Assembly (NCBI RefSeq): GCF_019038595.1 | Contig: NZ_JAHOPF010000001.1 | Location: forward strand, 496,001-560,000 | DNA: 64,000 nt | Origin: Kaistella soli | Lineage (GTDB): Bacteria; Bacteroidota; Bacteroidia; Flavobacteriales; Weeksellaceae | Direction: 5' to 3' | In this document: in pieces, positions 1-64,000 of the stretch | Position numbering within the stretch: position 1 is the first letter of the stretch | Layout of the letters: every line of letters begins with the position of its first letter | The notes under the pieces: generated by a model | Told to the model about the DNA's origin: nothing | What the model saw: the letters and a program-made list of their open reading frames with translations, nothing else | Databases searched by the model: none | Position numbers and translations under genes: made by a program

Positions 1-680
1 GTGCAATGAGTGAGGAACAAAACCAAAGTGCAGCATTGCGCGGAATAGCCTCGCAGCTTCAATCTTATGGAATCAGTCCCGGAAAAGTAAGTGCGGGAAA
101 TATTCAGAAAAGCACTGCGGTTACAGCACCGATTTCCGGCTATGTATCCAACGTGAATGTTACCGTGGGACAGTATGTTTCGCCTGCCGAAGTGCTTTAT
201 ACTATTGTCAACAGCAGCCGGACTCATCTGGAACTGAAGGTTTTCGAAAAAGACCTGAATAAAATTTCGGTAGGACAGCGGGTATATGCTTTTACCAACC
301 AAAATCCTGAGAAAAAGTACGCTGCCACAGTCAAACTCATCGGCAAAGATTTCGCCGCAGACCGCAGTGTCTTGGTGCACTGTGATTTAATTGATAACGA
401 TCAGTCTTTAATACCCGGAACTTTTATGAATGCTGAAGTTGAGGTGAACGCCGAAGAAGGTTTTGTAGTGCCCGACGATGCTATTGTAACCTGGGAAAAC
501 AGACAGTACATCTTTGAAGAAGTGAAACCCAAAAGTTTCAGAATGTTTCCTGTCACCATCGGAAATTCAGAAAACGGATATACAGAACTTTCGAACTTCG
601 ACATGAAAAACGCCGGTAAAAAGTTTGTAATTAAAGGCGCTTACACCCTGTTAATGGCCATTAAAAATGTAGAAGAGTAA
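1..680 (+). CDS. RND efflux periplasmic adaptor (HlyD/CusB-like), 3' part
   Basis: The C-terminal part of a membrane-fusion protein that would link an inner-membrane RND pump to an outer-membrane channel. The reading frame is open at the left edge (first full codon at base 3), so the 5' end lies outside the window and the Met at base 6 is probably internal. The visible part has the lipoyl/barrel hinge (VTAPISGYVSNVNVTVGQYV) followed by a beta-barrel stretch (THLELKVFEKDLNKISVGQ) and a membrane-proximal domain, as in CusB/CzcB-type adaptors. The substrate (metal or drug) cannot be told from this piece. The pump gene would be expected to the left; nothing to the right belongs to this operon. 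Confidence 0.85.
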   Translation, partial: AMSEEQNQSAALRGIASQLQSYGISPGKVSAGNIQKSTAVTAPISGYVSNVNVTVGQYVSPAEVLYTIVNSSRTHLELKVFEKDLNKISVGQRVYAFTNQNPEKKYAATVKLIGKDFAADRSVLVHCDLIDNDQSLIPGTFMNAEVEVNAEEGFVVPDDAIVTWENRQYIFEEVKPKSFRMFPVTIGNSENGYTELSNFDMKNAGKKFVIKGAYTLLMAIKNVEE

Positions 681-681
681 T

Positions 682-698
682 AAAACTCTTGAGTTTTT
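682..698 (+). terminator. Weak hairpin after the adaptor gene
   Basis: A 6-bp stem AAAACT/AGTTTT with a 4-base loop followed by one more T, directly after the adaptor stop codon. It is A/T-rich and short, so it is only a candidate terminator. Confidence 0.3.
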
Positions 699-717
699 AA
701 ACTGTATAAAAATCAGT

Positions 718-770
718 AATCCAGTGTTTTATGAATTAAAAATGATTAAATTTGTATAAAGCGCTGGATT
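718..770 (+). promoter_or_regulatory. Promoter of the ferritin/VIT gene, flanked by an inverted repeat
   Basis: A TAAATTTG box (747-754) matches the Bacteroidetes -7 consensus TAnnTTTG. It is bracketed by AATCCAGTG (718-726) and CGCTGGATT (762-770), which are inverted copies of each other with 8 of 9 positions matching. The left arm lies near the expected -33 region and the right arm near the transcription start, so a dimeric regulator could bind here. That role is inference. Confidence 0.45.
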
Positions 771-813
771 AAAACTGATATACTTGTTATCAACCTCTTA
801 AAAACAGTAAATA

Positions 814-1911
814 ATGAACTTAAAAAACATACAGACAGAAGTTGATGCTTCTTTTCTTTACCGAATTTTAGCTGAAAAAGAAGAAAATAAGAATGTAAAA
901 GAGGTCTTCCGGCAAATGAGTGAAATTGAAAAATCTCATGCTTTGGCATTCCTGAAAAAGACAGGGCTCACCGAAAACCAGATGCCGAAACCGTCCGGAA
1001 GGGCAAAAACTTTAAAGGTCATCGGTTCATTAATTGGTTACGATTATGTTCTTGGTGTGTTAATGGATACTGAAAAAAGCCTTGCAAATTCGGTGGGAAA
1101 AGCCAGAATAAAAACCGGCACACCGGCGTCTGTTTCCGATACTTCGCATGTGAAAATTTTGGAAACTGTCCTGGAAAACAATCCTGAAGTTGCCGGCAAT
1201 GTGCTTTCAAGATTTGAAAAAAGACACCGTTCGGTGGGAGGAAATGCTTTAAGAGCTGCGGTTTTAGGCGGAAATGACGGTTTGGTTTCCAATTTTTCTC
1301 TCGTGATGGGAATTGCGGGAGCGACTTCCGGACAAAGTGAAGTTTTGCTGACAGGTTTGGCCGGTTTGTTAGCCGGAGCACTTTCCATGGCGCTTGGCGA
1401 ATGGATTTCGGTACAGAGTTCAAAAGAACTTTACGAGAACCAAATGTCTCTGGAAATGGATGAACTGGAAGTGAATCCTGAAGGCGAACTGAAAGAAATC
1501 GCCCTCATCTACCGCGCAAAAGGAATACCGCAACAGCAGGCAGAAAAAATGGCTGATCAGATGATGAGTGATAAATCTTCAGCGCACCAGTTTCTGGTGC
1601 AGGAGGAGTTGGGAATAAACGTTGAAGAATTAAAAGGATCCGCGATGGAAGCAGCTTTAGCATCGTTTTTCCTTTTTGCAGTGGGCGCTATCATTCCGGT
1701 TATTCCGTTTTTCTTTTGGGGCGGAACCAAAGCTATTGTTTTCAGCGCAGGATTCAGCGCAGTCGGTTTATTCCTGATTGGTTCGGCAATCACGCTGTTC
1801 ACCGGAAAAAGCGTCTGGTTCTCGGGAATGAGACAGGTCATTTTCGGTCTTTTGGCGGCGGCAATAACCTTTGCGATCGGAAGACTTATTGGAGTTTCTG
1901 TGATGGGGTAA
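814..1911 (+). CDS. MbfA-like ferritin-domain/VIT1-CCC1 membrane transporter
   Basis: A 365-residue fusion of an N-terminal rubrerythrin/ferritin-like helical domain (about residues 1-140) and a C-terminal VIT1/CCC1 membrane domain (about 143-365). The ferritin part has acidic positions and an ExxH pair (E39, H42) of the type that binds iron. The VIT part starts with the family signature ALRAAVLGGNDGLVSNFSLV and has several hydrophobic segments. In characterised MbfA proteins this layout is an inner-membrane iron exporter in which the ferritin domain senses or feeds iron. Here iron or manganese export is inferred from the domain order. It has its own promoter and no operon partner; the trp leader follows about 55 bases downstream. 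Confidence 0.8.
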   Translation: MNLKNIQTEVDASFLYRILAEKEENKNVKEVFRQMSEIEKSHALAFLKKTGLTENQMPKPSGRAKTLKVIGSLIGYDYVLGVLMDTEKSLANSVGKARIKTGTPASVSDTSHVKILETVLENNPEVAGNVLSRFEKRHRSVGGNALRAAVLGGNDGLVSNFSLVMGIAGATSGQSEVLLTGLAGLLAGALSMALGEWISVQSSKELYENQMSLEMDELEVNPEGELKEIALIYRAKGIPQQQAEKMADQMMSDKSSAHQFLVQEELGINVEELKGSAMEAALASFFLFAVGAIIPVIPFFFWGGTKAIVFSAGFSAVGLFLIGSAITLFTGKSVWFSGMRQVIFGLLAAAITFAIGRLIGVSVMG

Positions 1912-1954
1912 TTTAAAATTCTGAAAAAAATTCTGTTTTTTTGAAAAACATTTC

Positions 1955-1962
1955 TATATTTG
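1955..1962 (+). promoter_or_regulatory. trp operon promoter, -7 box
   Basis: TATATTTG matches TAnnTTTG exactly. No good -33 TTTG lies at the usual distance (a T-rich run with TTTG at 1940-1943 is too close). The box ends only 5 bases before the ATG of the leader peptide, so the mRNA probably starts at or within a base or two of that ATG. Confidence 0.6.
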
Positions 1963-1967
1963 TCCCA

Positions 1968-2042
1968 ATGAAAACGATCAACAATACAAACTGGTGGTGG
2001 CCTCAAAACTTTCAAAGTCTTGAGCACTGTTCTTTTGTGTAA
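1968..2042 (+). CDS. trpL: trp leader peptide (24 aa, three consecutive Trp codons)
   Basis: A 24-codon ORF ending in TAA, with TGG TGG TGG at 1992-2000 inside the motif NWWWPQ. It sits between the promoter box and the attenuator hairpin in front of trpE. Ribosome stalling on the Trp codons would decide which RNA hairpin forms. There is no room for a Shine-Dalgarno sequence between promoter and ATG, so translation is probably leaderless. Three Trp residues in 24 are far above chance, and the hairpins around it fit attenuation. Confidence 0.85.
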   Translation: MKTINNTNWWWPQNFQSLEHCSFV

Positions 2043-2097
2043 ATATATCCCAACAAAAAAATAAGAAGACTTTGACATTGCGTTAAAGTCTTTTTTT
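2002..2097 (+). promoter_or_regulatory. Transcription attenuator of the trp operon
   Basis: Four RNA segments can be traced. Segments 1:2 pair CTCAAaAC (2002-2009) with GTcTTGAG (2017-2024), right after the Trp codons (pause hairpin). Segments 2:3 pair TCAAAGTCTT (2012-2021) with AAGACTTTGA (2066-2075), a 10-bp antiterminator. Segments 3:4 pair AAGACTTTGAC (2066-2076) with GTTAAAGTCTT (2082-2092), an 11-bp stem with one G-U pair and a run of T to 2097, the terminator. A ribosome stalled at 1992-2000 covers segment 1, frees segment 2 to hold segment 3 and so prevents termination when charged tRNA-Trp is low. All pairings are read from the sequence; the mechanism is the classical model. Confidence 0.85.
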
Positions 2098-2120
2098 ATT
2101 TTTAAAACCCAGGAATTACA

Positions 2121-3542
2121 ATGAAATTTAATCAACATATTAAACTGAAAACCACCGTAAAATCTACACTGAGCGATCTTTTTACGCCCATCGGAATTTA
2201 CCTCAGGCTTCGCGACCAGTTTCGGGATACCATCCTTTTAGAAAGCGCCGGAAATCAGAATACCGCCAATAATTTTTCATTTATCGCAGTGAATGCCATT
2301 GCCGGAATCGAAATCAGAAATTATCAGGAAGCACAGATTAAATTCCCGCTTGAAAGCGCCGAAAAAATCAATATAGAAAAGGAAAAACTTACTGATCTAC
2401 TTCAGAATTTTTCAAAAACATTTGAATGCCAGGAGCCGAATTTACCTGTCGGAAAATCTGCACAGGGATTTTTTGGTTATACTTCTTATGATGCAATTCC
2501 GTTTTTCGAAAATATTAAATTTAAAGAGGTTTCAGAGGAAAACAGAATTCCATTGTTGCGTTACCGCCTTTATCAGTACGTGATTGCCATTAATCACCAC
2601 AATGATGAAATGTTTCTGATTGAAAATAAAATTGAAGGTTTAAAATCTGAAGCTGCAGTCATTGAAAATTTAATCCAGCAAAAAAATGCCCCGATTTTCC
2701 CGTTTGAAAAAACAGGAGAGGAAGAATCAAATTTGACCGATGAAGAATACAGAAATTCAGTGGAAACAGCAAAAAAACACTGTTTCCGCGGGGATGTTTT
2801 TCAGTTGGTTTTGAGCCGCAGATTTCAGCAGAAGTTTGTTGGCGATGAATTCAATGTTTACCGCGCCTTACGGAATATCAATCCATCGCCTTATCTGTTT
2901 TTCTTTGATTATGGAGATTATAAACTGATAGGTTCAAGTCCTGAAAGTCAGCTGATCATCAAGGATAATCACGCCATTATTCATCCGATCGCCGGAACTT
3001 TCAAACGGACCGGAAACATAGAGGAAGATTTAAAGGCCGCGGAAGAACTTAAAAAAGACGCAAAAGAAAATGCTGAACATACGATGCTTGTTGATCTGGC
3101 GAGAAATGATTTAAGTATTCTCGGGAAAAATACTAAAGTTTCCAAACTGAAAGAAATCCAGTTTTTCTCTCATGTGATTCACATGGTCTCGGAAGTAACA
3201 ACCGAAATTTCCGAAGAACAGAATCCTTATGAAATGATCGCCGCTACCTTTCCTCAGGGAACATTGAGCGGCGCCCCAAAATACCGCGCCATGCAGCTTA
3301 TCGATGACTATGAGAAAACCTCACGGAGCTATTATGGCGGCTGTATCGGATTTGTCGGTTTCGACGGAAGCTGCAATCAGGCGATTATGATCCGCACATT
3401 TTTAAGCAAAAACAATACTTTGTATTATCAGGCCGGCGCCGGAATTGTCGCGAAATCACAGGCGGAACTTGAACTCCAAGAGGTAAACAACAAGCTTGGA
3501 GCTTTAAAGAAAGCAATTCTGAAAGCAGAAAAACTCGCTTAA
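2121..3542 (+). CDS. trpE: Anthranilate synthase component I
   Basis: The 473-residue aminase subunit turns chorismate and ammonia (from TrpG) into anthranilate, the first step of tryptophan synthesis. The N-terminal part carries LLESA (about residues 39-43), which in the family contributes to tryptophan feedback binding. The chorismate-binding domain fills the C-terminal half, with IAGTFKRTG, HTMLVDLARNDL and TLSGAPKYRAMQLID. Length is normal. It is the first structural gene after the attenuator, 23 bases past its T-run, and trpG follows after 27 bases. Regulation is probably by attenuation and product inhibition. Confidence 0.96.
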   Translation: MKFNQHIKLKTTVKSTLSDLFTPIGIYLRLRDQFRDTILLESAGNQNTANNFSFIAVNAIAGIEIRNYQEAQIKFPLESAEKINIEKEKLTDLLQNFSKTFECQEPNLPVGKSAQGFFGYTSYDAIPFFENIKFKEVSEENRIPLLRYRLYQYVIAINHHNDEMFLIENKIEGLKSEAAVIENLIQQKNAPIFPFEKTGEEESNLTDEEYRNSVETAKKHCFRGDVFQLVLSRRFQQKFVGDEFNVYRALRNINPSPYLFFFDYGDYKLIGSSPESQLIIKDNHAIIHPIAGTFKRTGNIEEDLKAAEELKKDAKENAEHTMLVDLARNDLSILGKNTKVSKLKEIQFFSHVIHMVSEVTTEISEEQNPYEMIAATFPQGTLSGAPKYRAMQLIDDYEKTSRSYYGGCIGFVGFDGSCNQAIMIRTFLSKNNTLYYQAGAGIVAKSQAELELQEVNNKLGALKKAILKAEKLA

Positions 3543-3569
3543 ATCATTATCCACAATTAATAAATCCAC

Positions 3570-4136
3570 ATGAAAATATTAGTCTTCGACAATTACGACA
3601 GTTTTACCTACAATCTCGTTCAGATGATTGAACAGATTATCGGTGAAAAAGTAGAGGTTTTCAGAAACGATCAGATCTCTTTGGAAGAAATAGAGAAATA
3701 CGACAAGATTATTCTTTCACCGGGTCCGGGAATTCCCGAAGAAGCCGGAATCTTGCTTGATGTTATTAAAAAATATGCGCCTATAAAATCAATTCTCGGA
3801 GTTTGCCTTGGTCAGCAGGCAATTGCAGAGGCTTTTGGCGGAAGCTTGATCAACCTTTCAGAAATCTATCACGGTGTTGCGACGGAATCCACGCAGATTA
3901 AGGAACATAAAATTTTCAGGAATTTACCTGAGACTTTGGAAGTTGGCAGATATCATTCGTGGGCAGTAAATCCTGAAGATTTCCCTGAAGAACTAGAAAT
4001 CACAAGCATCGATAAAAACGGAATGATCATGAGTTTGAAACACAGAACTTACGATGTTCACGCTGTTCAGTATCACCCGGAAAGTATTTTAACGCCGGAT
4101 GGAAAGCAGATTTTGGAAAACTTTCTTAATGATTAA
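3570..4136 (+). CDS. trpG: Anthranilate synthase component II (glutamine amidotransferase)
   Basis: A 188-residue class I glutamine amidotransferase that supplies ammonia to TrpE. Visible motifs are FDNYDSFTYNLVQ at the N-terminus, the oxyanion region SPGPGIP, the nucleophile Cys79 in GVCLGQQ, and the His/Glu pair in VQYHPESILTP. No fusion to TrpD or TrpE is present. In some bacteria this subunit also serves PabB; no second pabA is visible here. It lies between trpE and trpD in the operon. Confidence 0.95.
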   Translation: MKILVFDNYDSFTYNLVQMIEQIIGEKVEVFRNDQISLEEIEKYDKIILSPGPGIPEEAGILLDVIKKYAPIKSILGVCLGQQAIAEAFGGSLINLSEIYHGVATESTQIKEHKIFRNLPETLEVGRYHSWAVNPEDFPEELEITSIDKNGMIMSLKHRTYDVHAVQYHPESILTPDGKQILENFLND

Positions 4137-4174
4137 TTGTTGATAACTATTTGTTAATTATTAATTATCAAATT

Positions 4175-4188
4175 CTAACCACTAACCA
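4175..4188 (+). repeat. Heptanucleotide repeat, 2 units, before trpD
   Basis: CTAACCA occurs twice in tandem in the 58-base trpG-trpD gap, 6 bases before the trpD ATG. The unit resembles the 7-mers found inside trpF. Confidence 0.5.
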
Positions 4189-4194
4189 TTAAAA

Positions 4195-5181
4195 ATGAAA
4201 CAGATTTTACAATATTTATTCAACCACAATACGCTTTCAAAAGCTGAAGCGAAATCCATTCTCACTGAAATTGCCCAAAACAAATTCAATGAAAATGAAG
4301 TCACCGCATTTGTTACGGTTTTTCTGATGCGCAGCATTACGCTCGAAGAAATGGAGGGTTTTCAGGAAGCGCTTCTGCGGCTTTCTGTAACGGTTGATTT
4401 GGGAACCGAAGATTTGGTGGATATCGTAGGAACCGGCGGTGACGGGAAAGATACGTTCAATATTTCTACGCTCGCAAGTTTTGTGGTGGCCGGAACCGGT
4501 CAAAAAGTCGCGAAACACGGCAATTACGGCGTTTCATCCATTTCAGGTTCGTCCAATGTGCTGGAAGAGCTCGGCTATAAGTTTAAAACCAGCTCAGAAG
4601 ATTTACGTGGAGATTTGTTTAAAGGAAATATCTGTTTTCTTCACGCGCCGCTGTTTCATCCGGCCTTACGCTCGGTCGCGCCTTTAAGAAAAGGATTGGG
4701 CTTAAGAACGTTCTTCAATATTCTGGGTCCGCTGGTCAATCCTGCAAAACCTAAGTTTTCGATGATTGGAGTGTACAGTTTAGAAATTGCTCGGATTTAT
4801 CAGTATCTGCTGCAGAAAAAACAGGATAATTTTCTCCTCGTTCATGCACTCGACGGTTACGACGAGATTTCACTGACTTCAGATACCAAGATTTTCGATA
4901 AATCCGGAGAATATATCTTTTCTGCCCAGGAATTGGGATTTAAAAATACAGACGCCGAAAGTATTTTCGGGGGAAGTACTAAGCAGGATGCAGCAAAAAT
5001 TTTTAAATCCGTTCTGGAAGGTAATGGATCTTACGAACAGAATTCGGTAGTGCTTGCCAATGCGGCTATGGCTTTAAAAAACACAGAAAAATACGGTGAT
5101 TACAGCGATTGTCTCGCTTTGGCTGTAGAAAGTTTAGAAAGCGGAAAAGCGCTCAAAAGCTTACAGAATATATTAAATTAA
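4195..5181 (+). CDS. trpD: Anthranilate phosphoribosyltransferase
   Basis: The 328-residue enzyme joins anthranilate to PRPP to give phosphoribosyl-anthranilate. The glycine-rich PRPP loop VGTGGDGKDTFNIS lies near residue 80. Further family signatures are KHGNYGVSSISGSS and LGLRTFFNILGPLVNP. An N-terminal helical domain precedes the Rossmann-like domain, and the length is typical. It follows trpG after 58 bases and precedes trpC by 9 bases. Confidence 0.96.
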   Translation: MKQILQYLFNHNTLSKAEAKSILTEIAQNKFNENEVTAFVTVFLMRSITLEEMEGFQEALLRLSVTVDLGTEDLVDIVGTGGDGKDTFNISTLASFVVAGTGQKVAKHGNYGVSSISGSSNVLEELGYKFKTSSEDLRGDLFKGNICFLHAPLFHPALRSVAPLRKGLGLRTFFNILGPLVNPAKPKFSMIGVYSLEIARIYQYLLQKKQDNFLLVHALDGYDEISLTSDTKIFDKSGEYIFSAQELGFKNTDAESIFGGSTKQDAAKIFKSVLEGNGSYEQNSVVLANAAMALKNTEKYGDYSDCLALAVESLESGKALKSLQNILN

Positions 5182-5190
5182 CAGCTGGAA

Positions 5191-5970
5191 ATGAATATTT
5201 TAGATCAGATTATCGCAGCGAAGAAGAAAGAAATTCAGGTTTCAAAATCTCAAATTTCAGTGGAGCAGCTGAAAGATTCCGAGTTTTTTGACCGTGAAAC
5301 TTTTTCATTAAAAGAAAGCCTGAAATCAAAATCGGGAATCATTGCAGAATTCAAACGGAAGTCACCGAGCAAAGGAATTATCAGCGAAAAAGCTAACGTT
5401 TTGGAAGTGGCAAAGTCATATGAAAACTTTGGCGCGAGCGGAATTTCAATTTTAACGGATTCTGATTTTTTTGGTGGAAATTTTGTGGATATTTTAAAGG
5501 TCAGAAAAGAAATTAATATTCCGGTTTTGAGGAAAGATTTCATGATTGATGAATATCAGTTTTATGAAGCAAAATCCATCGGGGCGGATGTTGTTTTATT
5601 AATAGCTGCCTGTCTGTCAGCAAGTCAGGTTCATGAATTTACAGAACTGTCACATCAGTTGGGTTTAGAAGTCCTGCTCGAAATACACACTGAAGATGAA
5701 CTCATGCATTTCAATAATAACGTTGATTTAGTGGGAATTAATAACAGGAATCTGAAAGATTTTAAAGTGGATCTGCAGCATTCCGTTAACCTTAAAAATC
5801 TTTTGCCCGAAGGTACCTTATACGTTGCAGAAAGCGGAATTTACAGCGTGGAAGATTTTAAATTCCTTAAAGAAAAAGGCTTTGACGGTTTCTTAATGGG
5901 TGAATATTTTATGAAAAATGAAAATCCCGGGACAGCTTTTGAAGAATTTATAACCAAAATATCATCATGA
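5191..5970 (+). CDS. trpC: Indole-3-glycerol phosphate synthase
   Basis: A 259-residue TIM-barrel enzyme that closes the indole ring from CdRP. Catalytic-site signatures are IIAEFKRKSPSKG (about residues 49-61), VLRKDFMIDEYQ, VGINNRNLKDF and VAESGIYS. It is not fused to TrpF, unlike in enterobacteria. Its TGA overlaps the trpF start in an ATGA, suggesting translational coupling. Confidence 0.96.
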   Translation: MNILDQIIAAKKKEIQVSKSQISVEQLKDSEFFDRETFSLKESLKSKSGIIAEFKRKSPSKGIISEKANVLEVAKSYENFGASGISILTDSDFFGGNFVDILKVRKEINIPVLRKDFMIDEYQFYEAKSIGADVVLLIAACLSASQVHEFTELSHQLGLEVLLEIHTEDELMHFNNNVDLVGINNRNLKDFKVDLQHSVNLKNLLPEGTLYVAESGIYSVEDFKFLKEKGFDGFLMGEYFMKNENPGTAFEEFITKISS

Positions 5971-6596
5971 AACTGAAAATTTGCGGCCTTACAAAGCCTG
6001 ATCAAATTCAGGAATTAATTGATCTGAAAACCGACTTTCTGGGCTTTATATTTTATGAAAAATCTCCCAGATATGTTTTAGATCATTTAAGCTTAAACGA
6101 GATTTCAGGAATTAATCATGCTGGAAAAGTGGGAGTTTTTGTCAATGAGACAGTAGAAAATATTGCGGCAGTTGCTGAAGATGCAGCGTTGAATTATATC
6201 CAGCTTCATGGCGACGAAGACGAAAACTATATTACTGAATTGCGTAGTAAATTAAATAGCGAAATTAAAATCATTAAAGTGATAAGAATCGGAAACCAAA
6301 CCACCGAAGAACTTCAAAAAACCATCAACCATCAACCCTCAGCCATCAACTTTATTCTTTTCGATACCGATTCAAAAGTATTTGGCGGTACAGGAAAAAC
6401 ATTTGAATGGCAAATTTTAAACAGTATAGAAATCACCAAGCCCTACTTTTTGAGTGGCGGAATTTCTTTGGAAAATATCAGTCAGCTATCAACTATCAAC
6501 CATCCACCTTTTTCACTGGACATCAATTCAAAATTTGAAACCGAACCCGGCGTAAAAGATCTTCAAAAAATAAAACAATTCTATGAAAAATTATAA
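5967..6596 (+). CDS. trpF: Phosphoribosylanthranilate isomerase
   Basis: A 209-residue TIM-barrel isomerase (PRA to CdRP). Motifs are [11 protein letters not shown] with the catalytic Cys near residue 5, [17 protein letters not shown], and [13 protein letters not shown] with the catalytic Asp in the preceding FDTD. It overlaps trpC by 4 bases and trpB by 14 bases. Oddly, two blocks are encoded by 7-base tandem repeats (6321-6348 and 6486-6506), giving the stretches [10 protein letters not shown] and LSTINHPP. They lie where the family tolerates loop changes. The frame stays open and all catalytic motifs are present, so the enzyme should be active. Confidence 0.95.
6321..6348 (+). repeat. Heptanucleotide tandem repeat inside trpF (4 units)
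   Basis: Four units: ACCATCA, ACCATCA, ACCCTCA, GCCATCA. It is in coding sequence and translates as TINHQPSAI in the trpF frame. Confidence 0.7.
6486..6506 (+). repeat. Second heptanucleotide repeat inside trpF (3 units)
   Basis: Three units: CTATCAA, CTATCAA, CCATCCA, encoding LSTINHP near the phosphate-binding end of TrpF. Confidence 0.6.
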
Positions 6597-7764
6597 GAAT
6601 CCTGACGAAAACGGCTATTACGGCGAATTTGGCGGCGCCTTTGTTCCCGAAATGCTTTTTCCAAATGTGGAGGAATTACAGAATAACTATCTCAACATCA
6701 TCGAATCTTCTGAATTCAAAGAAGAGTTCCGGGATTTATTAAAAAACTACGTCGGGAGAGCCACACCATTATATTTTGCAGAGAATCTCAGTGAAAAATA
6801 CCAGACTCAGATTTATCTTAAAAGAGAAGATTTGAATCATACCGGCGCACACAAAATCAACAATGCTTTAGGACAGGCTTTGCTTGCCAAAAAACTGGGA
6901 AAACACCGGATTATAGCGGAAACCGGAGCCGGACAACACGGTGTCGCTACCGCAACAGCATGCGCACTGCTCGGTTTGGAATGTATCGTTTACATGGGCG
7001 AAGTCGATATTGCAAGACAGGCTCCAAATGTAGCGAGAATGAAAATGCTCGGCGCCACTGTGATTCCTGCAACTTCAGGATCCAAAACGCTGAAAGATGC
7101 GGTGAATGAAGCTTTACGCGACTGGATCAACAATTCCACAACAACGCACTACATCATCGGAAGTGTGGTGGGTCCGCATCCTTTTCCCGATTTGGTGGCA
7201 AGGTTTCAAAGTGTGATTTCAGAAGAAATAAAATGGCAGCTGAAAGAAAAAATTGGCAGGGAAAATCCCGATTATGTAATGGCATGTGTGGGCGGCGGAA
7301 GCAATGCTGCAGGAACTTTCTACCATTTCGTGAATGAAGAGGATGTAAAACTTATCGCTGCAGAAGCCGGCGGTTTTGGTGTGGATTCCGGTAAATCTGC
7401 AGCCACGACATTTCTCGGAACTTTGGGCGTTTTGCATGGCAGCAAAAGTCTGGTGATGCAGACAGAAGACGGTCAGGTGATCGAACCGCATTCCATTTCC
7501 GCGGGACTGGATTATCCGGGAATCGGACCATTTCATGCGAATCTGTTTAAAGAAAAAAGAGCGGAATTTTTCTCCATCAATGATGATGAAGCTTTAAAAT
7601 CTGCGATGGAACTCACGAAACTGGAAGGCATCATTCCTGCTTTAGAATCTGCTCACGCTTTAGCCGTTCTGGAAAAGAAAAAATTCAGGGAAGACGATGT
7701 CGTCGTGGTCTGCCTGAGCGGTCGCGGAGATAAAGACATGGAAACTTACCTTAAACATTTGTAG
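6583..7764 (+). CDS. trpB: Tryptophan synthase beta subunit
   Basis: A 393-residue PLP enzyme that condenses indole with serine. The PLP lysine is K91 in [14 protein letters not shown]. Other signatures are [25 protein letters not shown] (phosphate loop), [11 protein letters not shown] and LSGRGDKDM near the C-terminus. It is the canonical TrpB1 type and starts inside the end of trpF (14-base overlap), so it is probably translationally coupled. The usual partner trpA follows only after a 129-base gap holding a palindromic repeat. Confidence 0.97.
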
Positions 7765-7772
7765 CAGTATTT

Positions 7773-7855
7773 GGGCGCCTTAATCCGCCTTCCGCTCCCG
7801 CTTTTTTGTTCCGCTCCGCTGCACAAAAAGAGCTCCGCTCACGTCGGGGCGTGGG
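7773..7855. repeat. GC-rich palindromic intergenic repeat (copy A)
   Basis: It fills most of the trpB-trpA gap. A central CTTTTTTGT...ACAAAAAG inverted pair (7801-7830) encloses a C/G-rich spacer, followed by GAGCTCCG and GTCGGGGCG. It shares the pattern CTTTTTT-spacer-AAAAAGAGCTC, then TCGGGGC, with the element at 11409-11494. I recall similar elements in many Chryseobacterium-type genomes, but copy number cannot be checked here. Confidence 0.6.
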
Positions 7856-7893
7856 TTTCGGTATTTTAAGAATATTTAGTAAAAACAAGAATT

Positions 7894-8676
7894 ATGACTA
7901 ACACAGATAACATCCAGCATCCAGCATCCAACATCCAACACCACAAAAAACTCAATATATACTTCACTGCCGGAATTCCCGGACTGGAAGACACTACAGA
8001 AGTTCTGAAAATCATCCAAAGTTCCGGTGCGGAAATGGTGGAAATCGGGATGCCTTACTCCGATCCTGTTGCTGACGGTCCGGTAATTCAAAAGGCGCAT
8101 GAACTAGCACTTCTTAACGGAATGACGATCGTTAAACTTTTTGAACAGCTGAAATCTATAAAATTAGAGATTAAAATACCTGTTGTTTTAATGGGGTATA
8201 TCAATCCCGTTTTGAGTTTCGGTTTTGAAAATTTTTGTCACGAATGCGCTGAATCAGGAGTTTCTGGATTAATTATTCCTGATCTTCCGCCAATCGAATT
8301 TGAGAAAAATTACAGACAGATTTTAGAAAAATACCAGCTCAATTTTTCTTTTCTGGTAACGCCGGAAACTTCGGATGAACGCATCAGATATCTGGATTCT
8401 TTAAGTTCAGGATTTTTGTACGCGGTGTCCAGTTCGTCTACAACGGGAAACGCTTCGAAAGAAATCAATAACGGACAATACCTGCAAAACCTCGCTGCGC
8501 TGAATTTGAAAAACCCGGTAATGATTGGGTTCGGGATAAAGAGTAAAGATGATTTTCAAAAAGTAACAGCAAATGCGGCGGGAGGAATTATCGGAACTGC
8601 GTTCGTGAATATTCTTTTGCAGAAAGGAGATTGGAAAGGAAAAGGCGCAAGTTTTATTCGAAGCATAATAAATTAA
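7894..8676 (+). CDS. trpA: Tryptophan synthase alpha subunit
   Basis: A 260-residue TIM-barrel subunit that cleaves indole-3-glycerol phosphate and channels indole to TrpB. The catalytic Glu is in MVEIGMPYSDPVADGPVIQ, and the phosphate site is SSSTTGNASKE and GFGIKSKDDF. The family sequence begins at KKLNIYFTAGIPG (about residue 18). The preceding residues come from a heptanucleotide repeat, and there is no other ATG start between, so the extension is probably real. It is the last gene of the trp operon; an intergenic repeat separates it from trpB. Confidence 0.95.
   Translation: MTNTDNIQHPASNIQHHKKLNIYFTAGIPGLEDTTEVLKIIQSSGAEMVEIGMPYSDPVADGPVIQKAHELALLNGMTIVKLFEQLKSIKLEIKIPVVLMGYINPVLSFGFENFCHECAESGVSGLIIPDLPPIEFEKNYRQILEKYQLNFSFLVTPETSDERIRYLDSLSSGFLYAVSSSSTTGNASKEINNGQYLQNLAALNLKNPVMIGFGIKSKDDFQKVTANAAGGIIGTAFVNILLQKGDWKGKGASFIRSIIN
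7911..7938 (+). repeat. Heptanucleotide tandem repeat at the start of trpA (4 units)
   Basis: CATCCAG, CATCCAG, CATCCAA, CATCCAA. It lies just after the trpA ATG and encodes part of an N-terminal extension before the conserved TrpA sequence. Confidence 0.7.
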
Positions 8677-8681
8677 TTTTG

Positions 8682-8689
8682 TATTTTTG
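8682..8689 (+). promoter_or_regulatory. Promoter -7 box upstream of lipB
   Basis: TATTTTTG matches TAnnTTTG, 13 bases after the end of the trpA CDS. It would give lipB a leader of about 110 bases containing a 7-bp inverted repeat TTAGAAT/ATTCTAA (8762-8768 and 8782-8788). Confidence 0.45.
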
Positions 8690-8691
8690 CG

Positions 8692-8808
8692 GTGGATAAA
8701 ATAGTTTGTGATTTAATCATTTTCCTGAAGCAGGAATTGATAAAAGATTTACTTTTTTCTCTTAGAATGAGGGTTTTCACGATTCTAAAATATTATTACA
8801 AGACATGA
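8692..8808 (+). CDS. Possible small ORF (38 aa) overlapping lipB start
   Basis: A GTG-started frame beginning VDKIVCDLIIF and ending LKYYYKT, whose TGA overlaps the lipB ATG as ATGA. It has hydrophobic and basic residues and no family I recognise. The overlap looks like translational coupling, but the GTG lies only 2 bases after the promoter box, so an internal ATG at 8767 or no translation at all is equally possible. Confidence 0.25.
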   Translation: MDKIVCDLIIFLKQELIKDLLFSLRMRVFTILKYYYKT

Positions 8809-9527
8809 CAGCGTTACAGAACAGAAGGTTAAAATTTGAGGAATTGGGTTTGATGGATTATGAACCAGCCTTCAGTTATCAGGAAAAATTAATGAAGGAA
8901 ATCATCGATCTGAAACTGAAAAACCGAGCCAGAACAGATGGAGAATACGAAGAAACACCAAATTATCTTTTGTTTGTGGAACATCCGCACGTTTATACTC
9001 TAGGAAAGTCCGGCGATGAACATAACATGCTGGCTAATGCTCAGAAACTCGAAGAAATCAATGCCACATTTGTGAAGACCAATCGGGGCGGAGACATCAC
9101 TTATCACGGTTTCGGCCAGTTGGTAGGTTATCCCGTTTTGGATTTGGATAATTTTAAATCCGACATCTTTCTATATATGAGAAATCTGGAGGAAGTAATC
9201 ATCCGGACCATTGCTGAATACGGACTGAAAGGCGAAAGAAGTGAGGGCGAAACCGGCGTTTGGCTGGATGTGGGCAAACCTTACGCCCGCAAAATTTGCG
9301 CAATGGGCGTGAAAACTTCAAAATGGGTGACGATGCACGGTTTCGGGTTAAACGTGAACACGGATCTGCGGTATTTCGAATATATCATTCCGTGCGGAAT
9401 TAAGGATAAAGCCGTTACCTCGCTAAAACGCGAACTCGAAAGAGAATTCTCTGCGGGGGAAATTGTAGAATTGAAGACGAAAATAAAAAAACACTTCATG
9501 GAAGTGTTTGATGCTGAATTGTATTAA
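8805..9527 (+). CDS. lipB: Octanoyl-[ACP]:protein N-octanoyltransferase
   Basis: A 240-residue LipB that transfers octanoate from acyl carrier protein to lipoyl domains, the first step of lipoate synthesis. Motifs are EHPHVYTLGKSG, RGGDITYHGFGQLVGYP and the catalytic Cys and Lys in IPCGIKDKAVTSL and ARKICAMGVK. The usual motif reads THGPGQ; here it is YHGFGQ, a Pro-to-Phe change. The E2 gene at 10005 encodes a natural lipoyl-domain acceptor. The 3' end overlaps the convergent monooxygenase gene in a shared TTAA. Confidence 0.95.
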   Translation: MTALQNRRLKFEELGLMDYEPAFSYQEKLMKEIIDLKLKNRARTDGEYEETPNYLLFVEHPHVYTLGKSGDEHNMLANAQKLEEINATFVKTNRGGDITYHGFGQLVGYPVLDLDNFKSDIFLYMRNLEEVIIRTIAEYGLKGERSEGETGVWLDVGKPYARKICAMGVKTSKWVTMHGFGLNVNTDLRYFEYIIPCGIKDKAVTSLKRELEREFSAGEIVELKTKIKKHFMEVFDAELY

Positions 9528-9817
9528 AAAAGTTTCGATCCCCGGTAAACCTCCGAAGCACTTTCAAAGAGAGGAGCCGCGCTTTTCCGGAATTCAAAAA
9601 GATTTTCCGAAGCGTTGTGCTGGTGATGGTGTTCCTCAGTTTCCCAAAGTTCTACCAGGAAAAAAATGCCCTTATTTTCGCTGTCTTCAATCAGATCGTA
9701 CTGCAGGCAGCCTTCTTCTTTACGGGTTTCAAATACTAATTTTTTCAAAAGTTCAATAGCGTCCATCATGTAATTTTCTTTGAAACGGAAGAGGGCGACG
9801 ATGTATAAATTCTTCAT
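9524..9817 (-). CDS. Antibiotic biosynthesis monooxygenase (ABM)-fold protein
   Basis: A 97-residue single-domain dimeric ferredoxin-like protein of the ABM/YgiN type. The sequence runs MKNLYIVALFRFKENY then a helix, EEGCLQYDLIED, FFLVELWETEEHHHQHNAS. Such proteins act on quinols or related small molecules, or help remove reactive electrophiles; the substrate here is unknown. It is convergent with lipB and its stop codon shares a TTAA with the lipB stop. No operon partner is seen. Confidence 0.75.
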   Translation of the reverse strand: MKNLYIVALFRFKENYMMDAIELLKKLVFETRKEEGCLQYDLIEDSENKGIFFLVELWETEEHHHQHNASENLFEFRKSAAPLFESASEVYRGSKLF

Positions 9818-9976
9818 TTTTCTTTTGGATTATGAATGCAAATTTAATCATTGAATTCTGAAAATACTCCAAATATTTTTCCACAATCAGTTCTGGTTTT
9901 TTGTCTTACTTAATCATTACAAAAAAACCAAAAATCTGGCTTAAAAATTCAGATTTCGTTAATCAGCAAAAATTTT

Positions 9977-9984
9977 TATCTTTG
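9977..9984 (+). promoter_or_regulatory. Promoter -7 box of the E2 gene
   Basis: TATCTTTG, 20 bases before the ATG of the acyltransferase gene; a TTCG lies near the expected -33 position. Confidence 0.55.
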
Positions 9985-10004
9985 TCAAAACCGAATTAAT
10001 AAAA

Positions 10005-11342
10005 ATGGCAGAATATAAATTATTACTTCCTTCAATGGGAGAAGGTGTGATGGAAGCGACAATCATCAGTTGGCTGTTCAGCGAAGGAGATATGGTGAAA
10101 GAAGACGATTCTGTCGTTGAAATCGCGACCGACAAAGTAGATTCCGATGTTCCTACACCGGTTTCAGGAAAAATTATTAAAATTCTGAAACAGAAAGATG
10201 AAGTAGCCAAAATTGGAGAGGCAATTGCCGTTCTTGAAGTTTCAGGTGCCGGTGAACCGGTTGCTGAGCAAACGCAGCAACCTAAATCTCATGCCGACGT
10301 ACAGACTGAAATTCCACAGCTTTCAGCCGACGAAGTAAAAGAACTGGAACAGCCATTGGCGAAGTCTGCGGGCCAGAATTTCTCAGGTGATATCTATCTA
10401 TCTCCTTTGGTTAAAAATATAGCACAGCAGGAAAATATTTCCGAAACCGAATTACAGTCTGTTAAAGGAAGCGGATTGGAAGGCAGAATCACGAAAGAGG
10501 ATATACTGGCTTATGTAGCTGACAGAGCAAACAAACCGGCTCAGACTGCTGCTGTAGCTGCTCCGACTCAAACTCCGACTCAAACTCCGGTTTCCGCTCC
10601 GGCTCCGGTTGCTGTTCCGGTTAAAGTAGGAGAGGGAGATGAAGTGATCCAGATGGACAGAGTGCGGAAAATTATCGCCGATGCGATGGTGAATTCCAAA
10701 AGAATTTCTCCTCACGTTACCTCATTCATCGAAACTGACGTAACGAACGTTGTAAAATGGAGAACGAAGCATAAAGATTTATTCGAGAAAAGAGAAGGTG
10801 AAAAACTCACTTACATGCCGATTTTCGTGAAAGCAATTGTGAAAGCCATTCAGGATTTCCCTCTGATTAACGTGTCAGTTGACGGTGACAAAATTATCAA
10901 AAAGAAAAACATCAATATCGGAATGGCAACCGCACTTCCGGACGGAAATTTAATTGTTCCTGTGATTAAAAACGCTGATCAGCTTTCCCTTTCAGGTCTT
11001 GCAAAAGCGATCAACGACTTGGCTTACCGCGCAAGAAATAAAAAACTGAGACCCGAAGATACGCAGGGCGCCACTTACACCATTTCCAATGTGGGAGGTT
11101 TTGGCAATTTAATGGGAACGCCTATTATTCCTCAGCCCCAGGTTGCTATATTGGCGGTGGGAGCTATTGTGAAGAAGCCTGCTGTACTTGAGACGAAGGA
11201 CGGCGACGTTATCGCGATCCGTAACCTGATGTTCATGTCACATTCTTACGATCACCGTGTAGTGGACGGTTCTTTGGGCGGAATGTTCCTGAAACATGTC
11301 CACGATTATTTACAGAATTGGGATTTGGATACAGAAATCTAA
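10005..11342 (+). CDS. 2-oxoacid dehydrogenase E2 (dihydrolipoamide acyltransferase)
   Basis: A 445-residue E2 core protein. The single lipoyl domain (residues 1-80) carries the lipoyl lysine K44 in EIATDKVDSDVP. An E3/E1-binding domain at about 128-168 contains LSPLVKNIAQQ and GSGLEGRITKEDI. A Pro/Ala/Thr linker (about 175-205) leads to the catalytic domain, which ends with the active-site His/Asp motif YDHRVVDGSLGG (about 417-421). In Bacteroidetes this type usually serves branched-chain 2-oxoacids or a broad 2-oxoacid complex. E1 and E3 are not in the window, so the substrate is not settled. A strong terminator follows. Confidence 0.88.
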   Translation: MAEYKLLLPSMGEGVMEATIISWLFSEGDMVKEDDSVVEIATDKVDSDVPTPVSGKIIKILKQKDEVAKIGEAIAVLEVSGAGEPVAEQTQQPKSHADVQTEIPQLSADEVKELEQPLAKSAGQNFSGDIYLSPLVKNIAQQENISETELQSVKGSGLEGRITKEDILAYVADRANKPAQTAAVAAPTQTPTQTPVSAPAPVAVPVKVGEGDEVIQMDRVRKIIADAMVNSKRISPHVTSFIETDVTNVVKWRTKHKDLFEKREGEKLTYMPIFVKAIVKAIQDFPLINVSVDGDKIIKKKNINIGMATALPDGNLIVPVIKNADQLSLSGLAKAINDLAYRARNKKLRPEDTQGATYTISNVGGFGNLMGTPIIPQPQVAILAVGAIVKKPAVLETKDGDVIAIRNLMFMSHSYDHRVVDGSLGGMFLKHVHDYLQNWDLDTEI

Positions 11343-11367
11343 AATAAAATTGTTTTCAATAAATACT

Positions 11368-11398
11368 AAACCTTCGGAAATTTCCGGAGGTTTTTTTT
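11368..11398 (+). terminator. Terminator of the E2 gene
   Basis: An 11-bp stem (AAACCTTCGGA with TCCGGAGGTTT, one T-G pair), loop AATT, then a run of T to 11398. Confidence 0.85.
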
Positions 11399-11408
11399 GA
11401 AGCTTTTT

Positions 11409-11494
11409 CCCGCTTTCACTACTCGCTTTTTTCGGCGGCGGCGAAGCCGCCGCCGAAAAAGAGCTCAGACATGCCGTTCAATCGGGGCTATGGT
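11409..11494. repeat. GC-rich palindromic intergenic repeat (copy B)
   Basis: A perfect 15-bp stem, TTTTTCGGCGGCGGC (11428-11442) with GCCGCCGCCGAAAAA (11446-11460), loop GAA. It is followed by GAGCTC and ATCGGGGCTATGG. Flanking parts resemble copy A at 7773, while the hairpin tip differs. Confidence 0.65.
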
Positions 11495-11528
11495 AAGTTT
11501 TTTCTTGCAAAAACCCGATGAAAATCAT

Positions 11529-11536
11529 TATTTTTG
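11529..11536 (+). promoter_or_regulatory. Promoter -7 box of the GNAT gene
   Basis: TATTTTTG, 19 bases before the ATG at 11556. Confidence 0.45.
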
Positions 11537-11555
11537 ATCTTTAAAATACAGAAAA

Positions 11556-12029
11556 ATGTTCCAGATCAGAAAAGCAACAGAAAATGATACTCCCGTTATA
11601 TTTGATTTAATTAAAAAACTGGCGGTCTATGAAAAATTGGAAAATGATGTCATCACCTCTGTTGAAGAACTCAGAAAGAATATATTCAGCAATAATTTCG
11701 CGAAAGTTTTAATCGCTGAAGAAGACGGAAACCCCGTGGGATTTGCGCTCTATTTTTACAATTTTTCCACCTTTGTCGGCAAGCCGGGGATTTATCTTGA
11801 AGATTTATTTGTAGAGCCTGAACACCGCGGAAAAGGCTACGGAAAGTCCCTGCTGATCGAATTGGCAAAAATAGCAAAAGACGAAAACTGCGGCCGCTTC
11901 GAATGGTCGGTACTGGACTGGAATACGCCATCTATCGAATTCTACAAAGCATTGGGAGCCAAACCGATGGAAGAATGGACAGTTTTCCGGCTGGATGCAG
12001 CCGGAATATCAGATTTGGCGGAAAAATAA
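11556..12029 (+). CDS. GNAT N-acetyltransferase, diamine/thialysine-type
   Basis: A 157-residue acetyltransferase using acetyl-CoA. The CoA loop is VEPEHRGKGYGKSLL (about residues 88-102), preceded by IYLEDLFVEP. It is followed by CGRFEWSVLDWNTPSIEFYKALGA, a block shared with spermidine/diamine and thialysine acetyltransferases. Polyamine or lysine-analogue acetylation is the likely role but the substrate is not proven. It is convergent with the GAF protein at 12034 with only 4 bases between. Confidence 0.85.
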   Translation: MFQIRKATENDTPVIFDLIKKLAVYEKLENDVITSVEELRKNIFSNNFAKVLIAEEDGNPVGFALYFYNFSTFVGKPGIYLEDLFVEPEHRGKGYGKSLLIELAKIAKDENCGRFEWSVLDWNTPSIEFYKALGAKPMEEWTVFRLDAAGISDLAEK

Positions 12030-12033
12030 TGAA

Positions 12034-12483
12034 TTAAAGAATCTTCGCAACCTCGCCGCAAAGCCATTCCAGCATTTCGCGGTCTTCGTTCGTGAAAGGA
12101 TTCAAAGTGTGGGAATCAATATCGATCTGCCCGATGTTTTCACCGTCTTTAATAATCGGAACCACGATTTCTGCTTTGGTATCGATGGAACAGCTTAAGT
12201 AATTGTCCTGTTCATGGACATCAGGAACTACGAATGTCTCATTGGAAACAGCCACCTGTCCGCAAATTCCTTTTCCGAAAGGAATAACGGTGTGATCGGT
12301 TTCAGCACCCACATAAGGACCTAAAATCAATTCCTCTTTATCACCGTTTTTAAAGTAAAATCCTGTCCAGTTAAAGTACGGGATTTCCTGATCGAGGAGG
12401 AAACAGATTTTCTGCAGTTTAGCTTCCGTATTATGATTCGGGCTTTCCAGAATAGAGGAAAGTCTTTTTTTGATTTCAGACAT
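12034..12483 (-). CDS. GAF-domain protein, free methionine-(R)-sulfoxide reductase-like
   Basis: A 149-residue single GAF domain similar to fRMsr (MsrC), which reduces free Met-R-sulfoxide. The line runs FNWTGFYF, LGPYVGAETDHTVIPFGKGICGQVA, VPDVHEQDNYLSCSIDTKAEIVVPI, GQIDIDSHTLNPF. Cysteines in GICG and LSCS are at the positions used for catalysis or resolution in the family. The first family Cys is not obvious, so redox activity is inferred. It lies 8 bases downstream of the conserved gene that starts at 13928 and probably shares its transcript. Confidence 0.82.
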   Translation of the reverse strand: MSEIKKRLSSILESPNHNTEAKLQKICFLLDQEIPYFNWTGFYFKNGDKEELILGPYVGAETDHTVIPFGKGICGQVAVSNETFVVPDVHEQDNYLSCSIDTKAEIVVPIIKDGENIGQIDIDSHTLNPFTNEDREMLEWLCGEVAKIL

Positions 12484-12491
12484 GATATTTT

Positions 12492-13928
12492 TTAAGAAAA
12501 TTCTTTAAGTTTTAATTCTTCCTTGTAACCGAACATTCCGCGTTCTTTGATCATTTCGGCAACGCCGTCCGGTACCTGTTTTTCCCAGCCGGTTTCGTGA
12601 TTGGCAATTTTATTGAGGATTTCGCGTGAGTAAATTTCAGAGTAGTCTGGATTATAGTCTTTAATATCCACAATGCGCTGATTCAGTTTGAAATATTTAT
12701 ACAATTCTTTAAGGTTGTCATGAACCTTTAAATTGTTGGAAGTCAGTAGTTCATGGGTTTCAGGATCTTTGTAAGGATATAGATAAACCCTCATATCCTG
12801 TTTGAAAAACTTACCGAAAGCCTCCAGAATGCCTCCTGACAGGTTTTTATAGTAATCCTCGTCAAAGACGTCGAGAAGATTGTTAACGCCCATTGCAACG
12901 CCTATTTTTCCGTTCGTATAATTGGCAAAATAATCAATAAGACGGTAATATTCTGAGAAATTCGAAATGATGACCGTATAACCTAACTTCGCAAGTACAT
13001 CAACCCTGTCAAGGAAATCGCGCTCGTCAATATCGCCTGCTGCTCTTAAATTGGAAATGGTAATTTCAAAAAGCACTACTGTTTCTTCAAAACTGCAGTT
13101 GGAATCTTTCATGAACATCTCGAGCCCTCTCTCGAACATATCAATATTCACAAGGGTTACAGGGCGGAAACTTCCGCGCACTGCGAAAATGTTTTTCTTA
13201 TAAAGAATATCCGCAGGAAGCATATTGTTTCCTTCCGGATTGAAAATCACAGCATCAGTCATCCCGTTTTTCACCAGCTGCAGACTCATCAGTCGGTTGT
13301 CAACATAAGTAAAAGCAGGTCCGCTGAAATCGATCATATCGATCTCCACATTGTCGGTCGAAATATCATCGTATAAAGATTCAATCAGCTTGCGGGGATT
13401 ATCTGAGAAATTATAAGCACCGTAAATTAAATTGACCCCAAGACTTCCCAAAGTTTCCTGCTGCAGCGTCGCATCATTTTCCATAAACTTTACGTGGAAA
13501 ACAATTTCATTATAATCTTCCTTCTCATCGAGCTGAAAACGTAAACCCACCCAGCCGTGACCTTTCATCGTTTTGTTGAAATTGATGGTCGTTACCGTAT
13601 TGGCATAGGAAAAGAATTTTCTGCCTGGGTTGTTTTCCCGCGTCAGCCGTTCTTCAATTAACGAAACTTCATACCGGAGCATCTTACGGAGACGGTTTTG
13701 CGTAACATATCTGTTCTTGGCTTCCTTTCCGTAAATGGCATCACTGAAATCTTTGTCATATGCCGACATCGCTTTTGCGATCGTGCGCGACGCGCCACCG
13801 GCTCGGAAAAAATGCCGAACAGTTTCCTGACCGGCGCCAATCTCGGCAAAAGTTCCGTAAATATTGGCGTCTAAATTAATGGCTAAAGCTTTCTGTTTGG
13901 GTGTCAGTTGTTGATTAAGCACGGGCAA
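12492..13928 (-). CDS. Conserved protein of unknown function (TTG start)
   Basis: A 478-residue soluble protein with no signal peptide. I recognise the family by its N-terminus (LTPKQKALAINLDANIYGTF, then FAEIGAGQETVRHFFRAGG, ASRTIAKAMSAYDKDFSDAI) and C-terminal NNLLDVFDEDYYKNLSGGIL. Relatives are widespread in Bacteroidetes and some other phyla. They carry misleading names in databases (for example TonB receptor or nucleotidyltransferase), and I know of no proven function. The start is TTG followed by PVLNQQLTP, which aligns with the usual family start; no ATG lies near it. The GAF gene follows after 8 bases. Confidence 0.8.
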   Translation of the reverse strand: MPVLNQQLTPKQKALAINLDANIYGTFAEIGAGQETVRHFFRAGGASRTIAKAMSAYDKDFSDAIYGKEAKNRYVTQNRLRKMLRYEVSLIEERLTRENNPGRKFFSYANTVTTINFNKTMKGHGWVGLRFQLDEKEDYNEIVFHVKFMENDATLQQETLGSLGVNLIYGAYNFSDNPRKLIESLYDDISTDNVEIDMIDFSGPAFTYVDNRLMSLQLVKNGMTDAVIFNPEGNNMLPADILYKKNIFAVRGSFRPVTLVNIDMFERGLEMFMKDSNCSFEETVVLFEITISNLRAAGDIDERDFLDRVDVLAKLGYTVIISNFSEYYRLIDYFANYTNGKIGVAMGVNNLLDVFDEDYYKNLSGGILEAFGKFFKQDMRVYLYPYKDPETHELLTSNNLKVHDNLKELYKYFKLNQRIVDIKDYNPDYSEIYSREILNKIANHETGWEKQVPDGVAEMIKERGMFGYKEELKLKEFS

Positions 13929-14137
13929 TTTTAATTTTGCGTAAAATTAAGAATTATTCACGCAATAACATAATTTTTCTTGCAGATGCTCGTAAGTAGG
14001 GCACATGATCTTTGTCTTATATGCATTGGAAAAGATTCGCATAAAACTGATAGGGAAGAGTTGCCGAAATTTCATTATTTGTTAAGAGAGTAAGTGCTAT
14101 TTTACTATTTTTACAGATAAATAACAGTCATTAAGAT

Positions 14138-14902
14138 ATGAAGTTGAAATTTTTAGGAACCGGTACTTCGCAGGGGATTCCTGTCATTGGCTGCCATTGT
14201 GAAGTTTGCACATCATCAGATCCCAGAGATAAACGTTACCGTTCGTCGGCTTTGGTCACTACAGATGGCGGCAAAAAAATTCTGATCGACTGTGGTCCGG
14301 ATTTCCGGATGCAGATGCTGGATAATAAAGAAGACCATCTGGACGCAATTCTGCTAACCCACGAACATAACGACCATGTGATCGGGTTGGACGACGTGAG
14401 ACCTTTGATTTTCCGCACCGGAAAAGATGTATCCCTGTACTGCGTCAAAAGAGTTGGTGATGAAGTAAAGCAGAGGTTTTCGTACGCATTTGCCAATGTG
14501 AAATATCCCGGTGCTCCTTCTTTTGAAATGCACGAAATCGATAAAGAGTTCAGTCTGTTTGATGCCGAAGTGATTCCTGTAGAAGTGATGCATTATAAGA
14601 TTCCGATATTGGGTTTTAAGTTTAAGAATCTCGCATATATTACGGATGCAAGTTATATTTCAGAGATCGAAAAGGAAAAACTGAAGAATCTGGATTATTT
14701 GATACTGAACTGTATCCGAAAGGAGAACTTTCACCCTGCACACTTCATTTTACCGCAGGTTTTGGAACTTTTTGAGGAACTGAAACCTAAGAAAATGTAT
14801 CTTACGCATATTTCCCACCATCTAGGCAGGCATGGTGAAACACAGAGTGAACTTCCTGAAAACGTGTATCTTGCTAATGACGGACTGGAGCTGGATTTTT
14901 AA
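14138..14902 (+). CDS. MBL-fold metal-dependent hydrolase (PhnP-like)
   Basis: A 254-residue metallo-beta-lactamase fold enzyme. It starts KLKFLGTGTSQGIPVIGCHC and has a Cys pair (CHCEVC) typical of PhnP-like members. The metal motif is LLTHEHNDHVIGLDD (about residues 70-84), followed by later His/Asp ligands (MHYKIP, YITDAS, LTHISHHLG). Relatives hydrolyse cyclic phosphodiesters such as phosphoribosyl 1,2-cyclic phosphate; no phn genes are nearby, so the substrate is open. It stands alone between the unknown gene and tRNA-Leu. Confidence 0.88.
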   Translation: MKLKFLGTGTSQGIPVIGCHCEVCTSSDPRDKRYRSSALVTTDGGKKILIDCGPDFRMQMLDNKEDHLDAILLTHEHNDHVIGLDDVRPLIFRTGKDVSLYCVKRVGDEVKQRFSYAFANVKYPGAPSFEMHEIDKEFSLFDAEVIPVEVMHYKIPILGFKFKNLAYITDASYISEIEKEKLKNLDYLILNCIRKENFHPAHFILPQVLELFEELKPKKMYLTHISHHLGRHGETQSELPENVYLANDGLELDF

Positions 14903-15004
14903 TGTAGTAAAATTTAGTTTTCAGATTCTCAGATCAATGCGGCTCAACTTCGCATTAATATTGAAAAATTATCATAAATAGTTTTTCGGAAATAAAAAAA
15001 ATTC

Positions 15005-15012
15005 TATATTTG
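15005..15012 (+). promoter_or_regulatory. Promoter -7 box of tRNA-Leu
   Basis: TATATTTG, 17 bases before the tRNA 5' end, with a T-rich TTTTCG about 21 bases upstream at the -33 position. Confidence 0.6.
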
Positions 15013-15029
15013 CACACCAATTTAAAGCT

Positions 15030-15111
15030 GCCCGGTTGGCGGAATTGGTAGACGCGCTAGACTCAAACTCTAGTATCGAAAGATGTGCCGGTTCGATTCC
15101 GGCACCGGGTA
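15030..15111 (+). tRNA. tRNA-Leu (anticodon CAA)
   Basis: An 82-base cloverleaf. The acceptor arms GCCCGGT and ACCGGGT pair with one G-U. The D-arm contains TTGGTAGACGCG. The anticodon stem CTAGA/TCTAG has the loop CTCAAAC (anticodon CAA, reading UUG). A long class II variable arm around TATCGAAAGAT and T-arm GCCGG-TTCGATT-CCGGC follow, then discriminator A. The CCA end is not encoded. Confidence 0.97.
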
Positions 15112-15114
15112 CAA

Positions 15115-15143
15115 AACCTCTGTTTCATTGCAGAGGTTTTTTT
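15115..15143 (+). terminator. Terminator after tRNA-Leu
   Basis: AACCTCTG (15115-15122) pairs with CAGAGGTT (15131-15138), followed by a T-run to 15143. Confidence 0.85.
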
Positions 15144-15574
15144 GTGCGATCATCTGTCTATATATTAGATGAGGGCGTAAATCAGACTGAAAGAGTTTAA
15201 TATTAGTTTGGCTTCATAACGTCCACCGGTCCAAACATTTAATTCCTATTAATATATGTGCCTAAATAACTAAAATTTATTAATAAACGTCATTCAGCAC
15301 AATTCTTTCTATAAATATATCTTTTATTTTCACATATTTATATTCTTTGATATGACTTCTGTCACGCTTTATTAAATGGATGTTTAAAATTCTTTTTAAC
15401 ATTATTTAACGTTGCATTCTTTTTTTTAAGTATAAACTATAAATTATTTCATATTTTAGTAAATTATTAAATAATATACGGTTTTTATTGTTTATAATTT
15501 AATCATCTTCCGCAATAAGATATATGTCATATGAATTTAAAGCTGTTTTATTATGGATTTGATAAATATCGTTC
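15144..15574. other. Long AT-rich gene-free stretch
   Basis: About 430 bases, very rich in A and T, with no ORF of coding character on either strand and no recognisable RNA. It lies between the tRNA terminator and the promoter of the YceI/barrel cluster. It may hold regulator sites for that cluster, but no clear repeat or palindrome was seen. Confidence 0.5.
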
Positions 15575-15582
15575 TATCTTTG
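15575..15582 (+). promoter_or_regulatory. Promoter -7 box of the YceI/barrel cluster
   Basis: TATCTTTG, 53 bases before the first YceI gene; TTTG at 15558-15561 is closer than the usual -33 spacing. Confidence 0.5.
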
Positions 15583-15635
15583 TAGTACAAAATAAGGGAA
15601 CAGATAAATAACGATAATTATTAAATTTTAGAAAC

Positions 15636-16169
15636 ATGAAAAATTTAGCAAACTTCAAAATCTTGGTTTTAGCATTCGGACTTTTTTCCGGCCTTGTAGC
15701 TGCACAGAAAATTAGCAGTAAAACAGTTAAAACTACCGTTACAGGAACTTCAACCATGCACGACTGGTCTATGACTTCCACAGCAGGATCTTTCTCCGGA
15801 AACGTTGCAGGAAACACCATTACCGATATTACTTACGGAATGGGTTCTAAGACACTAAAAAGCGGAAAAGGAGCAATGGACAGCAATGCTTATAAAGCGC
15901 TGCAAGCTGACAAGTATCCTAACATCACTTTTACTGCGACTTCTGTAAATATGGGTAAAGGAACAATGACAGGAAAACTTACAGTGACCAACGTAACTAA
16001 AACAGTAAGCTTCCCGGTAACTGTAGCCAAAAGCGGTAACAATTACACCATCACAGGAACAGAATCTATCAAATTAACTGATTACGGAGTGACTCCACCA
16101 TCATTTATGATGAACACTGTGAAAACTGGTAACGATGTGAAAATCACAGTAAATGTGGTAGCCAACTAA
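15636..16169 (+). CDS. YceI-family secreted lipid-binding protein (copy 1)
   Basis: A 177-residue lipocalin-like periplasmic protein. A signal peptide (residues 1 to about 23, ending VAAQ) is followed by the YceI barrel: TVTGTSTMHDWSMTSTAGSF, LKADKYP-type repeats (LQADKYPNITFTAT), TGKLTVTNVTKTVSFPVTV. Characterised relatives bind isoprenoids such as polyprenyl chains or quinones. The ligand here is unknown. It is the first gene of a three-gene run with an outer-membrane barrel and another YceI; 30 bases separate it from the barrel gene. Confidence 0.88.
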   Translation: MKNLANFKILVLAFGLFSGLVAAQKISSKTVKTTVTGTSTMHDWSMTSTAGSFSGNVAGNTITDITYGMGSKTLKSGKGAMDSNAYKALQADKYPNITFTATSVNMGKGTMTGKLTVTNVTKTVSFPVTVAKSGNNYTITGTESIKLTDYGVTPPSFMMNTVKTGNDVKITVNVVAN

Positions 16170-16199
16170 TTTAAATATAAAAATTAAAATTTTAAGAAT

Positions 16200-17564
16200 A
16201 TGAAAACTATGTTAATGAGAGCTTCAATGCTTGCAGTACTGTTCTCCGGAGTAAGTGTACTAAACGCTCAGGAAACTACAACTTCAATGAGAGACTATCT
16301 GGCTCCGGAAAAAACAACCCGTAACATCTTTGAAGATCCAAAAGGAGAATCTCCTGAGTATGATGGAGTACAAGTTTCAGTAGGCGGCGATTTCGCTTTA
16401 CAGTTCCAGGCTTTGGATCATTCCACAAAAGCAGCTTTAGGTAAAGATTATGTACTCAATACAATGGGTAGCGATTTCAACTTGCCGACTGCGAATTTAG
16501 ATATCAACGCTTACCTTGCAAAAGGAGTGAAAATGCATTTGAGAACTTATCTTTCTGCACGTCACCACAACGAAGCTTGGGTAAAAGGAGGATATATCCA
16601 GGTTGACAATCTTGACTTTATTTCTAAAGGATTTTTGGAAAATGTAATGAAAGATGTTAGACTGAAAGTGGGTATGGACGAAATCAACTTCGGGGATGCA
16701 CATTTCAAAAGAACTGATAATGCTGAAGCAATCAACAATTCATTTGGTGAAAACAACATCATGGATTCCTTTACAACACAGGCATTCGGAGAGGTTTATT
16801 ACTACAAAAACGGTTTCATGGGTATGTTAGGGGTTTCTAATGGTAAACTTAACCAGACTGCTACTAAAGGAACTGCCGACAACAAACCGTCTATCTATGC
16901 AAAATTAGCATATGACAAACAGATTCAGGAGGATTTAAGATTGAGATTATCCGGATCAGTAATTAAAACCAACGGTTTAAGCACTAACGGTAAATTATAC
17001 GGAGATGACAGAGCGGGTTCAAGATATTATTATCTTTTATTGGTAACCAACACCGCAAACAGTGCGTTATCTGATGCAATGGGTACTTCAAATCAGGCAA
17101 CTGGTAGATTTGACCCTGGTTTCAAAGAAATGACAGCTGTTCAGATTAACCCATTCGTTAAATACAAAGGTTTGGAATTCTTCGGAACATACGAATATGT
17201 AACCGGTAACAAATTGCTCAACGCTACTACTAAGAGAGATTCAGATGGTACTTATAACCAGTATGCAGGAGAGTTATTGTACAGATTCGGTGGAAAAGAA
17301 CAGTTCTACTTAGGAGGAAAATACAACTCTATTAACGGTAAAGATTTTGATGGAGCTGCAGAAAGAAAAATCGACAGATTCAACATCGCAGGCGGTTGGT
17401 TTATGACTAAAAACGTTCTTGCTAAAGTGGAATATGTAACTCAGAAATACAACGAAAGCACTGTATGGGATGTAATGGATACCTCAGTACCAAAACAACA
17501 GAAATCAGCACTTTCAGGAGGTAAATTCAATGGAATTATGTTCGAAGCAACCATAGGTTTCTAA
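16200..17564 (+). CDS. Outer-membrane beta-barrel protein (porin-like)
   Basis: A 454-residue exported protein with a signal peptide ending LNAQE (about residue 25). The body has many alternating aromatic/hydrophobic strands (for example VQVSVGGDFALQFQALDH, KMHLRTYLSARHH, FYLGGKYNSING) and ends in ...GIMFEATIGF with a terminal Phe, as expected for an outer-membrane barrel. It resembles flavobacterial porin-like proteins, but no substrate is evident. Being between two YceI genes suggests joint action on a lipophilic compound or the same stress. A terminator follows. Confidence 0.75.
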   Translation: MKTMLMRASMLAVLFSGVSVLNAQETTTSMRDYLAPEKTTRNIFEDPKGESPEYDGVQVSVGGDFALQFQALDHSTKAALGKDYVLNTMGSDFNLPTANLDINAYLAKGVKMHLRTYLSARHHNEAWVKGGYIQVDNLDFISKGFLENVMKDVRLKVGMDEINFGDAHFKRTDNAEAINNSFGENNIMDSFTTQAFGEVYYYKNGFMGMLGVSNGKLNQTATKGTADNKPSIYAKLAYDKQIQEDLRLRLSGSVIKTNGLSTNGKLYGDDRAGSRYYYLLLVTNTANSALSDAMGTSNQATGRFDPGFKEMTAVQINPFVKYKGLEFFGTYEYVTGNKLLNATTKRDSDGTYNQYAGELLYRFGGKEQFYLGGKYNSINGKDFDGAAERKIDRFNIAGGWFMTKNVLAKVEYVTQKYNESTVWDVMDTSVPKQQKSALSGGKFNGIMFEATIGF

Positions 17565-17582
17565 TTTTTAATATTTCTTTGG

Positions 17583-17613
17583 AAAGGGGTTTTGTTCAAA
17601 CCCCTTTCTTTTT
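17583..17613 (+). terminator. Terminator between barrel gene and second YceI gene
   Basis: A perfect 10-bp stem, AAAGGGGTTT (17583-17592) with AAACCCCTTT (17598-17607), loop TGTTC, then a T-rich tail. It sits only 9 bases before the next ATG, so the second YceI gene either depends on read-through or has its own start signal. Confidence 0.8.
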
Positions 17614-17621
17614 AAAAAGCC

Positions 17622-18131
17622 ATGAAAAATAAACTCATCATATTGCTGCTAAGTATCTTCCCGGTGCTTCTGTTCTCCCAAAACAACGGAGTGGAAATTA
17701 CAGGATGGACCAACGTAAGTACTTTCAAATGCACGAATGACAATTTCAAGAACTCAGGTTCGATCTACTCATTCAGCGGAAACCAACTTCCAAATGTGCA
17801 GCTGCAGGTTAACGATTTCGACTGCAGAAACAAAATGATGACTTCGGATTTCCGGAAAACCCTGAACTCAGAAAAATATCCGGTATTAACCATTAAATTT
17901 CTGAATTTCCGAAAAACGACAGCCAACAGATTTTCAGCGACCGTAGAAGTGAAAATGATGACGGTAACCAAAAAATATGCAATCGAATTCAGTGAGTATA
18001 ACAACAGCCTACTTGGCAACAAAAGGTTGAAGTTTTCAGATTTCAATATCATACCGCCGAAAAAAATGGGAGGCATTGTTTATGTGAAAGACGAAATCGA
18101 TTTATTTTTCAGTTTGGCCATTAAAGATTAA
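17622..18131 (+). CDS. YceI-like secreted protein (copy 2, divergent)
   Basis: A 169-residue exported protein (signal peptide ends about LLFSQ, residue 19) with a diverged YceI core: EITGWTNVSTFKC, LRKTLNSEKYPVLTIKFLNF, EVKMMTVTKKYAIEFSEYNN and DFNIIPPKKMGG. Two cysteines (in FKCTND and FDCRNK) are absent from copy 1 and may form a disulfide. It follows the barrel gene directly and is probably functionally linked to it. Ligand unknown. Confidence 0.75.
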   Translation: MKNKLIILLLSIFPVLLFSQNNGVEITGWTNVSTFKCTNDNFKNSGSIYSFSGNQLPNVQLQVNDFDCRNKMMTSDFRKTLNSEKYPVLTIKFLNFRKTTANRFSATVEVKMMTVTKKYAIEFSEYNNSLLGNKRLKFSDFNIIPPKKMGGIVYVKDEIDLFFSLAIKD

Positions 18132-18215
18132 ATAAGACCTAAAAAAAATATTAAAAACGCATCACCACAAATTCAATCAAATTAAATTTTTTCATAATTG
18201 ATGTCTTTTGATAGT

Positions 18216-18242
18216 AAACTCCCTTATTGCGGGAGTTTTTTT
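18216..18242 (+). terminator. Terminator between YceI copy 2 and the DUF2459 gene
   Basis: AAACTCCC (18216-18223) and GGGAGTTT (18231-18238) with a 7-base loop and T-run to 18242. It abuts the stop of the convergent gene and may serve both. Confidence 0.8.
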
Positions 18243-18918
18243 ATGGGTAATGCTGAAAAATTCCACGGTCGGTGGGAGTCCAAAGCGCCGCTTTTTGTCC
18301 GGCTGCTTTCAGACCGCTGTTCGTCCAGGTATTGCAGGTTTCAAGGAAATTATAACTTCCTTTAGCATCATAAAAAGCGTCATTTTTTCCGTAAACCGCA
18401 TCCGTTTTGATGAGGATTGGCTTTCCGTTTTGGTCGCGGTCAAATTTATTCCGGATGAAATGTATTAAATCTAAATACTGCTGATGGGTCAAAGTCAGTT
18501 TTTTGCAGTCTTTACCTTCAGTCATTTTAGCGTAAAAGGTACAGTGCATCGCAGATTCGCCCAGCCAGAATGCAGCTTTAAAAGCCGTTGAAAATTTCAG
18601 TTCTGCCCAGGTTGGGGTATCGAGATAGAAACCTTTATCGCCCCAACCGATGGAAAGGTAATTGAAATCGGTCCTTTTTGAAATCGTGTTATCGAAAGGT
18701 ATTTCTTTGCTCCAGTCGATTTCCGCAGATTTTATCGGAACAACCAGATCTGTATGAACACCGTTTGTCAGAATGTATACGGTAATATTCTGGGGTTCAG
18801 AAACAGGTTTTTTCGCAATTTCGATATAAGGAATTAAAAATCCGCAGAGAACATAAACGGCGATTACACCAATAATCGCCCAAATTGTTTTAAGAATGAC
18901 GAGAACGGTTTTCTTCAT
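18241..18918 (-). CDS. DUF2459 (TIGR02117) membrane-anchored protein
   Basis: A 225-residue protein with one N-terminal membrane anchor (about residues 5-30). The family signature ILTNGVHTDLVVPI is followed by WGDKGFYLDTPTWAEL, and the C-terminus NFLETCNTWTNSGLKAAGQ carries a conserved Cys. The last block resembles the Cys of NlpC/P60-like or urease-related folds, but catalysis is not established. A TACATTTG box on the minus strand lies 4 bases upstream of the ATG. Confidence 0.8.
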   Translation of the reverse strand: MKKTVLVILKTIWAIIGVIAVYVLCGFLIPYIEIAKKPVSEPQNITVYILTNGVHTDLVVPIKSAEIDWSKEIPFDNTISKRTDFNYLSIGWGDKGFYLDTPTWAELKFSTAFKAAFWLGESAMHCTFYAKMTEGKDCKKLTLTHQQYLDLIHFIRNKFDRDQNGKPILIKTDAVYGKNDAFYDAKGSYNFLETCNTWTNSGLKAAGQKAALWTPTDRGIFQHYP

Positions 18919-18922
18919 TTTT

Positions 18923-18930
18923 CAAATGTA
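18923..18930 (-). promoter_or_regulatory. Promoter -7 box of the DUF2459 gene
   Basis: On the minus strand TACATTTG is followed by AAAA and then the ATG (18918). This implies an mRNA with almost no leader, or a start further inside the gene. Confidence 0.4.
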
Positions 18931-19016
18931 ATAAAAAATTAATATTTAATTATTCGCAGAGTATTGTTGTATCTGAAAATAATTATTACATTTAATCATC
19001 ACAAAAACGATGATAT

Positions 19017-19097
19017 ATGCCAAAAAACTCTAAAACGGTTAAAAGATTCAAAATCCGTGTAAAAAAAGCACCAAAAAGAACTCAGAAAAGACACTGA
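19017..19097 (+). CDS. Candidate 26-residue very basic peptide
   Basis: A short ORF starting MPKNSKTVKRF and ending KRTQKRH. Twelve of 26 residues are Lys or Arg and none is acidic. It is preceded by a promoter-like TTG-17-TACATTTA with the box ending 22 bases before the ATG. The composition resembles ribosomal or RNA-binding tails. I cannot name a family; it may be a small ribosome-associated protein or chance. Its isolated position with its own promoter is the main support. Confidence 0.45.
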   Translation: MPKNSKTVKRFKIRVKKAPKRTQKRH

Positions 19098-19234
19098 TTT
19101 TTGCAGGATTTTTTTCTCCAAAATCACTGTCAGTTTTAACGGAAAGTGTTCGTGAATAATCAGGCAAGCTTTAATAAAATTTAGTTACAAAGTTGTTTGC
19201 CTGTATCGGAAACCGAAAATTTCCGGAAGCATTA

Positions 19235-20161
19235 CTATCCTAAGAATTCAATGTTTCGCTTCAACCCTGCAAACTTTGTCCTTTTTACTGGGGACTTTCG
19301 GAAAATTTCCGAGAACAGCTCCTGCGTCAGTTCTTTCCAGTCCTCCTTTCTGTAATTTTTAAGAAAATCATTAGGTTTGAATTTTTCCTGGTGATGAGGT
19401 GATGAAAAGCGGTTCCAGGGACACAAATCTTGACAGATATCACAGCCGAACATCCAGTCTTCCATCTTGTCTCTGAAACTTTCAGGGATCTCGGTTTTAA
19501 GCTCGATTGTTGCGTAGGAGATGCACTTGCTTCCGTCGATTATTTTGTCAGAGACAATAGCATCTGTTGGGCAGGCCTCAATACATTTTGTGCAGGTTCC
19601 GCAGTGATCGGTAGTTGCGTAATCTTCCTGAAGTTCCAGATCACAGATGATTTCCGCCAGAAAATAAAAGGAACCGCTCTGTTTGGTGATGAGGTTGGCA
19701 TTTTTTCCCACCCAGCCAATTCCGGATTTTCTTGCCCAGCTTCTCTCCAGAACCGGCGCCGAATCGGTAAAAACCCTGCAGTGAAAATCGCCAATTTCTT
19801 CCTTAAGTTCAGCAACCATTTCCTGCAGGATTTCTTTGATGATTTCATGATAATCCTGGCCGTAAGCATATTTTGAAATCTTATAGGTTTCAAAAGCTGA
19901 AATCTTTTCTTCCGGGAAATAGTTATAGGAAAGCGAAATCACCGATTTGGAACCTTCTACCAAAATAGTAGGATCCAGCCTTTTATCGAAATGGTTTTCC
20001 ATGTAGGACATTTCCCCGTGATAATTTTTACTCAGCCAGCTTTCAAGTGGACGTGCGTCTTCCTCAAGAAATCCTGCTTTGGAAATCCCACAGTTCTGGA
20101 AGCCAAACTTTTTCGCTTTGGCTTTAATGAGTGCTGAATATTTTTCTGGTAATGCGTTCAT
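19235..20161 (-). CDS. queG: Epoxyqueuosine reductase
   Basis: A 308-residue cobalamin- and iron-sulfur-dependent enzyme that reduces epoxyqueuosine to queuosine in tRNA. It begins [15 protein letters not shown] and has [23 protein letters not shown]. Two 4Fe-4S motifs follow: [16 protein letters not shown], and [11 protein letters not shown] completed by an upstream Cys in [11 protein letters not shown]. The C-terminus ends shortly after the second cluster, slightly shorter than the E. coli enzyme, which has a HEAT-like extension. It stands alone. Confidence 0.95.
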
Positions 20162-20172
20162 TTTTATTAGTG

Positions 20173-20180
20173 CAAAACTA
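20173..20180 (-). promoter_or_regulatory. Promoter -7 box of queG
   Basis: TAGTTTTG on the minus strand, 11 bases before the queG ATG. Confidence 0.4.
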
Positions 20181-20280
20181 ACATTATTTCATAAATTTGT
20201 CTTAGAAATGCTGATGAAGGTTAATGTTTTAGAATTCAATCTTCAGAAAGCTTTTAAAGATAACCTTAAATTAAATTATT

Positions 20281-20568
20281 ATGTCATTAGTAGAGGTATT
20301 ACAGTCAGGAAACTATCACTTAATCGATGTCCGCGAGCCTATGGAGTTGGAAATGGATGGCCATATTGAAGCAGCGCAGAATATCCCTTTAGGGGAACTG
20401 GAAGACAGAAAGCAGGAAATTCTGAACCTGAGTGGATTTAAAATTTTCTTTTGCAGAAGCGGAAACAGAAGCGGAAAAGCAGTGGATTATTTCAAATCAG
20501 AAGGAATGACAGATGTTTATAATGGCGGAGGTTACGAAACAATGAAAGAAACTTTAGAAAGTTTGTAA
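20281..20568 (+). CDS. Single-domain rhodanese-like sulfurtransferase
   Basis: A 95-residue protein with YHLIDVREPMELEMDGHI and the active-site loop FFCRSGNRSGKA (Cys58). Such small rhodaneses carry persulfide sulfur for transfer or detoxification; the partner is unknown. It has no signal peptide, so it is cytoplasmic. A TAAATTTG box at about 20192 could drive it with an 80-base leader. A strong terminator follows. Confidence 0.88.
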   Translation: MSLVEVLQSGNYHLIDVREPMELEMDGHIEAAQNIPLGELEDRKQEILNLSGFKIFFCRSGNRSGKAVDYFKSEGMTDVYNGGGYETMKETLESL

Positions 20569-20587
20569 ACTTTAATATAGAAATTGG

Positions 20588-20621
20588 AAGAGTCAGATTG
20601 AAGAATCTGGCTCTTTTTTTT
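20588..20621 (+). terminator. Terminator of the rhodanese gene
   Basis: A 12-bp stem (20588-20599 with 20604-20615, one T-G pair), loop GAAG, T-run to 20621. Confidence 0.9.
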
Positions 20622-20756
20622 GCTCACAAATTAAAAATTCGGAGAATTATACTTAAAAAATGAATGCAGAATATAAATGGATGTTTAATTTTTTGGCTGT
20701 GATTATCAGTTGCTTAAAGCTGGTTTGTGTCCCGGATGATAATGCTGATAAGGGTT

Positions 20757-20772
20757 TTGGCACGATTTTGAC
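20757..20772 (+). promoter_or_regulatory. Candidate sigma-54-type promoter
   Basis: TTGGCACGATTTTGAC resembles the -24/-12 consensus TGGCACG-N4-TTGC but is one base short between the two halves. It lies about 36 bases before the barrel-protein ATG, and no TAnnTTTG box is nearby. Confidence 0.35.
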
Positions 20773-20807
20773 AAGGAACTAACCTGTAAAACTTAAAATT
20801 TAAAATT

Positions 20808-21383
20808 ATGAATTCAATGAAGAAAACAATCCTAGCATTAGGATTAATGTCAGCAGGTTTAGTTAGTGCACAGAATGCAGATATGAGAAACATGATTAAA
20901 GTAGGAGTAAATGGCGGTTTGGCAGTTCCTGCTGAAAATGCCGGCGGAAATTTAGGTTTGGACGTTTCTTATCAGAATCTTGTTACTCCCGGATTTGGTT
21001 TAGGTATCGCAACCGGTTATAGCCATTTCTTTGGAAAATCCAACACGGTAAACGGTGTAAACATTGATAACAATGATTTCGGCGTAGTTCCTGTAGCAGC
21101 TTTGATCAGAGTTTATCCTAAACAGTACGGATTTTACCTTGGAACTGATCTAGGTTACGGATTTATCGTGGGCGACAGCAAAGTTGCAGCAAATAATACT
21201 ACCGACAGACCAGACGGCGGTTTCTATATCAAACCTGAAATAGGATACCACAACGAAGACTGGAATTTCTCCCTGCAATACCAGAAAACTTTCACCGGAA
21301 GCAAAGGTGAAATTGGTGATCAGAAATACAACGCCGGTGCAATTGGTGTAGGTGTAGGTTACAACATTCCGTTAGGAAAATAA
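20808..21383 (+). CDS. Outer-membrane beta-barrel protein (small porin fold)
   Basis: A 191-residue exported protein. The signal peptide MKKTILALGLMSAGLVSAQ follows an in-frame ATG three codons upstream, so the true start could be 20817. The mature part shows amphipathic strands and glycine-rich turns (VGVNGGLAVPAENAGGNLG, FYLGTDLGYGFIVGDSK) and ends VGVGYNIPLGK, typical of OmpA/OmpW-like small barrels in flavobacteria. No ligand is evident. It is followed by a terminator. Confidence 0.75.
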   Translation: MNSMKKTILALGLMSAGLVSAQNADMRNMIKVGVNGGLAVPAENAGGNLGLDVSYQNLVTPGFGLGIATGYSHFFGKSNTVNGVNIDNNDFGVVPVAALIRVYPKQYGFYLGTDLGYGFIVGDSKVAANNTTDRPDGGFYIKPEIGYHNEDWNFSLQYQKTFTGSKGEIGDQKYNAGAIGVGVGYNIPLGK

Positions 21384-21409
21384 GAGGAAAACCTCAGTTA
21401 TATAAATTA

Positions 21410-21445
21410 AACCTTCTTAATGTCAGTGCTTAAGAAGGTTTTTTA
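21410..21445 (+). terminator. Terminator of the barrel gene
   Basis: AACCTTCTTAA (21410-21420) pairs perfectly with TTAAGAAGGTT (21430-21440), followed by T to 21445. Confidence 0.88.
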
Positions 21446-21475
21446 TTTTTTCTGATATTTTTTAAAAACAATTAT

Positions 21476-21483
21476 TATCTTTG
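21476..21483 (+). promoter_or_regulatory. Promoter -7 box of glk
   Basis: TATCTTTG, 18 bases before ATG 21502. It shows that a TTG start at 21481 is not the real start, because that TTG is part of the box. Confidence 0.55.
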
Positions 21484-21501
21484 GTAAATAACATTATTAA
21501 A

Positions 21502-22545
21502 ATGGAAACTAAGAATAAATTTAAGCTTTTTTTGCCCGCTATTGCAGAGGAAAGTAATAATAATATCGCTGTGGTTTCGGCCGATATACGGAGCGAAGTA
21601 ACTTATTTGGCGCTTTATATCACCGAGAATAAAAAGGTGAATTTAAAAAATGAAAGCACCTACGTAACTAAAGATTTCGCTTCATTTTCAGAAATGGTTA
21701 ACCGCTTTGTTTCAGACTTTTCCCTCTCCAATATTTCCAAAATTGCAGTCGCGGTTCCCGGTCCTGTGATCGGCGGAAAAAGTGTACCGCTGCGTTTGCC
21801 GTGGAAACTGGATGCAGAAGAAATTAAAAGAGATACGAATGTCGAGAAAGTTTATCTGATCAACGATTTGGAAGCATCGGCTTACGGCTTGGGAAATGAT
21901 GATGAAAGCCATTTTCTAACGATTCATCAGTCGGAAGATTTTACACCCGGAAATATCGCGGTTTTAGCGCCAGGCGCTGGTTTGGGAGAATCGGCTTTGT
22001 TTTGGGACGGCAACTGTCTGAGACCTTTCGCAACGGAAGGCGGCCACTGTGAATTTTCCCCGAGAACAACCGAAGAAGTGGAATTTTATCACTTTCTGCA
22101 GAAGATTTACGGAATTGTAACCTGGGAGTCAGTACTTTCCACTTCAGGTTTATTCAATATTTACCGTTTTCTGAGAGATGTGAAACAGCAGAAACAGCCG
22201 GATTGGCTTACAAAGGAAATCGACGCCGGAAACTTTACCCAAGCAGTAATTAACGGCGCTTTGGAAAACAAAGACCGCATCTGCAACATGACTATCGATA
22301 CTTTTCTCGTTTACCTTGCCCGTGAAGCGAACAGTTTGGTTTTGAAACTGAAAGCAACTGGAGGTTTGTTTCTGACAGGTGAAATTCCGGTGATGCTACA
22401 GCGTTATCTGAAAAACGATCTGTTTTACAAAAACTTCATCGTCAGTGATAAAATGGAAGTTTTACTGCAGGATATTCCTATCTACCTGGTAAAAGACGAA
22501 AAAACGATTATCAACGGCGCAGCGCTGTATGCCGCTTTTTCTTAA
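21502..22545 (+). CDS. glk: Glucokinase (Glk family)
   Basis: A 347-residue ATP-dependent glucokinase feeding glycolysis. The ASKHA fold is seen in VVSADIRSEVTYLALY, AVAVPGPVIGG, the sugar-binding KVYLINDLEASAYGLG, the ATP loop NIAVLAPGAGLGESALFW, and ATEGGHCEFSPRTTEE. It is of the E. coli Glk type rather than ROK. The start at 21502 is chosen because the upstream TTG lies in the promoter box. It has its own terminator. Confidence 0.88.
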   Translation: METKNKFKLFLPAIAEESNNNIAVVSADIRSEVTYLALYITENKKVNLKNESTYVTKDFASFSEMVNRFVSDFSLSNISKIAVAVPGPVIGGKSVPLRLPWKLDAEEIKRDTNVEKVYLINDLEASAYGLGNDDESHFLTIHQSEDFTPGNIAVLAPGAGLGESALFWDGNCLRPFATEGGHCEFSPRTTEEVEFYHFLQKIYGIVTWESVLSTSGLFNIYRFLRDVKQQKQPDWLTKEIDAGNFTQAVINGALENKDRICNMTIDTFLVYLAREANSLVLKLKATGGLFLTGEIPVMLQRYLKNDLFYKNFIVSDKMEVLLQDIPIYLVKDEKTIINGAALYAAFS

Positions 22546-22569
22546 GAACAAAAAAAATAGCAATAATAG

Positions 22570-22595
22570 ACTTCGGCAAATGCCGGAGTTTTTTT
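22570..22595 (+). terminator. Terminator of glk
   Basis: ACTTCGGC pairs with GCCGGAGT (one T-G pair), loop AAAT, T-run to 22595. Confidence 0.85.
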
Positions 22596-22717
22596 ATATG
22601 CAAGAGGTAGTAAAATAATATTATTATTAAATTTTTTTGAAATATTACCATACATCAAGAGGATATTCGGTTTTCAAAGAATACTTTTGCATCAAGATTT
22701 TAACTAAGAAAAAATAA

Positions 22718-23284
22718 ATGAAAAAATTAGCATTATTAGCGGTTTTAGCGGGAGGTTTAGCTTTCGGGCAGTCTAAAAAAGTAGTGGCATCTGATGTTCA
22801 CTGGTGGGGATATAAAATTGCAAAAACTGAAGCATCTTCGCATGACGGAACAGTAAACGTAAAATCAGGAAACATCGTAATGAAAGGAAACCAGGTTGCT
22901 GGCGGATCTTTTGTTTTGGACATGACTTCTATTAACGCAACCGATTTGTCAGGAGAATATCAGACAAAATTAAACGGTCACCTTAAAAACGGAGATTTCT
23001 TCGAAGTGGACAAATACCCTACAGCGACTTACACCATTACTTCGGTAAAGAAAAATGACGATAAGATTTATAACTATATCGTAAACGGAAACCTTACAGT
23101 AAAAGGAAAAACCAACGCCGTTTCTTTCCCTGCAAAAATTTCTTACAGCAAAGGGGTAGTAAGCCTGGTTTCTAACAAATTTTCTTTCGACAGACAGAAG
23201 TTTGATGTAGCTTATAAAGCAGCAATGCAGGATGTTTTGGTAAAAGACGACATCGATATGTTGGTAAAAGTTACCGCAAAATAA
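22718..23284 (+). CDS. YceI-family secreted protein (copy 3)
   Basis: A 188-residue exported YceI protein with a signal peptide MKKLALLAVLAGGLAFGQ. The core reads SDVHWWGYKIAKTEASSHDG, GSFVLDMTSINATDLSGEY, HLKNGDFFEVDKYPTATYTI, NGNLTVKGKTNAVSFP, a closer match to classical YceI than copies 1 and 2. It probably binds a hydrophobic ligand in the periplasm. It is monocistronic with a terminator, about 5 kb from the other two YceI genes. Confidence 0.92.
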   Translation: MKKLALLAVLAGGLAFGQSKKVVASDVHWWGYKIAKTEASSHDGTVNVKSGNIVMKGNQVAGGSFVLDMTSINATDLSGEYQTKLNGHLKNGDFFEVDKYPTATYTITSVKKNDDKIYNYIVNGNLTVKGKTNAVSFPAKISYSKGVVSLVSNKFSFDRQKFDVAYKAAMQDVLVKDDIDMLVKVTAK

Positions 23285-23306
23285 TTCCTTAAAAATATTT
23301 GGATTG

Positions 23307-23337
23307 AAAGAGCAGGTTTTCCCTGCTCTTTTTTTAT
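23307..23337 (+). terminator. Terminator of YceI copy 3
   Basis: AAAGAGCAGG pairs with CCTGCTCTTT (10 bp), followed by a T-run. The next ATG is only 10 bases further on. Confidence 0.88.
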
Positions 23338-23346
23338 TTTTACATT

Positions 23347-23988
23347 ATGAAACTTTACGTGATAAGCGGACTTGGTGCCGATTTCAAAGTTCTGGAGAAA
23401 CTCAGGTTCCCTGCCCATCTGGAAGTGGTTTTCATTGATTGGCTGATTCCTGAACGCGGCGAAACTTTTCACCGATATGTGGAAAGGATGGCTGAGAAAA
23501 TTGACGCCTCAGAGCCTTTCTGCCTTTTAGGATATTCCTTTGGCGGCATTATGGTGCAGGAAATTGATAAAATAAAACCTGCAGAAAAAATTGTTATCCT
23601 TGGAAGCATAAAATCAGATAAGGAAAAGTCACGTTTCATTAAAGTGGGAGAAATTACCCGTCTTCCCAAATACCTTCCGGAAAATATTTTTACCGAGAAA
23701 TCTGCTTTGGCTTATTCATTTTTAAGGAAATTTTTCGATCCGAAAAATCCAAAAATCATGGAATACTTTACGGTAAGAAATCCTTATTACCTGAAATGGA
23801 GTATTGAAAAAATCGCTGCCTGGAAATTTGACGAAAACCCAAAAGTGATTCAGATTCTGGCAGATAAAGACATTGTTTTTCCAATCAGATATTCAAAACC
23901 AAATTACGTGATCGAAAACGGAACACATCTTTTCCCGGCTACAAAACCGCGTGAAGTCTCCGCTATTTTGAATGAAATTTTCAGTTGA
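23347..23988 (+). CDS. Small alpha/beta-hydrolase
   Basis: A 213-residue alpha/beta-hydrolase fold protein. The nucleophile elbow is FCLLGYSFGGIMVQE (Ser64). An acidic residue lies in ILADKDIVFPI and the His in IENGTHLFPATKP. It lacks a lid domain and a signal peptide, so it is a cytoplasmic esterase-like enzyme with unknown substrate. TATTTTTA lies 4 bases before the ATG, inside the tail of the preceding terminator. Its stop codon directly abuts that of the convergent kinase gene. Confidence 0.8.
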   Translation: MKLYVISGLGADFKVLEKLRFPAHLEVVFIDWLIPERGETFHRYVERMAEKIDASEPFCLLGYSFGGIMVQEIDKIKPAEKIVILGSIKSDKEKSRFIKVGEITRLPKYLPENIFTEKSALAYSFLRKFFDPKNPKIMEYFTVRNPYYLKWSIEKIAAWKFDENPKVIQILADKDIVFPIRYSKPNYVIENGTHLFPATKPREVSAILNEIFS

Positions 23989-25656
23989 TTATTTTTTCAG
24001 TTTAAAATCTTCGTCTTTCATCATCATTCGTAAAACCATCCATAAGCCTATGATTGCGGCCGCACAGAAAAAAATCATGGCAACACCGGGATAACCCAGA
24101 ATCGTGAAGGAGGATGGGATTCTCATGAGCAGTGCGGCACCGATAATCAGGGAAGCTACAATTAAACCTATGGAGATTCTGTTTGCGACTTTTTGAAAAC
24201 CGTCTGTCAGCCTCTGTTCGTCAATGGCGTCTATTTTCAGTTCAAATTCGTTATTGGCAAGCTTTTCTGTGATAATGTTGAGTCTTTGGGGAAGTTTTTC
24301 TGCGAGTTTTTTAGCTTCAAGGGCTTCTGCGAAAAAATTATGAGGTTTGAGTTCCTGCATAATTTTTTTCTGCATCATTTTTTCGACATTTCTTTCGATC
24401 GCCCGCTGCAGATCATATTCCGGAGTCAGTACAGCTACAATCTGATCCATATTCATCAGGATTTTTCCAAGAATGTTAAGTTCAACCGGAAGTTTAATAC
24501 CTTTTTCAGCCGCGGTTTTATTCATCTGAATAAGCAGTCTGCCGGTCTGCATGTCCTTGGCGGTTTTATTCTGTGAATCCAAAACGAGGCGGTTAATGGA
24601 TTTCCTGAAATTCGAAAGGTCTGCCGTTTTATCATATTCGCTCATTTTCAGCAGCTCTTCGGAAGTTTCGTCGCCATTATATTTGCTGATTGCAATGAGT
24701 AGTTTTAAAATATTTTCCCGGAGTTCGGGTCCGAATTTAGCCACCATTCCCAGATCCATCAGGGCAATTTTGTGATCTTTGGTAAGATGCACATTTCCGG
24801 GATGTGGATCGGCGTGCGCAAAACCGTCCAGAACAACCTGTTTGAGATAACACGCCACGAGATCGTCAATCAGCGGCCGGTAGTTGGTTTCAATTCTTGA
24901 AATAGGAGAGATACCGGTGATTTTCTGCCCGTCGATATATTCCATCGTGAGAACTTTCGAGGTAGAATAGCCTGCTATCGGCTGAGGAACGATAATGCGT
25001 GGATATTTCTCCATATTTCTTCCCAGAGTCACCAGGTTTTCTGCTTCTTTTACATAATCGAGTTCGTTCAGAAGGATAAACCGGAGTTCATCCAGAATAT
25101 CATCAACGGCATATTTTTTCGCGGTATTATTATGTTTTACGGCAAAATCGGTAAGTTCTTTTAAAGTGTCAAGATCTTCAATAAAATTTTTTCTGACGCC
25201 GGGTCTCTGAATTTTAACGGCAACTTCCTTTCCTGAGCGCAGAACGGCTCTGTGAACCTGGCCGATGGATGCGCTGGCAACAGGCTCAATTTCAAAGCTT
25301 TCAAAGGCCTTGGAAATTCTCTGCCCAATCTCTTCTTCAACAATTTTCTGAATCTCGCTGTAGGGAATTTCGTCCACATGGTCCTGCAGTGCTTCGAGGG
25401 CTTCCAGATAAGCTTCCGGAATCAGATCGGGTCTGGTGGAAAGCAGCTGTCCGAGTTTAACATAGGTTGGCCCCATTTTTTTTAGGTCTTCCGCCAGTTC
25501 TTCGGGCTTTTGGTATTGATATTCTGTGTCATCACTGGTCTGCTCGCTATTAAGTGCGTTGTCGGCTGCAGCTTTAAAAACATCACTGTTCCAGTATTTC
25601 AGGATGAAGGAGATAAATTTTGAATAGGTATTGAATTTTTCAGGGATTGTCGCCAT
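23989..25656 (-). CDS. AarF/ABC1/UbiB-family atypical kinase
   Basis: A 555-residue UbiB-like protein. Family motifs are the KxGQ block KKMGPTYVKLGQLLSTRPDL, the Ala-rich loop ASASIGQVHRAVL, the lysine in VAVKIQRPG, and the catalytic/metal region DGFAHADPHPGNVHLT and MDLGMVA. Two hydrophobic segments near the C-terminus (about 490-545) anchor it in the membrane. Relatives act in quinone synthesis or membrane lipid handling by ATPase activity. No ubi/men genes are nearby. Convergent with the hydrolase gene. Confidence 0.92.
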   Translation of the reverse strand: MATIPEKFNTYSKFISFILKYWNSDVFKAAADNALNSEQTSDDTEYQYQKPEELAEDLKKMGPTYVKLGQLLSTRPDLIPEAYLEALEALQDHVDEIPYSEIQKIVEEEIGQRISKAFESFEIEPVASASIGQVHRAVLRSGKEVAVKIQRPGVRKNFIEDLDTLKELTDFAVKHNNTAKKYAVDDILDELRFILLNELDYVKEAENLVTLGRNMEKYPRIIVPQPIAGYSTSKVLTMEYIDGQKITGISPISRIETNYRPLIDDLVACYLKQVVLDGFAHADPHPGNVHLTKDHKIALMDLGMVAKFGPELRENILKLLIAISKYNGDETSEELLKMSEYDKTADLSNFRKSINRLVLDSQNKTAKDMQTGRLLIQMNKTAAEKGIKLPVELNILGKILMNMDQIVAVLTPEYDLQRAIERNVEKMMQKKIMQELKPHNFFAEALEAKKLAEKLPQRLNIITEKLANNEFELKIDAIDEQRLTDGFQKVANRISIGLIVASLIIGAALLMRIPSSFTILGYPGVAMIFFCAAAIIGLWMVLRMMMKDEDFKLKK

Positions 25657-25795
25657 ATTTTCATGTTTGAAATTATCGTTACAAAAACTGTGCTTAAGCT
25701 CTGATTTTTTATTTGGTCAATTAAAATTTCAAATGGCATTTCTAATCTGGTGAGAAATTCCCTTAAAATTTTCCGTAGTTCAAGAGTATAGGAAA

Positions 25796-26539
25796 CTATA
25801 TCCCGTCAAAGCTGAAATCTACATTGGGTTTTTTCTTTTTTATAAAGAGGTAAAGTTCGGCTGCCAGTAACATTCCGATGGTCGGACAAAGCATATAAAG
25901 CCAAAAATCAGTATAAATATGTGCAGGAACTGCACTTGCAATGGTTCTTGCCGGATTCATTCCAAACCCGGAAACCGGCCCGGCGATATACACATAAATT
26001 CCGACCAAAACAGCAGATGCATAGGGAACAGCATTTTTAAACCGCGTATCCGAAACGAACAAAACCATTGCAATCATTAGAAATGCGGTGAAGGTCTCCA
26101 TCGTTGCAGCTTCAGTTATTGAAATGGTTTTCCCCGGAACGGTGACCGCAAAATTTACCGGAGGATCTGTTAAAAACCTGCCCATCAGAAATGACATGAT
26201 ATACACCGCCAGCATGCCGCCAATCGTTTGAAAGACAGAGTACCATATTAAATTTTCCAGGCTCAGCTGGCCAAGTCTCCACCGCATAATGCTGACAGAA
26301 GGATTGATAAATGCGCCAGAAGGAGAGGTTAACGGTGACAAGAAAATAAAAAGTGCCGTTGTTCCCATCGCCGCTGCCATGATGAATAACCTGATTTTGG
26401 GATTAGGTATTGCAGCATTTAAGGCAGAACCGTGATGTTCCAGCAGTCCGGAAAAAAAACAGGCAGATACCATAAACAGGAAAAGTCCCAAACCCTCCAT
26501 CAGGAAAAAACGGTAGTTGGATTTTAAAACTTTTAGCAA
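25796..26539 (-). CDS. MIP-family channel (aquaporin/glycerol facilitator)
   Basis: A 247-residue six-helix channel. The first half-helix motif is altered to NPS (SPSGAFINPSVSIM), while the second is a canonical NPA in SGFGMNPARTIAS. Other features are a long loop with PPVNFAVTVPGKTISI and a basic C-terminus. Water, glycerol, small alcohols or hydrogen peroxide are possible solutes. It is 11 bases downstream of the GMC oxidoreductase gene, so the two are probably co-transcribed, and the channel may move that enzyme's substrate or product. Confidence 0.85.
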   Translation of the reverse strand: MLKVLKSNYRFFLMEGLGLFLFMVSACFFSGLLEHHGSALNAAIPNPKIRLFIMAAAMGTTALFIFLSPLTSPSGAFINPSVSIMRWRLGQLSLENLIWYSVFQTIGGMLAVYIMSFLMGRFLTDPPVNFAVTVPGKTISITEAATMETFTAFLMIAMVLFVSDTRFKNAVPYASAVLVGIYVYIAGPVSGFGMNPARTIASAVPAHIYTDFWLYMLCPTIGMLLAAELYLFIKKKKPNVDFSFDGI

Positions 26540-26550
26540 GGTTTGAAGGT

Positions 26551-28086
26551 TTAAATTAAATTTTTTAAATATTCGCCCACCCGGATTGCATTGGCAATAA
26601 TTGTCAGAGACGGATTTACAGCGCCTGAACTGGGAAAAAAGGAGCCGTCAACCACATATAAATTATCAATTTCGTGAGTTTTACAGTTGATGTCAAGCAC
26701 AGAAGTTTCAGGATTGTCGCCAAAACGCAGAGTTCCGACCTGATGGGCAACTCCTGCAAGTGGAATCTTTTTGCTGATGTTAATGTTTTCAGGCAAAAAC
26801 TTTATTTCGTCTTCAATTTCCGTTAATATTTTTGAGAACTTTTTGATCAGTCTGTTAAATCCGTCTTCGTTATTTTCGGTGTAATTCAGCTGAACTTGTC
26901 CTTTATTCCATAAAACGCGGTTTTCATAATCGGGTAAGTCTTCGCCGGTAAACCACCAGTCCACCGAATGTTGCGACATTTCGTCAAGGAATTTTCCAGG
27001 GGTAAAAATGGGTGCATCGTCTTTCAGCATGTACCGGTTGCTTTTTCCCATCAGCTGCACGGTTCCCATAGGGAATTCAAAATCTTCATCACCGAAATAA
27101 AAATCAGTAACCGCAAGGGTTTTCTGAAATTTAGTTCTGTTTTCCTTGGTGGAAATGGCAAGCATTGCCGCATTTTGATGTTTCATAAAATTCCGGCCAA
27201 CCTGATCGCTTTTATTGGCCAAACCATTAGGGTGTTTCTCATTGGCAGATTTTAAAAACAAAAGTGCAGAATTGATGGCACCACAGGAAACAATCACGGT
27301 TTCAGCGGAAAAAATCTGTTTTTCATTCTGGAGATAAGTTTCCACTCCTACAATTTTGTTTCCTTCATCGTTGGTCAGAAGTCTTTCTGCCATTGCTTCT
27401 GTAAGCAGATTGACATTTTCTTTTTTCATTATCGGACGGATGCAGTTGATGTCCGCATCGGCTTTGGCATGAATTAAACAGGGAAAACCATCGCAGGTAT
27501 CACATTTTATACACTGGCTTTCAAGCGGATTTCTTTCATTTAATTTAATCCCCAACGGAATATCAAACGGTTTCAATCCGTAATTTTTCAGTGCTGTCCG
27601 GATGTCAGCGATTCTGGGTTCATCCAAAACCGCTTCGAAAGGAAAAGGTTCTGATCTGAAAGGCTCCGTCGGATCTTCTCCGCTTTTACCATGCACATCG
27701 TACAGTTTTTCTGCTTTGTCATAGAATTTTTCGAAATCCTTATATTTTATAGGCCAGGACGGGGAAACTCCTGCGCAATGCTGTATTTCTTCAAAATCTT
27801 TTTCGCGGAGCCGGAACAAAGCCGCACCGTAAACTTTGGTATTTCCACCCACCCAATATCCGGTTCCGGGATGGATGCTTTCGCCATTTTTATCCTTCCA
27901 AACCTCTTTTGTATGATAGCGTTCTTCGCCGAAAACGGCAACCGAATCCCAGTTTTCCTTTTCTTGGGGAAGAAATTTCCCGCGCTCTAGGATCAATATT
28001 GATTTGCCTGAATCTGCCAGGATTTGTGCAATAGTGCCGCCGCCCGCTCCGGTTCCGATGATGATATAATCGTAATGTGTTTTCAT
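26551..28086 (-). CDS. GMC-family FAD oxidoreductase
   Basis: A 511-residue flavoprotein. The N-terminal FAD fold is YIIIGTGAGGGTIAQILADS, followed by LILERG. Typical GMC blocks include GTGYWVGGNTKVYGAALFR and, near the end, the active-site region VAHQVGTLRFGDNP and VVDGSFFPSSGAVNPSLTI. A Cys-rich CIKCDTCDGFPCLIHAK near residue 190 could hold a metal or disulfide. It has no signal peptide. It is the first gene of a pair with the aquaporin. Alcohol or sugar oxidation is likely, but the substrate is unknown. Confidence 0.85.
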   Translation of the reverse strand: MKTHYDYIIIGTGAGGGTIAQILADSGKSILILERGKFLPQEKENWDSVAVFGEERYHTKEVWKDKNGESIHPGTGYWVGGNTKVYGAALFRLREKDFEEIQHCAGVSPSWPIKYKDFEKFYDKAEKLYDVHGKSGEDPTEPFRSEPFPFEAVLDEPRIADIRTALKNYGLKPFDIPLGIKLNERNPLESQCIKCDTCDGFPCLIHAKADADINCIRPIMKKENVNLLTEAMAERLLTNDEGNKIVGVETYLQNEKQIFSAETVIVSCGAINSALLFLKSANEKHPNGLANKSDQVGRNFMKHQNAAMLAISTKENRTKFQKTLAVTDFYFGDEDFEFPMGTVQLMGKSNRYMLKDDAPIFTPGKFLDEMSQHSVDWWFTGEDLPDYENRVLWNKGQVQLNYTENNEDGFNRLIKKFSKILTEIEDEIKFLPENINISKKIPLAGVAHQVGTLRFGDNPETSVLDINCKTHEIDNLYVVDGSFFPSSGAVNPSLTIIANAIRVGEYLKNLI

Positions 28087-28210
28087 CTATTATTAACTTA
28101 TTATCAAAATCAGGTCCTGGATGATTATTTTTAAAAACTTTTTAGTATTTAAGTACTGCAGTTAGATGGAAATGTAAATCTCAAAAGTGGTTTTATTGAT
28201 ATTTTTAATT

Positions 28211-29206
28211 TTACCGGCCCTGATTTTTCTTTTGTTTTTCAAGTTTTTTAAAATATCCTCTGAACAGAAAATTGTGTTTCAGAGCCTCGAGATTCTGGTT
28301 AAGATTATAACTCGCTTTATTGATATTTACCATCGTAGAATCGATGTTTTTAACCAGCGTAGAGTCGTTCGACAGGTAATTGATGGCTCCCTTTCCTTCC
28401 TTTGCGTTACGGATCGTGGCATTCAAGTTGTCTACCGTTCTGTTGATGCTTGCGGAGGATTGGTCGAGATTTATGATGACTTTTTTTACTTTATTGGCAA
28501 CAGCGGTATCTTTCAGAACGCCTATTACATTTTCTTTCCTGTCGAGCCCGGAAATCATTTGGTTCAGCTGACTGATCGTTCGCGTAGTTCCACGGCTTGT
28601 ATTTTTCAGATAGGCAATACTTGCTCTGAGTTCGCTGACGCTGATTTTCAGATCTTTTCCCATATCCTGATCATTCAGCAAAATGCCTAACGGTCCGTGT
28701 CCTCCATTAATTTTATCAGAAATTTCCAGAAAATTTTTGGTGATCATCTGGGCATTAGTGTTGGTTTTGCTCAGGGTTTTGAGTAAATCGTCGGTGCTTA
28801 CTTTTCGGTCTGTTTTAATGAGATCTCCGCTCGTAACGCCGGGCTGATTTCCGCTTCCGGGGATGATATTAATGACCATGTTTCCCACCAGTCCGTCGGT
28901 TCCGATACTTGCATGTGCATCTTTTTTAATGAAACGGAAAACGTCTTTTTCGATCACCATTTCCACGCTGATCAGGGTGTCGCTGATGATTTCTATCTCT
29001 TTAACGGAACCGGCATTGATCCCCGAAAACCGCACTGCGTTACCAGGCTGTAAACCGCTCACGTTATTGAAGTTGGCTCTCAATGTTTCGGTTTTTCCAA
29101 AAATCTGCTGTTTGCTGCCGATATAATAAATGGCCAGGATAAAAATTATTAATCCGATGAGGACAAATAAACCGAGCCTTAGTTTTTGTGATACTGACTT
29201 TTCCAT
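28211..29206 (-). CDS. mlaD: MCE-domain lipid transport protein (MlaD-like)
   Basis: A 331-residue membrane-anchored MCE protein. It begins MEKSVSQKLRLGLFVLIGLI with one transmembrane helix, followed by the MCE domain (LRANFNNVSGLQPGNAVRFS, GINAGSVKEIEI) and a long helical C-terminal part. The start at 29206 (MEKS) is preferred over a further upstream ATG that would overlap mlaF. It is the substrate-binding part of an Mla-type system moving lipids between the membranes. It lies 10 bases downstream of mlaF. Confidence 0.9.
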   Translation of the reverse strand: MEKSVSQKLRLGLFVLIGLIIFILAIYYIGSKQQIFGKTETLRANFNNVSGLQPGNAVRFSGINAGSVKEIEIISDTLISVEMVIEKDVFRFIKKDAHASIGTDGLVGNMVINIIPGSGNQPGVTSGDLIKTDRKVSTDDLLKTLSKTNTNAQMITKNFLEISDKINGGHGPLGILLNDQDMGKDLKISVSELRASIAYLKNTSRGTTRTISQLNQMISGLDRKENVIGVLKDTAVANKVKKVIINLDQSSASINRTVDNLNATIRNAKEGKGAINYLSNDSTLVKNIDSTMVNINKASYNLNQNLEALKHNFLFRGYFKKLEKQKKNQGR

Positions 29207-29216
29207 TTTCAATAAG

Positions 29217-29966
29217 TTATTTAAAAAACGCCTGCACTTCCGGATCTTTGGATCTGGAAAGTTCCTCAAAGGTGCCTTCGGCGTAATTTTTTCCGTCAAT
29301 TAATAAAATCATTCTATTGGAAATCACTCTTGCACAGTCTACGTCATGGGTTATGATAATTGAGGAAGTATTGTATTTTTTCTGGACAGATTTCATGAGA
29401 ATAATAATCTCTTTTGCTGTAATCGGATCCAGACCTGTGGTAGGTTCATCATAAATAATGATTTTGGGCTGCAGGATCAGTGTTCGCGCGAGTGCGATTC
29501 TCCGCTTCATGCCGCCGGAAAGCTCACTGGGCATCAAATCAATTGAATGGGCCAATCCAACATTTTCCAGGGCTTCAACAACAAGTGGAGTAGGATCTTT
29601 CAGGATACCGAATTTTTTGGTATGTCTTCTCAATGGAAATTCTAGATTTTCTCTCACCGACATGGAGTCATACAGTGCGCTTCCCTGAAAAAGAAAACCG
29701 ACTTCAGTGCGGAGATCATCCAGTTCTTCATGGTTCAGAAGATCTGTTTCTTTTCCCATAATTTCAATGGTGCCGCTGTCCGGGATTTCTAAACCGATTA
29801 AACATTTAATCATTACTGATTTCCCAGCTCCGGATTTTCCCATCACCACTAAGTTTTCACCTTCAAATAAGGTGAGATTGAAATGGTCGAGCACAACATT
29901 TTCCCCGAATCTTTTTCCCAGATTTTTTATATTGATTAACGGCGTTATTTGGTGATCTGTTTTCAT
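29217..29966 (-). CDS. mlaF: Mla-type ABC transporter ATP-binding protein
   Basis: A 249-residue ABC ATPase. Walker A is VVMGKSGAGKSVMIKC, the signature motif is SGGMKRRIALAR, and Walker B is IIIYDEPTTGLDP. The start at 29966 (MKTDHQ) is chosen because it lies one base after the mlaE stop; an upstream ATG would overlap mlaE by 90 bases. It forms the lipid transporter with MlaE and MlaD. Confidence 0.93.
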   Translation of the reverse strand: MKTDHQITPLINIKNLGKRFGENVVLDHFNLTLFEGENLVVMGKSGAGKSVMIKCLIGLEIPDSGTIEIMGKETDLLNHEELDDLRTEVGFLFQGSALYDSMSVRENLEFPLRRHTKKFGILKDPTPLVVEALENVGLAHSIDLMPSELSGGMKRRIALARTLILQPKIIIYDEPTTGLDPITAKEIIILMKSVQKKYNTSSIIITHDVDCARVISNRMILLIDGKNYAEGTFEELSRSKDPEVQAFFK

Positions 29967-29967
29967 T

Positions 29968-30747
29968 TCACTGCACAAAAATATTGGTAATAAGTACGGC
30001 GATAAAATCGATAATAAACAGAAACACGGAGGAATAAACCACCGCTGAATTGGCGGCAACTCCTACACCTTCTGTCCCTTTGCTGCAGTAATATCCTTTG
30101 AAGCAGCCTACTAAACTTATCGCAAAACCGAAAAAGAAACTTTTGATGGTCGCCGGAATCAGGTCACTGAATTCCAGACTGTTAAACACCTGATTGAAAT
30201 AAAGCGTAAACGAAACCTGACCTTTGGTGCTTTCCACTAAATAGGAACCGAAAATTGCAATAAAATCACTGTACATCACCAGAACCGGAAGCATCATGGT
30301 TGTTGCTAAAATCCTGGTTATCACAAGATATTTGAAAGGATTGGTTCCGGAAACTTCCATGGCATCAATCTGTTCTGTGACCCGCATGGAACCGATTTCG
30401 GCCCCAATTCCTGAACCTACTTTTCCTGCGCAGATCAGTCCGGTAATAATAGGTCCTATTTCCCTGATGATCGAAATGCCCACCATGGCCGGAATCATCG
30501 AAACGGCGCCGAATTCCTGCAGCGTAGGCCTGGTCTGCAAAGTGAAAACCAAACCGATGATAAGTCCTGTAACCGTCACCAGAAACAGAGAAAGGTTGCC
30601 GATATAAAAGCACTGTTTTAGAAATTCCTGAAATTCATAAGGCTTTTTAAATACCTCTTTGAAAAACCGGAGCGAAAAATAACTGAGATCACCTATTTCA
30701 ACAATAAATAATTTTAAAGGACTGATGATATGACTAAAAACATTCAT
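29968..30747 (-). CDS. mlaE: Mla-type ABC transporter permease
   Basis: A 259-residue permease with five to six membrane segments. The family core is AGKVGSGIGAEIGSMRVTEQ, followed by IDAMEVSGTNPFKYLVITR. It is the first gene of the mlaE-mlaF-mlaD operon; no mlaB or mlaC is seen, which is common in Bacteroidetes. The operon probably maintains outer-membrane lipid asymmetry. Confidence 0.92.
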   Translation of the reverse strand: MNVFSHIISPLKLFIVEIGDLSYFSLRFFKEVFKKPYEFQEFLKQCFYIGNLSLFLVTVTGLIIGLVFTLQTRPTLQEFGAVSMIPAMVGISIIREIGPIITGLICAGKVGSGIGAEIGSMRVTEQIDAMEVSGTNPFKYLVITRILATTMMLPVLVMYSDFIAIFGSYLVESTKGQVSFTLYFNQVFNSLEFSDLIPATIKSFFFGFAISLVGCFKGYYCSKGTEGVGVAANSAVVYSSVFLFIIDFIAVLITNIFVQ

Positions 30748-30901
30748 ATTAAATCAGATGAAAATAGTATTCAGAAATTTATCACTATCGAATTTACTTA
30801 TTTTTCAGCATAAATTCATTAAATAAAAGAGGAAATATAGAGGTTATGAGTTTCGGAAGACTATTTTGATTTTTATTAAATATTATATCCCAATAAAGCC
30901 T

Positions 30902-30909
30902 TATTTTTG
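30902..30909 (+). promoter_or_regulatory. Promoter -7 box of the serine deaminase gene
   Basis: TATTTTTG, 7 bases before the ATG at 30917, so the leader would be only a few bases. Confidence 0.5.
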
Positions 30910-30916
30910 TAACATT

Positions 30917-32335
30917 ATGCAGTCAATAAGTGTTTTTGAAATTATCAAAGTGGGTATCGGTCCATCCAGCTCCCACACTATGGGACCGTGGAATGCGGCA
31001 GAAAGTTTTTTAAATTTGATCGGTAGAAGCCGTCCGCTTTCTGACGTAAAAGAAGTTTTCGTTGAATTTTTTGGATCACTGGCTAAAACGGGCATCGGAC
31101 ACGGAACTGATATCGCAGGAATGTTGGGGCTTTCCGGCGAAAATTTCAAAACAATTGATACCACATCCATCGATTCAAAAATTGAGGCGATTAAATCTTC
31201 CAATCAAATTAATTTGGGCGGCGAAAAAGTCATTCCTTTTTTCTACGGAGTTCATTTGATTTTAAATAAAGGGAAATCTTTAGATTTTCATCCGAACGGA
31301 ATGATCTTTAAGGCTGTTTTTGAAAACGGTGAAGAGCTGAGCCAGGATTATTATTCCATAGGCGGCGGATTTATTGCCACCCAGGAAGAAAATTCTTACG
31401 AAAAACATTGTATCAGAACCCTCTATCCGTGTCATAACGGCGATGATATAATTAAATATGTGAACAGATTAGGTCTGGAAAAAATTTCAGATTTAATTTT
31501 CATGAATGAAGAATCGTGGCGGACAAAGGAAGAAACGGAAAAGGAAGCAATTTATATCTGGCAGCAAATCAAAGAATGTATTTACAAAGGCGTCAATAAG
31601 GAAGGAATTCTTCCAGGCGGACTGAATGTAACGCGCCGTGCAGCAGGTCTGAACAGAAAACTGCTCGGTGATAAAAGATATAATAATATTGATGAATGGT
31701 TCAAACTGGTCGTGGATGCAGAGGAAACCTTTATCAATATCAATAAATGGGTGTCGTGTTTTGCCTTGGCGGTGAATGAGGAAAATGCCAGTTTCGGACG
31801 GATTATTACAGCACCTACCAACGGCGCAAGCGGCGTCATTCCTGCAGTTTTAATGTATGCACAGGCTTTTACAGAACATGACAGTCAGGAAGATATCATC
31901 CGATTTCTTTTAGTGGCGGGAGAAATAGGGACTTTATTCAAAAAAAATGCGACTATTTCCGCAGCGATGGGAGGCTGTCAGGCAGAAGTGGGCGTTTCTT
32001 CGGCAATGGCCGCGGCAGGACTTACTGAAATCATGGGCGGATCGCCGGGACAGGTTCTGATGGCAGCAGAAATTGCAATGGAACATCATCTTGGAATGAC
32101 CTGTGACCCGATTGCCGGTTTGGTGCAGATTCCCTGTATTGAAAGGAATTCGATGGGAGCAATAAAAGCGATTACTGCAGCAAATATCGCAATAGAATCT
32201 GATCCTGCAAAAGCAAAAGTCTCGCTCGATCAGGTAATTCAGTCGATGTGGGATACGGCTCAGAGTATGAGCGACAGATTCAAGGAAACCTCAGAAGGCG
32301 GTTTGGCAATTGCAGTAAATGTAGCGGAATGTTAG
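30917..32335 (+). CDS. sdaA: L-serine ammonia-lyase (iron-sulfur type, single chain)
   Basis: A 472-residue L-serine dehydratase converting serine to pyruvate and ammonia. The N-terminal beta domain starts ISVFEIIKVGIGPSSSHTMG, and the alpha domain carries TAPTNGASGVIPAVLMYAQ. Cysteines for the 4Fe-4S cluster are in MGGCQAEVG, TCDPIAGLVQIPC. The start at 30917 follows the family N-terminus and the promoter box; the longer upstream frame would begin inside the promoter. It is a stand-alone gene linked with amino-acid catabolism. Confidence 0.94.
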   Translation: MQSISVFEIIKVGIGPSSSHTMGPWNAAESFLNLIGRSRPLSDVKEVFVEFFGSLAKTGIGHGTDIAGMLGLSGENFKTIDTTSIDSKIEAIKSSNQINLGGEKVIPFFYGVHLILNKGKSLDFHPNGMIFKAVFENGEELSQDYYSIGGGFIATQEENSYEKHCIRTLYPCHNGDDIIKYVNRLGLEKISDLIFMNEESWRTKEETEKEAIYIWQQIKECIYKGVNKEGILPGGLNVTRRAAGLNRKLLGDKRYNNIDEWFKLVVDAEETFININKWVSCFALAVNEENASFGRIITAPTNGASGVIPAVLMYAQAFTEHDSQEDIIRFLLVAGEIGTLFKKNATISAAMGGCQAEVGVSSAMAAAGLTEIMGGSPGQVLMAAEIAMEHHLGMTCDPIAGLVQIPCIERNSMGAIKAITAANIAIESDPAKAKVSLDQVIQSMWDTAQSMSDRFKETSEGGLAIAVNVAEC

Positions 32336-32401
32336 TGAAGGTTTTTTTATTTGTCTTGAAACTGTTATTTTCTTAGTTTTAGGCAAATTTAAAATATATA
32401 T

Positions 32402-33046
32402 ATGAAAGGAATTTTTACAATCTTATTTATTTCGTTCTCTCTGGCTGTTTTTGCACAGTCCAATATCCCGGAAACTTCGGAGAAAGGCATTCTCATACTG
32501 AAAGACAATACTTCAGTGTCGTATAAAAACCTTAAATACGAAAAAGGAAAGTTGACTTATACCAACACTGCTAACGGCAAAAATGAGTTTGTTTACGATG
32601 CTTCCGTACAGGAAATTAAAGACGGTATGGAAGAGCATTCGTCAATCCTTACGAACCCAAAAAAGTTAACCTCTAATGAGGAGATAAGAAGGTATCTGGA
32701 AGCTGGTAATAATGATGTTTATATGAAAGGTAAGAAAACCAGTTCCCTTGGAACGGGGTTTCTGGTGGGAGGTGCCGCATGTTTTGTTGTCGGAGCCGTT
32801 TTAAATCTTTCTGCACCCGCTGAAACTCCTTCAGTTACAAACCAGACCACTGAATCCACAGGAAGCCCGGTGCCTCTAATTATAGGTTTAGCTGGGATGG
32901 GCACCGGATTAGTTATGAAAATTTCGGGCAATTCAAAAATGAAAGAAGCTATAAACAGTTATAAATCTGCAGATAACAGCAAAACCAAAACCGAATACTT
33001 TCTGGTGAATAACCTAAATGGCATTGGTTTAAAGATGAAGTTTTAA
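32402..33046 (+). CDS. Exported hypothetical protein with a hydrophobic mid-region
   Basis: A 214-residue protein of unknown function. A signal peptide ends at about AVFAQ (residue 19). Next is a beta-rich stretch (GILILKDNTSVSYKNLKYEK, GKLTYTNTANGKNEFVYD), then Gly/Ala-rich hydrophobic segments (TGFLVGGAACFVVGAVL and IIGLAGMGTGLVM), and a charged end. The two hydrophobic parts may form a hairpin in a membrane. Similar proteins occur across Chryseobacterium as I recall. A bidirectional terminator follows. Confidence 0.6.
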   Translation: MKGIFTILFISFSLAVFAQSNIPETSEKGILILKDNTSVSYKNLKYEKGKLTYTNTANGKNEFVYDASVQEIKDGMEEHSSILTNPKKLTSNEEIRRYLEAGNNDVYMKGKKTSSLGTGFLVGGAACFVVGAVLNLSAPAETPSVTNQTTESTGSPVPLIIGLAGMGTGLVMKISGNSKMKEAINSYKSADNSKTKTEYFLVNNLNGIGLKMKF

Positions 33047-33084
33047 AAAAAAGACGCTTGATAATTTCAGCGTCTTTTTTTTTT
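33045..33084. terminator. Bidirectional terminator
   Basis: AAAAGACGCT pairs with AGCGTCTTTT (10 bp, loop of 10), with T-runs on both strands between the exported protein and the convergent tyrA. Confidence 0.85.
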
Positions 33085-33096
33085 ATCTCAGTTCAA

Positions 33097-33942
33097 TTAT
33101 TTCTCTAAAATTCCCCGGATTTTATTGGCGTTTCTGATGAGTTCTTCGAGAAGTTCATAATTCTCTTTTTCCAAAGCAGACTTAAATTTTCTTAGCTGTG
33201 AAATATGCTCATTCAGAACATCCAGCACATTTTCTTTATTCTGTTTGAAGATCGGAACCCACATCTCCGGATGCGATTTTGCGAGACGTACTGTACTCGA
33301 AAATCCAGTACTTGCCAGTTGAAAAATCGTGTCTTCTTCACGCTCTTTCTCTAAAACCGTATTGGCCAAAGCATAAGAAGTGATGTGCGAAATATGCGAA
33401 ATATATGCGGCATGAACATCGTGATCATCGGCATTCATATAAATCAAATGCATATCGAGATTTTCTGCCGTATTTTCAACGGTTTTTAAAGCGTCTTCAG
33501 AAGACTGTTCGCGGTCGCAAATCACAGCGGCTCTTCCGGCAAAACTCTCTGAAACGGCGGATTTAGGCCCGGAATTTTCCGTTCCCCACATCGGGTGAAA
33601 AGCAACAAAACGGTTTCTGTTCGGATGGTTTTTTACAGCATTTACAATTCCTGATTTTGTAGAACCTGCATCCATTACCGTTTGATTTTCCGTAACTAAA
33701 TCTAAAATTCCCGGCAGTATTTTTCTTGAAGCATCCACCGGAATCGCAATAATAACAAGATCTGAATGGGAAACAGCATTTTCAAGTGTGGAAGCCTCAT
33801 CAATTATCCCGCGTTCTTTGGCTTCAAGCAGGTGGTTTTCGTTCTGATCAACGCCGAAAACATAAGAAGCAAAACCTTTTGCTTTAAGTTTCAGCGCCAT
33901 TGATCCGCCAATTAATCCGACTCCGATGATGGTAATTTTCAT
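33097..33942 (-). CDS. tyrA: Prephenate dehydrogenase
   Basis: A 281-residue NAD-dependent enzyme making 4-hydroxyphenylpyruvate for tyrosine. The N-terminal Rossmann motif is MKITIIGVGLIGGSMALKLK. Other motifs are VIIAIPVDASRK, MDAGSTKSGIV, the catalytic His region FVAFHPMWGTENSGP and, further on, AAYISHISHITSYALA. No ACT domain or chorismate-mutase fusion is seen. It sits 32 bases downstream of the small hypothetical gene and may be in one transcript with ald. Confidence 0.92.
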   Translation of the reverse strand: MKITIIGVGLIGGSMALKLKAKGFASYVFGVDQNENHLLEAKERGIIDEASTLENAVSHSDLVIIAIPVDASRKILPGILDLVTENQTVMDAGSTKSGIVNAVKNHPNRNRFVAFHPMWGTENSGPKSAVSESFAGRAAVICDREQSSEDALKTVENTAENLDMHLIYMNADDHDVHAAYISHISHITSYALANTVLEKEREEDTIFQLASTGFSSTVRLAKSHPEMWVPIFKQNKENVLDVLNEHISQLRKFKSALEKENYELLEELIRNANKIRGILEK

Positions 33943-33974
33943 TGCTGCAATGAGTAATTAAATGTCAATAAAAT

Positions 33975-34346
33975 TTATCTGATTTTTTTTAGTGAATGAA
34001 AAGTGGCTTCCTCTTTACATTTTTCGAAGCTTACCTCATATCTTGGATTTTTACTGGGATAGGCCAATACATAATCCGGACACGGTTTTTTCTGGGCATT
34101 GCTCTTTTCAAAGTTTATTTCGCCTTTGGTAATTATACTGTCTTTTAGGAATTTTTCATCAATTTTATTTTCGTCCATTGCCTGGGAAAAAGCAGGAGAG
34201 TATACCATTTTTTTCGACAGGGTTTCCGCAATTACCCTTGAATTTGGCAGGTAGCCGCTGCAGCTTGCGCCTTTTTTATTCAGAATGAAAAATACGAGTA
34301 AAAGTCCCGGAACCAGTCCGATTAAGAAAAATTTTAATTTCCTCAT
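33975..34346 (-). CDS. Small membrane-anchored hypothetical protein
   Basis: A 123-residue protein with one N-terminal membrane helix (residues 4-22) and a short extracytoplasmic domain. That domain contains GASCSGYLPNSRVIAETLSK and two further Cys (KKPCPDYVLAYPSK and FEKCKEEATF), possibly disulfide-linked. No family is recognised. Its ATG directly abuts the ald stop codon, so it is co-transcribed with alanine dehydrogenase. Confidence 0.65.
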   Translation of the reverse strand: MRKLKFFLIGLVPGLLLVFFILNKKGASCSGYLPNSRVIAETLSKKMVYSPAFSQAMDENKIDEKFLKDSIITKGEINFEKSNAQKKPCPDYVLAYPSKNPRYEVSFEKCKEEATFHSLKKIR

Positions 34347-35540
34347 TTAAAAAATCAAAAGGTTAATATCGTGATAAGTAAGATCGAAACGGTCGCACAC
34401 CAACTTTTTCGTATGACGGCCTTTGTACATGTAAAGGGACTGCTTTATTTCGTTTTTACGGACAAGCATATTGTCGAAGCCGCCTTCTTCATCGTAATTT
34501 AAGAGATAACTCAAGAAGAAATTAGAGATCGCTTTTGTCGTCGTTCTCGGCATTTTGGAAGTAAGATTCGGTAAACCGCAATGAATAACGCCGTGTTTGA
34601 TAATATACGGGTTTTCCATATCCGTGAGTTCGGATGTTTCAATAACCTTTCCGTTGTCAATCGTCACATCAATAATAACGCTTCCTTTCTTCATTTTAGT
34701 TACCATTTCTTCGGTAACGATAGGGGACAGACTTAATTTTGAAAGTGCACCAATCACGACATCTGCTCTTTTTAAACTTTTTGAAAGTTCTTTAGGATCA
34801 ATGATAGAAGTCGGAACTCTGCCGTCCACCATCATATGAAGTCTGCGGAGTTTCGAAAGGGAATTGTCAAAAACTTTTACACTTGCTCCTAGACCTAAAG
34901 CTGCCTTTGTCGCGAATTCTCCCACAATTCCGGCACCCAGAACCACCACTTCTGTGGGACGTACACCTGTAATTCCGCCCAACATTAATCCGTTTGAAAG
35001 TGCAACCAGTTCGGCTGCATAAAGGATAGAAATGCTGCCTGCGATTTCACCTATAAGCCGCACGAGTGAGAGCTGTTTGTATTCGTCTACGATAAATTCA
35101 AACGCAATTGCATTCACTTTTTTCTCGGCCAGCTTTTTAAAATACTCCTGGTCCCTCAGATTGATCTGAAGCGCTGAGATAAGATAAGTACAAGGTCTCA
35201 GATACTCGATCTCATCCATGGTAGGCGGATTTATTTTCAAAACCAAATCCTGTTGGTAAGCTTCTTTGGGATCGTAAGTGATTTTCGCACCTGATTCCGA
35301 ATATTGCAGATCTGTGAAAAAAGAGCCTTCACCGGCACCGGTTTCAACAATAATCTGATGTCCGTGGGCCACAAGAACCTGCACGGCATCGGGGGTGAGG
35401 CAAGTTCTACGTTCATTAAGGCAGGTTTCTTTCGGAACTCCTATGCTGAACTGTTTTCCTTTTTTAACAACTTCCAGTTTTTCTTCTTTAGGCATTAATT
35501 CCTGTTCAGAAAAAGGGGTGAAAATATGTGTAGTGCTCAT
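34347..35540 (-). CDS. ald: Alanine dehydrogenase
   Basis: A 397-residue NAD-dependent enzyme interconverting alanine and pyruvate. It has FSIGVPKETCLNERRTCLTP, HGHQIIVETGAGEGSFFTD, the nucleotide-binding block VVVLGAGIVGEFATKAALGL and VIIDVTIDNGK. It carries an N-terminal extension (about 28 residues) before the family core, as I recall for flavobacterial forms. It is followed immediately by the small membrane protein gene. Confidence 0.88.
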   Translation of the reverse strand: MSTTHIFTPFSEQELMPKEEKLEVVKKGKQFSIGVPKETCLNERRTCLTPDAVQVLVAHGHQIIVETGAGEGSFFTDLQYSESGAKITYDPKEAYQQDLVLKINPPTMDEIEYLRPCTYLISALQINLRDQEYFKKLAEKKVNAIAFEFIVDEYKQLSLVRLIGEIAGSISILYAAELVALSNGLMLGGITGVRPTEVVVLGAGIVGEFATKAALGLGASVKVFDNSLSKLRRLHMMVDGRVPTSIIDPKELSKSLKRADVVIGALSKLSLSPIVTEEMVTKMKKGSVIIDVTIDNGKVIETSELTDMENPYIIKHGVIHCGLPNLTSKMPRTTTKAISNFFLSYLLNYDEEGGFDNMLVRKNEIKQSLYMYKGRHTKKLVCDRFDLTYHDINLLIF

Positions 35541-35634
35541 ATTATGATTAATATTCCAATTCTGTCGGGTGTGATTGAATCAGGTTTTTTTAAGGGAACA
35601 AAGATACAATCATTTCACCAGTAAATAATTAAAT

Positions 35635-36042
35635 TTATTTGAAGCTGATAAGACGCTCTTCTCCGTTGTTTTCAATCTTCATTTCGTGATGCGGGAAATC
35701 AGCAAGATCTTCCTCATACACTTCAGGCCATTCAATAATGCAGAGGTAAGCGTTATCAAGATATTCTTCCATCCCGATATCATACACCTCACTGATGTTT
35801 TTCATCCGGTAAAGATCGAAATGGAAAACGTTTCCTTTTGGAGTATGATATTCGTTGACGATGGCATAAGTAGGCGAGGATACTTCATCTCCGCTTCCCA
35901 GACTTTTTAAAAAAAACTGCGTGAAAGTGGTTTTCCCGGCTCCTAAATTTCCTTTTAAAAGCAAAATGTTATGCTGAAGCTCCGGCACGATTTGGTCAAC
36001 CACATTCTGCCATTCTTCAATTTTATGAATATTAAATTCCAT
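35635..36042 (-). CDS. tsaE: tRNA t6A biosynthesis ATPase
   Basis: A 135-residue P-loop ATPase of the TsaB-TsaD-TsaE complex that makes threonylcarbamoyl-A37 in tRNA. Walker A is LLKGNLGAGKTTFTQFFLK, followed by VSSPTYAIVNEYHTPKG and HFDLYRMKNISEVYDIG, and the Trp motif in IIEWPEV. It lies 5 bases after the isoaspartyl peptidase gene. Confidence 0.94.
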   Translation of the reverse strand: MEFNIHKIEEWQNVVDQIVPELQHNILLLKGNLGAGKTTFTQFFLKSLGSGDEVSSPTYAIVNEYHTPKGNVFHFDLYRMKNISEVYDIGMEEYLDNAYLCIIEWPEVYEEDLADFPHHEMKIENNGEERLISFK

Positions 36043-36047
36043 CTTTA

Positions 36048-37049
36048 TTATTTGTAAATCTCTACTTCTATTTCCCCGTTTTCACTTACTGCGCCGCGAT
36101 ACATTCCGGCCGTGTTAAAAGGCATGGCAATATTGCCGTCTTTATCCAATGCAATAAGTCCGCCGTCACCGCCCATTTTTTCTATTTCGTCGATGGTCTC
36201 CTGAGCGGCGGTCTTAAGGTCTTTATTCAGATATTCCATCTTGGCAGCGACGGTTCTTGCGGCAGTAGCGCGGATAAAGAATTCTCCCCAGCCGGTTCCT
36301 GAAATGCCAACCTGTGTATTAGCATAAGTTCCAGCACCAATAATGGGTGCATCGCCGATTCTGCCGTATTTTTTGTTGGTCATGCCGCCGGTTGAAGTTC
36401 CCGCAGCGATATTTCCTTTACGGTCCAGAGCCACAGCTCCTACTGTCCCGAATTTCTGATCAATTTCGTAGGAGGCGGGTAAATTATTCTGAGATATTTT
36501 AGTTGGGTTTTGGGCTTCTTTTTTCTTTACCTTCTGCAAACCGTCCCAGCGTTCCTTGGTCCAGAAATATTTTGGATCTACAATCTCCAGACCCTGTAAC
36601 TTCGCAAATTTTTCGGCTCCTTCACCGCTCAACATTACATGCTCCGATTTTTCCATCACTGCAATTGCTGCTTTAATAGGGTTTTTGATGGTGTGTACTC
36701 CTGCAATCGCTCCGGCTGATTTATTTTTTCCGGACATGATCGAGGCATCCAGTTCATTTTTCTCATCACTGGTGAAGACCGCACCTTTGCCTGCATTGAA
36801 AAGTGGGGAGTCTTCTAATATTACAATGGCAGCCGCTACAGCTTCTACAGAAGTTTTTCCGTAGGTAAACTCTTTATACCCTGCTTTTAAAGCTTCGGTA
36901 AGTTTAGCTTTGTAGGCGTTTTCTTTCTCCTGCGTCATTGCTTCTCGCGTAATGGTTCCCGCACCTCCGTGAATCACCATCACATATTTTTTCTGACCGA
37001 AAAAAAATGTCGAGATGAAAATAAACAAAGTAACAGCAGCGTTTTTCAT
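36048..37049 (-). CDS. Isoaspartyl peptidase/L-asparaginase (Ntn hydrolase)
   Basis: A 333-residue type 2 asparaginase precursor. The signal peptide ends around ISTFFFG (residue 18). The chain then starts YVMVIHGGAGTITREAM, with AVFTSDEKNELDASIM. The self-cleavage site is in EIDQKFGTVGAVALDRKG (new N-terminal Thr about residue 193), followed by GGMTNKKYGRIGDAPIIGAG. It would hydrolyse isoaspartyl dipeptides or asparagine in the periplasm. It precedes tsaE on the same strand. Confidence 0.9.
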   Translation of the reverse strand: MKNAAVTLFIFISTFFFGQKKYVMVIHGGAGTITREAMTQEKENAYKAKLTEALKAGYKEFTYGKTSVEAVAAAIVILEDSPLFNAGKGAVFTSDEKNELDASIMSGKNKSAGAIAGVHTIKNPIKAAIAVMEKSEHVMLSGEGAEKFAKLQGLEIVDPKYFWTKERWDGLQKVKKKEAQNPTKISQNNLPASYEIDQKFGTVGAVALDRKGNIAAGTSTGGMTNKKYGRIGDAPIIGAGTYANTQVGISGTGWGEFFIRATAARTVAAKMEYLNKDLKTAAQETIDEIEKMGGDGGLIALDKDGNIAMPFNTAGMYRGAVSENGEIEVEIYK

Positions 37050-37159
37050 GGATAATTTTTTTTCAAAAATAATGAAAATTTCATGGTGCGGGCGAAGGAA
37101 GTGCTGAAAAGTTTCTCGGGAAATTTACATTTCAACTACTTATTTCCTATTTTTACCGA

Positions 37160-39085
37160 ATGATTTCGAAAGCGACCATTGATAAAATTTTTTCTACAAT
37201 CCGGGTGGAAGAAATCATCGGCGAATATGTGCAGCTGAAAAGGGCAGGCTCTAATTTTAAAGGGCTGAGCCCGTTTCATGAAGAGAAATCGCCAAGTTTT
37301 GTGGTGTCGCCGAGCAAGCAGATCTGGAAGGATTTTTCTAGCGGTAAAGGAGGTACAGCAATTTCTTTTCTCATGGAAATTGAGAATTTTACTTATCCTG
37401 AAGCCCTGCGGCATGCTGCAAAAAAATACGGCATCGAAATCGAAGAAGATATCCGGGAATTAACAGAGGATGAAAAACAGTCGCAAACCGATAAGGAATT
37501 GCTGTTCAAAATCCATGAAGTCGCCAACACTTTCTTTCAGGAACAGCTTTTTGATACGGAAGAAGGAAGGTCAATCGGATATTCCTATTTTAAAGAACGG
37601 GAACTCCGCGACGAAATCATCAAAAAATTTCAGCTTGGTTATTCGCCGGAACAGAAAAATGCTTTTACGGAATCGGCGTTAAATAAAGGATATTCCAAAG
37701 AAATTTTAGAAAAATCAGGACTTTCTATTTTTCCTGAAAATTCTCCCAACGGTATTGACAGGTTCCGTGAAAGGGTGATATTTCCTATTCACAGTTTTTC
37801 CGGAAGAGTACTTGGTTTCGGAGCAAGGATTCTTAAGAATAACATTAAAACCGCAAAATATCTCAATTCTCCGGAAACCGAAATCTACCATAAATCCAAT
37901 GTTCTTTACGGTTTAAACCAAAGCAAGCAGGCGATTTCTAAAAATAATCTCTGCCTTTTGGTGGAAGGTTATATGGACGTTATCGCGCTTCACCAGAGCG
38001 GAATTGAAAACGTAGTTTCAAGTTCAGGTACGGCGCTGACAGTAGAACAGATAAAGCTCATCAAAAGGCTTACTGAAAATGTAACGATTCTTTTCGATGG
38101 CGATAAAGCAGGAATTAAAGCGAGTTTCAGAAGTATCGATATGCTGCTTTCAGAGTCGATGAACATTAGAGTACTGCTATTTCCTGACGGTGATGATCCG
38201 GATTCGTTTGCGAGAAAGCATCCTCAGGATTATGTGGAGAATTTCATTAAAAATGAAGCGAAAGATTTTATTGATTTTAAAGCCGAAATTCTTTTAAAAG
38301 AAGCCGGCGACGACCCGATTAAAAAAGCAGAATCAATCCGTGATATCGTAAAATCGGTAGGTTTTGTACAGAACGCGCTGAAACAGGAAATATATTTAAA
38401 AGAGGTTTCGAATAAATTTAAACTTTCAGAGCAGTCGCTTTTTAATGAGCTGAACGTTCAGAAACAGCTTCAGAAACAACATGTTTCGCCACAGCAAAGA
38501 CAGGAAACGCAGGTAAAACCCAGGCTGGAGAAAGTAACCGAGGTTTTTGAAACCATCAATTCGCTCTTGATGTTGGAAGACAAACTGGTGGACCTCATGT
38601 TAAATTATGGTGACCGGGTTTTGGATAGAAAAGACGACGAAAACAAACCTTATCAGATCACCGTCATCGAAGAAATCATCAATCATCTGGATGAGGATGA
38701 ATGCGAAATACAGTCTGAAATCAATAAAAAGATCATTTCGGAAATAAAAGAAGGAATCGCGGAAAATAAGCTTCGTTTCGGAAACTTTTTTATGACCTTG
38801 ATGGATGAAGACATTCAGGGAAAAATAGCTGATGCATTGATAGAACCTTACGAACTTAGTAACTGGGAAAAGTACAGCATCACGCCGATAAAGCCCGGAT
38901 CAAAACTGTCGGAACAGATTTCAGAAACATTATTTAAATATAAAAGAGATTATGTTTTGAAAATTGTGGAAGATTTGAAAAAAGAACTTGTCAGCGCTGA
39001 AAACAAGGACGAAATCTATATGAAGCTGGTGAAACTTTCTCAGCTCAAGAACAAACTTTCCGAAGTTACCCACCGGATTTTATGA
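37160..39085 (+). CDS. dnaG: DNA primase without a full zinc site
   Basis: A 641-residue primase making RNA primers at replication forks. The N-terminal zinc-ribbon region reads FKGLSPFHEEKSPSF and KQIWKDFSSGKGG. Compared with the usual CPFH...HCFGCG, the three Cys are Ser37, Asp58 and Ser61, and only His40 remains. The TOPRIM domain is intact (LLVEGYMDVIALHQSGIEN, LFDGDKAGIKAS, LLFPDGDDPDSF). A helical C-terminal part binds helicase. TATTTTTA lies 4 bases before the ATG. Loss of the metal ligands is a lineage trait as I recall. Confidence 0.95.
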   Translation: MISKATIDKIFSTIRVEEIIGEYVQLKRAGSNFKGLSPFHEEKSPSFVVSPSKQIWKDFSSGKGGTAISFLMEIENFTYPEALRHAAKKYGIEIEEDIRELTEDEKQSQTDKELLFKIHEVANTFFQEQLFDTEEGRSIGYSYFKERELRDEIIKKFQLGYSPEQKNAFTESALNKGYSKEILEKSGLSIFPENSPNGIDRFRERVIFPIHSFSGRVLGFGARILKNNIKTAKYLNSPETEIYHKSNVLYGLNQSKQAISKNNLCLLVEGYMDVIALHQSGIENVVSSSGTALTVEQIKLIKRLTENVTILFDGDKAGIKASFRSIDMLLSESMNIRVLLFPDGDDPDSFARKHPQDYVENFIKNEAKDFIDFKAEILLKEAGDDPIKKAESIRDIVKSVGFVQNALKQEIYLKEVSNKFKLSEQSLFNELNVQKQLQKQHVSPQQRQETQVKPRLEKVTEVFETINSLLMLEDKLVDLMLNYGDRVLDRKDDENKPYQITVIEEIINHLDEDECEIQSEINKKIISEIKEGIAENKLRFGNFFMTLMDEDIQGKIADALIEPYELSNWEKYSITPIKPGSKLSEQISETLFKYKRDYVLKIVEDLKKELVSAENKDEIYMKLVKLSQLKNKLSEVTHRIL

Positions 39086-39179
39086 CAGATTGTCGGTTTT
39101 TTGGTTGTGGAATATTGTTTGCGTAAATTTGAAATACAGGAAAAATAATAAGCCTTAAAAATTTATAAATAAAATTAAA

Positions 39180-39863
39180 ATGGACATAAAAAAAGATTTC
39201 AGAGATTTCTCTGTAAAACATTTAGGAAACAGCGGATTGGCTACGGATCAGTATATGGGAATGTATGGCCCAACCAATCTTACCCCGTATATCATGGAGG
39301 AAAGACGTTTAAACGTAGCTCAGATGGACGTTTTTTCGCGTCTGATGATGGACAGAATCATCTTTCTCGGAACCGGAATTGACGATCAGGTTGCCAACAT
39401 TGTAACTGCGCAGCTTTTATTCCTCGAAAGTTCAGACGCTTCCAAAGATATTCAGATTTACATCAACTCTCCGGGCGGAAGTGTATATGCCGGTTTAGGA
39501 ATTTATGACACGATGCAGATTATCAAGCCTGATGTTTCCACGATCTGTACAGGAATGGCCGCTTCAATGGGTGCCGTTCTTCTGGTTGCAGGTGAAAAAG
39601 GAAAACGTTCCGCGCTGAAACATTCCCGAGTGATGATTCACCAGCCTTCCGGCGGTGCACAGGGTGTGGCTTCCGACATGGAAATTAATCTGAGAGAAAT
39701 GCTGAAACTCAAAAAAGAGTTGTATGATATAATCTCTATTCACTCCGGACAAACCTACGAATGGGTTGAAAAAGCGTCTGACAGAGACTACTGGATGACT
39801 TCCACTGAAGCAAAAGAATTTGGAATGGTGGATGAAGTTCTGGAAAGAAAAGTAGAGAAATAA
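39180..39863 (+). CDS. clpP: ATP-dependent Clp protease proteolytic subunit
   Basis: A 227-residue serine protease forming the Clp chamber with ClpX/ClpA. The Ser is in CTGMAASMGAVLL and the His in RVMIHQPSGGAQG. The oligomer handle is visible in IYINSPGGSVYAGLGIYDTM. It has a longer N-terminus (about 25 residues) than E. coli ClpP. It follows dnaG by 94 bases and has its own terminator. Confidence 0.96.
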   Translation: MDIKKDFRDFSVKHLGNSGLATDQYMGMYGPTNLTPYIMEERRLNVAQMDVFSRLMMDRIIFLGTGIDDQVANIVTAQLLFLESSDASKDIQIYINSPGGSVYAGLGIYDTMQIIKPDVSTICTGMAASMGAVLLVAGEKGKRSALKHSRVMIHQPSGGAQGVASDMEINLREMLKLKKELYDIISIHSGQTYEWVEKASDRDYWMTSTEAKEFGMVDEVLERKVEK

Positions 39864-39885
39864 TTTCGCAACTCCTGTTAAAAAC

Positions 39886-39914
39886 AAAAAGAACGCAATT
39901 TGCGTTCTTTTTTT
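39886..39914. terminator. Bidirectional terminator clpP/tpiA
   Basis: AAAGAACGCA pairs with TGCGTTCTTT (10 bp, loop ATT) with a T-run to 39914; the A-rich left flank can serve tpiA on the other strand. Confidence 0.88.
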
Positions 39915-39935
39915 ATGAATGATTTTGGAAGTTTT

Positions 39936-40697
39936 TTAAGAATTAAAACCCTGAATAATTTTTGCGAAGTCATCAATTTTCAAAGCTGCGCCTCCGATTA
40001 AACCACCGTCGATATCAGGTTGCGAGAAGATTTCTTTTGCATTGTCAGGTTTTACAGAACCGCCGTATAAAATAGAAATTTCATCCGCTACTTCCTGTCC
40101 GTATTTTGCGGCAATCAGACTTCTGATGTGTGCATGGATTTCCTGCGCCTGTTCCGGACTTGCAGTTTCGCCTGTCCCGATTGCCCAAACGGGTTCGTAA
40201 GCGATCACCACTTTTTTAATTTCTTCAGCTGAAAGTGTGAAAAGTGCAACTTCTGTCTGGTTTTTTACGACTTCAAAGTGTTGTCCGGATTTTCTCTGTT
40301 CCAAAGTTTCTCCGTTGCAGTAAATTGGGATCAAACCTTTATCCAAAGCCAGTTTTACTTTTCTGTTGCAGTGCGAATCGGTTTCGCCGTGGTACTGTCT
40401 GCGTTCTGAATGGCCGATAATTGCTCCGGTAGCTTCGATGGATTCCAGCATGTCTGCGGAAATTTCGCCGGTGTAAGCGCCACTTTCATATTCGCTCATA
40501 TCCTGTGCAAAAACGCCGATTTCATCCTGCTCATATAAATCTTTCGCCATCATCAGATAGAGGGAAGGAGGTGCGATCCAAACTTCACAGTTGGTGCTGT
40601 TGTTCTTTTTGTATTCGAGTAACTGAAACATCAGCTGTTGTGCTTCAATTACGTTTTTGTTCATCTTCCAGTTTCCTGCAACAATATTTTTTCTCAT
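39936..40697 (-). CDS. tpiA: Triose-phosphate isomerase
   Basis: A 253-residue glycolytic enzyme. It has VAGNWKMNK at the N-terminus (catalytic Lys), TGAIIGHSERRQYHGE with the catalytic His, and AYEPVWAIGTGETASPEQ with the catalytic Glu. The phosphate loop is ILYGGSVKPDN and LIGGAALK. A TAAAATTG, one base off the -7 consensus, lies 4 bases upstream of the ATG. Confidence 0.97.
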   Translation of the reverse strand: MRKNIVAGNWKMNKNVIEAQQLMFQLLEYKKNNSTNCEVWIAPPSLYLMMAKDLYEQDEIGVFAQDMSEYESGAYTGEISADMLESIEATGAIIGHSERRQYHGETDSHCNRKVKLALDKGLIPIYCNGETLEQRKSGQHFEVVKNQTEVALFTLSAEEIKKVVIAYEPVWAIGTGETASPEQAQEIHAHIRSLIAAKYGQEVADEISILYGGSVKPDNAKEIFSQPDIDGGLIGGAALKIDDFAKIIQGFNS

Positions 40698-40795
40698 AGT
40701 ACAATTTTATTTTTAACAAAATTCCGAAATACCCAGTAATAAAAAAAATAAAGCGGAATGATTACATTCATTACGCCTCAGTTTTTTTAAGAATT

Positions 40796-41146
40796 TTAAT
40801 CCAGATTCCACATCTGTTTCAGCAGTTTGTAGAAACGGTGCTCGTCTTCACTTACATTATTGTCCGCCTTGATCAGCGATTTTGCGAATTCTGCAAAACT
40901 TTTTCTCTCCTCTTCGATAGAATCGTCGTGGAAGCAGCGCGCATGAAATTCGAAATGATCTTTCCAGTCTTCTGGTTTCAAAGTGGCAATCACATCCAGC
41001 TCGTTGTCCAGATTCATTTTAAAGGGAAATTCTTCCGCAAGATATTCCTGCACTTTTAATCCTTCAGCCGGAGCAAATTCTCCGTCAACAGACGATAGAA
41101 TCATTAAAAGATGATAACCTGCGATTGATTTATTTGATTTTTGCAT
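40796..41146 (-). CDS. TerB-like small helical protein
   Basis: A 116-residue helical protein with LLMILSSVDGEFAPAEGLKV, in which an Asp/Glu-bearing loop recalls TerB (tellurite-resistance) domains, and SLIKADNNVSEDEHRFYKLL at the end, the repeat of that motif. Function is unknown; TerB folds bind metal or act as scaffolds. No other ter genes are adjacent, though a TerC-type gene lies at 59.7 kb. Confidence 0.55.
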   Translation of the reverse strand: MQKSNKSIAGYHLLMILSSVDGEFAPAEGLKVQEYLAEEFPFKMNLDNELDVIATLKPEDWKDHFEFHARCFHDDSIEEERKSFAEFAKSLIKADNNVSEDEHRFYKLLKQMWNLD

Positions 41147-41206
41147 CTGTTTATTTATTTTAGTTTGTTTGAAATTGTGGTCACGAATACCTGAAATATT
41201 CGGTTT

Positions 41207-42292
41207 TTATTGCTTTAAATAGTCTTCAGCAGACATTTTATCAATGATTTTTCCATTCTGTAAAGTTAAAACAAAAGGGTTACTTCTTGCAATTGTTTTA
41301 ATGGCAGTGGCGTCCATCATTGCATTATTGATGGTTTTGAATGTATTCGGATTGGTGGAAACTCCCAGGATCAGCGCATCTTTCTGCGATTTCAGCTTGG
41401 CTTCGGTTTCCGCTAAAACGGTTTTGTCCACCTGATTGGGTTTGTAAGAGAAAACCAGCACCGCTTTTGGCGATTTCAAGATTTCTTCCGTTAAATCCAT
41501 TCCTTCAGGACTTTCAGGTTTGAATTTAGCGATCTCAGATGAATAACCCTGCTTTACGATCTTGGAAGTTGTTTTTCCGTCCTCTATTTTCCATGGCGAG
41601 CCTTCTTCCCAGTATTTTTTATCGTTCACGTAATCATCCTGATTTACTTCCAGAACTTCGCCCGTTTTTTCGTTTTTCAGGGAATAGAATGTCTTATATT
41701 CTGAAGGGTTCTTTTCAATTTTTGCTTTTTCTGAATTTAAATCCGTTCCTGTTTTATAATCCCGGAAATCAATTAATGGCTCATGGAAAATTCCGTGCGC
41801 AATGACCATCGCCATTCCCAAAGCAAAAACAGTAAGGACAATAAATTTTGAAGGTTTGTTGGGTTGAAGCTGCTGAAACTGGTTTCTGTATAAAAACCAA
41901 AGCACTATCAATCCGATAAGCAGGATTAAATCCTTGACAAAACTCTGCCACGGCGTAAATTTGAGAGCGTCTCCAAAACAGCCGCAATCGGTCACTTTAT
42001 TAAAATATGCCGAATAGAAAGTGAGAAACGCAAAGAAAACACAAACGGCAATTAAAGCAGTTAGCGTGAATTTAAGACGGATTTTCAATAAAAGCATCAG
42101 TCCTAATATCAGTTCGAACGCTACGACGAAAATGGCAATCACAAGCGCCTGGCTTTCCAGAAAAGGCATATTGAAAACCGACGGTGAAAAATATTCTTCC
42201 AGTTTAAAGGAAAATCCGACCGCGTCAACCGCTTTTACAAAACCGGATGCGATGAAAATAATGCCGATGATAATGCGTAAAATATGTTTCAT
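41207..42292 (-). CDS. BT_3928-family DoxX/MauE-like membrane protein
   Basis: A 361-residue protein. The first half has four membrane helices of the DoxX/MauE type (HILRIIIGIIFIASGFVKA, GCFGDALKF motif with Cys between helices 2 and 3, DLILLIGLIVLWFL). The second half (about residues 190-361) is soluble and thioredoxin-like without a CxxC. Such proteins are linked with redox handling in the membrane. The start at 42292 (MKHILR) is chosen because the hydrophobic segment begins there. Confidence 0.75.
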   Translation of the reverse strand: MKHILRIIIGIIFIASGFVKAVDAVGFSFKLEEYFSPSVFNMPFLESQALVIAIFVVAFELILGLMLLLKIRLKFTLTALIAVCVFFAFLTFYSAYFNKVTDCGCFGDALKFTPWQSFVKDLILLIGLIVLWFLYRNQFQQLQPNKPSKFIVLTVFALGMAMVIAHGIFHEPLIDFRDYKTGTDLNSEKAKIEKNPSEYKTFYSLKNEKTGEVLEVNQDDYVNDKKYWEEGSPWKIEDGKTTSKIVKQGYSSEIAKFKPESPEGMDLTEEILKSPKAVLVFSYKPNQVDKTVLAETEAKLKSQKDALILGVSTNPNTFKTINNAMMDATAIKTIARSNPFVLTLQNGKIIDKMSAEDYLKQ

Positions 42293-42325
42293 AGTTTTGG
42301 ATAAGAAAATCACAATTAGTTTTTT

Positions 42326-42892
42326 TTAAATAATTTCGGGTTTAAACTCCGCGTCATTTTCTGAAAATTTAATCAGACAGAAAACCGCATAATTCAGCAT
42401 ATCGAAATAATTGGCGTCAATCCCTTCGGAAACGAGTGTTTCGCCTGCGTTGTCCTCGATCTGTTTGGTTCTCAGGACTTTCTGGTAAATCAAATCGGTG
42501 ATTGAAGAAATTCTCATTTCGCGCCACGCTTCGCCGTAATCGTGGTTTTTCCGCATCATTAATTCTTTGGCTTCATTTGCAAACCGGTCGTAAAGTGCCA
42601 AGATCTCGTTTTTGTCCTGTTTGAAATCATCTGCAAAACCTTTCTCCAGCTGTATTAACCCAATAATGGAATAGTTGACGATGGCGATGAAATTTTCTTC
42701 CTCAGATTCGCCAACTTTAGAAATTCCGGTGGTTTGAAAATTTCTTAAACTTTTTACTTTGATGAAGATCTGGTCGGTTAAAGACGGCGTTCTCAATACC
42801 CGGAAAGACGCACCGTAATCTGTAAGTTTTTTACTGAATAAGTCCCGGCAAACACTTATAACTTCGTCGAACTGTTTTGATGTTTTCTGCAT
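42326..42892 (-). CDS. DUF1599-domain protein
   Basis: A 188-residue protein of the DUF1599 (nucleotide-modification-associated) family, with two repeats of the same block: LTDYGASFRVLRTPSLTDQI and HDYGEAWREMRISSITDLIY. Each repeat carries a D-Y-G-x-[SA]-[FW] signature. Function is unproven. The start at 42892 (MQKTSK) begins at the conserved sequence; the longer frame would overlap the folP promoter region. It lies 33 bases upstream of the BT_3928 gene on the same strand and is divergent from folP. Confidence 0.8.
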   Translation of the reverse strand: MQKTSKQFDEVISVCRDLFSKKLTDYGASFRVLRTPSLTDQIFIKVKSLRNFQTTGISKVGESEEENFIAIVNYSIIGLIQLEKGFADDFKQDKNEILALYDRFANEAKELMMRKNHDYGEAWREMRISSITDLIYQKVLRTKQIEDNAGETLVSEGIDANYFDMLNYAVFCLIKFSENDAEFKPEII

Positions 42893-42974
42893 AAAATTTC
42901 TAAACTGTTCAAAGATAAGAATTTTGTGTGGAAAAGGGAAGCCGCTGTTCTGCAGATTCACTAAACAATTTACG

Positions 42975-42982
42975 TAAATTTG
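42975..42982 (+). promoter_or_regulatory. Promoter -7 box of folP
   Basis: TAAATTTG followed by CCGCT and the ATG at 42988; the mRNA would start at the ATG or a base or two before. Confidence 0.55.
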
Positions 42983-42987
42983 CCGCT

Positions 42988-43842
42988 ATGAAACTTCAGA
43001 CCGCCAGTGATCAGCACGCTTTTTTTTCCATCAACTGTTATGGGAAACTCATTGATTTGTCTTCACCGAAAATCATGGGAATCCTTAATCTGACGCCCGA
43101 CTCTTTTTCCGATGGCGGAAAGCATAATGAAGAAAAGAAAGCATTAATTCACGCAGAAAATATGTTGAGGAGCGGTGCCGAGATCATCGATATTGGGCCA
43201 CAGTCAACAAGACCAAATGCTGAGTTTTTACCTGCGGAAGAGGAAATTTCAAGAATTGGAAATATGATTTCTCTTATTAAAAAGGAATTTCCGGAAGCAT
43301 TGATTTCTCTTGATACTTTTTATTCAGAAGTGGTAAGATTTGGTTTTAACGAAGGTTTGGATATTGTGAATGACATTTCGGGCGGAATGTTTGATGACAA
43401 AATGTTTGAAACCGTTGCTGAAACCGGATTACCTTATATTTTAATGCACGTAAATCCAACCTACGAATCAATGCATGAAAAACTGATTGATGACGATATC
43501 ATTCTGAATATCAACCGGTATTTTTCTGAAAAGATGGGGGAGTTAAAAAAAGCCGGAGTGAAAGATGTTATTCTGGATCCTGGTTTTGGATTTGGGAAAA
43601 CGGTGGAACAGCAGCATCAGATGATTGATGAACTGGATCATATCGGTTTTGGTAAATATCCTTTACTGGTAGGGATTTCAAGGAAGTCTTTTATATACAA
43701 ACCTTTAGGAAAACAACCTTCCGACATTAATCCGGAAACGCAAAGGCTTCATCTCAGGCTTCTGGAGAAAGGAGCGAAGATTCTCCGTGTCCACGATGTT
43801 GCAGAAGCAAAGAAAACGGTTGATTTATTTCTGAACAGTTAA
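42988..43842 (+). CDS. folP: Dihydropteroate synthase
   Basis: A 284-residue TIM-barrel enzyme of folate synthesis and the target of sulfonamides. Motifs are IMGILNLTPDSFSDGGKHNE, EIIDIGPQSTRPN, DIVNDISGGMFD, DVILDPGFGFGKT and LVGISRKSFIYKPLG. The start at 42988 fits the promoter; 20 extra codons upstream contain no conserved sequence. Its stop overlaps that of the convergent small gene in TTAA. Confidence 0.95.
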   Translation: MKLQTASDQHAFFSINCYGKLIDLSSPKIMGILNLTPDSFSDGGKHNEEKKALIHAENMLRSGAEIIDIGPQSTRPNAEFLPAEEEISRIGNMISLIKKEFPEALISLDTFYSEVVRFGFNEGLDIVNDISGGMFDDKMFETVAETGLPYILMHVNPTYESMHEKLIDDDIILNINRYFSEKMGELKKAGVKDVILDPGFGFGKTVEQQHQMIDELDHIGFGKYPLLVGISRKSFIYKPLGKQPSDINPETQRLHLRLLEKGAKILRVHDVAEAKKTVDLFLNS

Positions 43843-44075
43843 TTCATCCCTGAAAGTTTTTCTGAATATTCTTTGGCAAACTGTTCGCGATCTTTATTGA
43901 GCTGATGAAGGTTTACAGGTAAGATATAATTGAACAGAATTTTTTCTTCATCATCTAAAAAGATCAGTTCTTTCTCTTCGCCGTCAATCATCTGCGCGAA
44001 TATTTCCCACATCGAAGTGTCTTTCATTTTCAGTAATTCAAAAAATTGGGATGCTTTGATCTGTATGATTTTCAT
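43839..44075 (-). CDS. Small hypothetical protein (78 aa)
   Basis: A 78-residue acidic protein, from MKIIQIKASQFFELLKMKDT through WEIFAQMIDGEEKELIFLDD to SEKLSGMN. The chosen start excludes an in-frame extension that runs through a palindromic DNA repeat upstream and looks non-coding. No family is recognised. It is convergent with folP, with both stops sharing TTAA. Confidence 0.55.
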   Translation of the reverse strand: MKIIQIKASQFFELLKMKDTSMWEIFAQMIDGEEKELIFLDDEEKILFNYILPVNLHQLNKDREQFAKEYSEKLSGMN

Positions 44076-44119
44076 TGATATCTCTGTTTTAATTTTTGCA
44101 AAAATAGTGTTTTGTGCCG

Positions 44120-44252
44120 GTTCCCGCGTAAGCGATGTGAGAGGAATCCTTTTTGGGATTGGCGGCGGCTTCGCCGTCGCCAATCCCAAAAAGATTGTAA
44201 CGGACGTAGCGACCCGCGCACTGGGAAAGCTGTGGCGAGGGATACGCCCCAA
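44120..44252. repeat. GC-rich palindromic intergenic repeat (copy C)
   Basis: A 21-bp near-perfect stem (44149-44169 with 44173-44193, one G-U, loop TTC) of sequence CTTTTTGGGATTGGCGG... flanked by CCCGCGTAAGCG on the left and ACCCGCGCACTG and GGGATACGCCCC on the right. The layout (CTTTTT-hairpin-AAAAAGATTGTAACGGA) matches repeats I recall from flavobacterial genomes and is related to, but not the same as, copies A and B. Confidence 0.65.
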
Positions 44253-46706
44253 TTAAAATCCTAAAAAATTAAGTTTCAGCTGGATGGCAAAATTTTCTTT
44301 AAACGGCAGCGTAGAGTAGTGCCCAACTCTGTAGAAAAACCCCAGATTGAAAGGTGTTCCCATGAAGTTATTGCTTTCAAGACCAATCTCCTGATAAAGG
44401 TGATCAAGTTTCTGAAACTCAAAATTGTGATATTCAGGATTCTTCATATCGCCGGTAATTCCGCGGTAAACCACGTCGAAACTCGAAATGTTTTTCCCGA
44501 ATGTTTTGAAATACCAGGGAATCCTGTGGGTAAAATAATAGCCCACAAATTTGTCGTTGTAGTATTTTCCGCCTTCCATCGTGGCAAAACCCAGGAAAGA
44601 TGTCAGGTTAAAATTAAAACTGTCTTTTCCGCTTCCTAAGCCATTCATCGCAAAATGGTGCCAAACAGGAGCTTCACCGGAAATCAAACCTCCATAAACG
44701 CGGATTCCCGTTACGCCGGCTTTAGTTTTAAAGTTGTGCTGCGCCAAAATATCGAAGCGGCTGTAATTAAGGTCTCCGCCAAATGTTTTAAGACCCTGTT
44801 CGTAATTTAGGTAAAATTCAGGGAAACTCTGTTCATAGGTAAACTTTCCTGAGGGCGTCATGATGTTTTTCGATTTCGGAGCGTATTTCAGGGTCAGCAG
44901 GGAGGCGAAATTTTCAAACTTTGGACCGCGGTTCATAAAATCATACCCGAAAGTGGCTTCTTCATTGTCTTTTTTTGCGGAAACATTTAATGTTAAAGCG
45001 TTGCTTAAATCATTCTCGAAAGAAAGTTTAAAACCGTCGTGTCGGTAAAACCTGTCGTTTTTCAAATCAATCCCGGAATTCATGATTTTCATTTTGAAGT
45101 TCCATAAATTTTCATTGAAGCGTCCTGCAGCAACTACATCATTATAATATTCGGCCCGGAAAAATGAGTTTTTTTCAAGCGTAGTTTTTACGTCAATTCC
45201 AACGCCGTATTTCCAGGTTTCGTCTTTGAAACCATAGGCAAGATAGGCGTCAGGGGAAATATATTTGTTAAATCTTTCATTAAGCTTTCCGGCGAGTCCC
45301 AAGCGGAAGCCCTCAAATTTATTGTACTTGAGAATTTGCGAGGCATCAAAATCTACTTTTCCGATGCGTATTTTCCCTTTGATTAAACCGGTAAATGCAT
45401 TTAATTTCTGGTCGAGTTTATATTTTTTTCCAACGCTGTCAATTTTTTCGTAGGTCATTTTTTCACGTGCTGTCAGGGAATCAGTCCTGAAGCGATCCAG
45501 CGTTGTTCCGTCAGCATTCTGCACATCCATCGTGTATCCTGAAAAGTCTTTTCTCTTTTCTTCAATAGGAGTTTTAAAATCGAAATAATCCGCGATTACA
45601 AAGACATAGTTTCCGAATTTCTGTTTGTCTTTATTTTCTGCTTTTTCACCTGCTTTTTCACCTGTTTTTTCATCGGTTTTTTTGGAATCAAAAACAGTGG
45701 AACCCATTTTTACCTTGTAATTTTCCTTACTCAGAAACCATTTGTTATTTATCGGTTTCCAGATGCTGGTGATGGTACCTTCGCTTTTTTTCTTGCTGTT
45801 GCTTTCGATTTTTTTCAGACCGAAAGTTTCAGTGTCCACATAAATATAACCGTTGTATTTTCTTTTATCAATAGGCTTTTTGTAATCAACCTGACGGAAA
45901 CGGATCACATAATTTTTTCTGCCCTCGATTTCAATGGTATCGGTTAAAAAGAATCGGTAAAGCGTACGGTTTTCTTCACGGATTTCCCTTGGGATGCGGT
46001 TTCTGTTGGATCGCAGCGTCATCATTTCATAAATCGGCTGTTTCAGTCCGGAAACCCGGTTGTCCAGAACCGTTATCTTTTCGCCGTATTTTTTCGAAAA
46101 TAAAAATTCGGAAGCTCTCTCCCACAGAAAAAGTTTACTCGAGCCCATCAGTTTCATGACATTCACACTTTCAATTGAATCTTTCCGCTCTTCTTTTGAC
46201 TGTACCTTTTCCGGAAGACGTTTTAAAGAATCAATTCTTTTTTCGAGGTAGTGGTTGTAGTTTTTAATACTGTCTTCATCGATATCCAGAGAGATTTTTT
46301 CATAAGATTTAAAAGAGTAGGAATCGAGGCTTTGTGGGGAGTTCTTTTGGTAATTATCGTTTACTTTCTGCAGAATCTGCAGTGCGCGGGGATCACTTTT
46401 GTCGTTGATCACCACTGTTTCGATAGACTGCGTTTTGGGATCGGCTTTTGAAAGTGCAAGTTCCATCACTTTATCCACCACGGCGTCATCGTCGTAATAT
46501 CCTGCCGCTTTCACGGTTACTTTTTTACATTTTGTTCTGAATTCAAGAACGCCGCCAGCATTGGTTTTTCCTAAATTATTACTGTTACAGAAAACCGACG
46601 CATTCGAAAGCGGAGTTCCTTCTCCTGCTCTGAGAACGGTGATTTTTGACTGCCCGAAAATATTCAGAAAAATGAAAGAAAAGAGTAGCGCCGACAGTTT
46701 ATTCAT
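44253..46706 (-). CDS. DUF5686-family outer-membrane protein with carboxypeptidase-like N-domain
   Basis: An 817-residue protein. A signal peptide (LSALLFSFIFLNIFGQ) is followed by a carboxypeptidase-regulatory-like beta domain (SNASVFCNSNNLGKTNAGG...GYYDDDAV). A central charged region with KKTDEKTGEKAGEKAENKDK is next, then a C-terminal half with barrel-like strands ending FAIQLKLNFLGF. The family is typical of Bacteroidetes and its role is unknown. The start at 46706 (MNKLSALL) is preferred because the signal peptide begins there. The stop codon abuts repeat copy C. Confidence 0.8.
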   Translation of the reverse strand: MNKLSALLFSFIFLNIFGQSKITVLRAGEGTPLSNASVFCNSNNLGKTNAGGVLEFRTKCKKVTVKAAGYYDDDAVVDKVMELALSKADPKTQSIETVVINDKSDPRALQILQKVNDNYQKNSPQSLDSYSFKSYEKISLDIDEDSIKNYNHYLEKRIDSLKRLPEKVQSKEERKDSIESVNVMKLMGSSKLFLWERASEFLFSKKYGEKITVLDNRVSGLKQPIYEMMTLRSNRNRIPREIREENRTLYRFFLTDTIEIEGRKNYVIRFRQVDYKKPIDKRKYNGYIYVDTETFGLKKIESNSKKKSEGTITSIWKPINNKWFLSKENYKVKMGSTVFDSKKTDEKTGEKAGEKAENKDKQKFGNYVFVIADYFDFKTPIEEKRKDFSGYTMDVQNADGTTLDRFRTDSLTAREKMTYEKIDSVGKKYKLDQKLNAFTGLIKGKIRIGKVDFDASQILKYNKFEGFRLGLAGKLNERFNKYISPDAYLAYGFKDETWKYGVGIDVKTTLEKNSFFRAEYYNDVVAAGRFNENLWNFKMKIMNSGIDLKNDRFYRHDGFKLSFENDLSNALTLNVSAKKDNEEATFGYDFMNRGPKFENFASLLTLKYAPKSKNIMTPSGKFTYEQSFPEFYLNYEQGLKTFGGDLNYSRFDILAQHNFKTKAGVTGIRVYGGLISGEAPVWHHFAMNGLGSGKDSFNFNLTSFLGFATMEGGKYYNDKFVGYYFTHRIPWYFKTFGKNISSFDVVYRGITGDMKNPEYHNFEFQKLDHLYQEIGLESNNFMGTPFNLGFFYRVGHYSTLPFKENFAIQLKLNFLGF

Positions 46707-46803
46707 AGCAACAAAAGTATTCAAAAATATCTGAATCTTACTTGTCCGTCGAAAAATATTGAATGTATGAAAGTGATTCTGAAGGTGTTTCTGATTAAAT
46801 AAA

Positions 46804-48894
46804 TCAGGAAATCCGTCCCCATTTATTCTTCCCTTTGTATTGTTTCACGTAATAGTTTCTTAAACTTAAATGTTCCGGATGTTCCAAATGGGCATCTTTT
46901 TTTAATAAATATTCTACTGCAGATTTTGCGGCTTTAATGATTTTTCCGTCGCTTACCAGATCAAGTTTTTTGAAATCAACGACACCGCTCTGTTGAGTTC
47001 CCAAAATATCACCGGGACCGCGAAGCTGCATATCAACTTCGGAAATTTTAAATCCGTCATTGGTTTCGGTCATGGTTTTAATCCTCGTTCTGCTTTCTTT
47101 GCTGAGTTTATCTGAAGTCATTAAAATACAGTAGCTCTGTTCCGCGCCGCGTCCAACTCTTCCGCGGAGCTGATGAAGCTGTGATAACCCGAATCTTTCC
47201 GCACTTTCGATAATCATTACGGAAGCATTCGGAACGTTTACACCCACTTCGATCACGGTGGTTGCGACCATAATTTCCGCTTTTCCCGACGCAAAATACT
47301 GCATCGCGGCATCTTTTTCAGCAGGTTTCATTCTTCCGTGCAGCATAGTGACGTTTTTTCCTTCAAAAAACTCAACAATATGGTCGAAATTTTCCATTAA
47401 ATTCTTGTAATCCAGCGTTTCAGATTCTTCAATTAACGGATAGACAAAATAAACCTGACGGCCTTTTTCAATTTCGTCTCTCGCAAACCTGAACACAGAA
47501 AGCCGGTCTTTTTCCCTTCTGTGGGCGGTAATAATTGGTTTCCTTCCCACAGGCATTTCGTCGATAACTGAAACGTCCAGATCGCTGTAAAAACTCATTG
47601 CCAAAGTTCGGGGGATCGGAGTAGCGGTCATGACTAAAATATGAGGAGGAACCTTGTTTTTTGCCCAAAGTTTCGCGCGCTGAGCCACGCCAAAACGGTG
47701 CTGTTCATCAATAATTGCCAGTCCGAGGTTTTTAAACCGGACGATGTCTTCCAAAACCGCATGCGTTCCCACCAAAATTGAAAGTTCCCCGTTCAGCAGT
47801 TCTTCATGAATGATTTTCCTTTCTGAAGTTTTGGTGGAACCGGTTAAAATGCGGACTTTAATATTGGTGTTTATCAACAGTTCATTAATTGAATTGAAAT
47901 GCTGCTGCGCCAGAATTTCCGTCGGAGCCATCATACAGCTCTGAAAACCGTTGTCCATCGCAATCAGCATCGCAAGAAGCGCGACCATCGTTTTCCCTGA
48001 ACCTACGTCGCCCTGAAGAAGCCTGTTCATCTGTATGGGTTTCTTCATGTCGGTACGGATTTCTTTTAAAACCCGTTTTTGTGCATTGGTAAGGTCAAAA
48101 GGAAGTGCATTTTCATAAAAACCTTTGAAGTTTTCACCGATTTTAGGAAAAGGATTTCCAACTACAGAGGTATTCTGATGCTGCTTTTTCAAACCGTAAC
48201 CCAACTGAAAGAAAAATGCTTCTTCAAACTTTAACCTTCTGTTCGCGTGCTCGAAATGGTTGAAATCTTTAGGAAAATGAATGTGATAAAATGCGGGAAT
48301 TCTTCCGATTAATTTTAAGCTTTTCATTAAAGCGTCGGGCATATTTTCCTCCATTAATGAAGGCAAATTGATGGTGATTTCTGAGAGAACCGTTTGAAAA
48401 AATTTATTATTAATTCCTCTTTTGGAGAGTTTTTCACTTCCCGGATAAATAGGAAGAAGCGAGCCTGAAAGTGCTTTTTTTTCGTCAATCTCAATTTCCG
48501 GATGCGGCATTGAAAAGTTTCCGTTAAACAGATTGATTCTCCCGAAAATAAAGATTTCCCGGTTGAGAGGAATCTGCTCTTTCAGCCATTTGGAATAGCG
48601 GAACCAAACGAGTTCTAAAGTCCCGGTCTCATCTCTGAACTTGGCAGACATCCTTTTCTGTCCGTTTCCGTAGCCAATTTCCTGGATGTCGGTAATTTTG
48701 CCTTTAAGCTGGATTTCAGCATCTGGTTCTTCTGTCAAGCCGCCTATCTTATGAATTTTACTTTTATCAATATACCGTAAAGGGTAAAAAGTAAGAAAAT
48801 CTTCTACCGTCGCTATTCCCAATACATTTCTAATGAATTTGGCGCGTTCAGGACCGATTCCTTTTAAGAATTCTATGGAGGTTTCTAAAGTGAT
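46804..48894 (-). CDS. recG: ATP-dependent DNA helicase RecG (apparent ATC start)
   Basis: A helicase that remodels stalled forks and Holliday junctions. Walker A is LLQGDVGSGKTMVALLAML, the DExH motif is IIDEQHRFGVAQRAK, and further motifs are VMTATPIPRTLAM, TVIEVGVNVPNA, QLRGRVGRG. The OB-fold wedge is near residues 60-150. The first in-frame ATG/GTG/TTG start is TTG at 48822, which would cut the conserved N-terminus. The codons upstream to 48894 read ITLETSIEFLKGIGPERAKF, the normal start of this family (MTLET...), but the first codon is ATC, and an in-frame TGA precedes it by three codons. A 696-residue protein is therefore likely, starting at ATC or another near-cognate codon. Confidence 0.85.
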   Translation of the reverse strand: MTLETSIEFLKGIGPERAKFIRNVLGIATVEDFLTFYPLRYIDKSKIHKIGGLTEEPDAEIQLKGKITDIQEIGYGNGQKRMSAKFRDETGTLELVWFRYSKWLKEQIPLNREIFIFGRINLFNGNFSMPHPEIEIDEKKALSGSLLPIYPGSEKLSKRGINNKFFQTVLSEITINLPSLMEENMPDALMKSLKLIGRIPAFYHIHFPKDFNHFEHANRRLKFEEAFFFQLGYGLKKQHQNTSVVGNPFPKIGENFKGFYENALPFDLTNAQKRVLKEIRTDMKKPIQMNRLLQGDVGSGKTMVALLAMLIAMDNGFQSCMMAPTEILAQQHFNSINELLINTNIKVRILTGSTKTSERKIIHEELLNGELSILVGTHAVLEDIVRFKNLGLAIIDEQHRFGVAQRAKLWAKNKVPPHILVMTATPIPRTLAMSFYSDLDVSVIDEMPVGRKPIITAHRREKDRLSVFRFARDEIEKGRQVYFVYPLIEESETLDYKNLMENFDHIVEFFEGKNVTMLHGRMKPAEKDAAMQYFASGKAEIMVATTVIEVGVNVPNASVMIIESAERFGLSQLHQLRGRVGRGAEQSYCILMTSDKLSKESRTRIKTMTETNDGFKISEVDMQLRGPGDILGTQQSGVVDFKKLDLVSDGKIIKAAKSAVEYLLKKDAHLEHPEHLSLRNYYVKQYKGKNKWGRIS

Positions 48895-48931
48895 TTTCGT
48901 TCAGATAAGATGCGGACGAATTTCGGGAAAA

Positions 48932-48964
48932 TAAAAAAGACTTCCAAAATTAATTTGAAAGTCT
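48932..48964 (-). terminator. Terminator of the thioredoxin-like gene
   Basis: AGACTT/AAGTCT plus CAAA/TTTG with one mismatch between and loop ATTAA; on the minus strand it is followed by a T-run. It lies just before recG. Confidence 0.65.
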
Positions 48965-48993
48965 GAGTTTTTAATTAAATATAAATTTAAGAA

Positions 48994-49527
48994 CTAATCT
49001 TTTATACCGGATTTAAATTTTTTCTGATAGTTTTCCCATTGTTCGCGGGTGTCTATCTTTTTATAGTCATCGTTCGCAATAAACGGAATATAAGGCTCCA
49101 GTTCCCGGGCTGTAAGTGCGCCCTGCAGAATGGTGATCGGCATACTTTGTTCATCCAAGAAAACGGTTGTAGGCACGGCATTGACGTTCATAAAACTGGT
49201 GAATTCGTGCATGGAATTTTTTCTTTTTCCTGCTTCAAATCCGGGATTGGAAAATGTTCTTCCGAAAAGGGTAATGCTTTCTTTACCTTCCGCATTGAAT
49301 TTTACGGGATAATAATTTTCATTCAGATATTTTGCGATTACAGGATGGTTGTAGGTGTTTTTTTCCATGATTTTGCACGGTCCGCACCAGTCTGCGTAGA
49401 AATCGATCAGAATCTTTCTAGGTTGGTTTTTCTGCGCTTCCACAGCCTGTTCCAAAGTCATCCACTTTACTTGCGAATACGCAAAAGAAATTATTAAAAG
49501 AAAAAATAAGTACGTGATTTTTTTCAT
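48994..49527 (-). CDS. Secreted thioredoxin-fold protein
   Basis: A 177-residue exported protein with signal peptide ITYLFFLLIISFAYSQ and a thioredoxin domain whose active site is DFYADWCGPCKIMEKN. The later cis-Pro lies in VNAVPTTVFLDEQ. An oxidoreductase or disulfide-handling role in the periplasm is likely. It has its own terminator. Confidence 0.88.
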   Translation of the reverse strand: MKKITYLFFLLIISFAYSQVKWMTLEQAVEAQKNQPRKILIDFYADWCGPCKIMEKNTYNHPVIAKYLNENYYPVKFNAEGKESITLFGRTFSNPGFEAGKRKNSMHEFTSFMNVNAVPTTVFLDEQSMPITILQGALTARELEPYIPFIANDDYKKIDTREQWENYQKKFKSGIKD

Positions 49528-49565
49528 CAGTGGTTTGATTACAAAAAAAGGTTTTTGTTAAACGG

Positions 49566-51077
49566 TTATCTTACTTCCTGCATCAGTTTTTTCACCAATG
49601 GAGAAATGATAATTAAAAGCACCCCGGCGATTAAAGCATAAATCCCTAATTGTTTATAACCTTCAGTATAGGTAACGAATTTATCCATATTTGAGGCGCC
49701 TTCATCTGCGGTGGCCATGTTTGCACCGATAATTCCCGCAACATACTGTCCGTAAGCTGAAGCGAGAAACCACATTCCCATCATCATTCCCTGTAATTTT
49801 TCAGTGGAAAGTTTAGTCATAATAGAGAGGCCGATCGGTGAAAGACAAAGCTCCCCAAATGTGATGACCAATAATGCGATGGTAAAAATATTAAGTGAAG
49901 TTATACCTTGTAAATCTGCAAAAAACCTTGTTGCAAACAATACATAATATCCTAAACCAAGGAAAATAAATCCTAAACCGAATTTAATTAAAGTGTTCGG
50001 CTCCAGTTTTCTTTTGCTCAGCCAAATCCAGAATAAACCGACAAGAGGAGCAAGGAAAATGATGAAAAAAGCACCGCCTGAATTGTTAACGCCATTTGGA
50101 TCCAGTCCCAGTAAGTCTTTATTCAAGTTATTGGCAGCGAAAATACTTAATGAACCTCCAGACTGCTCATAAATTCCCCAGAAAATAATAGAGAAAATAA
50201 TGAAAACCAAAGCAGCCCACAATTTTTTTCTTTCTGCGGAAGTCACTTTTGTCATTTCATAGAAAAGATAGAGCAGCGTTGCAGGACCTACGACATACAT
50301 GAACAAATCGGTGTATTCCGGTACAGAAACCATTGTCATAATGAGCGGAACAAAGATCAGGGATAATATATAAACTCCGTATTCTTTCCATTTTTCCAGT
50401 GGAACTGCAGTTCCGTCAGATAATATTTTTAAAGGCTGAAGACCAATGGGTCCCAGTCTTCTTTGGGTGAATATAAAGTTAATTAAGCTGATTACCATTA
50501 CGATAGCCGCTAAACCAAAAGCGACATTCCAGCGTTTGTCTTCAGGAATAAAGTTTGACAGCATTTCACCTTTCCCGATTGCGATACAGAGATAACCGCC
50601 GAGAAGCGCTCCTAAATTAATTCCTGCATAGAACAGCGAAAAACCTGCATCGGTACGTGAATCTCCGGATTTGTAAAGTTTGCCCACCATCGTGGAGATA
50701 TTCGGTTTAAAAAAACCTGTTCCTACAACGGTAAAGGAAATACCGAGGAAGAAAAAATCATGAGGATTGGTAGCTAAAATTAAACTCCCGACAATCATCA
50801 GTAATCCTCCCCAAAACAGTGATTTTCTGAATCCTAAAATTTTATCGGCAAAAAGTCCGCCGACAAAGGTAAAAGCATATACAAATGCCTGTGTGGCTCC
50901 ATACTGAAGATTGGCCTGCTGGTCGCCGAATTTCAATTGGGAAATCATGAAGAAAACGAGCATTCCTCGCATTCCGTAGAAACAGAAACGTTCCCACATT
51001 TCGGAGAAAAAGAGTGACCATATCTGCTTTGGATATTTACCTTTAAAATCCTGTATTTGTTCGAGAGTTAAGTTCAT
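49566..51077 (-). CDS. POT-family proton/peptide transporter (copy 1)
   Basis: A 503-residue major-facilitator transporter for di- and tripeptides with 12 to 14 membrane helices. The ExxERFxYY-type motif is SEMWERFCFYGMRGMLVFF (FCFYG in place of FSYYG). The family second signature is GTGFFKPNISTMVGKLY with AGINLGALLGGYL, followed by FGELCLSPIGLSIMTKL. It is the last of three tandem POT genes on this strand, separated from copy 2 by a terminator. Confidence 0.92.
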   Translation of the reverse strand: MNLTLEQIQDFKGKYPKQIWSLFFSEMWERFCFYGMRGMLVFFMISQLKFGDQQANLQYGATQAFVYAFTFVGGLFADKILGFRKSLFWGGLLMIVGSLILATNPHDFFFLGISFTVVGTGFFKPNISTMVGKLYKSGDSRTDAGFSLFYAGINLGALLGGYLCIAIGKGEMLSNFIPEDKRWNVAFGLAAIVMVISLINFIFTQRRLGPIGLQPLKILSDGTAVPLEKWKEYGVYILSLIFVPLIMTMVSVPEYTDLFMYVVGPATLLYLFYEMTKVTSAERKKLWAALVFIIFSIIFWGIYEQSGGSLSIFAANNLNKDLLGLDPNGVNNSGGAFFIIFLAPLVGLFWIWLSKRKLEPNTLIKFGLGFIFLGLGYYVLFATRFFADLQGITSLNIFTIALLVITFGELCLSPIGLSIMTKLSTEKLQGMMMGMWFLASAYGQYVAGIIGANMATADEGASNMDKFVTYTEGYKQLGIYALIAGVLLIIISPLVKKLMQEVR

Positions 51078-51158
51078 AATGAATTTAATGAAGATGATTT
51101 AACAGTTGTTTTACGGGGAAATTCTTCGTTTTCCCACCGATTGCATTTACGAAAATAG

Positions 51159-51186
51159 AAAAAACCACCGAATAATCGGTGGTTTT
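51159..51186 (-). terminator. Terminator after POT copy 2
   Basis: On the minus strand an 11-bp stem (51161-51171 with 51176-51186), loop of four bases, then six T. Confidence 0.88.
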
Positions 51187-51208
51187 ATTCCAATATATGT
51201 TACACAGA

Positions 51209-52714
51209 TTAATTTACTCCGTGCATTTTCTTTTCTAACCAACGGCTCATTACGAACAGAATTAATGCTGCAACACCACACATTACGATGAATACGAGGA
51301 AGAAATCGAAAAGATTAGCAATCTCATATCCTAAGAAGTGGGTAGTTTTTTCTCCCTGTCCGGCTTCTCCGTTTCCTGGAATCAATGCTGACAAAGTTCC
51401 CGCAAATTTGTTTGCAGCCGCATTTGCCAGAAACCATGTTCCCATTAACAGTGAAGAAAAACGAAGCGGTGAAAGTTTAGATACCATTGAAAGTCCTATC
51501 GGAGAAAGACAAAGTTCTCCCATGGTGTGAATTACATAAAGCGCAATCAGCCAGAACATGGAAACTTTATCCATGATTCCAAGACCGTATACTGCAAATG
51601 CGATTACTACATAACCTAATGAAACCAATGCCAAACCAATCGCCATTTTCTTTGGTGAAGAAGGCTCCATACCTCTGTTTCCTAATCTCAGCCATAAAGA
51701 TGAGAATAATGGAGCCAATAGGATAATTGCCAATGGATTAACTGACTGGAAGTAACTTGCAGGCATTTCCCAACCGAATAAATTTCTGTCGGTTTGTCTG
51801 TCTGCAAAAATAGTTAATGAAGCTCCGGCCTGCTCGAATGCACCCCAGAAGAATATAACAAAGAATGCGAGAATGAAAATAACCATAATTCTCTCGCGTT
51901 CCTGTTTTGTTAAAGATTTATCTGTTAAAACGATAAGTGGCATTGCAACCATGGCACCATAAATTAAATAACCAATAATGTCAAGATCGCTTTGGAACAT
52001 TGTTTTGAAATTCATCAAAAAGAAAATTACTCCAATTGAACCTAAAACAAGTCCGATCTGTGCAATACCAAATTTGTTAGTAGGCATACCGATTGGTTTG
52101 TTTTCATGGTCAATAAGTAATTTGTTTTTCTGCAGCATGAAGGTAAATAAACCGATTACCATCCCAATTCCTGCCGCAAGGAATCCCCACTTAAAATCAA
52201 CTTTTTCAGCCAGGGTTCCGCAAATCAGCGGAGAGAAAAACGCTCCAAGGTTAATACCCATATAGAAAATGGTAAAAGCAGAATCAACTCTTCGGTCCCC
52301 TTTGGGATATAGCTGACCTACCATTGTGGAAATATTCGGTTTGAAAAATCCGTTTCCGATAATCAGCATCGTAAGACCGATCCACATCAAAGTAATGGCA
52401 GAACCTCCCGAGGTAGACGCACTGAAAAACATAATAAACTGACCCAGAGCCATCAGAACGCCTCCGATTTCGATACTTCTTCTGTTCCCCAGAAAACGGT
52501 CTGCAAGATAACCTCCTAAAAGCGGGGTAAGATATACCAGGCCGGTGTAACTTCCGTAAATTTGTGAAGCTTCTGCGTCGCCCATTAAAAGCATTTTCGT
52601 CATATACAAAACGAAAATCGCACGCATACCGTAATAAGAGAAACGCTCCCACATTTCTGTCATAAACAAAAGATAGAGTCCTTTCGGGTGCCCTGTTTGC
52701 ACTGCTGTGTCCAT
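51209..52714 (-). CDS. POT-family proton/peptide transporter (copy 2)
   Basis: A 501-residue POT transporter. The motif reads TEMWERFSYYGMRAIFVLY, the canonical FSYYG form, with IGNGFFKPNISTMVGQLY and MGELCLSPIGLSMVSKL. Many membrane helices are evident. It lies between copies 1 and 3, with terminators on both sides, so it is likely transcribed on its own. Confidence 0.93.
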   Translation of the reverse strand: MDTAVQTGHPKGLYLLFMTEMWERFSYYGMRAIFVLYMTKMLLMGDAEASQIYGSYTGLVYLTPLLGGYLADRFLGNRRSIEIGGVLMALGQFIMFFSASTSGGSAITLMWIGLTMLIIGNGFFKPNISTMVGQLYPKGDRRVDSAFTIFYMGINLGAFFSPLICGTLAEKVDFKWGFLAAGIGMVIGLFTFMLQKNKLLIDHENKPIGMPTNKFGIAQIGLVLGSIGVIFFLMNFKTMFQSDLDIIGYLIYGAMVAMPLIVLTDKSLTKQERERIMVIFILAFFVIFFWGAFEQAGASLTIFADRQTDRNLFGWEMPASYFQSVNPLAIILLAPLFSSLWLRLGNRGMEPSSPKKMAIGLALVSLGYVVIAFAVYGLGIMDKVSMFWLIALYVIHTMGELCLSPIGLSMVSKLSPLRFSSLLMGTWFLANAAANKFAGTLSALIPGNGEAGQGEKTTHFLGYEIANLFDFFLVFIVMCGVAALILFVMSRWLEKKMHGVN

Positions 52715-52785
52715 ATTTTTTATGTGTTAATAATTGTTAAGAAGCAAATATAGTTTTTTTTCCTTTTCTGCGGTGATAATTTTTA

Positions 52786-52826
52786 TTTTAAAAAAAAGAA
52801 AAGTGCCGAATTTCTTCAGCACTTTT
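52786..52826 (-). terminator. Terminator after POT copy 3
   Basis: On the minus strand AAAAGTGCTGAA pairs with TTCGGCACTTTT (one T-G pair, loop of 4), followed by T-runs. Confidence 0.85.
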
Positions 52827-52847
52827 TAAGATATGTAAATAATATAA

Positions 52848-54515
52848 TTAATTCACTCCCTTTTCCTTCATTATCTTATTTAATCTTTTCAGAATCGATA
52901 ATCCGAGAAGAGTAGCTAAGAGCAATAAACCGAAGTTTACAATGAAAAAATTTGCCTTGTTTTCGTAGTCATACCAAAAACTTGCCAATACTCCAGAAAG
53001 TTTGTTTCCGATAGAAGTGGAAAGAAAGAAACCTCCCATCATCAAAGCGGTAATCCTAGGAGGAGAAAGTTTCGAAACCAGAGACAGTCCCATCGGTGAA
53101 AGGCATAATTCGCCAATGGTAATAACACCGTAAGCTGCCACCAGCCAAAGTGCGGAGACTTTAACCAAACCATTGTCACCGGCGTACACCGCGCCTATCA
53201 TTACCAAACACGAAAGTGCAGAAATGAATAGACCGAGAACAATTTTGCTCGGTGTGGTAGGTTCTTTGCCTTTTTTTCGGAGGTACATAAAAAAGCCTAC
53301 TACGACAGGAGTTAAAATAATTACCCAAAACGGATTTACCGACTGGAATAACTCTGTATTATAGAGATAAACATTTTTCTCCGGATTAGCTTCCATCACT
53401 GCTTTCTTTGCTGGATCTTCATTCCTGAAATAGATGTCTTTTCCCTGCTCTTTTACCGCATTTCCTGCTTTATCTTTTTGAGCCTGATATTGATTGTCAT
53501 AAACATTAACTTCCTTTGTCTCATAATTTTTTGAATCTACAAGGTAAATAGATTCCAGAGGTTTCTCTGCTACAGCCGGAACACTTCTGTCCGTATAATA
53601 GTTTGCCCATCTTGTAAGCGCGGTTCCGTTCTGTTTAAAAACTGCCCAGAACATTAAACTTACCGCGAAAATTGCAAGTAAAGCACCGATAGGTTTTTTA
53701 TCTTCCGCGTTGGCTTTAACATAAAGCATCACATAAAAATATACCACCGGAAGACACGCAAATATGAAGGCATCCGTAGAATCGCTACCGAAAATATTAT
53801 CCGGAATTATCCAACCGATAATACCTGCAATAATTGCCGGTAAAAAAACTTTAACCAAAATATCTGAAATCTTGGTGTCACCTTCCTGAGCTGGCTTAAT
53901 AACATTCGCTTTTAAAATATGCTTTCTTCCTAATGTAAAGATGATCAAACCTAGAAACATACCAACTCCTGCGGTCATAAATGCTTCTCCCCAACCGAAT
54001 TTGTTACGCATGAATGCTGCGATGATATTACAAACAAAAGCACCGATATTAATTCCCATATAGAAGATGTTGTAACCCGCATCTTTATTGGCTTTATACG
54101 GTTCTTCTTCATAAAGATTTCCCAACAGGGTGGAGATACTCGGTTTGAAGAATCCGTTTCCTAGAATAATTAAACCCATAGAAGCGTAAAACAGAGAAAT
54201 ATCCTGAAAATATCCTAATCCGATATAGCCAAGACCCATCAATGCTCCTCCGATGTAAATCGCTTTCATATAACCTAAAACGCGGTCGGCCAAAAAACCG
54301 CCAAGAAAAGGCGTCAGATAGGTGAGGGCGATGAATGTACCAAAGATATCGTCTGCATTTTTATCATTAAAAGAAAGTCCGCCTGTTTCTTTCGGGTCGA
54401 TCATGTACAGAACAAAAATTCCGAGAATGAGATAATATCCGAAACGCTCCCACATTTCTGTGAAAAACAGGTATGGCAGCCCTTTTGGGTGTTTGTTTGT
54501 GGTCTTATTTTCCAT
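52848..54515 (-). CDS. POT-family proton/peptide transporter with loop insertion (copy 3)
   Basis: A 555-residue POT transporter, about 50 residues longer than copies 1 and 2. The motif is TEMWERFGYYLILGIFVLYM, with ILGNGFFKPSISTLLGNLY and IGELCLSPMGLSLVSKL. The extra length is mostly a hydrophilic insert (about residues 305-385) between two membrane helices, with KNYETKEVNVYDNQYQAQKD and DIYFRNEDPAKKA. This loop probably faces the periplasm. It is the POT gene nearest the DPP4 gene, which ends 87 bases upstream. Confidence 0.92.
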   Translation of the reverse strand: MENKTTNKHPKGLPYLFFTEMWERFGYYLILGIFVLYMIDPKETGGLSFNDKNADDIFGTFIALTYLTPFLGGFLADRVLGYMKAIYIGGALMGLGYIGLGYFQDISLFYASMGLIILGNGFFKPSISTLLGNLYEEEPYKANKDAGYNIFYMGINIGAFVCNIIAAFMRNKFGWGEAFMTAGVGMFLGLIIFTLGRKHILKANVIKPAQEGDTKISDILVKVFLPAIIAGIIGWIIPDNIFGSDSTDAFIFACLPVVYFYVMLYVKANAEDKKPIGALLAIFAVSLMFWAVFKQNGTALTRWANYYTDRSVPAVAEKPLESIYLVDSKNYETKEVNVYDNQYQAQKDKAGNAVKEQGKDIYFRNEDPAKKAVMEANPEKNVYLYNTELFQSVNPFWVIILTPVVVGFFMYLRKKGKEPTTPSKIVLGLFISALSCLVMIGAVYAGDNGLVKVSALWLVAAYGVITIGELCLSPMGLSLVSKLSPPRITALMMGGFFLSTSIGNKLSGVLASFWYDYENKANFFIVNFGLLLLATLLGLSILKRLNKIMKEKGVN

Positions 54516-54552
54516 TTTTTAAGTTATTTCAGTAAATATATTTTTGATTAAT

Positions 54553-54578
54553 AAAAAAAGCTCCGGTAAAAGAGCTTT
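54553..54578 (-). terminator. Terminator after the DPP4 gene
   Basis: On the minus strand AAAGCTC pairs with GAGCTTT (7 bp, loop of 8), followed by seven T. Confidence 0.8.
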
Positions 54579-54602
54579 CGGTATCATTTGAAAACGGTTT
54601 TA

Positions 54603-56729
54603 TTAAAGGTTTTGTAAAATAAAATCGGTCATTTTCTGATAAAGTTGTGGACGGGTCTGTCCGCCGAATATTCCGTGATTTTTATCCGGATAAGCCATGA
54701 ATTCGAACTGTTTTTTGTTTTGAATCAAAGCTTCAGAAAATTCCATTGAATTCTGGAAATGTACATTGTCATCAGCTGTTCCGTGGATTAACAGGAACTT
54801 TCCTTTCAACAGTTTGGCATATTCTGTAGGTGAATTTTCGTCATAACCTTTAGGGTTTTCCTGTGGAGTTCTTAAGAATCTTTCCGTGTAAACGGTATCA
54901 TAATATCTCCAGTTGGTTACCGGTGCTACCGCAATACCTGCTTTGAAAACATCTGCACCTTTCGTAAGCGCCAGACTTGCCATGTATCCGCCAAAACTCC
55001 ATCCGAAAATCCCAATTCTGGATTTGTCGATATAACTTTGATTTCCGAACCATTTCGCTGCGGTAATCTGATCTTCAATCTCGTATTTACCAAGGTTCAT
55101 ATACGTAACTTTTTTGTATTTTGTGCCTTTGAAACCGGTTCCGCGTCCGTCAACACATGCTACAATATATCCCTGCTGAACCAGATGATTGAACCACAAA
55201 CCGTTCCCGCCATCCCAGGAATTCGATACGCTTTGCGATCCCGGTCCTGAATACTGGAACATGAAAAGCGGATATTTTTTATTCGGGTCGAAATTTTTCG
55301 GTTTCATCACCCACGCATTCATCTGATCACCGGCTTCATTTGGAATGGTCAGATATTCTCTTGCCACCCAATTGTCAGCCTGCAGTTTTTTCAACTGCTC
55401 ATTATTGTTCTGAAGTTCTTTTACAGTTTTTCCGTTTCCGTCCTTCAAAACGTAGGTGTAAGGTCTTGTGGAAGTGGAGGAAGTCTCGATGAAATAATTG
55501 TAATTTCCGCTGAAGCTCGCACTGTTATTTCCTTCACCGTTCGAAAGAAGTGTTGTTTTTCCGTTTTCGATATTCACTTTGGAAACTACTTTGTTGATGC
55601 TTCCTTTTTCGGTGGTCTGAATAAGAACTTCTTTTGTTTTTGGATTAAATCCGTAATAATCAGTTACTTCCCAGTTTCCTTTGGTGATCTGTTTTTTCAG
55701 TTTTCCGTTTTGATCATACCAGTACAAATGGCGGTTTCCGTCACGTTCCGAACCCCAGATGAATGAGTTGTCAGCAAGAAATTCTAAAGTCACATTATCG
55801 GTATCTACCCATTTATCGTCGGTTTCTGTAAATAACTTCTGGATATTTCCTGTTTTGGTATTCACTTTTAAAACATCTGATGCATTTTGGGTTCTTTCAG
55901 AAGTAATTAAAATAATTTCATCCGCTTTTGCTGTTTTATATATGTTCGGAATGTAGTAATTTTTGAAACCTGAAAGATCTAAAGGAATGGTTTTTCCGGA
56001 ATCCAATCGGAATAATTGCGCTGAAACCACTGAGTTTTTTTCACCTGCTTTAGGATATTTAAACCGCATTTCTGAAGGATAGAGCTGCTTTCCGTAAATC
56101 GGGATATACATTTCCGGAACTTCAGTTTCGTTGGATTTAACAAAAACAATCGCATCTGAATTTTTGGTCCATTCATATTGTTTTGCATGTCCGAATTCCT
56201 CTTCATAAACCCAGTCTGCAAGACCGTTAAGAATGGAATTCTTCTTTCCGTCTGTAGTAATCTGTGTGATTTTTCCTGAACTCAGATCCTGGTAGAAAAG
56301 ATTGTTTTCTGAAATAAAAGCAACCTTGGTTCCGTCAGGTGAGAAAGTAGGTTCCTGAACTGAGTTTCCGTTATTTAAATTCAAGACTTTCCCCGATTTT
56401 AAATCTTTTACATCAAATTTCCCCAGGAAAGAATGTCTGTAAATAGGGTCACTGCTTTTTAATAACAGTATCTTAGATTCGTCATCATTGAAAATATAGG
56501 ATTGGTAACTTCCGTCAACAATATTTCCTTCTTTCATCGAAGTTTTATAGGAATATTTTGCAATTCCTGTCGGCTCGATCACCGCGTAATTTTCACCGTT
56601 TTTCAGCGAAGCAATTCCTGAGATTCCTTTTCCGCGGTAATACCCGGAATATATTTTATCAAGTGTAATCTCTTGCGAGAAAACCATTACAGAAGCAATG
56701 ACTGAGAGGGATAAAAAGATTTTTTTCAT
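54603..56729 (-). CDS. Dipeptidyl peptidase IV (S9B serine peptidase)
   Basis: A 708-residue secreted peptidase that removes X-Pro or X-Ala dipeptides. The signal peptide ends SVMVFSQ (about residue 19). The N-terminal beta-propeller is residues about 40-450, including DWVYEEEFGHAKQYEW, the DPP4 signature with the N-terminus-binding EE pair. The C-terminal alpha/beta-hydrolase has the nucleophile in IGIFGWSFGGYMAS, Asp in LIHGTADDNVHF and His in YPDKNHGIFGG. It feeds dipeptides to the three POT transporters downstream on the same strand. Confidence 0.93.
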   Translation of the reverse strand: MKKIFLSLSVIASVMVFSQEITLDKIYSGYYRGKGISGIASLKNGENYAVIEPTGIAKYSYKTSMKEGNIVDGSYQSYIFNDDESKILLLKSSDPIYRHSFLGKFDVKDLKSGKVLNLNNGNSVQEPTFSPDGTKVAFISENNLFYQDLSSGKITQITTDGKKNSILNGLADWVYEEEFGHAKQYEWTKNSDAIVFVKSNETEVPEMYIPIYGKQLYPSEMRFKYPKAGEKNSVVSAQLFRLDSGKTIPLDLSGFKNYYIPNIYKTAKADEIILITSERTQNASDVLKVNTKTGNIQKLFTETDDKWVDTDNVTLEFLADNSFIWGSERDGNRHLYWYDQNGKLKKQITKGNWEVTDYYGFNPKTKEVLIQTTEKGSINKVVSKVNIENGKTTLLSNGEGNNSASFSGNYNYFIETSSTSTRPYTYVLKDGNGKTVKELQNNNEQLKKLQADNWVAREYLTIPNEAGDQMNAWVMKPKNFDPNKKYPLFMFQYSGPGSQSVSNSWDGGNGLWFNHLVQQGYIVACVDGRGTGFKGTKYKKVTYMNLGKYEIEDQITAAKWFGNQSYIDKSRIGIFGWSFGGYMASLALTKGADVFKAGIAVAPVTNWRYYDTVYTERFLRTPQENPKGYDENSPTEYAKLLKGKFLLIHGTADDNVHFQNSMEFSEALIQNKKQFEFMAYPDKNHGIFGGQTRPQLYQKMTDFILQNL

Positions 56730-56850
56730 GAATTAAATTTGATAAGATCTCAAAGATAGCAAAATTCTTAAAATAGCGTTAATCTTTCCTCAAATAGTAG
56801 TATTGGTAATAAAATTGTTGCTATTTTATAAAATAACTAAAAATCATCAA

Positions 56851-57318
56851 ATGGAAACTTTTAATTCAGAAAAATTGTGCAGCTACCGGTTAGATCACCG
56901 GAAAGTGCTTACTGGTTTTGCTAAATTCAGCGATGCCGAACGTTACGCAGAAGAAAACGGAGGTGAAGTAGTAGAAGTGGGTTTTACCGACGGAAATGAT
57001 AATCCCCAAATTACGAGCGCCGGCGGACTGATTGAAAAAAAACTCCATTTCTTTGTAGAAGCCGGACCGGATTATAAATTCATTCATTCATCAGATTCAG
57101 GATTTAGGCATTATGCTGATGATCTTCAGAAGCTTAAAGCTAAAGCCGACCGGCTGAGTCCCGAAGAGAAATATATTTCCAATGCTGAAATTGAAATTGC
57201 GGAAGATCCCATTATCGTTCTGAAAAATGATCATTTTGAATCCGTAACTTCCAGAGAAAGATGCAAATATCTGAAACATGCCCACGTTTACGAAATCGGA
57301 GTTTCATTACCTGTATAA
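56851..57318 (+). CDS. Hypothetical protein (155 aa)
   Basis: A 155-residue soluble, acidic protein starting METFNSEKLCSYRLDHRKVL. Its core has FAKFSDAERYAEENGGEVVE and LHFFVEAGPDYKFIHSSDSG. No family or signal peptide is recognised. The start at 56851 is preferred over an upstream frame with hydrophobic non-conserved sequence. The DUF6496 gene follows after 17 bases, so they probably share a transcript. Confidence 0.6.
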   Translation: METFNSEKLCSYRLDHRKVLTGFAKFSDAERYAEENGGEVVEVGFTDGNDNPQITSAGGLIEKKLHFFVEAGPDYKFIHSSDSGFRHYADDLQKLKAKADRLSPEEKYISNAEIEIAEDPIIVLKNDHFESVTSRERCKYLKHAHVYEIGVSLPV

Positions 57319-57335
57319 CTACAAAAATTACCAAA

Positions 57336-57521
57336 ATGGCAACGAAAAAATATTCCACCAAAGCAAGTGAAAAAATTGGTAAAGTGATGCACGAATTCAA
57401 AGAAGGCGAACTGAAATCTTCATCAGCAGACAAAGTTACTGACAAAAAGCAGGCGATCGCAATCGGTATTTCCGAAGCAAAAGAAGAGGGTTTAAAGGTT
57501 CCAAAAAAAACTAAAAAATAA
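57336..57521 (+). CDS. DUF6496 protein (61 aa)
   Basis: A 61-residue, Lys-rich protein beginning MATKKYSTKASEKIGKVMHE and containing KQAIAIGISEAKEEGLKVPK. Families of this type occur in many bacteria and have no fixed function. The positive charge may suit nucleic-acid contact. The start at 57336 follows the hypothetical gene by 17 bases. Confidence 0.8.
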   Translation: MATKKYSTKASEKIGKVMHEFKEGELKSSSADKVTDKKQAIAIGISEAKEEGLKVPKKTKK

Positions 57522-57557
57522 AGAAATCTGGAACCGGAATATTGACCGGAACCGAAT

Positions 57558-58913
57558 TTACTTCTGTTTTCCGTGGTCTTCGTTATGTGTAAAACCAATA
57601 GCCTTTACAGGTGCTTCTACGACTTTGTAGTTTTCAAGCTCGTCTTTCAACGCAGCCAATCTTTTAGGAAAATCATCGTAATTATTTACCGATACATCCT
57701 GTATAAAGTCAGCTACCTGGTTCAGATACTCTTCCGTAAGTTTAGTGGAAGCTTCGCGTAAAGCGGATTCTAAAAGTTTCCCTTCTATTTTAATATCTTC
57801 CGAACTGTTTTTTAAGTAACGGCTTCGGATTCGTTTTTTCAGACTTTGGGTAAAATCAATAATCATGGTATTTGAAAAGACTTTCATTTTTGAAGAAATC
57901 TCCTCCCAAAACGGAAGATGATCTGCGTTATTCTTCACTAAAATCTTCATTAGAAGTGCATCTTTGGTGAGATTTTCTGTCATATAATACAAAATCATTT
58001 CTGAACGTTCGCGTGCATTTGGGGGGAAAATAGGAATCATCACATCAAACCTTCCGGGTGCCAGAAGTTCCCTGTCAATTTCAACGACCGAAGTAGCTGA
58101 GCCTACCATCAACAGATCCTCCTGTTCAAAATGGTCAATATAATGCAGTACCATTTCTTTGGTTTCTTCGTCACATGAAGAAACAGATTTTGCGTCACTT
58201 CTTTCACTCATAATGTCATCGAAATCTTCCATGAAGAGAAGAACTTTTTTTTCTTTCATCATCTGAACTAAAAAATCGTTGAAACTGGTTTTATTCCCAT
58301 CAACAAAGGAAGTTCCGAAATAATATTTCTTTACCTCTTTAAACTGATATCCCACGATTTCTGCAATTTTTGTGGCCCAGAAAATTTTCCCGCTGCCCGG
58401 AGGACCGTAAAGAATAATCCCCGCAGGTTTATTAATTCCCCAATCGGTGAGCGGTGTAAGATTGATAAATGGATCTAAGGTTTTCGAAATAAAGAAAAAA
58501 AGGTCGCGGTAACCGATGAAATCACGTTCTGCCAAACTTGATTTTTTTCCGAAATAATTATATACAAACTGGTAGTTTCCTCCCAGTTTATGGTCAATTC
58601 CAAAACTTGAAACGGAGGATTTGTACATTCCGTTATCGAAAAGTTTGCCTTTGTCTGCTTCAATAACACCGGCAACTTTATCAGTAGGCTGGTGGATATT
58701 ACCTGCAATATCTTCAATAGACTTATTCTGTTCTAGATCAGTTTCATATTTTTTTAAGAAAGCAATATTTTCTCTGGCGAATTTTTCAAAATCTTTTTTA
58801 ACATCAAAACTTGTGGTAATACATTCCGAAAGTTCCAGATCAAAATCCTGAATGAATTTAATAAAACTTTCTGATGATATTTTAAGTTCCTTTGCAAGTA
58901 CGGCAAGTTTCAT
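57558..58913 (-). CDS. AAA+ ATPase with altered P-loop and IF2-N-like start
   Basis: A 451-residue protein. The N-terminus (KLAVLAKELKISSESFIKFI) recalls IF2-N helical domains. The AAA+ module lies at about residues 130-330. Walker A is ILYGPPGSGKIFWATKIAE, with Ile177 where Ser or Thr normally coordinates Mg. Walker B is VLLFMEDFDDIM, with ED instead of DE. Sensor and Arg-finger-like parts are VGSATSVVEIDRELLAPGRF. It resembles Cdc48/FtsH-type ATPase domains but without a protease. ATP turnover may be impaired or altered; the role is unknown. It lies 134 bases downstream of the XRE regulator on the same strand. Confidence 0.8.
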   Translation of the reverse strand: MKLAVLAKELKISSESFIKFIQDFDLELSECITTSFDVKKDFEKFARENIAFLKKYETDLEQNKSIEDIAGNIHQPTDKVAGVIEADKGKLFDNGMYKSSVSSFGIDHKLGGNYQFVYNYFGKKSSLAERDFIGYRDLFFFISKTLDPFINLTPLTDWGINKPAGIILYGPPGSGKIFWATKIAEIVGYQFKEVKKYYFGTSFVDGNKTSFNDFLVQMMKEKKVLLFMEDFDDIMSERSDAKSVSSCDEETKEMVLHYIDHFEQEDLLMVGSATSVVEIDRELLAPGRFDVMIPIFPPNARERSEMILYYMTENLTKDALLMKILVKNNADHLPFWEEISSKMKVFSNTMIIDFTQSLKKRIRSRYLKNSSEDIKIEGKLLESALREASTKLTEEYLNQVADFIQDVSVNNYDDFPKRLAALKDELENYKVVEAPVKAIGFTHNEDHGKQK

Positions 58914-59047
58914 ACAATAAATTTTTGTTTGATATTAATTCTACAAAAATTATGCTGAATTGGAACTTCAGTAAGATAAATGAAAATTTAAATCCTAAAA
59001 GTAAAGATTAGTGAATTTGGAAATCTTTCGTGATTAAAATTTGGGAA

Positions 59048-59560
59048 TTAAGGTTCAAAACTCTCAAATTTTCCATTCTCGTAAAACATTACAATTCTTT
59101 TTATTTTACTGCTTTGATTATCAGTCTGTTGATTCACGGTGTTTTTTTCCTGAACGTCTAATCGCTGAGAATCCGATATTTTTTCTTTTTCGGGAATTGG
59201 TGCGTAAATTTCCGATTCTCGCGGGAGATCTTTTTTCACTTGATCTTCACTTTCTGTTATGCCAAAATTATCATCGTCAATTAAAGAGAATAAATCGGGC
59301 AGGGAAGACGTCTTTGGTTTTTCGGGAATTACTTCCGGTTCCTGAGTTTTCAACATTTCGCCGTCACCCATAATTAACCAATCCCACTGTATTTGAGGAA
59401 AACGATCTTTTATCTTAATGAGAAAATCCAGGGAAGGTTTATTTCTTCCTGACGTGATGTGCGAAATGTTCGAACGCTGCACATCGATCTCATCAGCAAA
59501 TTCAGAAGAGGAAAGTTCTGAATATTCTATGATTTTTGAAATTCTCTCATTTAAATTCAT
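59048..59560 (-). CDS. XRE-family transcriptional regulator
   Basis: A 170-residue DNA-binding protein. The helix-turn-helix lies in residues 1-55 (ERISKIIEYSELSSSEFADE, VQRSNISHITSGRNKPSLDF). A long charged linker follows, then a short C-terminal IKRIVMFYENGKFESFEP motif seen in other Bacteroidetes XRE proteins. The start at 59560 (MNLNERIS) is preferred because a TACATTTG box lies 5 bases upstream. Palindromes of the form TTAC-N4-GTAA upstream suggest autorepression. Confidence 0.88.
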   Translation of the reverse strand: MNLNERISKIIEYSELSSSEFADEIDVQRSNISHITSGRNKPSLDFLIKIKDRFPQIQWDWLIMGDGEMLKTQEPEVIPEKPKTSSLPDLFSLIDDDNFGITESEDQVKKDLPRESEIYAPIPEKEKISDSQRLDVQEKNTVNQQTDNQSSKIKRIVMFYENGKFESFEP

Positions 59561-59562
59561 AG

Positions 59563-59642
59563 TTACAAATGTAAATAATATTTTCACAAATATAAAATAC
59601 AAAAGTAAACAAATTGATAAGTACTGCATTTACAAAAGTAAA
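59563..59642 (-). promoter_or_regulatory. Promoter and operator-like palindromes of the XRE gene
   Basis: The -7 box TACATTTG is at 59566-59573 on the minus strand. Three sites share TAC-N4-GTA: TTACAAATGTAA (59563-59574, over the promoter), TACAAAAGTA (59598-59607) and TTTACAAAAGTAAA (59629-59642, perfect). Spacing is about 32-33 bases centre to centre, three helical turns. Autoregulation is inference. Confidence 0.6.
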
Positions 59643-59664
59643 CCAACGTGTATGACGTTGGTTT
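59640..59664 (-). terminator. Hairpin downstream of the TerC-type gene
   Basis: A perfect 10-bp stem AAACCAACGT (59640-59649) with ACGTTGGTTT (59655-59664), loop of 5; on the minus strand followed by T-rich sequence. Confidence 0.7.
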
Positions 59665-59693
59665 GATGGATATTGAGTAAGATTAATTTAAAA

Positions 59694-60785
59694 TTAACGA
59701 TGTAAATTTTCTTCGTTTTCAGGATTTACTTTTAATTTGCGCTCTATTTTATTCTCCGGGAAAATTAAGGAGAAGAAGATACTCAGCCCTAAAATACCTA
59801 CGATAATAAGTAAGGAATGAGTGGTTGTAAAGCCCAGTTCTTCGAGATAAATATGGAAAAGCATCTTTAAACCGATAAACGTCAAAAGAACTGATAAACC
59901 TATTTTCAGAAAACGGAATTTGTCGATGATACCAGCCAGCAAAAAGAACATGGAACGCAAACCGATGATCGCAAAAATATTGGAGAAAAACACGACGTAA
60001 GCATCTTTCGTTACTGAGAATATTGCTGGTATACTGTCCACGGCAAAGATCAGATCGGTAGCTTCTATGATCAGGAGAACCAGGAAAAGCGGTGTGACCT
60101 TTTTAACGCCGTCAATGGTGACGAAAAATTTATTTCCTACAAAGTGGTCGTGTACTTTAAAAAAACGTTTGGCAAACTTTACAATGGGATGGTTCTGGGT
60201 ATCGATCTTTTCGTCGCTGTCTTTATCAAAAAACATTTTTATTCCCGTAAACACCAGGAATGCTCCGAATACATACATAATCCAGCTGAACTTCGCAATA
60301 AGTGCTGCACCTACGAATATAAAGATGAAACGCATTACAATAGCCCCCAGAATGCCCCAGAACAACACGCGGTGATAATTCTTCTGAGCGACCCCAAAGG
60401 CACCGAATATAAGGACCATCACAAAGATATTATCCACTGAAAGCGCATATTCCACCACGTAACCTGTGAGATATTCCAAACCTAAATTCTGGTTATATAA
60501 CTGTATGCTGTTTTCAAGATCGCCCGGGATGACTTTTACCGCATGATGATGCGAATTAATGACCTGCTGCAGTTTTTCCATACTGTCGATGCCGTGGAGT
60601 AGGTGACCGTATGAGATAAGCACAAAATAAAAGCACATGGAGAGCGCAACGACAAAAAAGCTCATCAGGCCTGCCTGCTTCATCGAAATCGTGTCTGATT
60701 TTTTCTTTAATAACCCTAAATCCAGAGCGAGGATAAAAAAGATAAATACTAAAAACCCAAGTAGGAAAATTGTCTCGTTTGTCAT
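59694..60785 (-). CDS. TerC/Alx-family membrane protein
   Basis: A 363-residue protein with about nine membrane helices. The family core is EYALSVDNIFVMVLIFGAFG, with LFWGILGAIVMRFIFIF and, in the second half, LLIIEATDLIFAVDSIPAIF carrying the repeated D-N/D-S motif. Members export manganese or help load metalloproteins. The start at 60785 (MTNETIF) is chosen because the longer frame has no conserved sequence. Promoter box TATATTTG lies 15 bases before it. Confidence 0.88.
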   Translation of the reverse strand: MTNETIFLLGFLVFIFFILALDLGLLKKKSDTISMKQAGLMSFFVVALSMCFYFVLISYGHLLHGIDSMEKLQQVINSHHHAVKVIPGDLENSIQLYNQNLGLEYLTGYVVEYALSVDNIFVMVLIFGAFGVAQKNYHRVLFWGILGAIVMRFIFIFVGAALIAKFSWIMYVFGAFLVFTGIKMFFDKDSDEKIDTQNHPIVKFAKRFFKVHDHFVGNKFFVTIDGVKKVTPLFLVLLIIEATDLIFAVDSIPAIFSVTKDAYVVFFSNIFAIIGLRSMFFLLAGIIDKFRFLKIGLSVLLTFIGLKMLFHIYLEELGFTTTHSLLIIVGILGLSIFFSLIFPENKIERKLKVNPENEENLHR

Positions 60786-60800
60786 CTTATAAAATATTGG

Positions 60801-60808
60801 CAAATATA
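60801..60808 (-). promoter_or_regulatory. Promoter -7 box of the TerC-type gene
   Basis: TATATTTG on the minus strand, 15 bases before the ATG at 60785. Confidence 0.5.
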
Positions 60809-61105
60809 CTGAATTAATCATTTTCAGATTAATTTACAAATGTAACAATGTTCGAATTTAACCGTAGATTGATTTCATGCATGTTTATATTTTTTCCCGG
60901 CAAATAGGGTTTTCCACAGCTATTTGAACTTTAAGTAAGTTTAATTATTCAGTTTAGATAGAAGCAATTAAAAACTGTTTTTCAATGAGTTACAAATTTT
61001 AATTAGGAATTATGCAATCCACAATTTTACCAACAGACAATCTGACATTTTGACCCGTTTAATTAATTTACAAAAGTTAATTTTAAATTTCCGGCAAAAA
61101 AGAAT
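60809..61105. other. Divergent intergenic region, no gene seen
   Basis: Nearly 300 AT-rich bases between the TerC-type promoter and the M14 peptidase promoter. No ORF with coding character, palindrome or RNA signature was found. Confidence 0.5.
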
Positions 61106-61113
61106 TAAATTTG
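61106..61113 (+). promoter_or_regulatory. Promoter -7 box of the M14 peptidase gene
   Basis: TAAATTTG, followed after 4 bases by an ATG-TAA minimal ORF (61118-61123) and then the gene's ATG at 61125. Confidence 0.5.
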
Positions 61114-61124
61114 AAAAATGTAAA

Positions 61125-62240
61125 ATGTTACGAATGCCTGAAAATTTCATCTACAGAAAAAACCCTGATTTCCCAAACCGTTATATTTCCCCGCAAAAAT
61201 TATTTTTTTACCTACAGACGAATTACAGCGACTGTATAACTGAGATTGGTAAATCATTTTTGGAGAAACCTATTTTTAAGATGAGTCTGGGAAATGGTGA
61301 CATTAAAGTACTGGCATGGTCGCAGATGCATGGGAACGAATCCAACGCAACCCACGCAATGCTCGATTTAATGGAAGTTTTTAAGCATCAGCCGGAATTA
61401 AAAGAAGATCTGTTTTCCGATATTACACTTGATTTTATTTTTATGCTGAATCCAGACGGTTCTGAAAAATGGAGCCGCAGAAATGCTTTGGATATCGATA
61501 TGAACCGCGATTTTCTTAAACTTTCAAGTAAAGAATTTCCTATTCTCAAAAATATTGCAGAAAACGGAAACTACAGCTACGGACTCAATCTGCACGAACA
61601 GAGAACAATTTTTACCACTGATGGTGAACATCCGGCAACACTTTCATTTTTAGCTCCTTCTGTAAATCATGAAAGAGAAATTACGGAGACCCGGAAAAAA
61701 GCGATGGCGGTGATTGCTAAAATTTATGAAAATCTGAAAAGTGAGCTACCGAAGCAGATTGCGAGATATTCTGACGAATTTTATCCTACCTCCACCGGCG
61801 ATAATTTCACGAAAATGGGAATACCTACCATTTTATATGAAGGCGGACATTTCGCAAACGATTATAAAAGAGAAGGGACAAGAAAGTTTTACACTTTGGC
61901 TTTGTATGAAGGATTAAAAGCCATATCTGAACTGAAAGGATCCACCGAAAACTGGGAATTATATCAGCAGATTCCGGAAAACAAGGAGACTCATTATGAC
62001 ATTATATACAGAAATGTGAAACTCAATACAGATTTTGAATGTATTCTGGATATTGCGGTTCAGTTTAAAGAAGAGATCGTAGAAGGCGACGACGAAATTT
62101 CATTTATCCCGGTGGTGATGGAAGTGGGTGATGTCGGCAGAAAGAAAGGCTGGAAAGAAATAGACTGTGAGGGTAAAACATTTATTTCTGAAAGAAAATT
62201 TCCCAAACTTGATGCAGAAGTCGATTTCCGGATTGAATAA
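61125..62240 (+). CDS. M14-type zinc carboxypeptidase
   Basis: A 371-residue peptidase. The zinc pair is HGNE in AWSQMHGNESNATHAM and a later His in YGLNLHEQRTIF. The Arg/Asn substrate block is MLNPDGSEKWSRRNALDID, and the likely catalytic Glu is in TILYEGGHFANDYKREG. It has no signal peptide. A second, beta-rich part follows from about residue 290. Start choice: ATG 61125 (MLRMPEN) or 61134 (MPENF); frames further upstream contain the promoter. Confidence 0.82.
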   Translation: MLRMPENFIYRKNPDFPNRYISPQKLFFYLQTNYSDCITEIGKSFLEKPIFKMSLGNGDIKVLAWSQMHGNESNATHAMLDLMEVFKHQPELKEDLFSDITLDFIFMLNPDGSEKWSRRNALDIDMNRDFLKLSSKEFPILKNIAENGNYSYGLNLHEQRTIFTTDGEHPATLSFLAPSVNHEREITETRKKAMAVIAKIYENLKSELPKQIARYSDEFYPTSTGDNFTKMGIPTILYEGGHFANDYKREGTRKFYTLALYEGLKAISELKGSTENWELYQQIPENKETHYDIIYRNVKLNTDFECILDIAVQFKEEIVEGDDEISFIPVVMEVGDVGRKKGWKEIDCEGKTFISERKFPKLDAEVDFRIE

Positions 62241-62270
62241 AAAAGCGAAGTCATTGACTTCGCTTTATAT
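62238..62270. terminator. Bidirectional terminator
   Basis: AAAGCGAAGTC pairs perfectly with GACTTCGCTTT (11 bp, loop ATT); T-rich on the right and A-rich on the left, between two convergent genes. Confidence 0.85.
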
Positions 62271-62285
62271 ATTTTTAATTGATAA

Positions 62286-62789
62286 TTAATTAACCACCTT
62301 AATTCCGGAAGCCATAAATCTGATCTCTTCCTGAGGTTTGGTAATAGCATCGATTTCCGCCTGAGATTTTTTTGCATCTTCAGCATAATGTTTCTGTTCA
62401 TCTACAGAAATTACTTTCGTTTCTGCGTTGCCTTCCAATACTACATTTTTACCGATCAGAGCGGTAGGAACGAAGAACGCATAGTCTTTCATTTTTACAA
62501 AAAACTTATCGTTATTTTCTGTTTCTACTGTTAACCAACAGCCTTTTTTATCACAAACATCGGTTACTTTGCCTTTTACCGCTATGTTTTCAACTTTTTT
62601 TGCCTTTTTTAATTTCTTCTCTAGATTCTTTGCAGAAATTGCAGTCTTTTCAGCTTTTGCAGAAACCTGAGCACCATAAACATCACCAACCAAAGCATTT
62701 CCTGCTGGCGGACCTGATTTTTTTTCTGTTTCCTGAGCAAAAACGACTGTGGAAAACGCAATAGTTAATAAAAGAGCTAATTTTTTCAT
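62286..62789 (-). CDS. DUF4920 exported protein
   Basis: A 167-residue protein with signal peptide KKLALLLTIAFSTVVFAQ. The DUF4920 core is GNALVGDVYGAQVSA, AVKGKVTDVCDKKGCWLTVE (two Cys), FFVKMKDYAFFVPTALIGKN and VVLEGNAETK. The fold is OB-like and the Cys pair may bind metal. Function unknown. The start at 62789 is set by the signal peptide. Confidence 0.85.
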   Translation of the reverse strand: MKKLALLLTIAFSTVVFAQETEKKSGPPAGNALVGDVYGAQVSAKAEKTAISAKNLEKKLKKAKKVENIAVKGKVTDVCDKKGCWLTVETENNDKFFVKMKDYAFFVPTALIGKNVVLEGNAETKVISVDEQKHYAEDAKKSQAEIDAITKPQEEIRFMASGIKVVN

Positions 62790-62983
62790 TTTTTTTAATT
62801 TCCACAAAAATAATAAATATTTTTCATTCAAATTTTTATAAAACTAAATTTTGAATAAAATTGATCAATTAGTCTCACTCAAAAAGGAAAATCATTACAT
62901 AAAATTAATATATTTACGGCTTTCAAATTTGAATACGGAAAATTACCGGTATTCTAAAGCGGAAAATTGAAAACTAATTTTTT

Positions 62984-64000
62984 ATGAAGAAAAAACTCAA
63001 ACTGTGGGATTCCACAATGCTCGTAATGGGCTCTATGATCGGAAGCGGAATATTTATCGTAAGTTCCGATATGATGCGGAATCTCGGCTCAGGCTACTGG
63101 CTCATTGCAGTGTGGATTATTACGGGCATCATGACGGTGGCAGCTGCAATTTCTTACGGAGAACTTTCTTCCATGTTTCCGAAAGCCGGTGGACAATACA
63201 CTTATATGACAGAAATTTTCGGGAAAATGACAGGCTTTCTCTACGGGTGGGGTCTTTTTACGGTAATACAAACCGGAACAATTGCTGCAGTAGCAATGGC
63301 TTTCGGAAAGTTTACCGCTTATCTGATCCCTGCGCTTAACAATTCTCAACCGATCTTCCAAAGTGGAAGTTTCAAAATAACCTGGGTTCAGATTTTAGCA
63401 ATTGTCGTGATCTTACTCCTCACTTTTATCAATACGAAAGGGGTGAAAAACGGCAAATTTCTGCAGAATATTTTTACAACTTCTAAAATTATAGCACTGC
63501 TCGGCATTATTGTTTTCGGATTTCTTTTTGTGAAAGATTCACAGTGGGCGCAAAACATGAGTTTTGGATGGAATGCCTTTCAGGATTTTGGAAAAGAAGT
63601 AGGAAACGATCTGATGCCAACCGGCTGGAAATCTATCGGAAGTCTTACCCTCTTAGGCGGTATTGCAGCAGCGATGGTTGGATCGGTTTTCAGTTCTGTT
63701 GCCTGGGAAAATGTCACATTTGTTTCAGGAGAAATTGAAAATCCGAAAAAAAACGTTGTGAAAGCAATGGTGTTGGGAACCACAGTGGTAATGGTTTTGT
63801 ATCTTTTGGTCAATTTTGTTTATCTCAACGCTTTGGATCGTGACGGTATTGCATTTGCTGATAAAAACCGTCCTGCAGTTGCCGCTTCGGAAGTTATTTT
63901 CGGTAATCTCGGAACAGTGATTATGGCGGTTTTAGTTATGATTTCTACTTTTGGCTGTATCAACGGTTTGGTTTTAGCCGGAGCGCGCGTGTTCCAGACG
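62984..64000 (+). CDS. APC-superfamily amino-acid permease, 5' part
   Basis: Open to the window end (339 codons, no stop). It starts LKLWDSTMLVMGSMIGSGIF, the APC first-helix signature with GSMIGSGIF. It continues AAISYGELSSMFPKAGGQYT and VAWENVTFVSGEIENPKKNV, with about nine membrane helices before the edge. An amino-acid exchanger or importer of the LAT/SteT or y+LAT type is likely. The substrate is unknown. The 3' end lies outside. Confidence 0.9.
   Translation, partial: MKKKLKLWDSTMLVMGSMIGSGIFIVSSDMMRNLGSGYWLIAVWIITGIMTVAAAISYGELSSMFPKAGGQYTYMTEIFGKMTGFLYGWGLFTVIQTGTIAAVAMAFGKFTAYLIPALNNSQPIFQSGSFKITWVQILAIVVILLLTFINTKGVKNGKFLQNIFTTSKIIALLGIIVFGFLFVKDSQWAQNMSFGWNAFQDFGKEVGNDLMPTGWKSIGSLTLLGGIAAAMVGSVFSSVAWENVTFVSGEIENPKKNVVKAMVLGTTVVMVLYLLVNFVYLNALDRDGIAFADKNRPAVAASEVIFGNLGTVIMAVLVMISTFGCINGLVLAGARVFQT

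Follow-up and report, generated by a model that had tools for sequence, protein, structure and literature searches.

The stretch of DNA analysed here, called the window, comprises 64,000 nucleotides of the genome of Kaistella soli. By TrpE, its nearest named relatives among the best 80 of 432 contig matches are Kaistella and other Weeksellaceae. In the window, trpE is followed at 3570–8676 (+ strand) by six trp-like open reading frames (ORFs), which by recognition we take to be trpG, trpD, trpC, trpF, trpB and trpA in that order, and is preceded by a leader ORF, trpL (Table 1). An earlier note made from the sequence had pointed to a 24-codon leader with three consecutive Trp codons and to a leader ATG five bases past a promoter box, and both were confirmed. 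Upstream of the leader lie a gene of the VIT1 family and, at 6–680, a gene that presumably encodes a protein resembling an efflux adaptor.

Table 1. Features of the trp leader region, in positions of the window.
Feature	Position	Strand	Basis or remark
VIT1-family gene	814–1911		Rubrerythrin domain; precedes the trp leader
−7 promoter box, TATATTTG	1955–1962	+	Consensus TAHHTTTG; block strongly conserved before the ATG of relatives
TCCCA spacer, box to ATG	1963–1967	+	Sequence; box-to-ATG gap 5
Predicted transcription start, A1967 or A1968	1967–1968	+	Inferred from the 4–5 nt spacing in F. johnsoniae
trpL leader ORF, MKTINNTNWWWPQNFQSLEHCSFV	1968–2042	+	24 codons; ATG 1968–1970, stop TAA 2040–2042
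Trp codons, TGG TGG TGG (stall site)	1992–2000	+	Sequence
1:2 hairpin (anti-antiterminator)	2002–2024	+	Fold −5.6 kcal/mol
Segment 2, TCAAAGTCTT	2012–2021	+	Pairs with 2066–2075
Segment 3, terminator 5′ arm	2063–2076	+	Folding and terminator scan
Segment 4, terminator 3′ arm	2082–2095	+	Folding and terminator scan; leads into a T-run that reaches about 2104
trpE, first gene of the controlled operon	2121–3542	+	Pfam PF00425 and PF04715

The three alternative pairings of an attenuator, also proposed in the earlier note, were all found by folding and complementarity. The 1:2 hairpin (z −3.4) was equalled by 2 of 200 shuffles. Segment 2 and the sequence AAGACTTTGA within segment 3 form a perfect 10-base complement. 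The 3:4 terminator, with 14 pairs and −14.6 kcal/mol (z −5.6), was equalled by none of 200 shuffles, is followed by a T-run and was also picked up by the terminator scan. A short ORF with tandem Trp codons thus stands ahead of trp genes, and the antiterminator and intrinsic terminator are mutually exclusive, as in a ribosome-mediated trp attenuator. In E. coli trpL, stalling at the Trp codons selects either the 2:3 or the 3:4 pairing; that ORF carries two Trp codons, ends before segment 2 and is preceded by a 5′ leader sequence and a Shine-Dalgarno site, whereas the stop codon in the window lies 18 nt after segment 2.

The region 1948–2074 matches the Rfam family RF01692 (Bacteroid-trp) over model positions 1–131. 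The match is marginal, with 49.8 bits against a gathering cut-off of 49, and is the sole one reported in this genome (150 of 486 candidates scored). With a score over that cut-off and a location upstream of trp genes in Bacteroidota, the element belongs to this family, with which it shares a Trp-codon leader preceding trp genes. Bacteroid-trp was published in 2010 (PMC2864571) and has been recorded upstream of the F. psychrophilum trp operon (PMC6414381). The attenuator is therefore not new but a real, well-conserved example of an already known family. STnc180 and the remaining Rfam matches in the window were below their cut-offs and were dismissed. A Flavo-1 RNA (RF01705) was noticed downstream of the trpE match of Kaistella palustris (L075:3018–3091).

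Across the class and under stricter filters, RF01692 matched in 11 of 198 genomes, nine of them over the cut-off, and it was over the cut-off in just 1 of 20 chosen relatives. Because it is a poor census tool, relatives were gathered by TrpE instead. With paralogues included, TrpE matches at E 0.001 were obtained from 57 of 60 genomes of the window's family and 77 of 79 genomes of the order, and matches at E 1e-100 or less from 51 of 159 genomes of the class. Further loci came from 80 named contigs (the best 80 of 432), 36 upstream stretches and the loci of Rfam hits. The 199 loci analysed yielded 157 distinct leaders with WW or WWW; 13 others were identical copies and not counted again, and 29 loci had no WW leader by our rule. 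These 29 include L029, with a WCW leader, and L173, L188 and L189, from genomes whose leaders, about one gene further upstream, were counted via L163, L170 and L164. Dropped before the 199 were L143, L154 and L161, whose orientation was not assignable, and the second copies L001, L165, L166, L168, L169 and L172.

A hairpin of −8 kcal/mol or below, ahead of a T-run, followed 155 of the 157 leaders, compared to 126 of 785 shuffled stretches; at a threshold of −12 kcal/mol the counts were 149 of 157 and 35 of 785. Of 154 leaders, 94 had a segment 2 with at least seven paired bases, which in 90 of these lay within the leader ORF. It begins a median of 22 nt (quartiles 21 and 23) past the first Trp codon, and 20 nt past the first base of that codon in the window. 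The energy of the 2:3 pairing relative to shuffles was a weaker signal (75 of 154 leaders had a z of −2 or less). The letters of segments 2 and 3 vary by family while their pairing is kept, as in TCAAAGTCTT/AAGACTTTGA of the window and CGGGGCTT/AGGCCCCG of L120. This co-change was quantified by requiring a segment 2, within 18–38 nt of the first Trp codon, to pair at least seven bases with its own or a swapped segment 3. In the Weeksellaceae group (L002–L028, L058–L112 and L118, including L095, which is named Capnocytophaga), 89% of 70 leaders paired with their own segment 3, compared to 6% of 700 combinations in which segment 3 came from the Chitinophagaceae group. For the latter group (L113–L138 minus L118, some otherwise assigned just to Bacteroidota) the values were 72% of 25 and 38% of 250. 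The other 59 leaders, which include further members of the window's own family, showed no co-change at the same position (14% own, 12% of 590 swapped), so the segment layout is established for two groups only. The covariation that the earlier note had proposed to look for upstream of trpE was thus seen in these two groups and, at the same position, not in the 59 others. Given the Rfam match, a terminator in nearly all scored relatives and the co-change of segments 2 and 3 in two families, the assignment of the element in the window as a trp attenuator is strongly supported.

We then considered where its mRNA starts. A scan of 1850–2200 for sigma-70-type promoters found none, as expected if a Bacteroidota −7 box drives transcription, and there is no other TAHHTTTG on the + strand at 755–1954. 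In Flavobacterium johnsoniae, promoters were counted as probable when 4 or 5 nt separate the −7 element from the start site, with the last G of TAHHTTTG at −5 (PMC6847099). This spacing rule, which comes from a Flavobacterium, of another family than the window's host, predicts a leader of 0–1 nt in the window. The proposal of the earlier note that the mRNA starts at the leader ATG is upheld as a prediction from the box spacing and the conserved gap, although the exact base, A1967 or A1968, is something we infer.

Among the 157 leaders, the gap between box and start codon was 4 nt in 35, 5 in 42, 6 in 6, 7 in 16, 8–10 in 15 and 12–35 in 22, and a box was not found in 21. Gaps were scored from a strict box or one with one mismatch, and of the ATGs lying no more than 16 codons ahead of the Trp codons the one giving a gap closest to 5 was used; L113–L115 were scored as 35, though the variant CATCTTCG stands 7 nt before their ATG. 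A strict box at a gap of 4–5 nt was found in 68 of 150 leaders (ATG 3–12 codons before the Trp codons), compared to 0.37 expected from shuffles, a somewhat low expectation since each shuffled leader was given a single ATG, whereas a real one could contribute several. As the rows are mutually related, the 68 strict boxes represent conservation rather than 68 independent events. Gaps of 4–6 nt occurred in 29 of 38 leaders of the window's own family and in 37 of 44 leaders of L058–L112 and L118, nearly all Weeksellaceae, and gaps of 4–7 nt in 21 of 26 leaders of L113–L139, mostly Chitinophagaceae, and in 11 of the 49 remaining leaders. In another family of the order (f3; L036–L038, L040 and L042) the gap was 17–20 nt, and in Rfam-hit relatives of other families (such as L163, L164 and L167) the ATG lies 22–23 nt past the box, unlike in the window. 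In the gap-4 leaders, conservation ahead of the ATG is concentrated in the box; in the gap-5 leaders, the AT-rich DNA preceding the box is conserved as well. In L109, L116, L122 and L136, the trp leader apparently starts with GTG, 4 nt from the box, and these may be leaderless GUG starts.

A promoter box directly ahead of the start codon is thus kept in relatives, and given the F. johnsoniae spacing and the persistence of the gap over a large evolutionary distance, the predicted leaderless start is well supported. The box could also act as the promoter with a start 1–3 nt before the ATG, giving a very short leader of functionally the same class, a variant to which we give somewhat less than even odds. 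A 4-nt spacing combined with the gap of 5 in the window would place the start at A1967 and leave a 1-nt leader, and a gap of 7 is the commonest in the Chitinophagaceae group (12 of 26). In the 35 gap-4 leaders, however, the same spacing puts the start on the ATG itself.

In a TrpE tree with 132 rows, where leaderless means a gap of 7 or less, the leaderless state changes at least 8 times, compared to 21.3 times for shuffled labels; the tree, from FastTree alone, contains open forks and a number of branches flagged as long. Most Weeksellaceae group with the Chitinophagaceae group in a 101-row clade (support 100), in which 84 rows are leaderless, 7 leadered and 10 unclear. From the distribution of boxes, most Weeksellaceae thus appear to have long kept a leaderless trp leader; the same holds, less exactly, for Chitinophagaceae, and some lineages have lost the feature. 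The position of segment 2 is shared between these two groups, which suggests joint movement of the operon and its leader from one lineage to another. The TrpE of L031, a member of the window's own family, clusters with rows that belong to a different family of the order. L095, whose record is named Capnocytophaga cynodegmi, has a Weeksellaceae-like TrpE (78% identity) and leader, reflecting either a transfer or a misnamed record.

Some relatives carry extra DNA between the box and the trp leader. In L073 this adds codons in frame, from an ATG 5 nt past the box; in L079, L081 and L084 the ATG near the box begins a separate short ORF; and in L010, L021, L080 and L088 the box is present with no nearby ATG. 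Leaderlessness is therefore usual in the clade but not indispensable, and the attenuator persists without it in the leadered or box-less relatives counted above. The extra DNA of L073, L079, L080 and L081 (Epilithonimonas relatives; L080 is named Chryseobacterium sp.) contains a GACAG/CTGTC inverted repeat, and in L081 the upstream ORF overlaps the start of the trp leader by ATGA.

These leadered forms, together with the mere 56 bases between the VIT1 stop (1911) and the leader ATG, which make read-through possible, are consistent with a real attenuator whose main transcript comes from further upstream, by read-through from VIT1 or from an unseen promoter, so that in practice the leader peptide would be preceded by an ordinary 5′ leader. 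We regard this as decidedly unlikely. Of 161 loci searched, only 2, those of this genome and of K. montana, have a VIT1 relative between the gene at 6–680 and the trp leader, but the box and its spacing are the same under other upstream DNA, and the strong conservation of the box and the lack of a second one on the + strand at 755–1954 also argue against it. The gene that precedes VIT1 in the window stands near trpE in 18 loci. The window and a related genome (G026) are identical from ATTTCTATATTTG through the terminator and different before it. As leader DNA is shared while upstream DNA differs, the promoter travels with the leader.

Leaders of other amino-acid operons served as an internal control. 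In the same genome, the ATG of the hisG leader, MFNQLHHHHFHTCTLAS, lies 19 nt past its box. We found hisG in nine of ten genomes searched, with nine His-rich leaders (L209–L217), in which strict gaps were 18–20 in six, 33 in one and 7 in one from outside the order (L214); the ninth (L210) has, in place of a strict box, TAGATTTG about as far from the start. Five genomes of the family were scored for both leaders (G000, the present genome, G026, G008, G020 and G010), and in these the trp gap is 4–5 and the His gap 19–20. A simple rule based on residue runs picked out Ile-rich leaders before ilvD at 3 of 6 loci (L218, L219 and L223), with gaps of 16–19; ilvD had no match in the present genome. 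By the spacing rule, the trp leader of most Weeksellaceae would be at the very 5′ end of its mRNA, while His and two Ile (ilvD) leaders would have about 12–16 nt. No convincing leaderless leader was found at 14 thrA/hom loci, where the 1.5 kb flank may miss the start of long fused genes.

Leaderless mRNAs are reported to make up 5.5% in F. psychrophilum, for which strong clues for leader peptide attenuation ahead of amino-acid operons are also described (PMC9723704). About 3.7% of the 5′ UTRs reported for B. thetaiotaomicron are under 10 nt (PMC7366714), and 87% of the predicted transcripts reported for F. johnsoniae have leaders over 10 nt (PMC6847099). As leaderless mRNAs are a reported minority in Bacteroidota, a leaderless trp leader is noteworthy there, and we found no report of one in the main text of open-licence PMC papers. 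Of the 60 ORFs in the window with at least 80 codons, 23 have a strict box no more than 60 nt from the start, 4 of them at a gap of 3–5, so the share of leaderless starts may be higher here than the published values. The four ORFs, which may be leaderless judging from their boxes, encode a DUF2459 protein (18241–18918, −), a pterin-binding enzyme (42988–43842, +), a DUF5686 protein (44253–46706, −) and an HTH protein (59048–59629, −).

The most probable reading, to which we assign a probability of roughly 80%, is that the trp operon is controlled by a ribosome-mediated attenuator, with a leader mRNA that begins on the leader start codon or one base ahead of it. RNA polymerase carrying the primary sigma factor of Bacteroidota would initiate at A1967 or A1968, and a ribosome would load onto the 5′-terminal AUG once about 30 nt had been transcribed. 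When charged tRNA-Trp is scarce, this ribosome would stall at the TGG codons and mask segment 1, so that segment 2 would pair with segment 3, no terminator would form and trpE–trpA would be transcribed. With ample Trp, the ribosome would reach the stop codon, the 1:2 and 3:4 hairpins would form, and transcription would stop at the T-run. That the element acts mainly via translation or another sensor instead is most improbable, as the three Trp codons, the intrinsic terminator before trpE and the median distance of segment 2 from the first Trp codon all fit the geometry of stalling.

The earlier note had regarded the combination of leaderless translation with stalling attenuation as unusual, a judgment contradicted by systems already described. 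The attenuator peptides TrpL1 (MFAHSTRNWWWTAHPAAH), LeuL1, LeuL2 and IlvL of Streptomyces lividans are described as leaderless, and TrpL1, like the leader in the window, is a WWW peptide before trpE with a Rho-independent terminator (PMC8079986); this likeness is by description, and the system is an actinomycete one with another promoter type. In Sinorhizobium meliloti, the 5′ end of rnTrpL is reported to begin with the ATG of the 14-aa trpL peptide, so that this trp attenuator too has its 5′ end at the leader ATG, but it is alphaproteobacterial, and its released RNA and peptide are described to act in trans too (PMC7298713). Leaderless initiation is also discussed for the ilvBNC leader of C. 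glutamicum in a 2025 paper (PMC11857589), and leaderless cysteine-rich upstream ORFs of mycobacteria have been proposed as attenuators (PMC4633059). What is new here is that the leaderless arrangement is conserved and that the His leader of this genome differs from it.

That selection maintains leaderless initiation as a functional component of the trp switch seems unlikely to us. If it does, the trp leader may sense not only the charging of tRNA-Trp but also how many 70S ribosomes are available that can initiate on a bare AUG, and the ribosome may be coupled to the polymerase from the first codon. Bacteroidota are a phylum without Shine-Dalgarno sites, and a leaderless trp leader beside leadered His and Ile leaders is a natural paired test of how ribosomes that do not use such sites bind the nascent RNA quickly enough for attenuation to work, for which the relatives with extra DNA between box and ATG provide ready-made comparisons.
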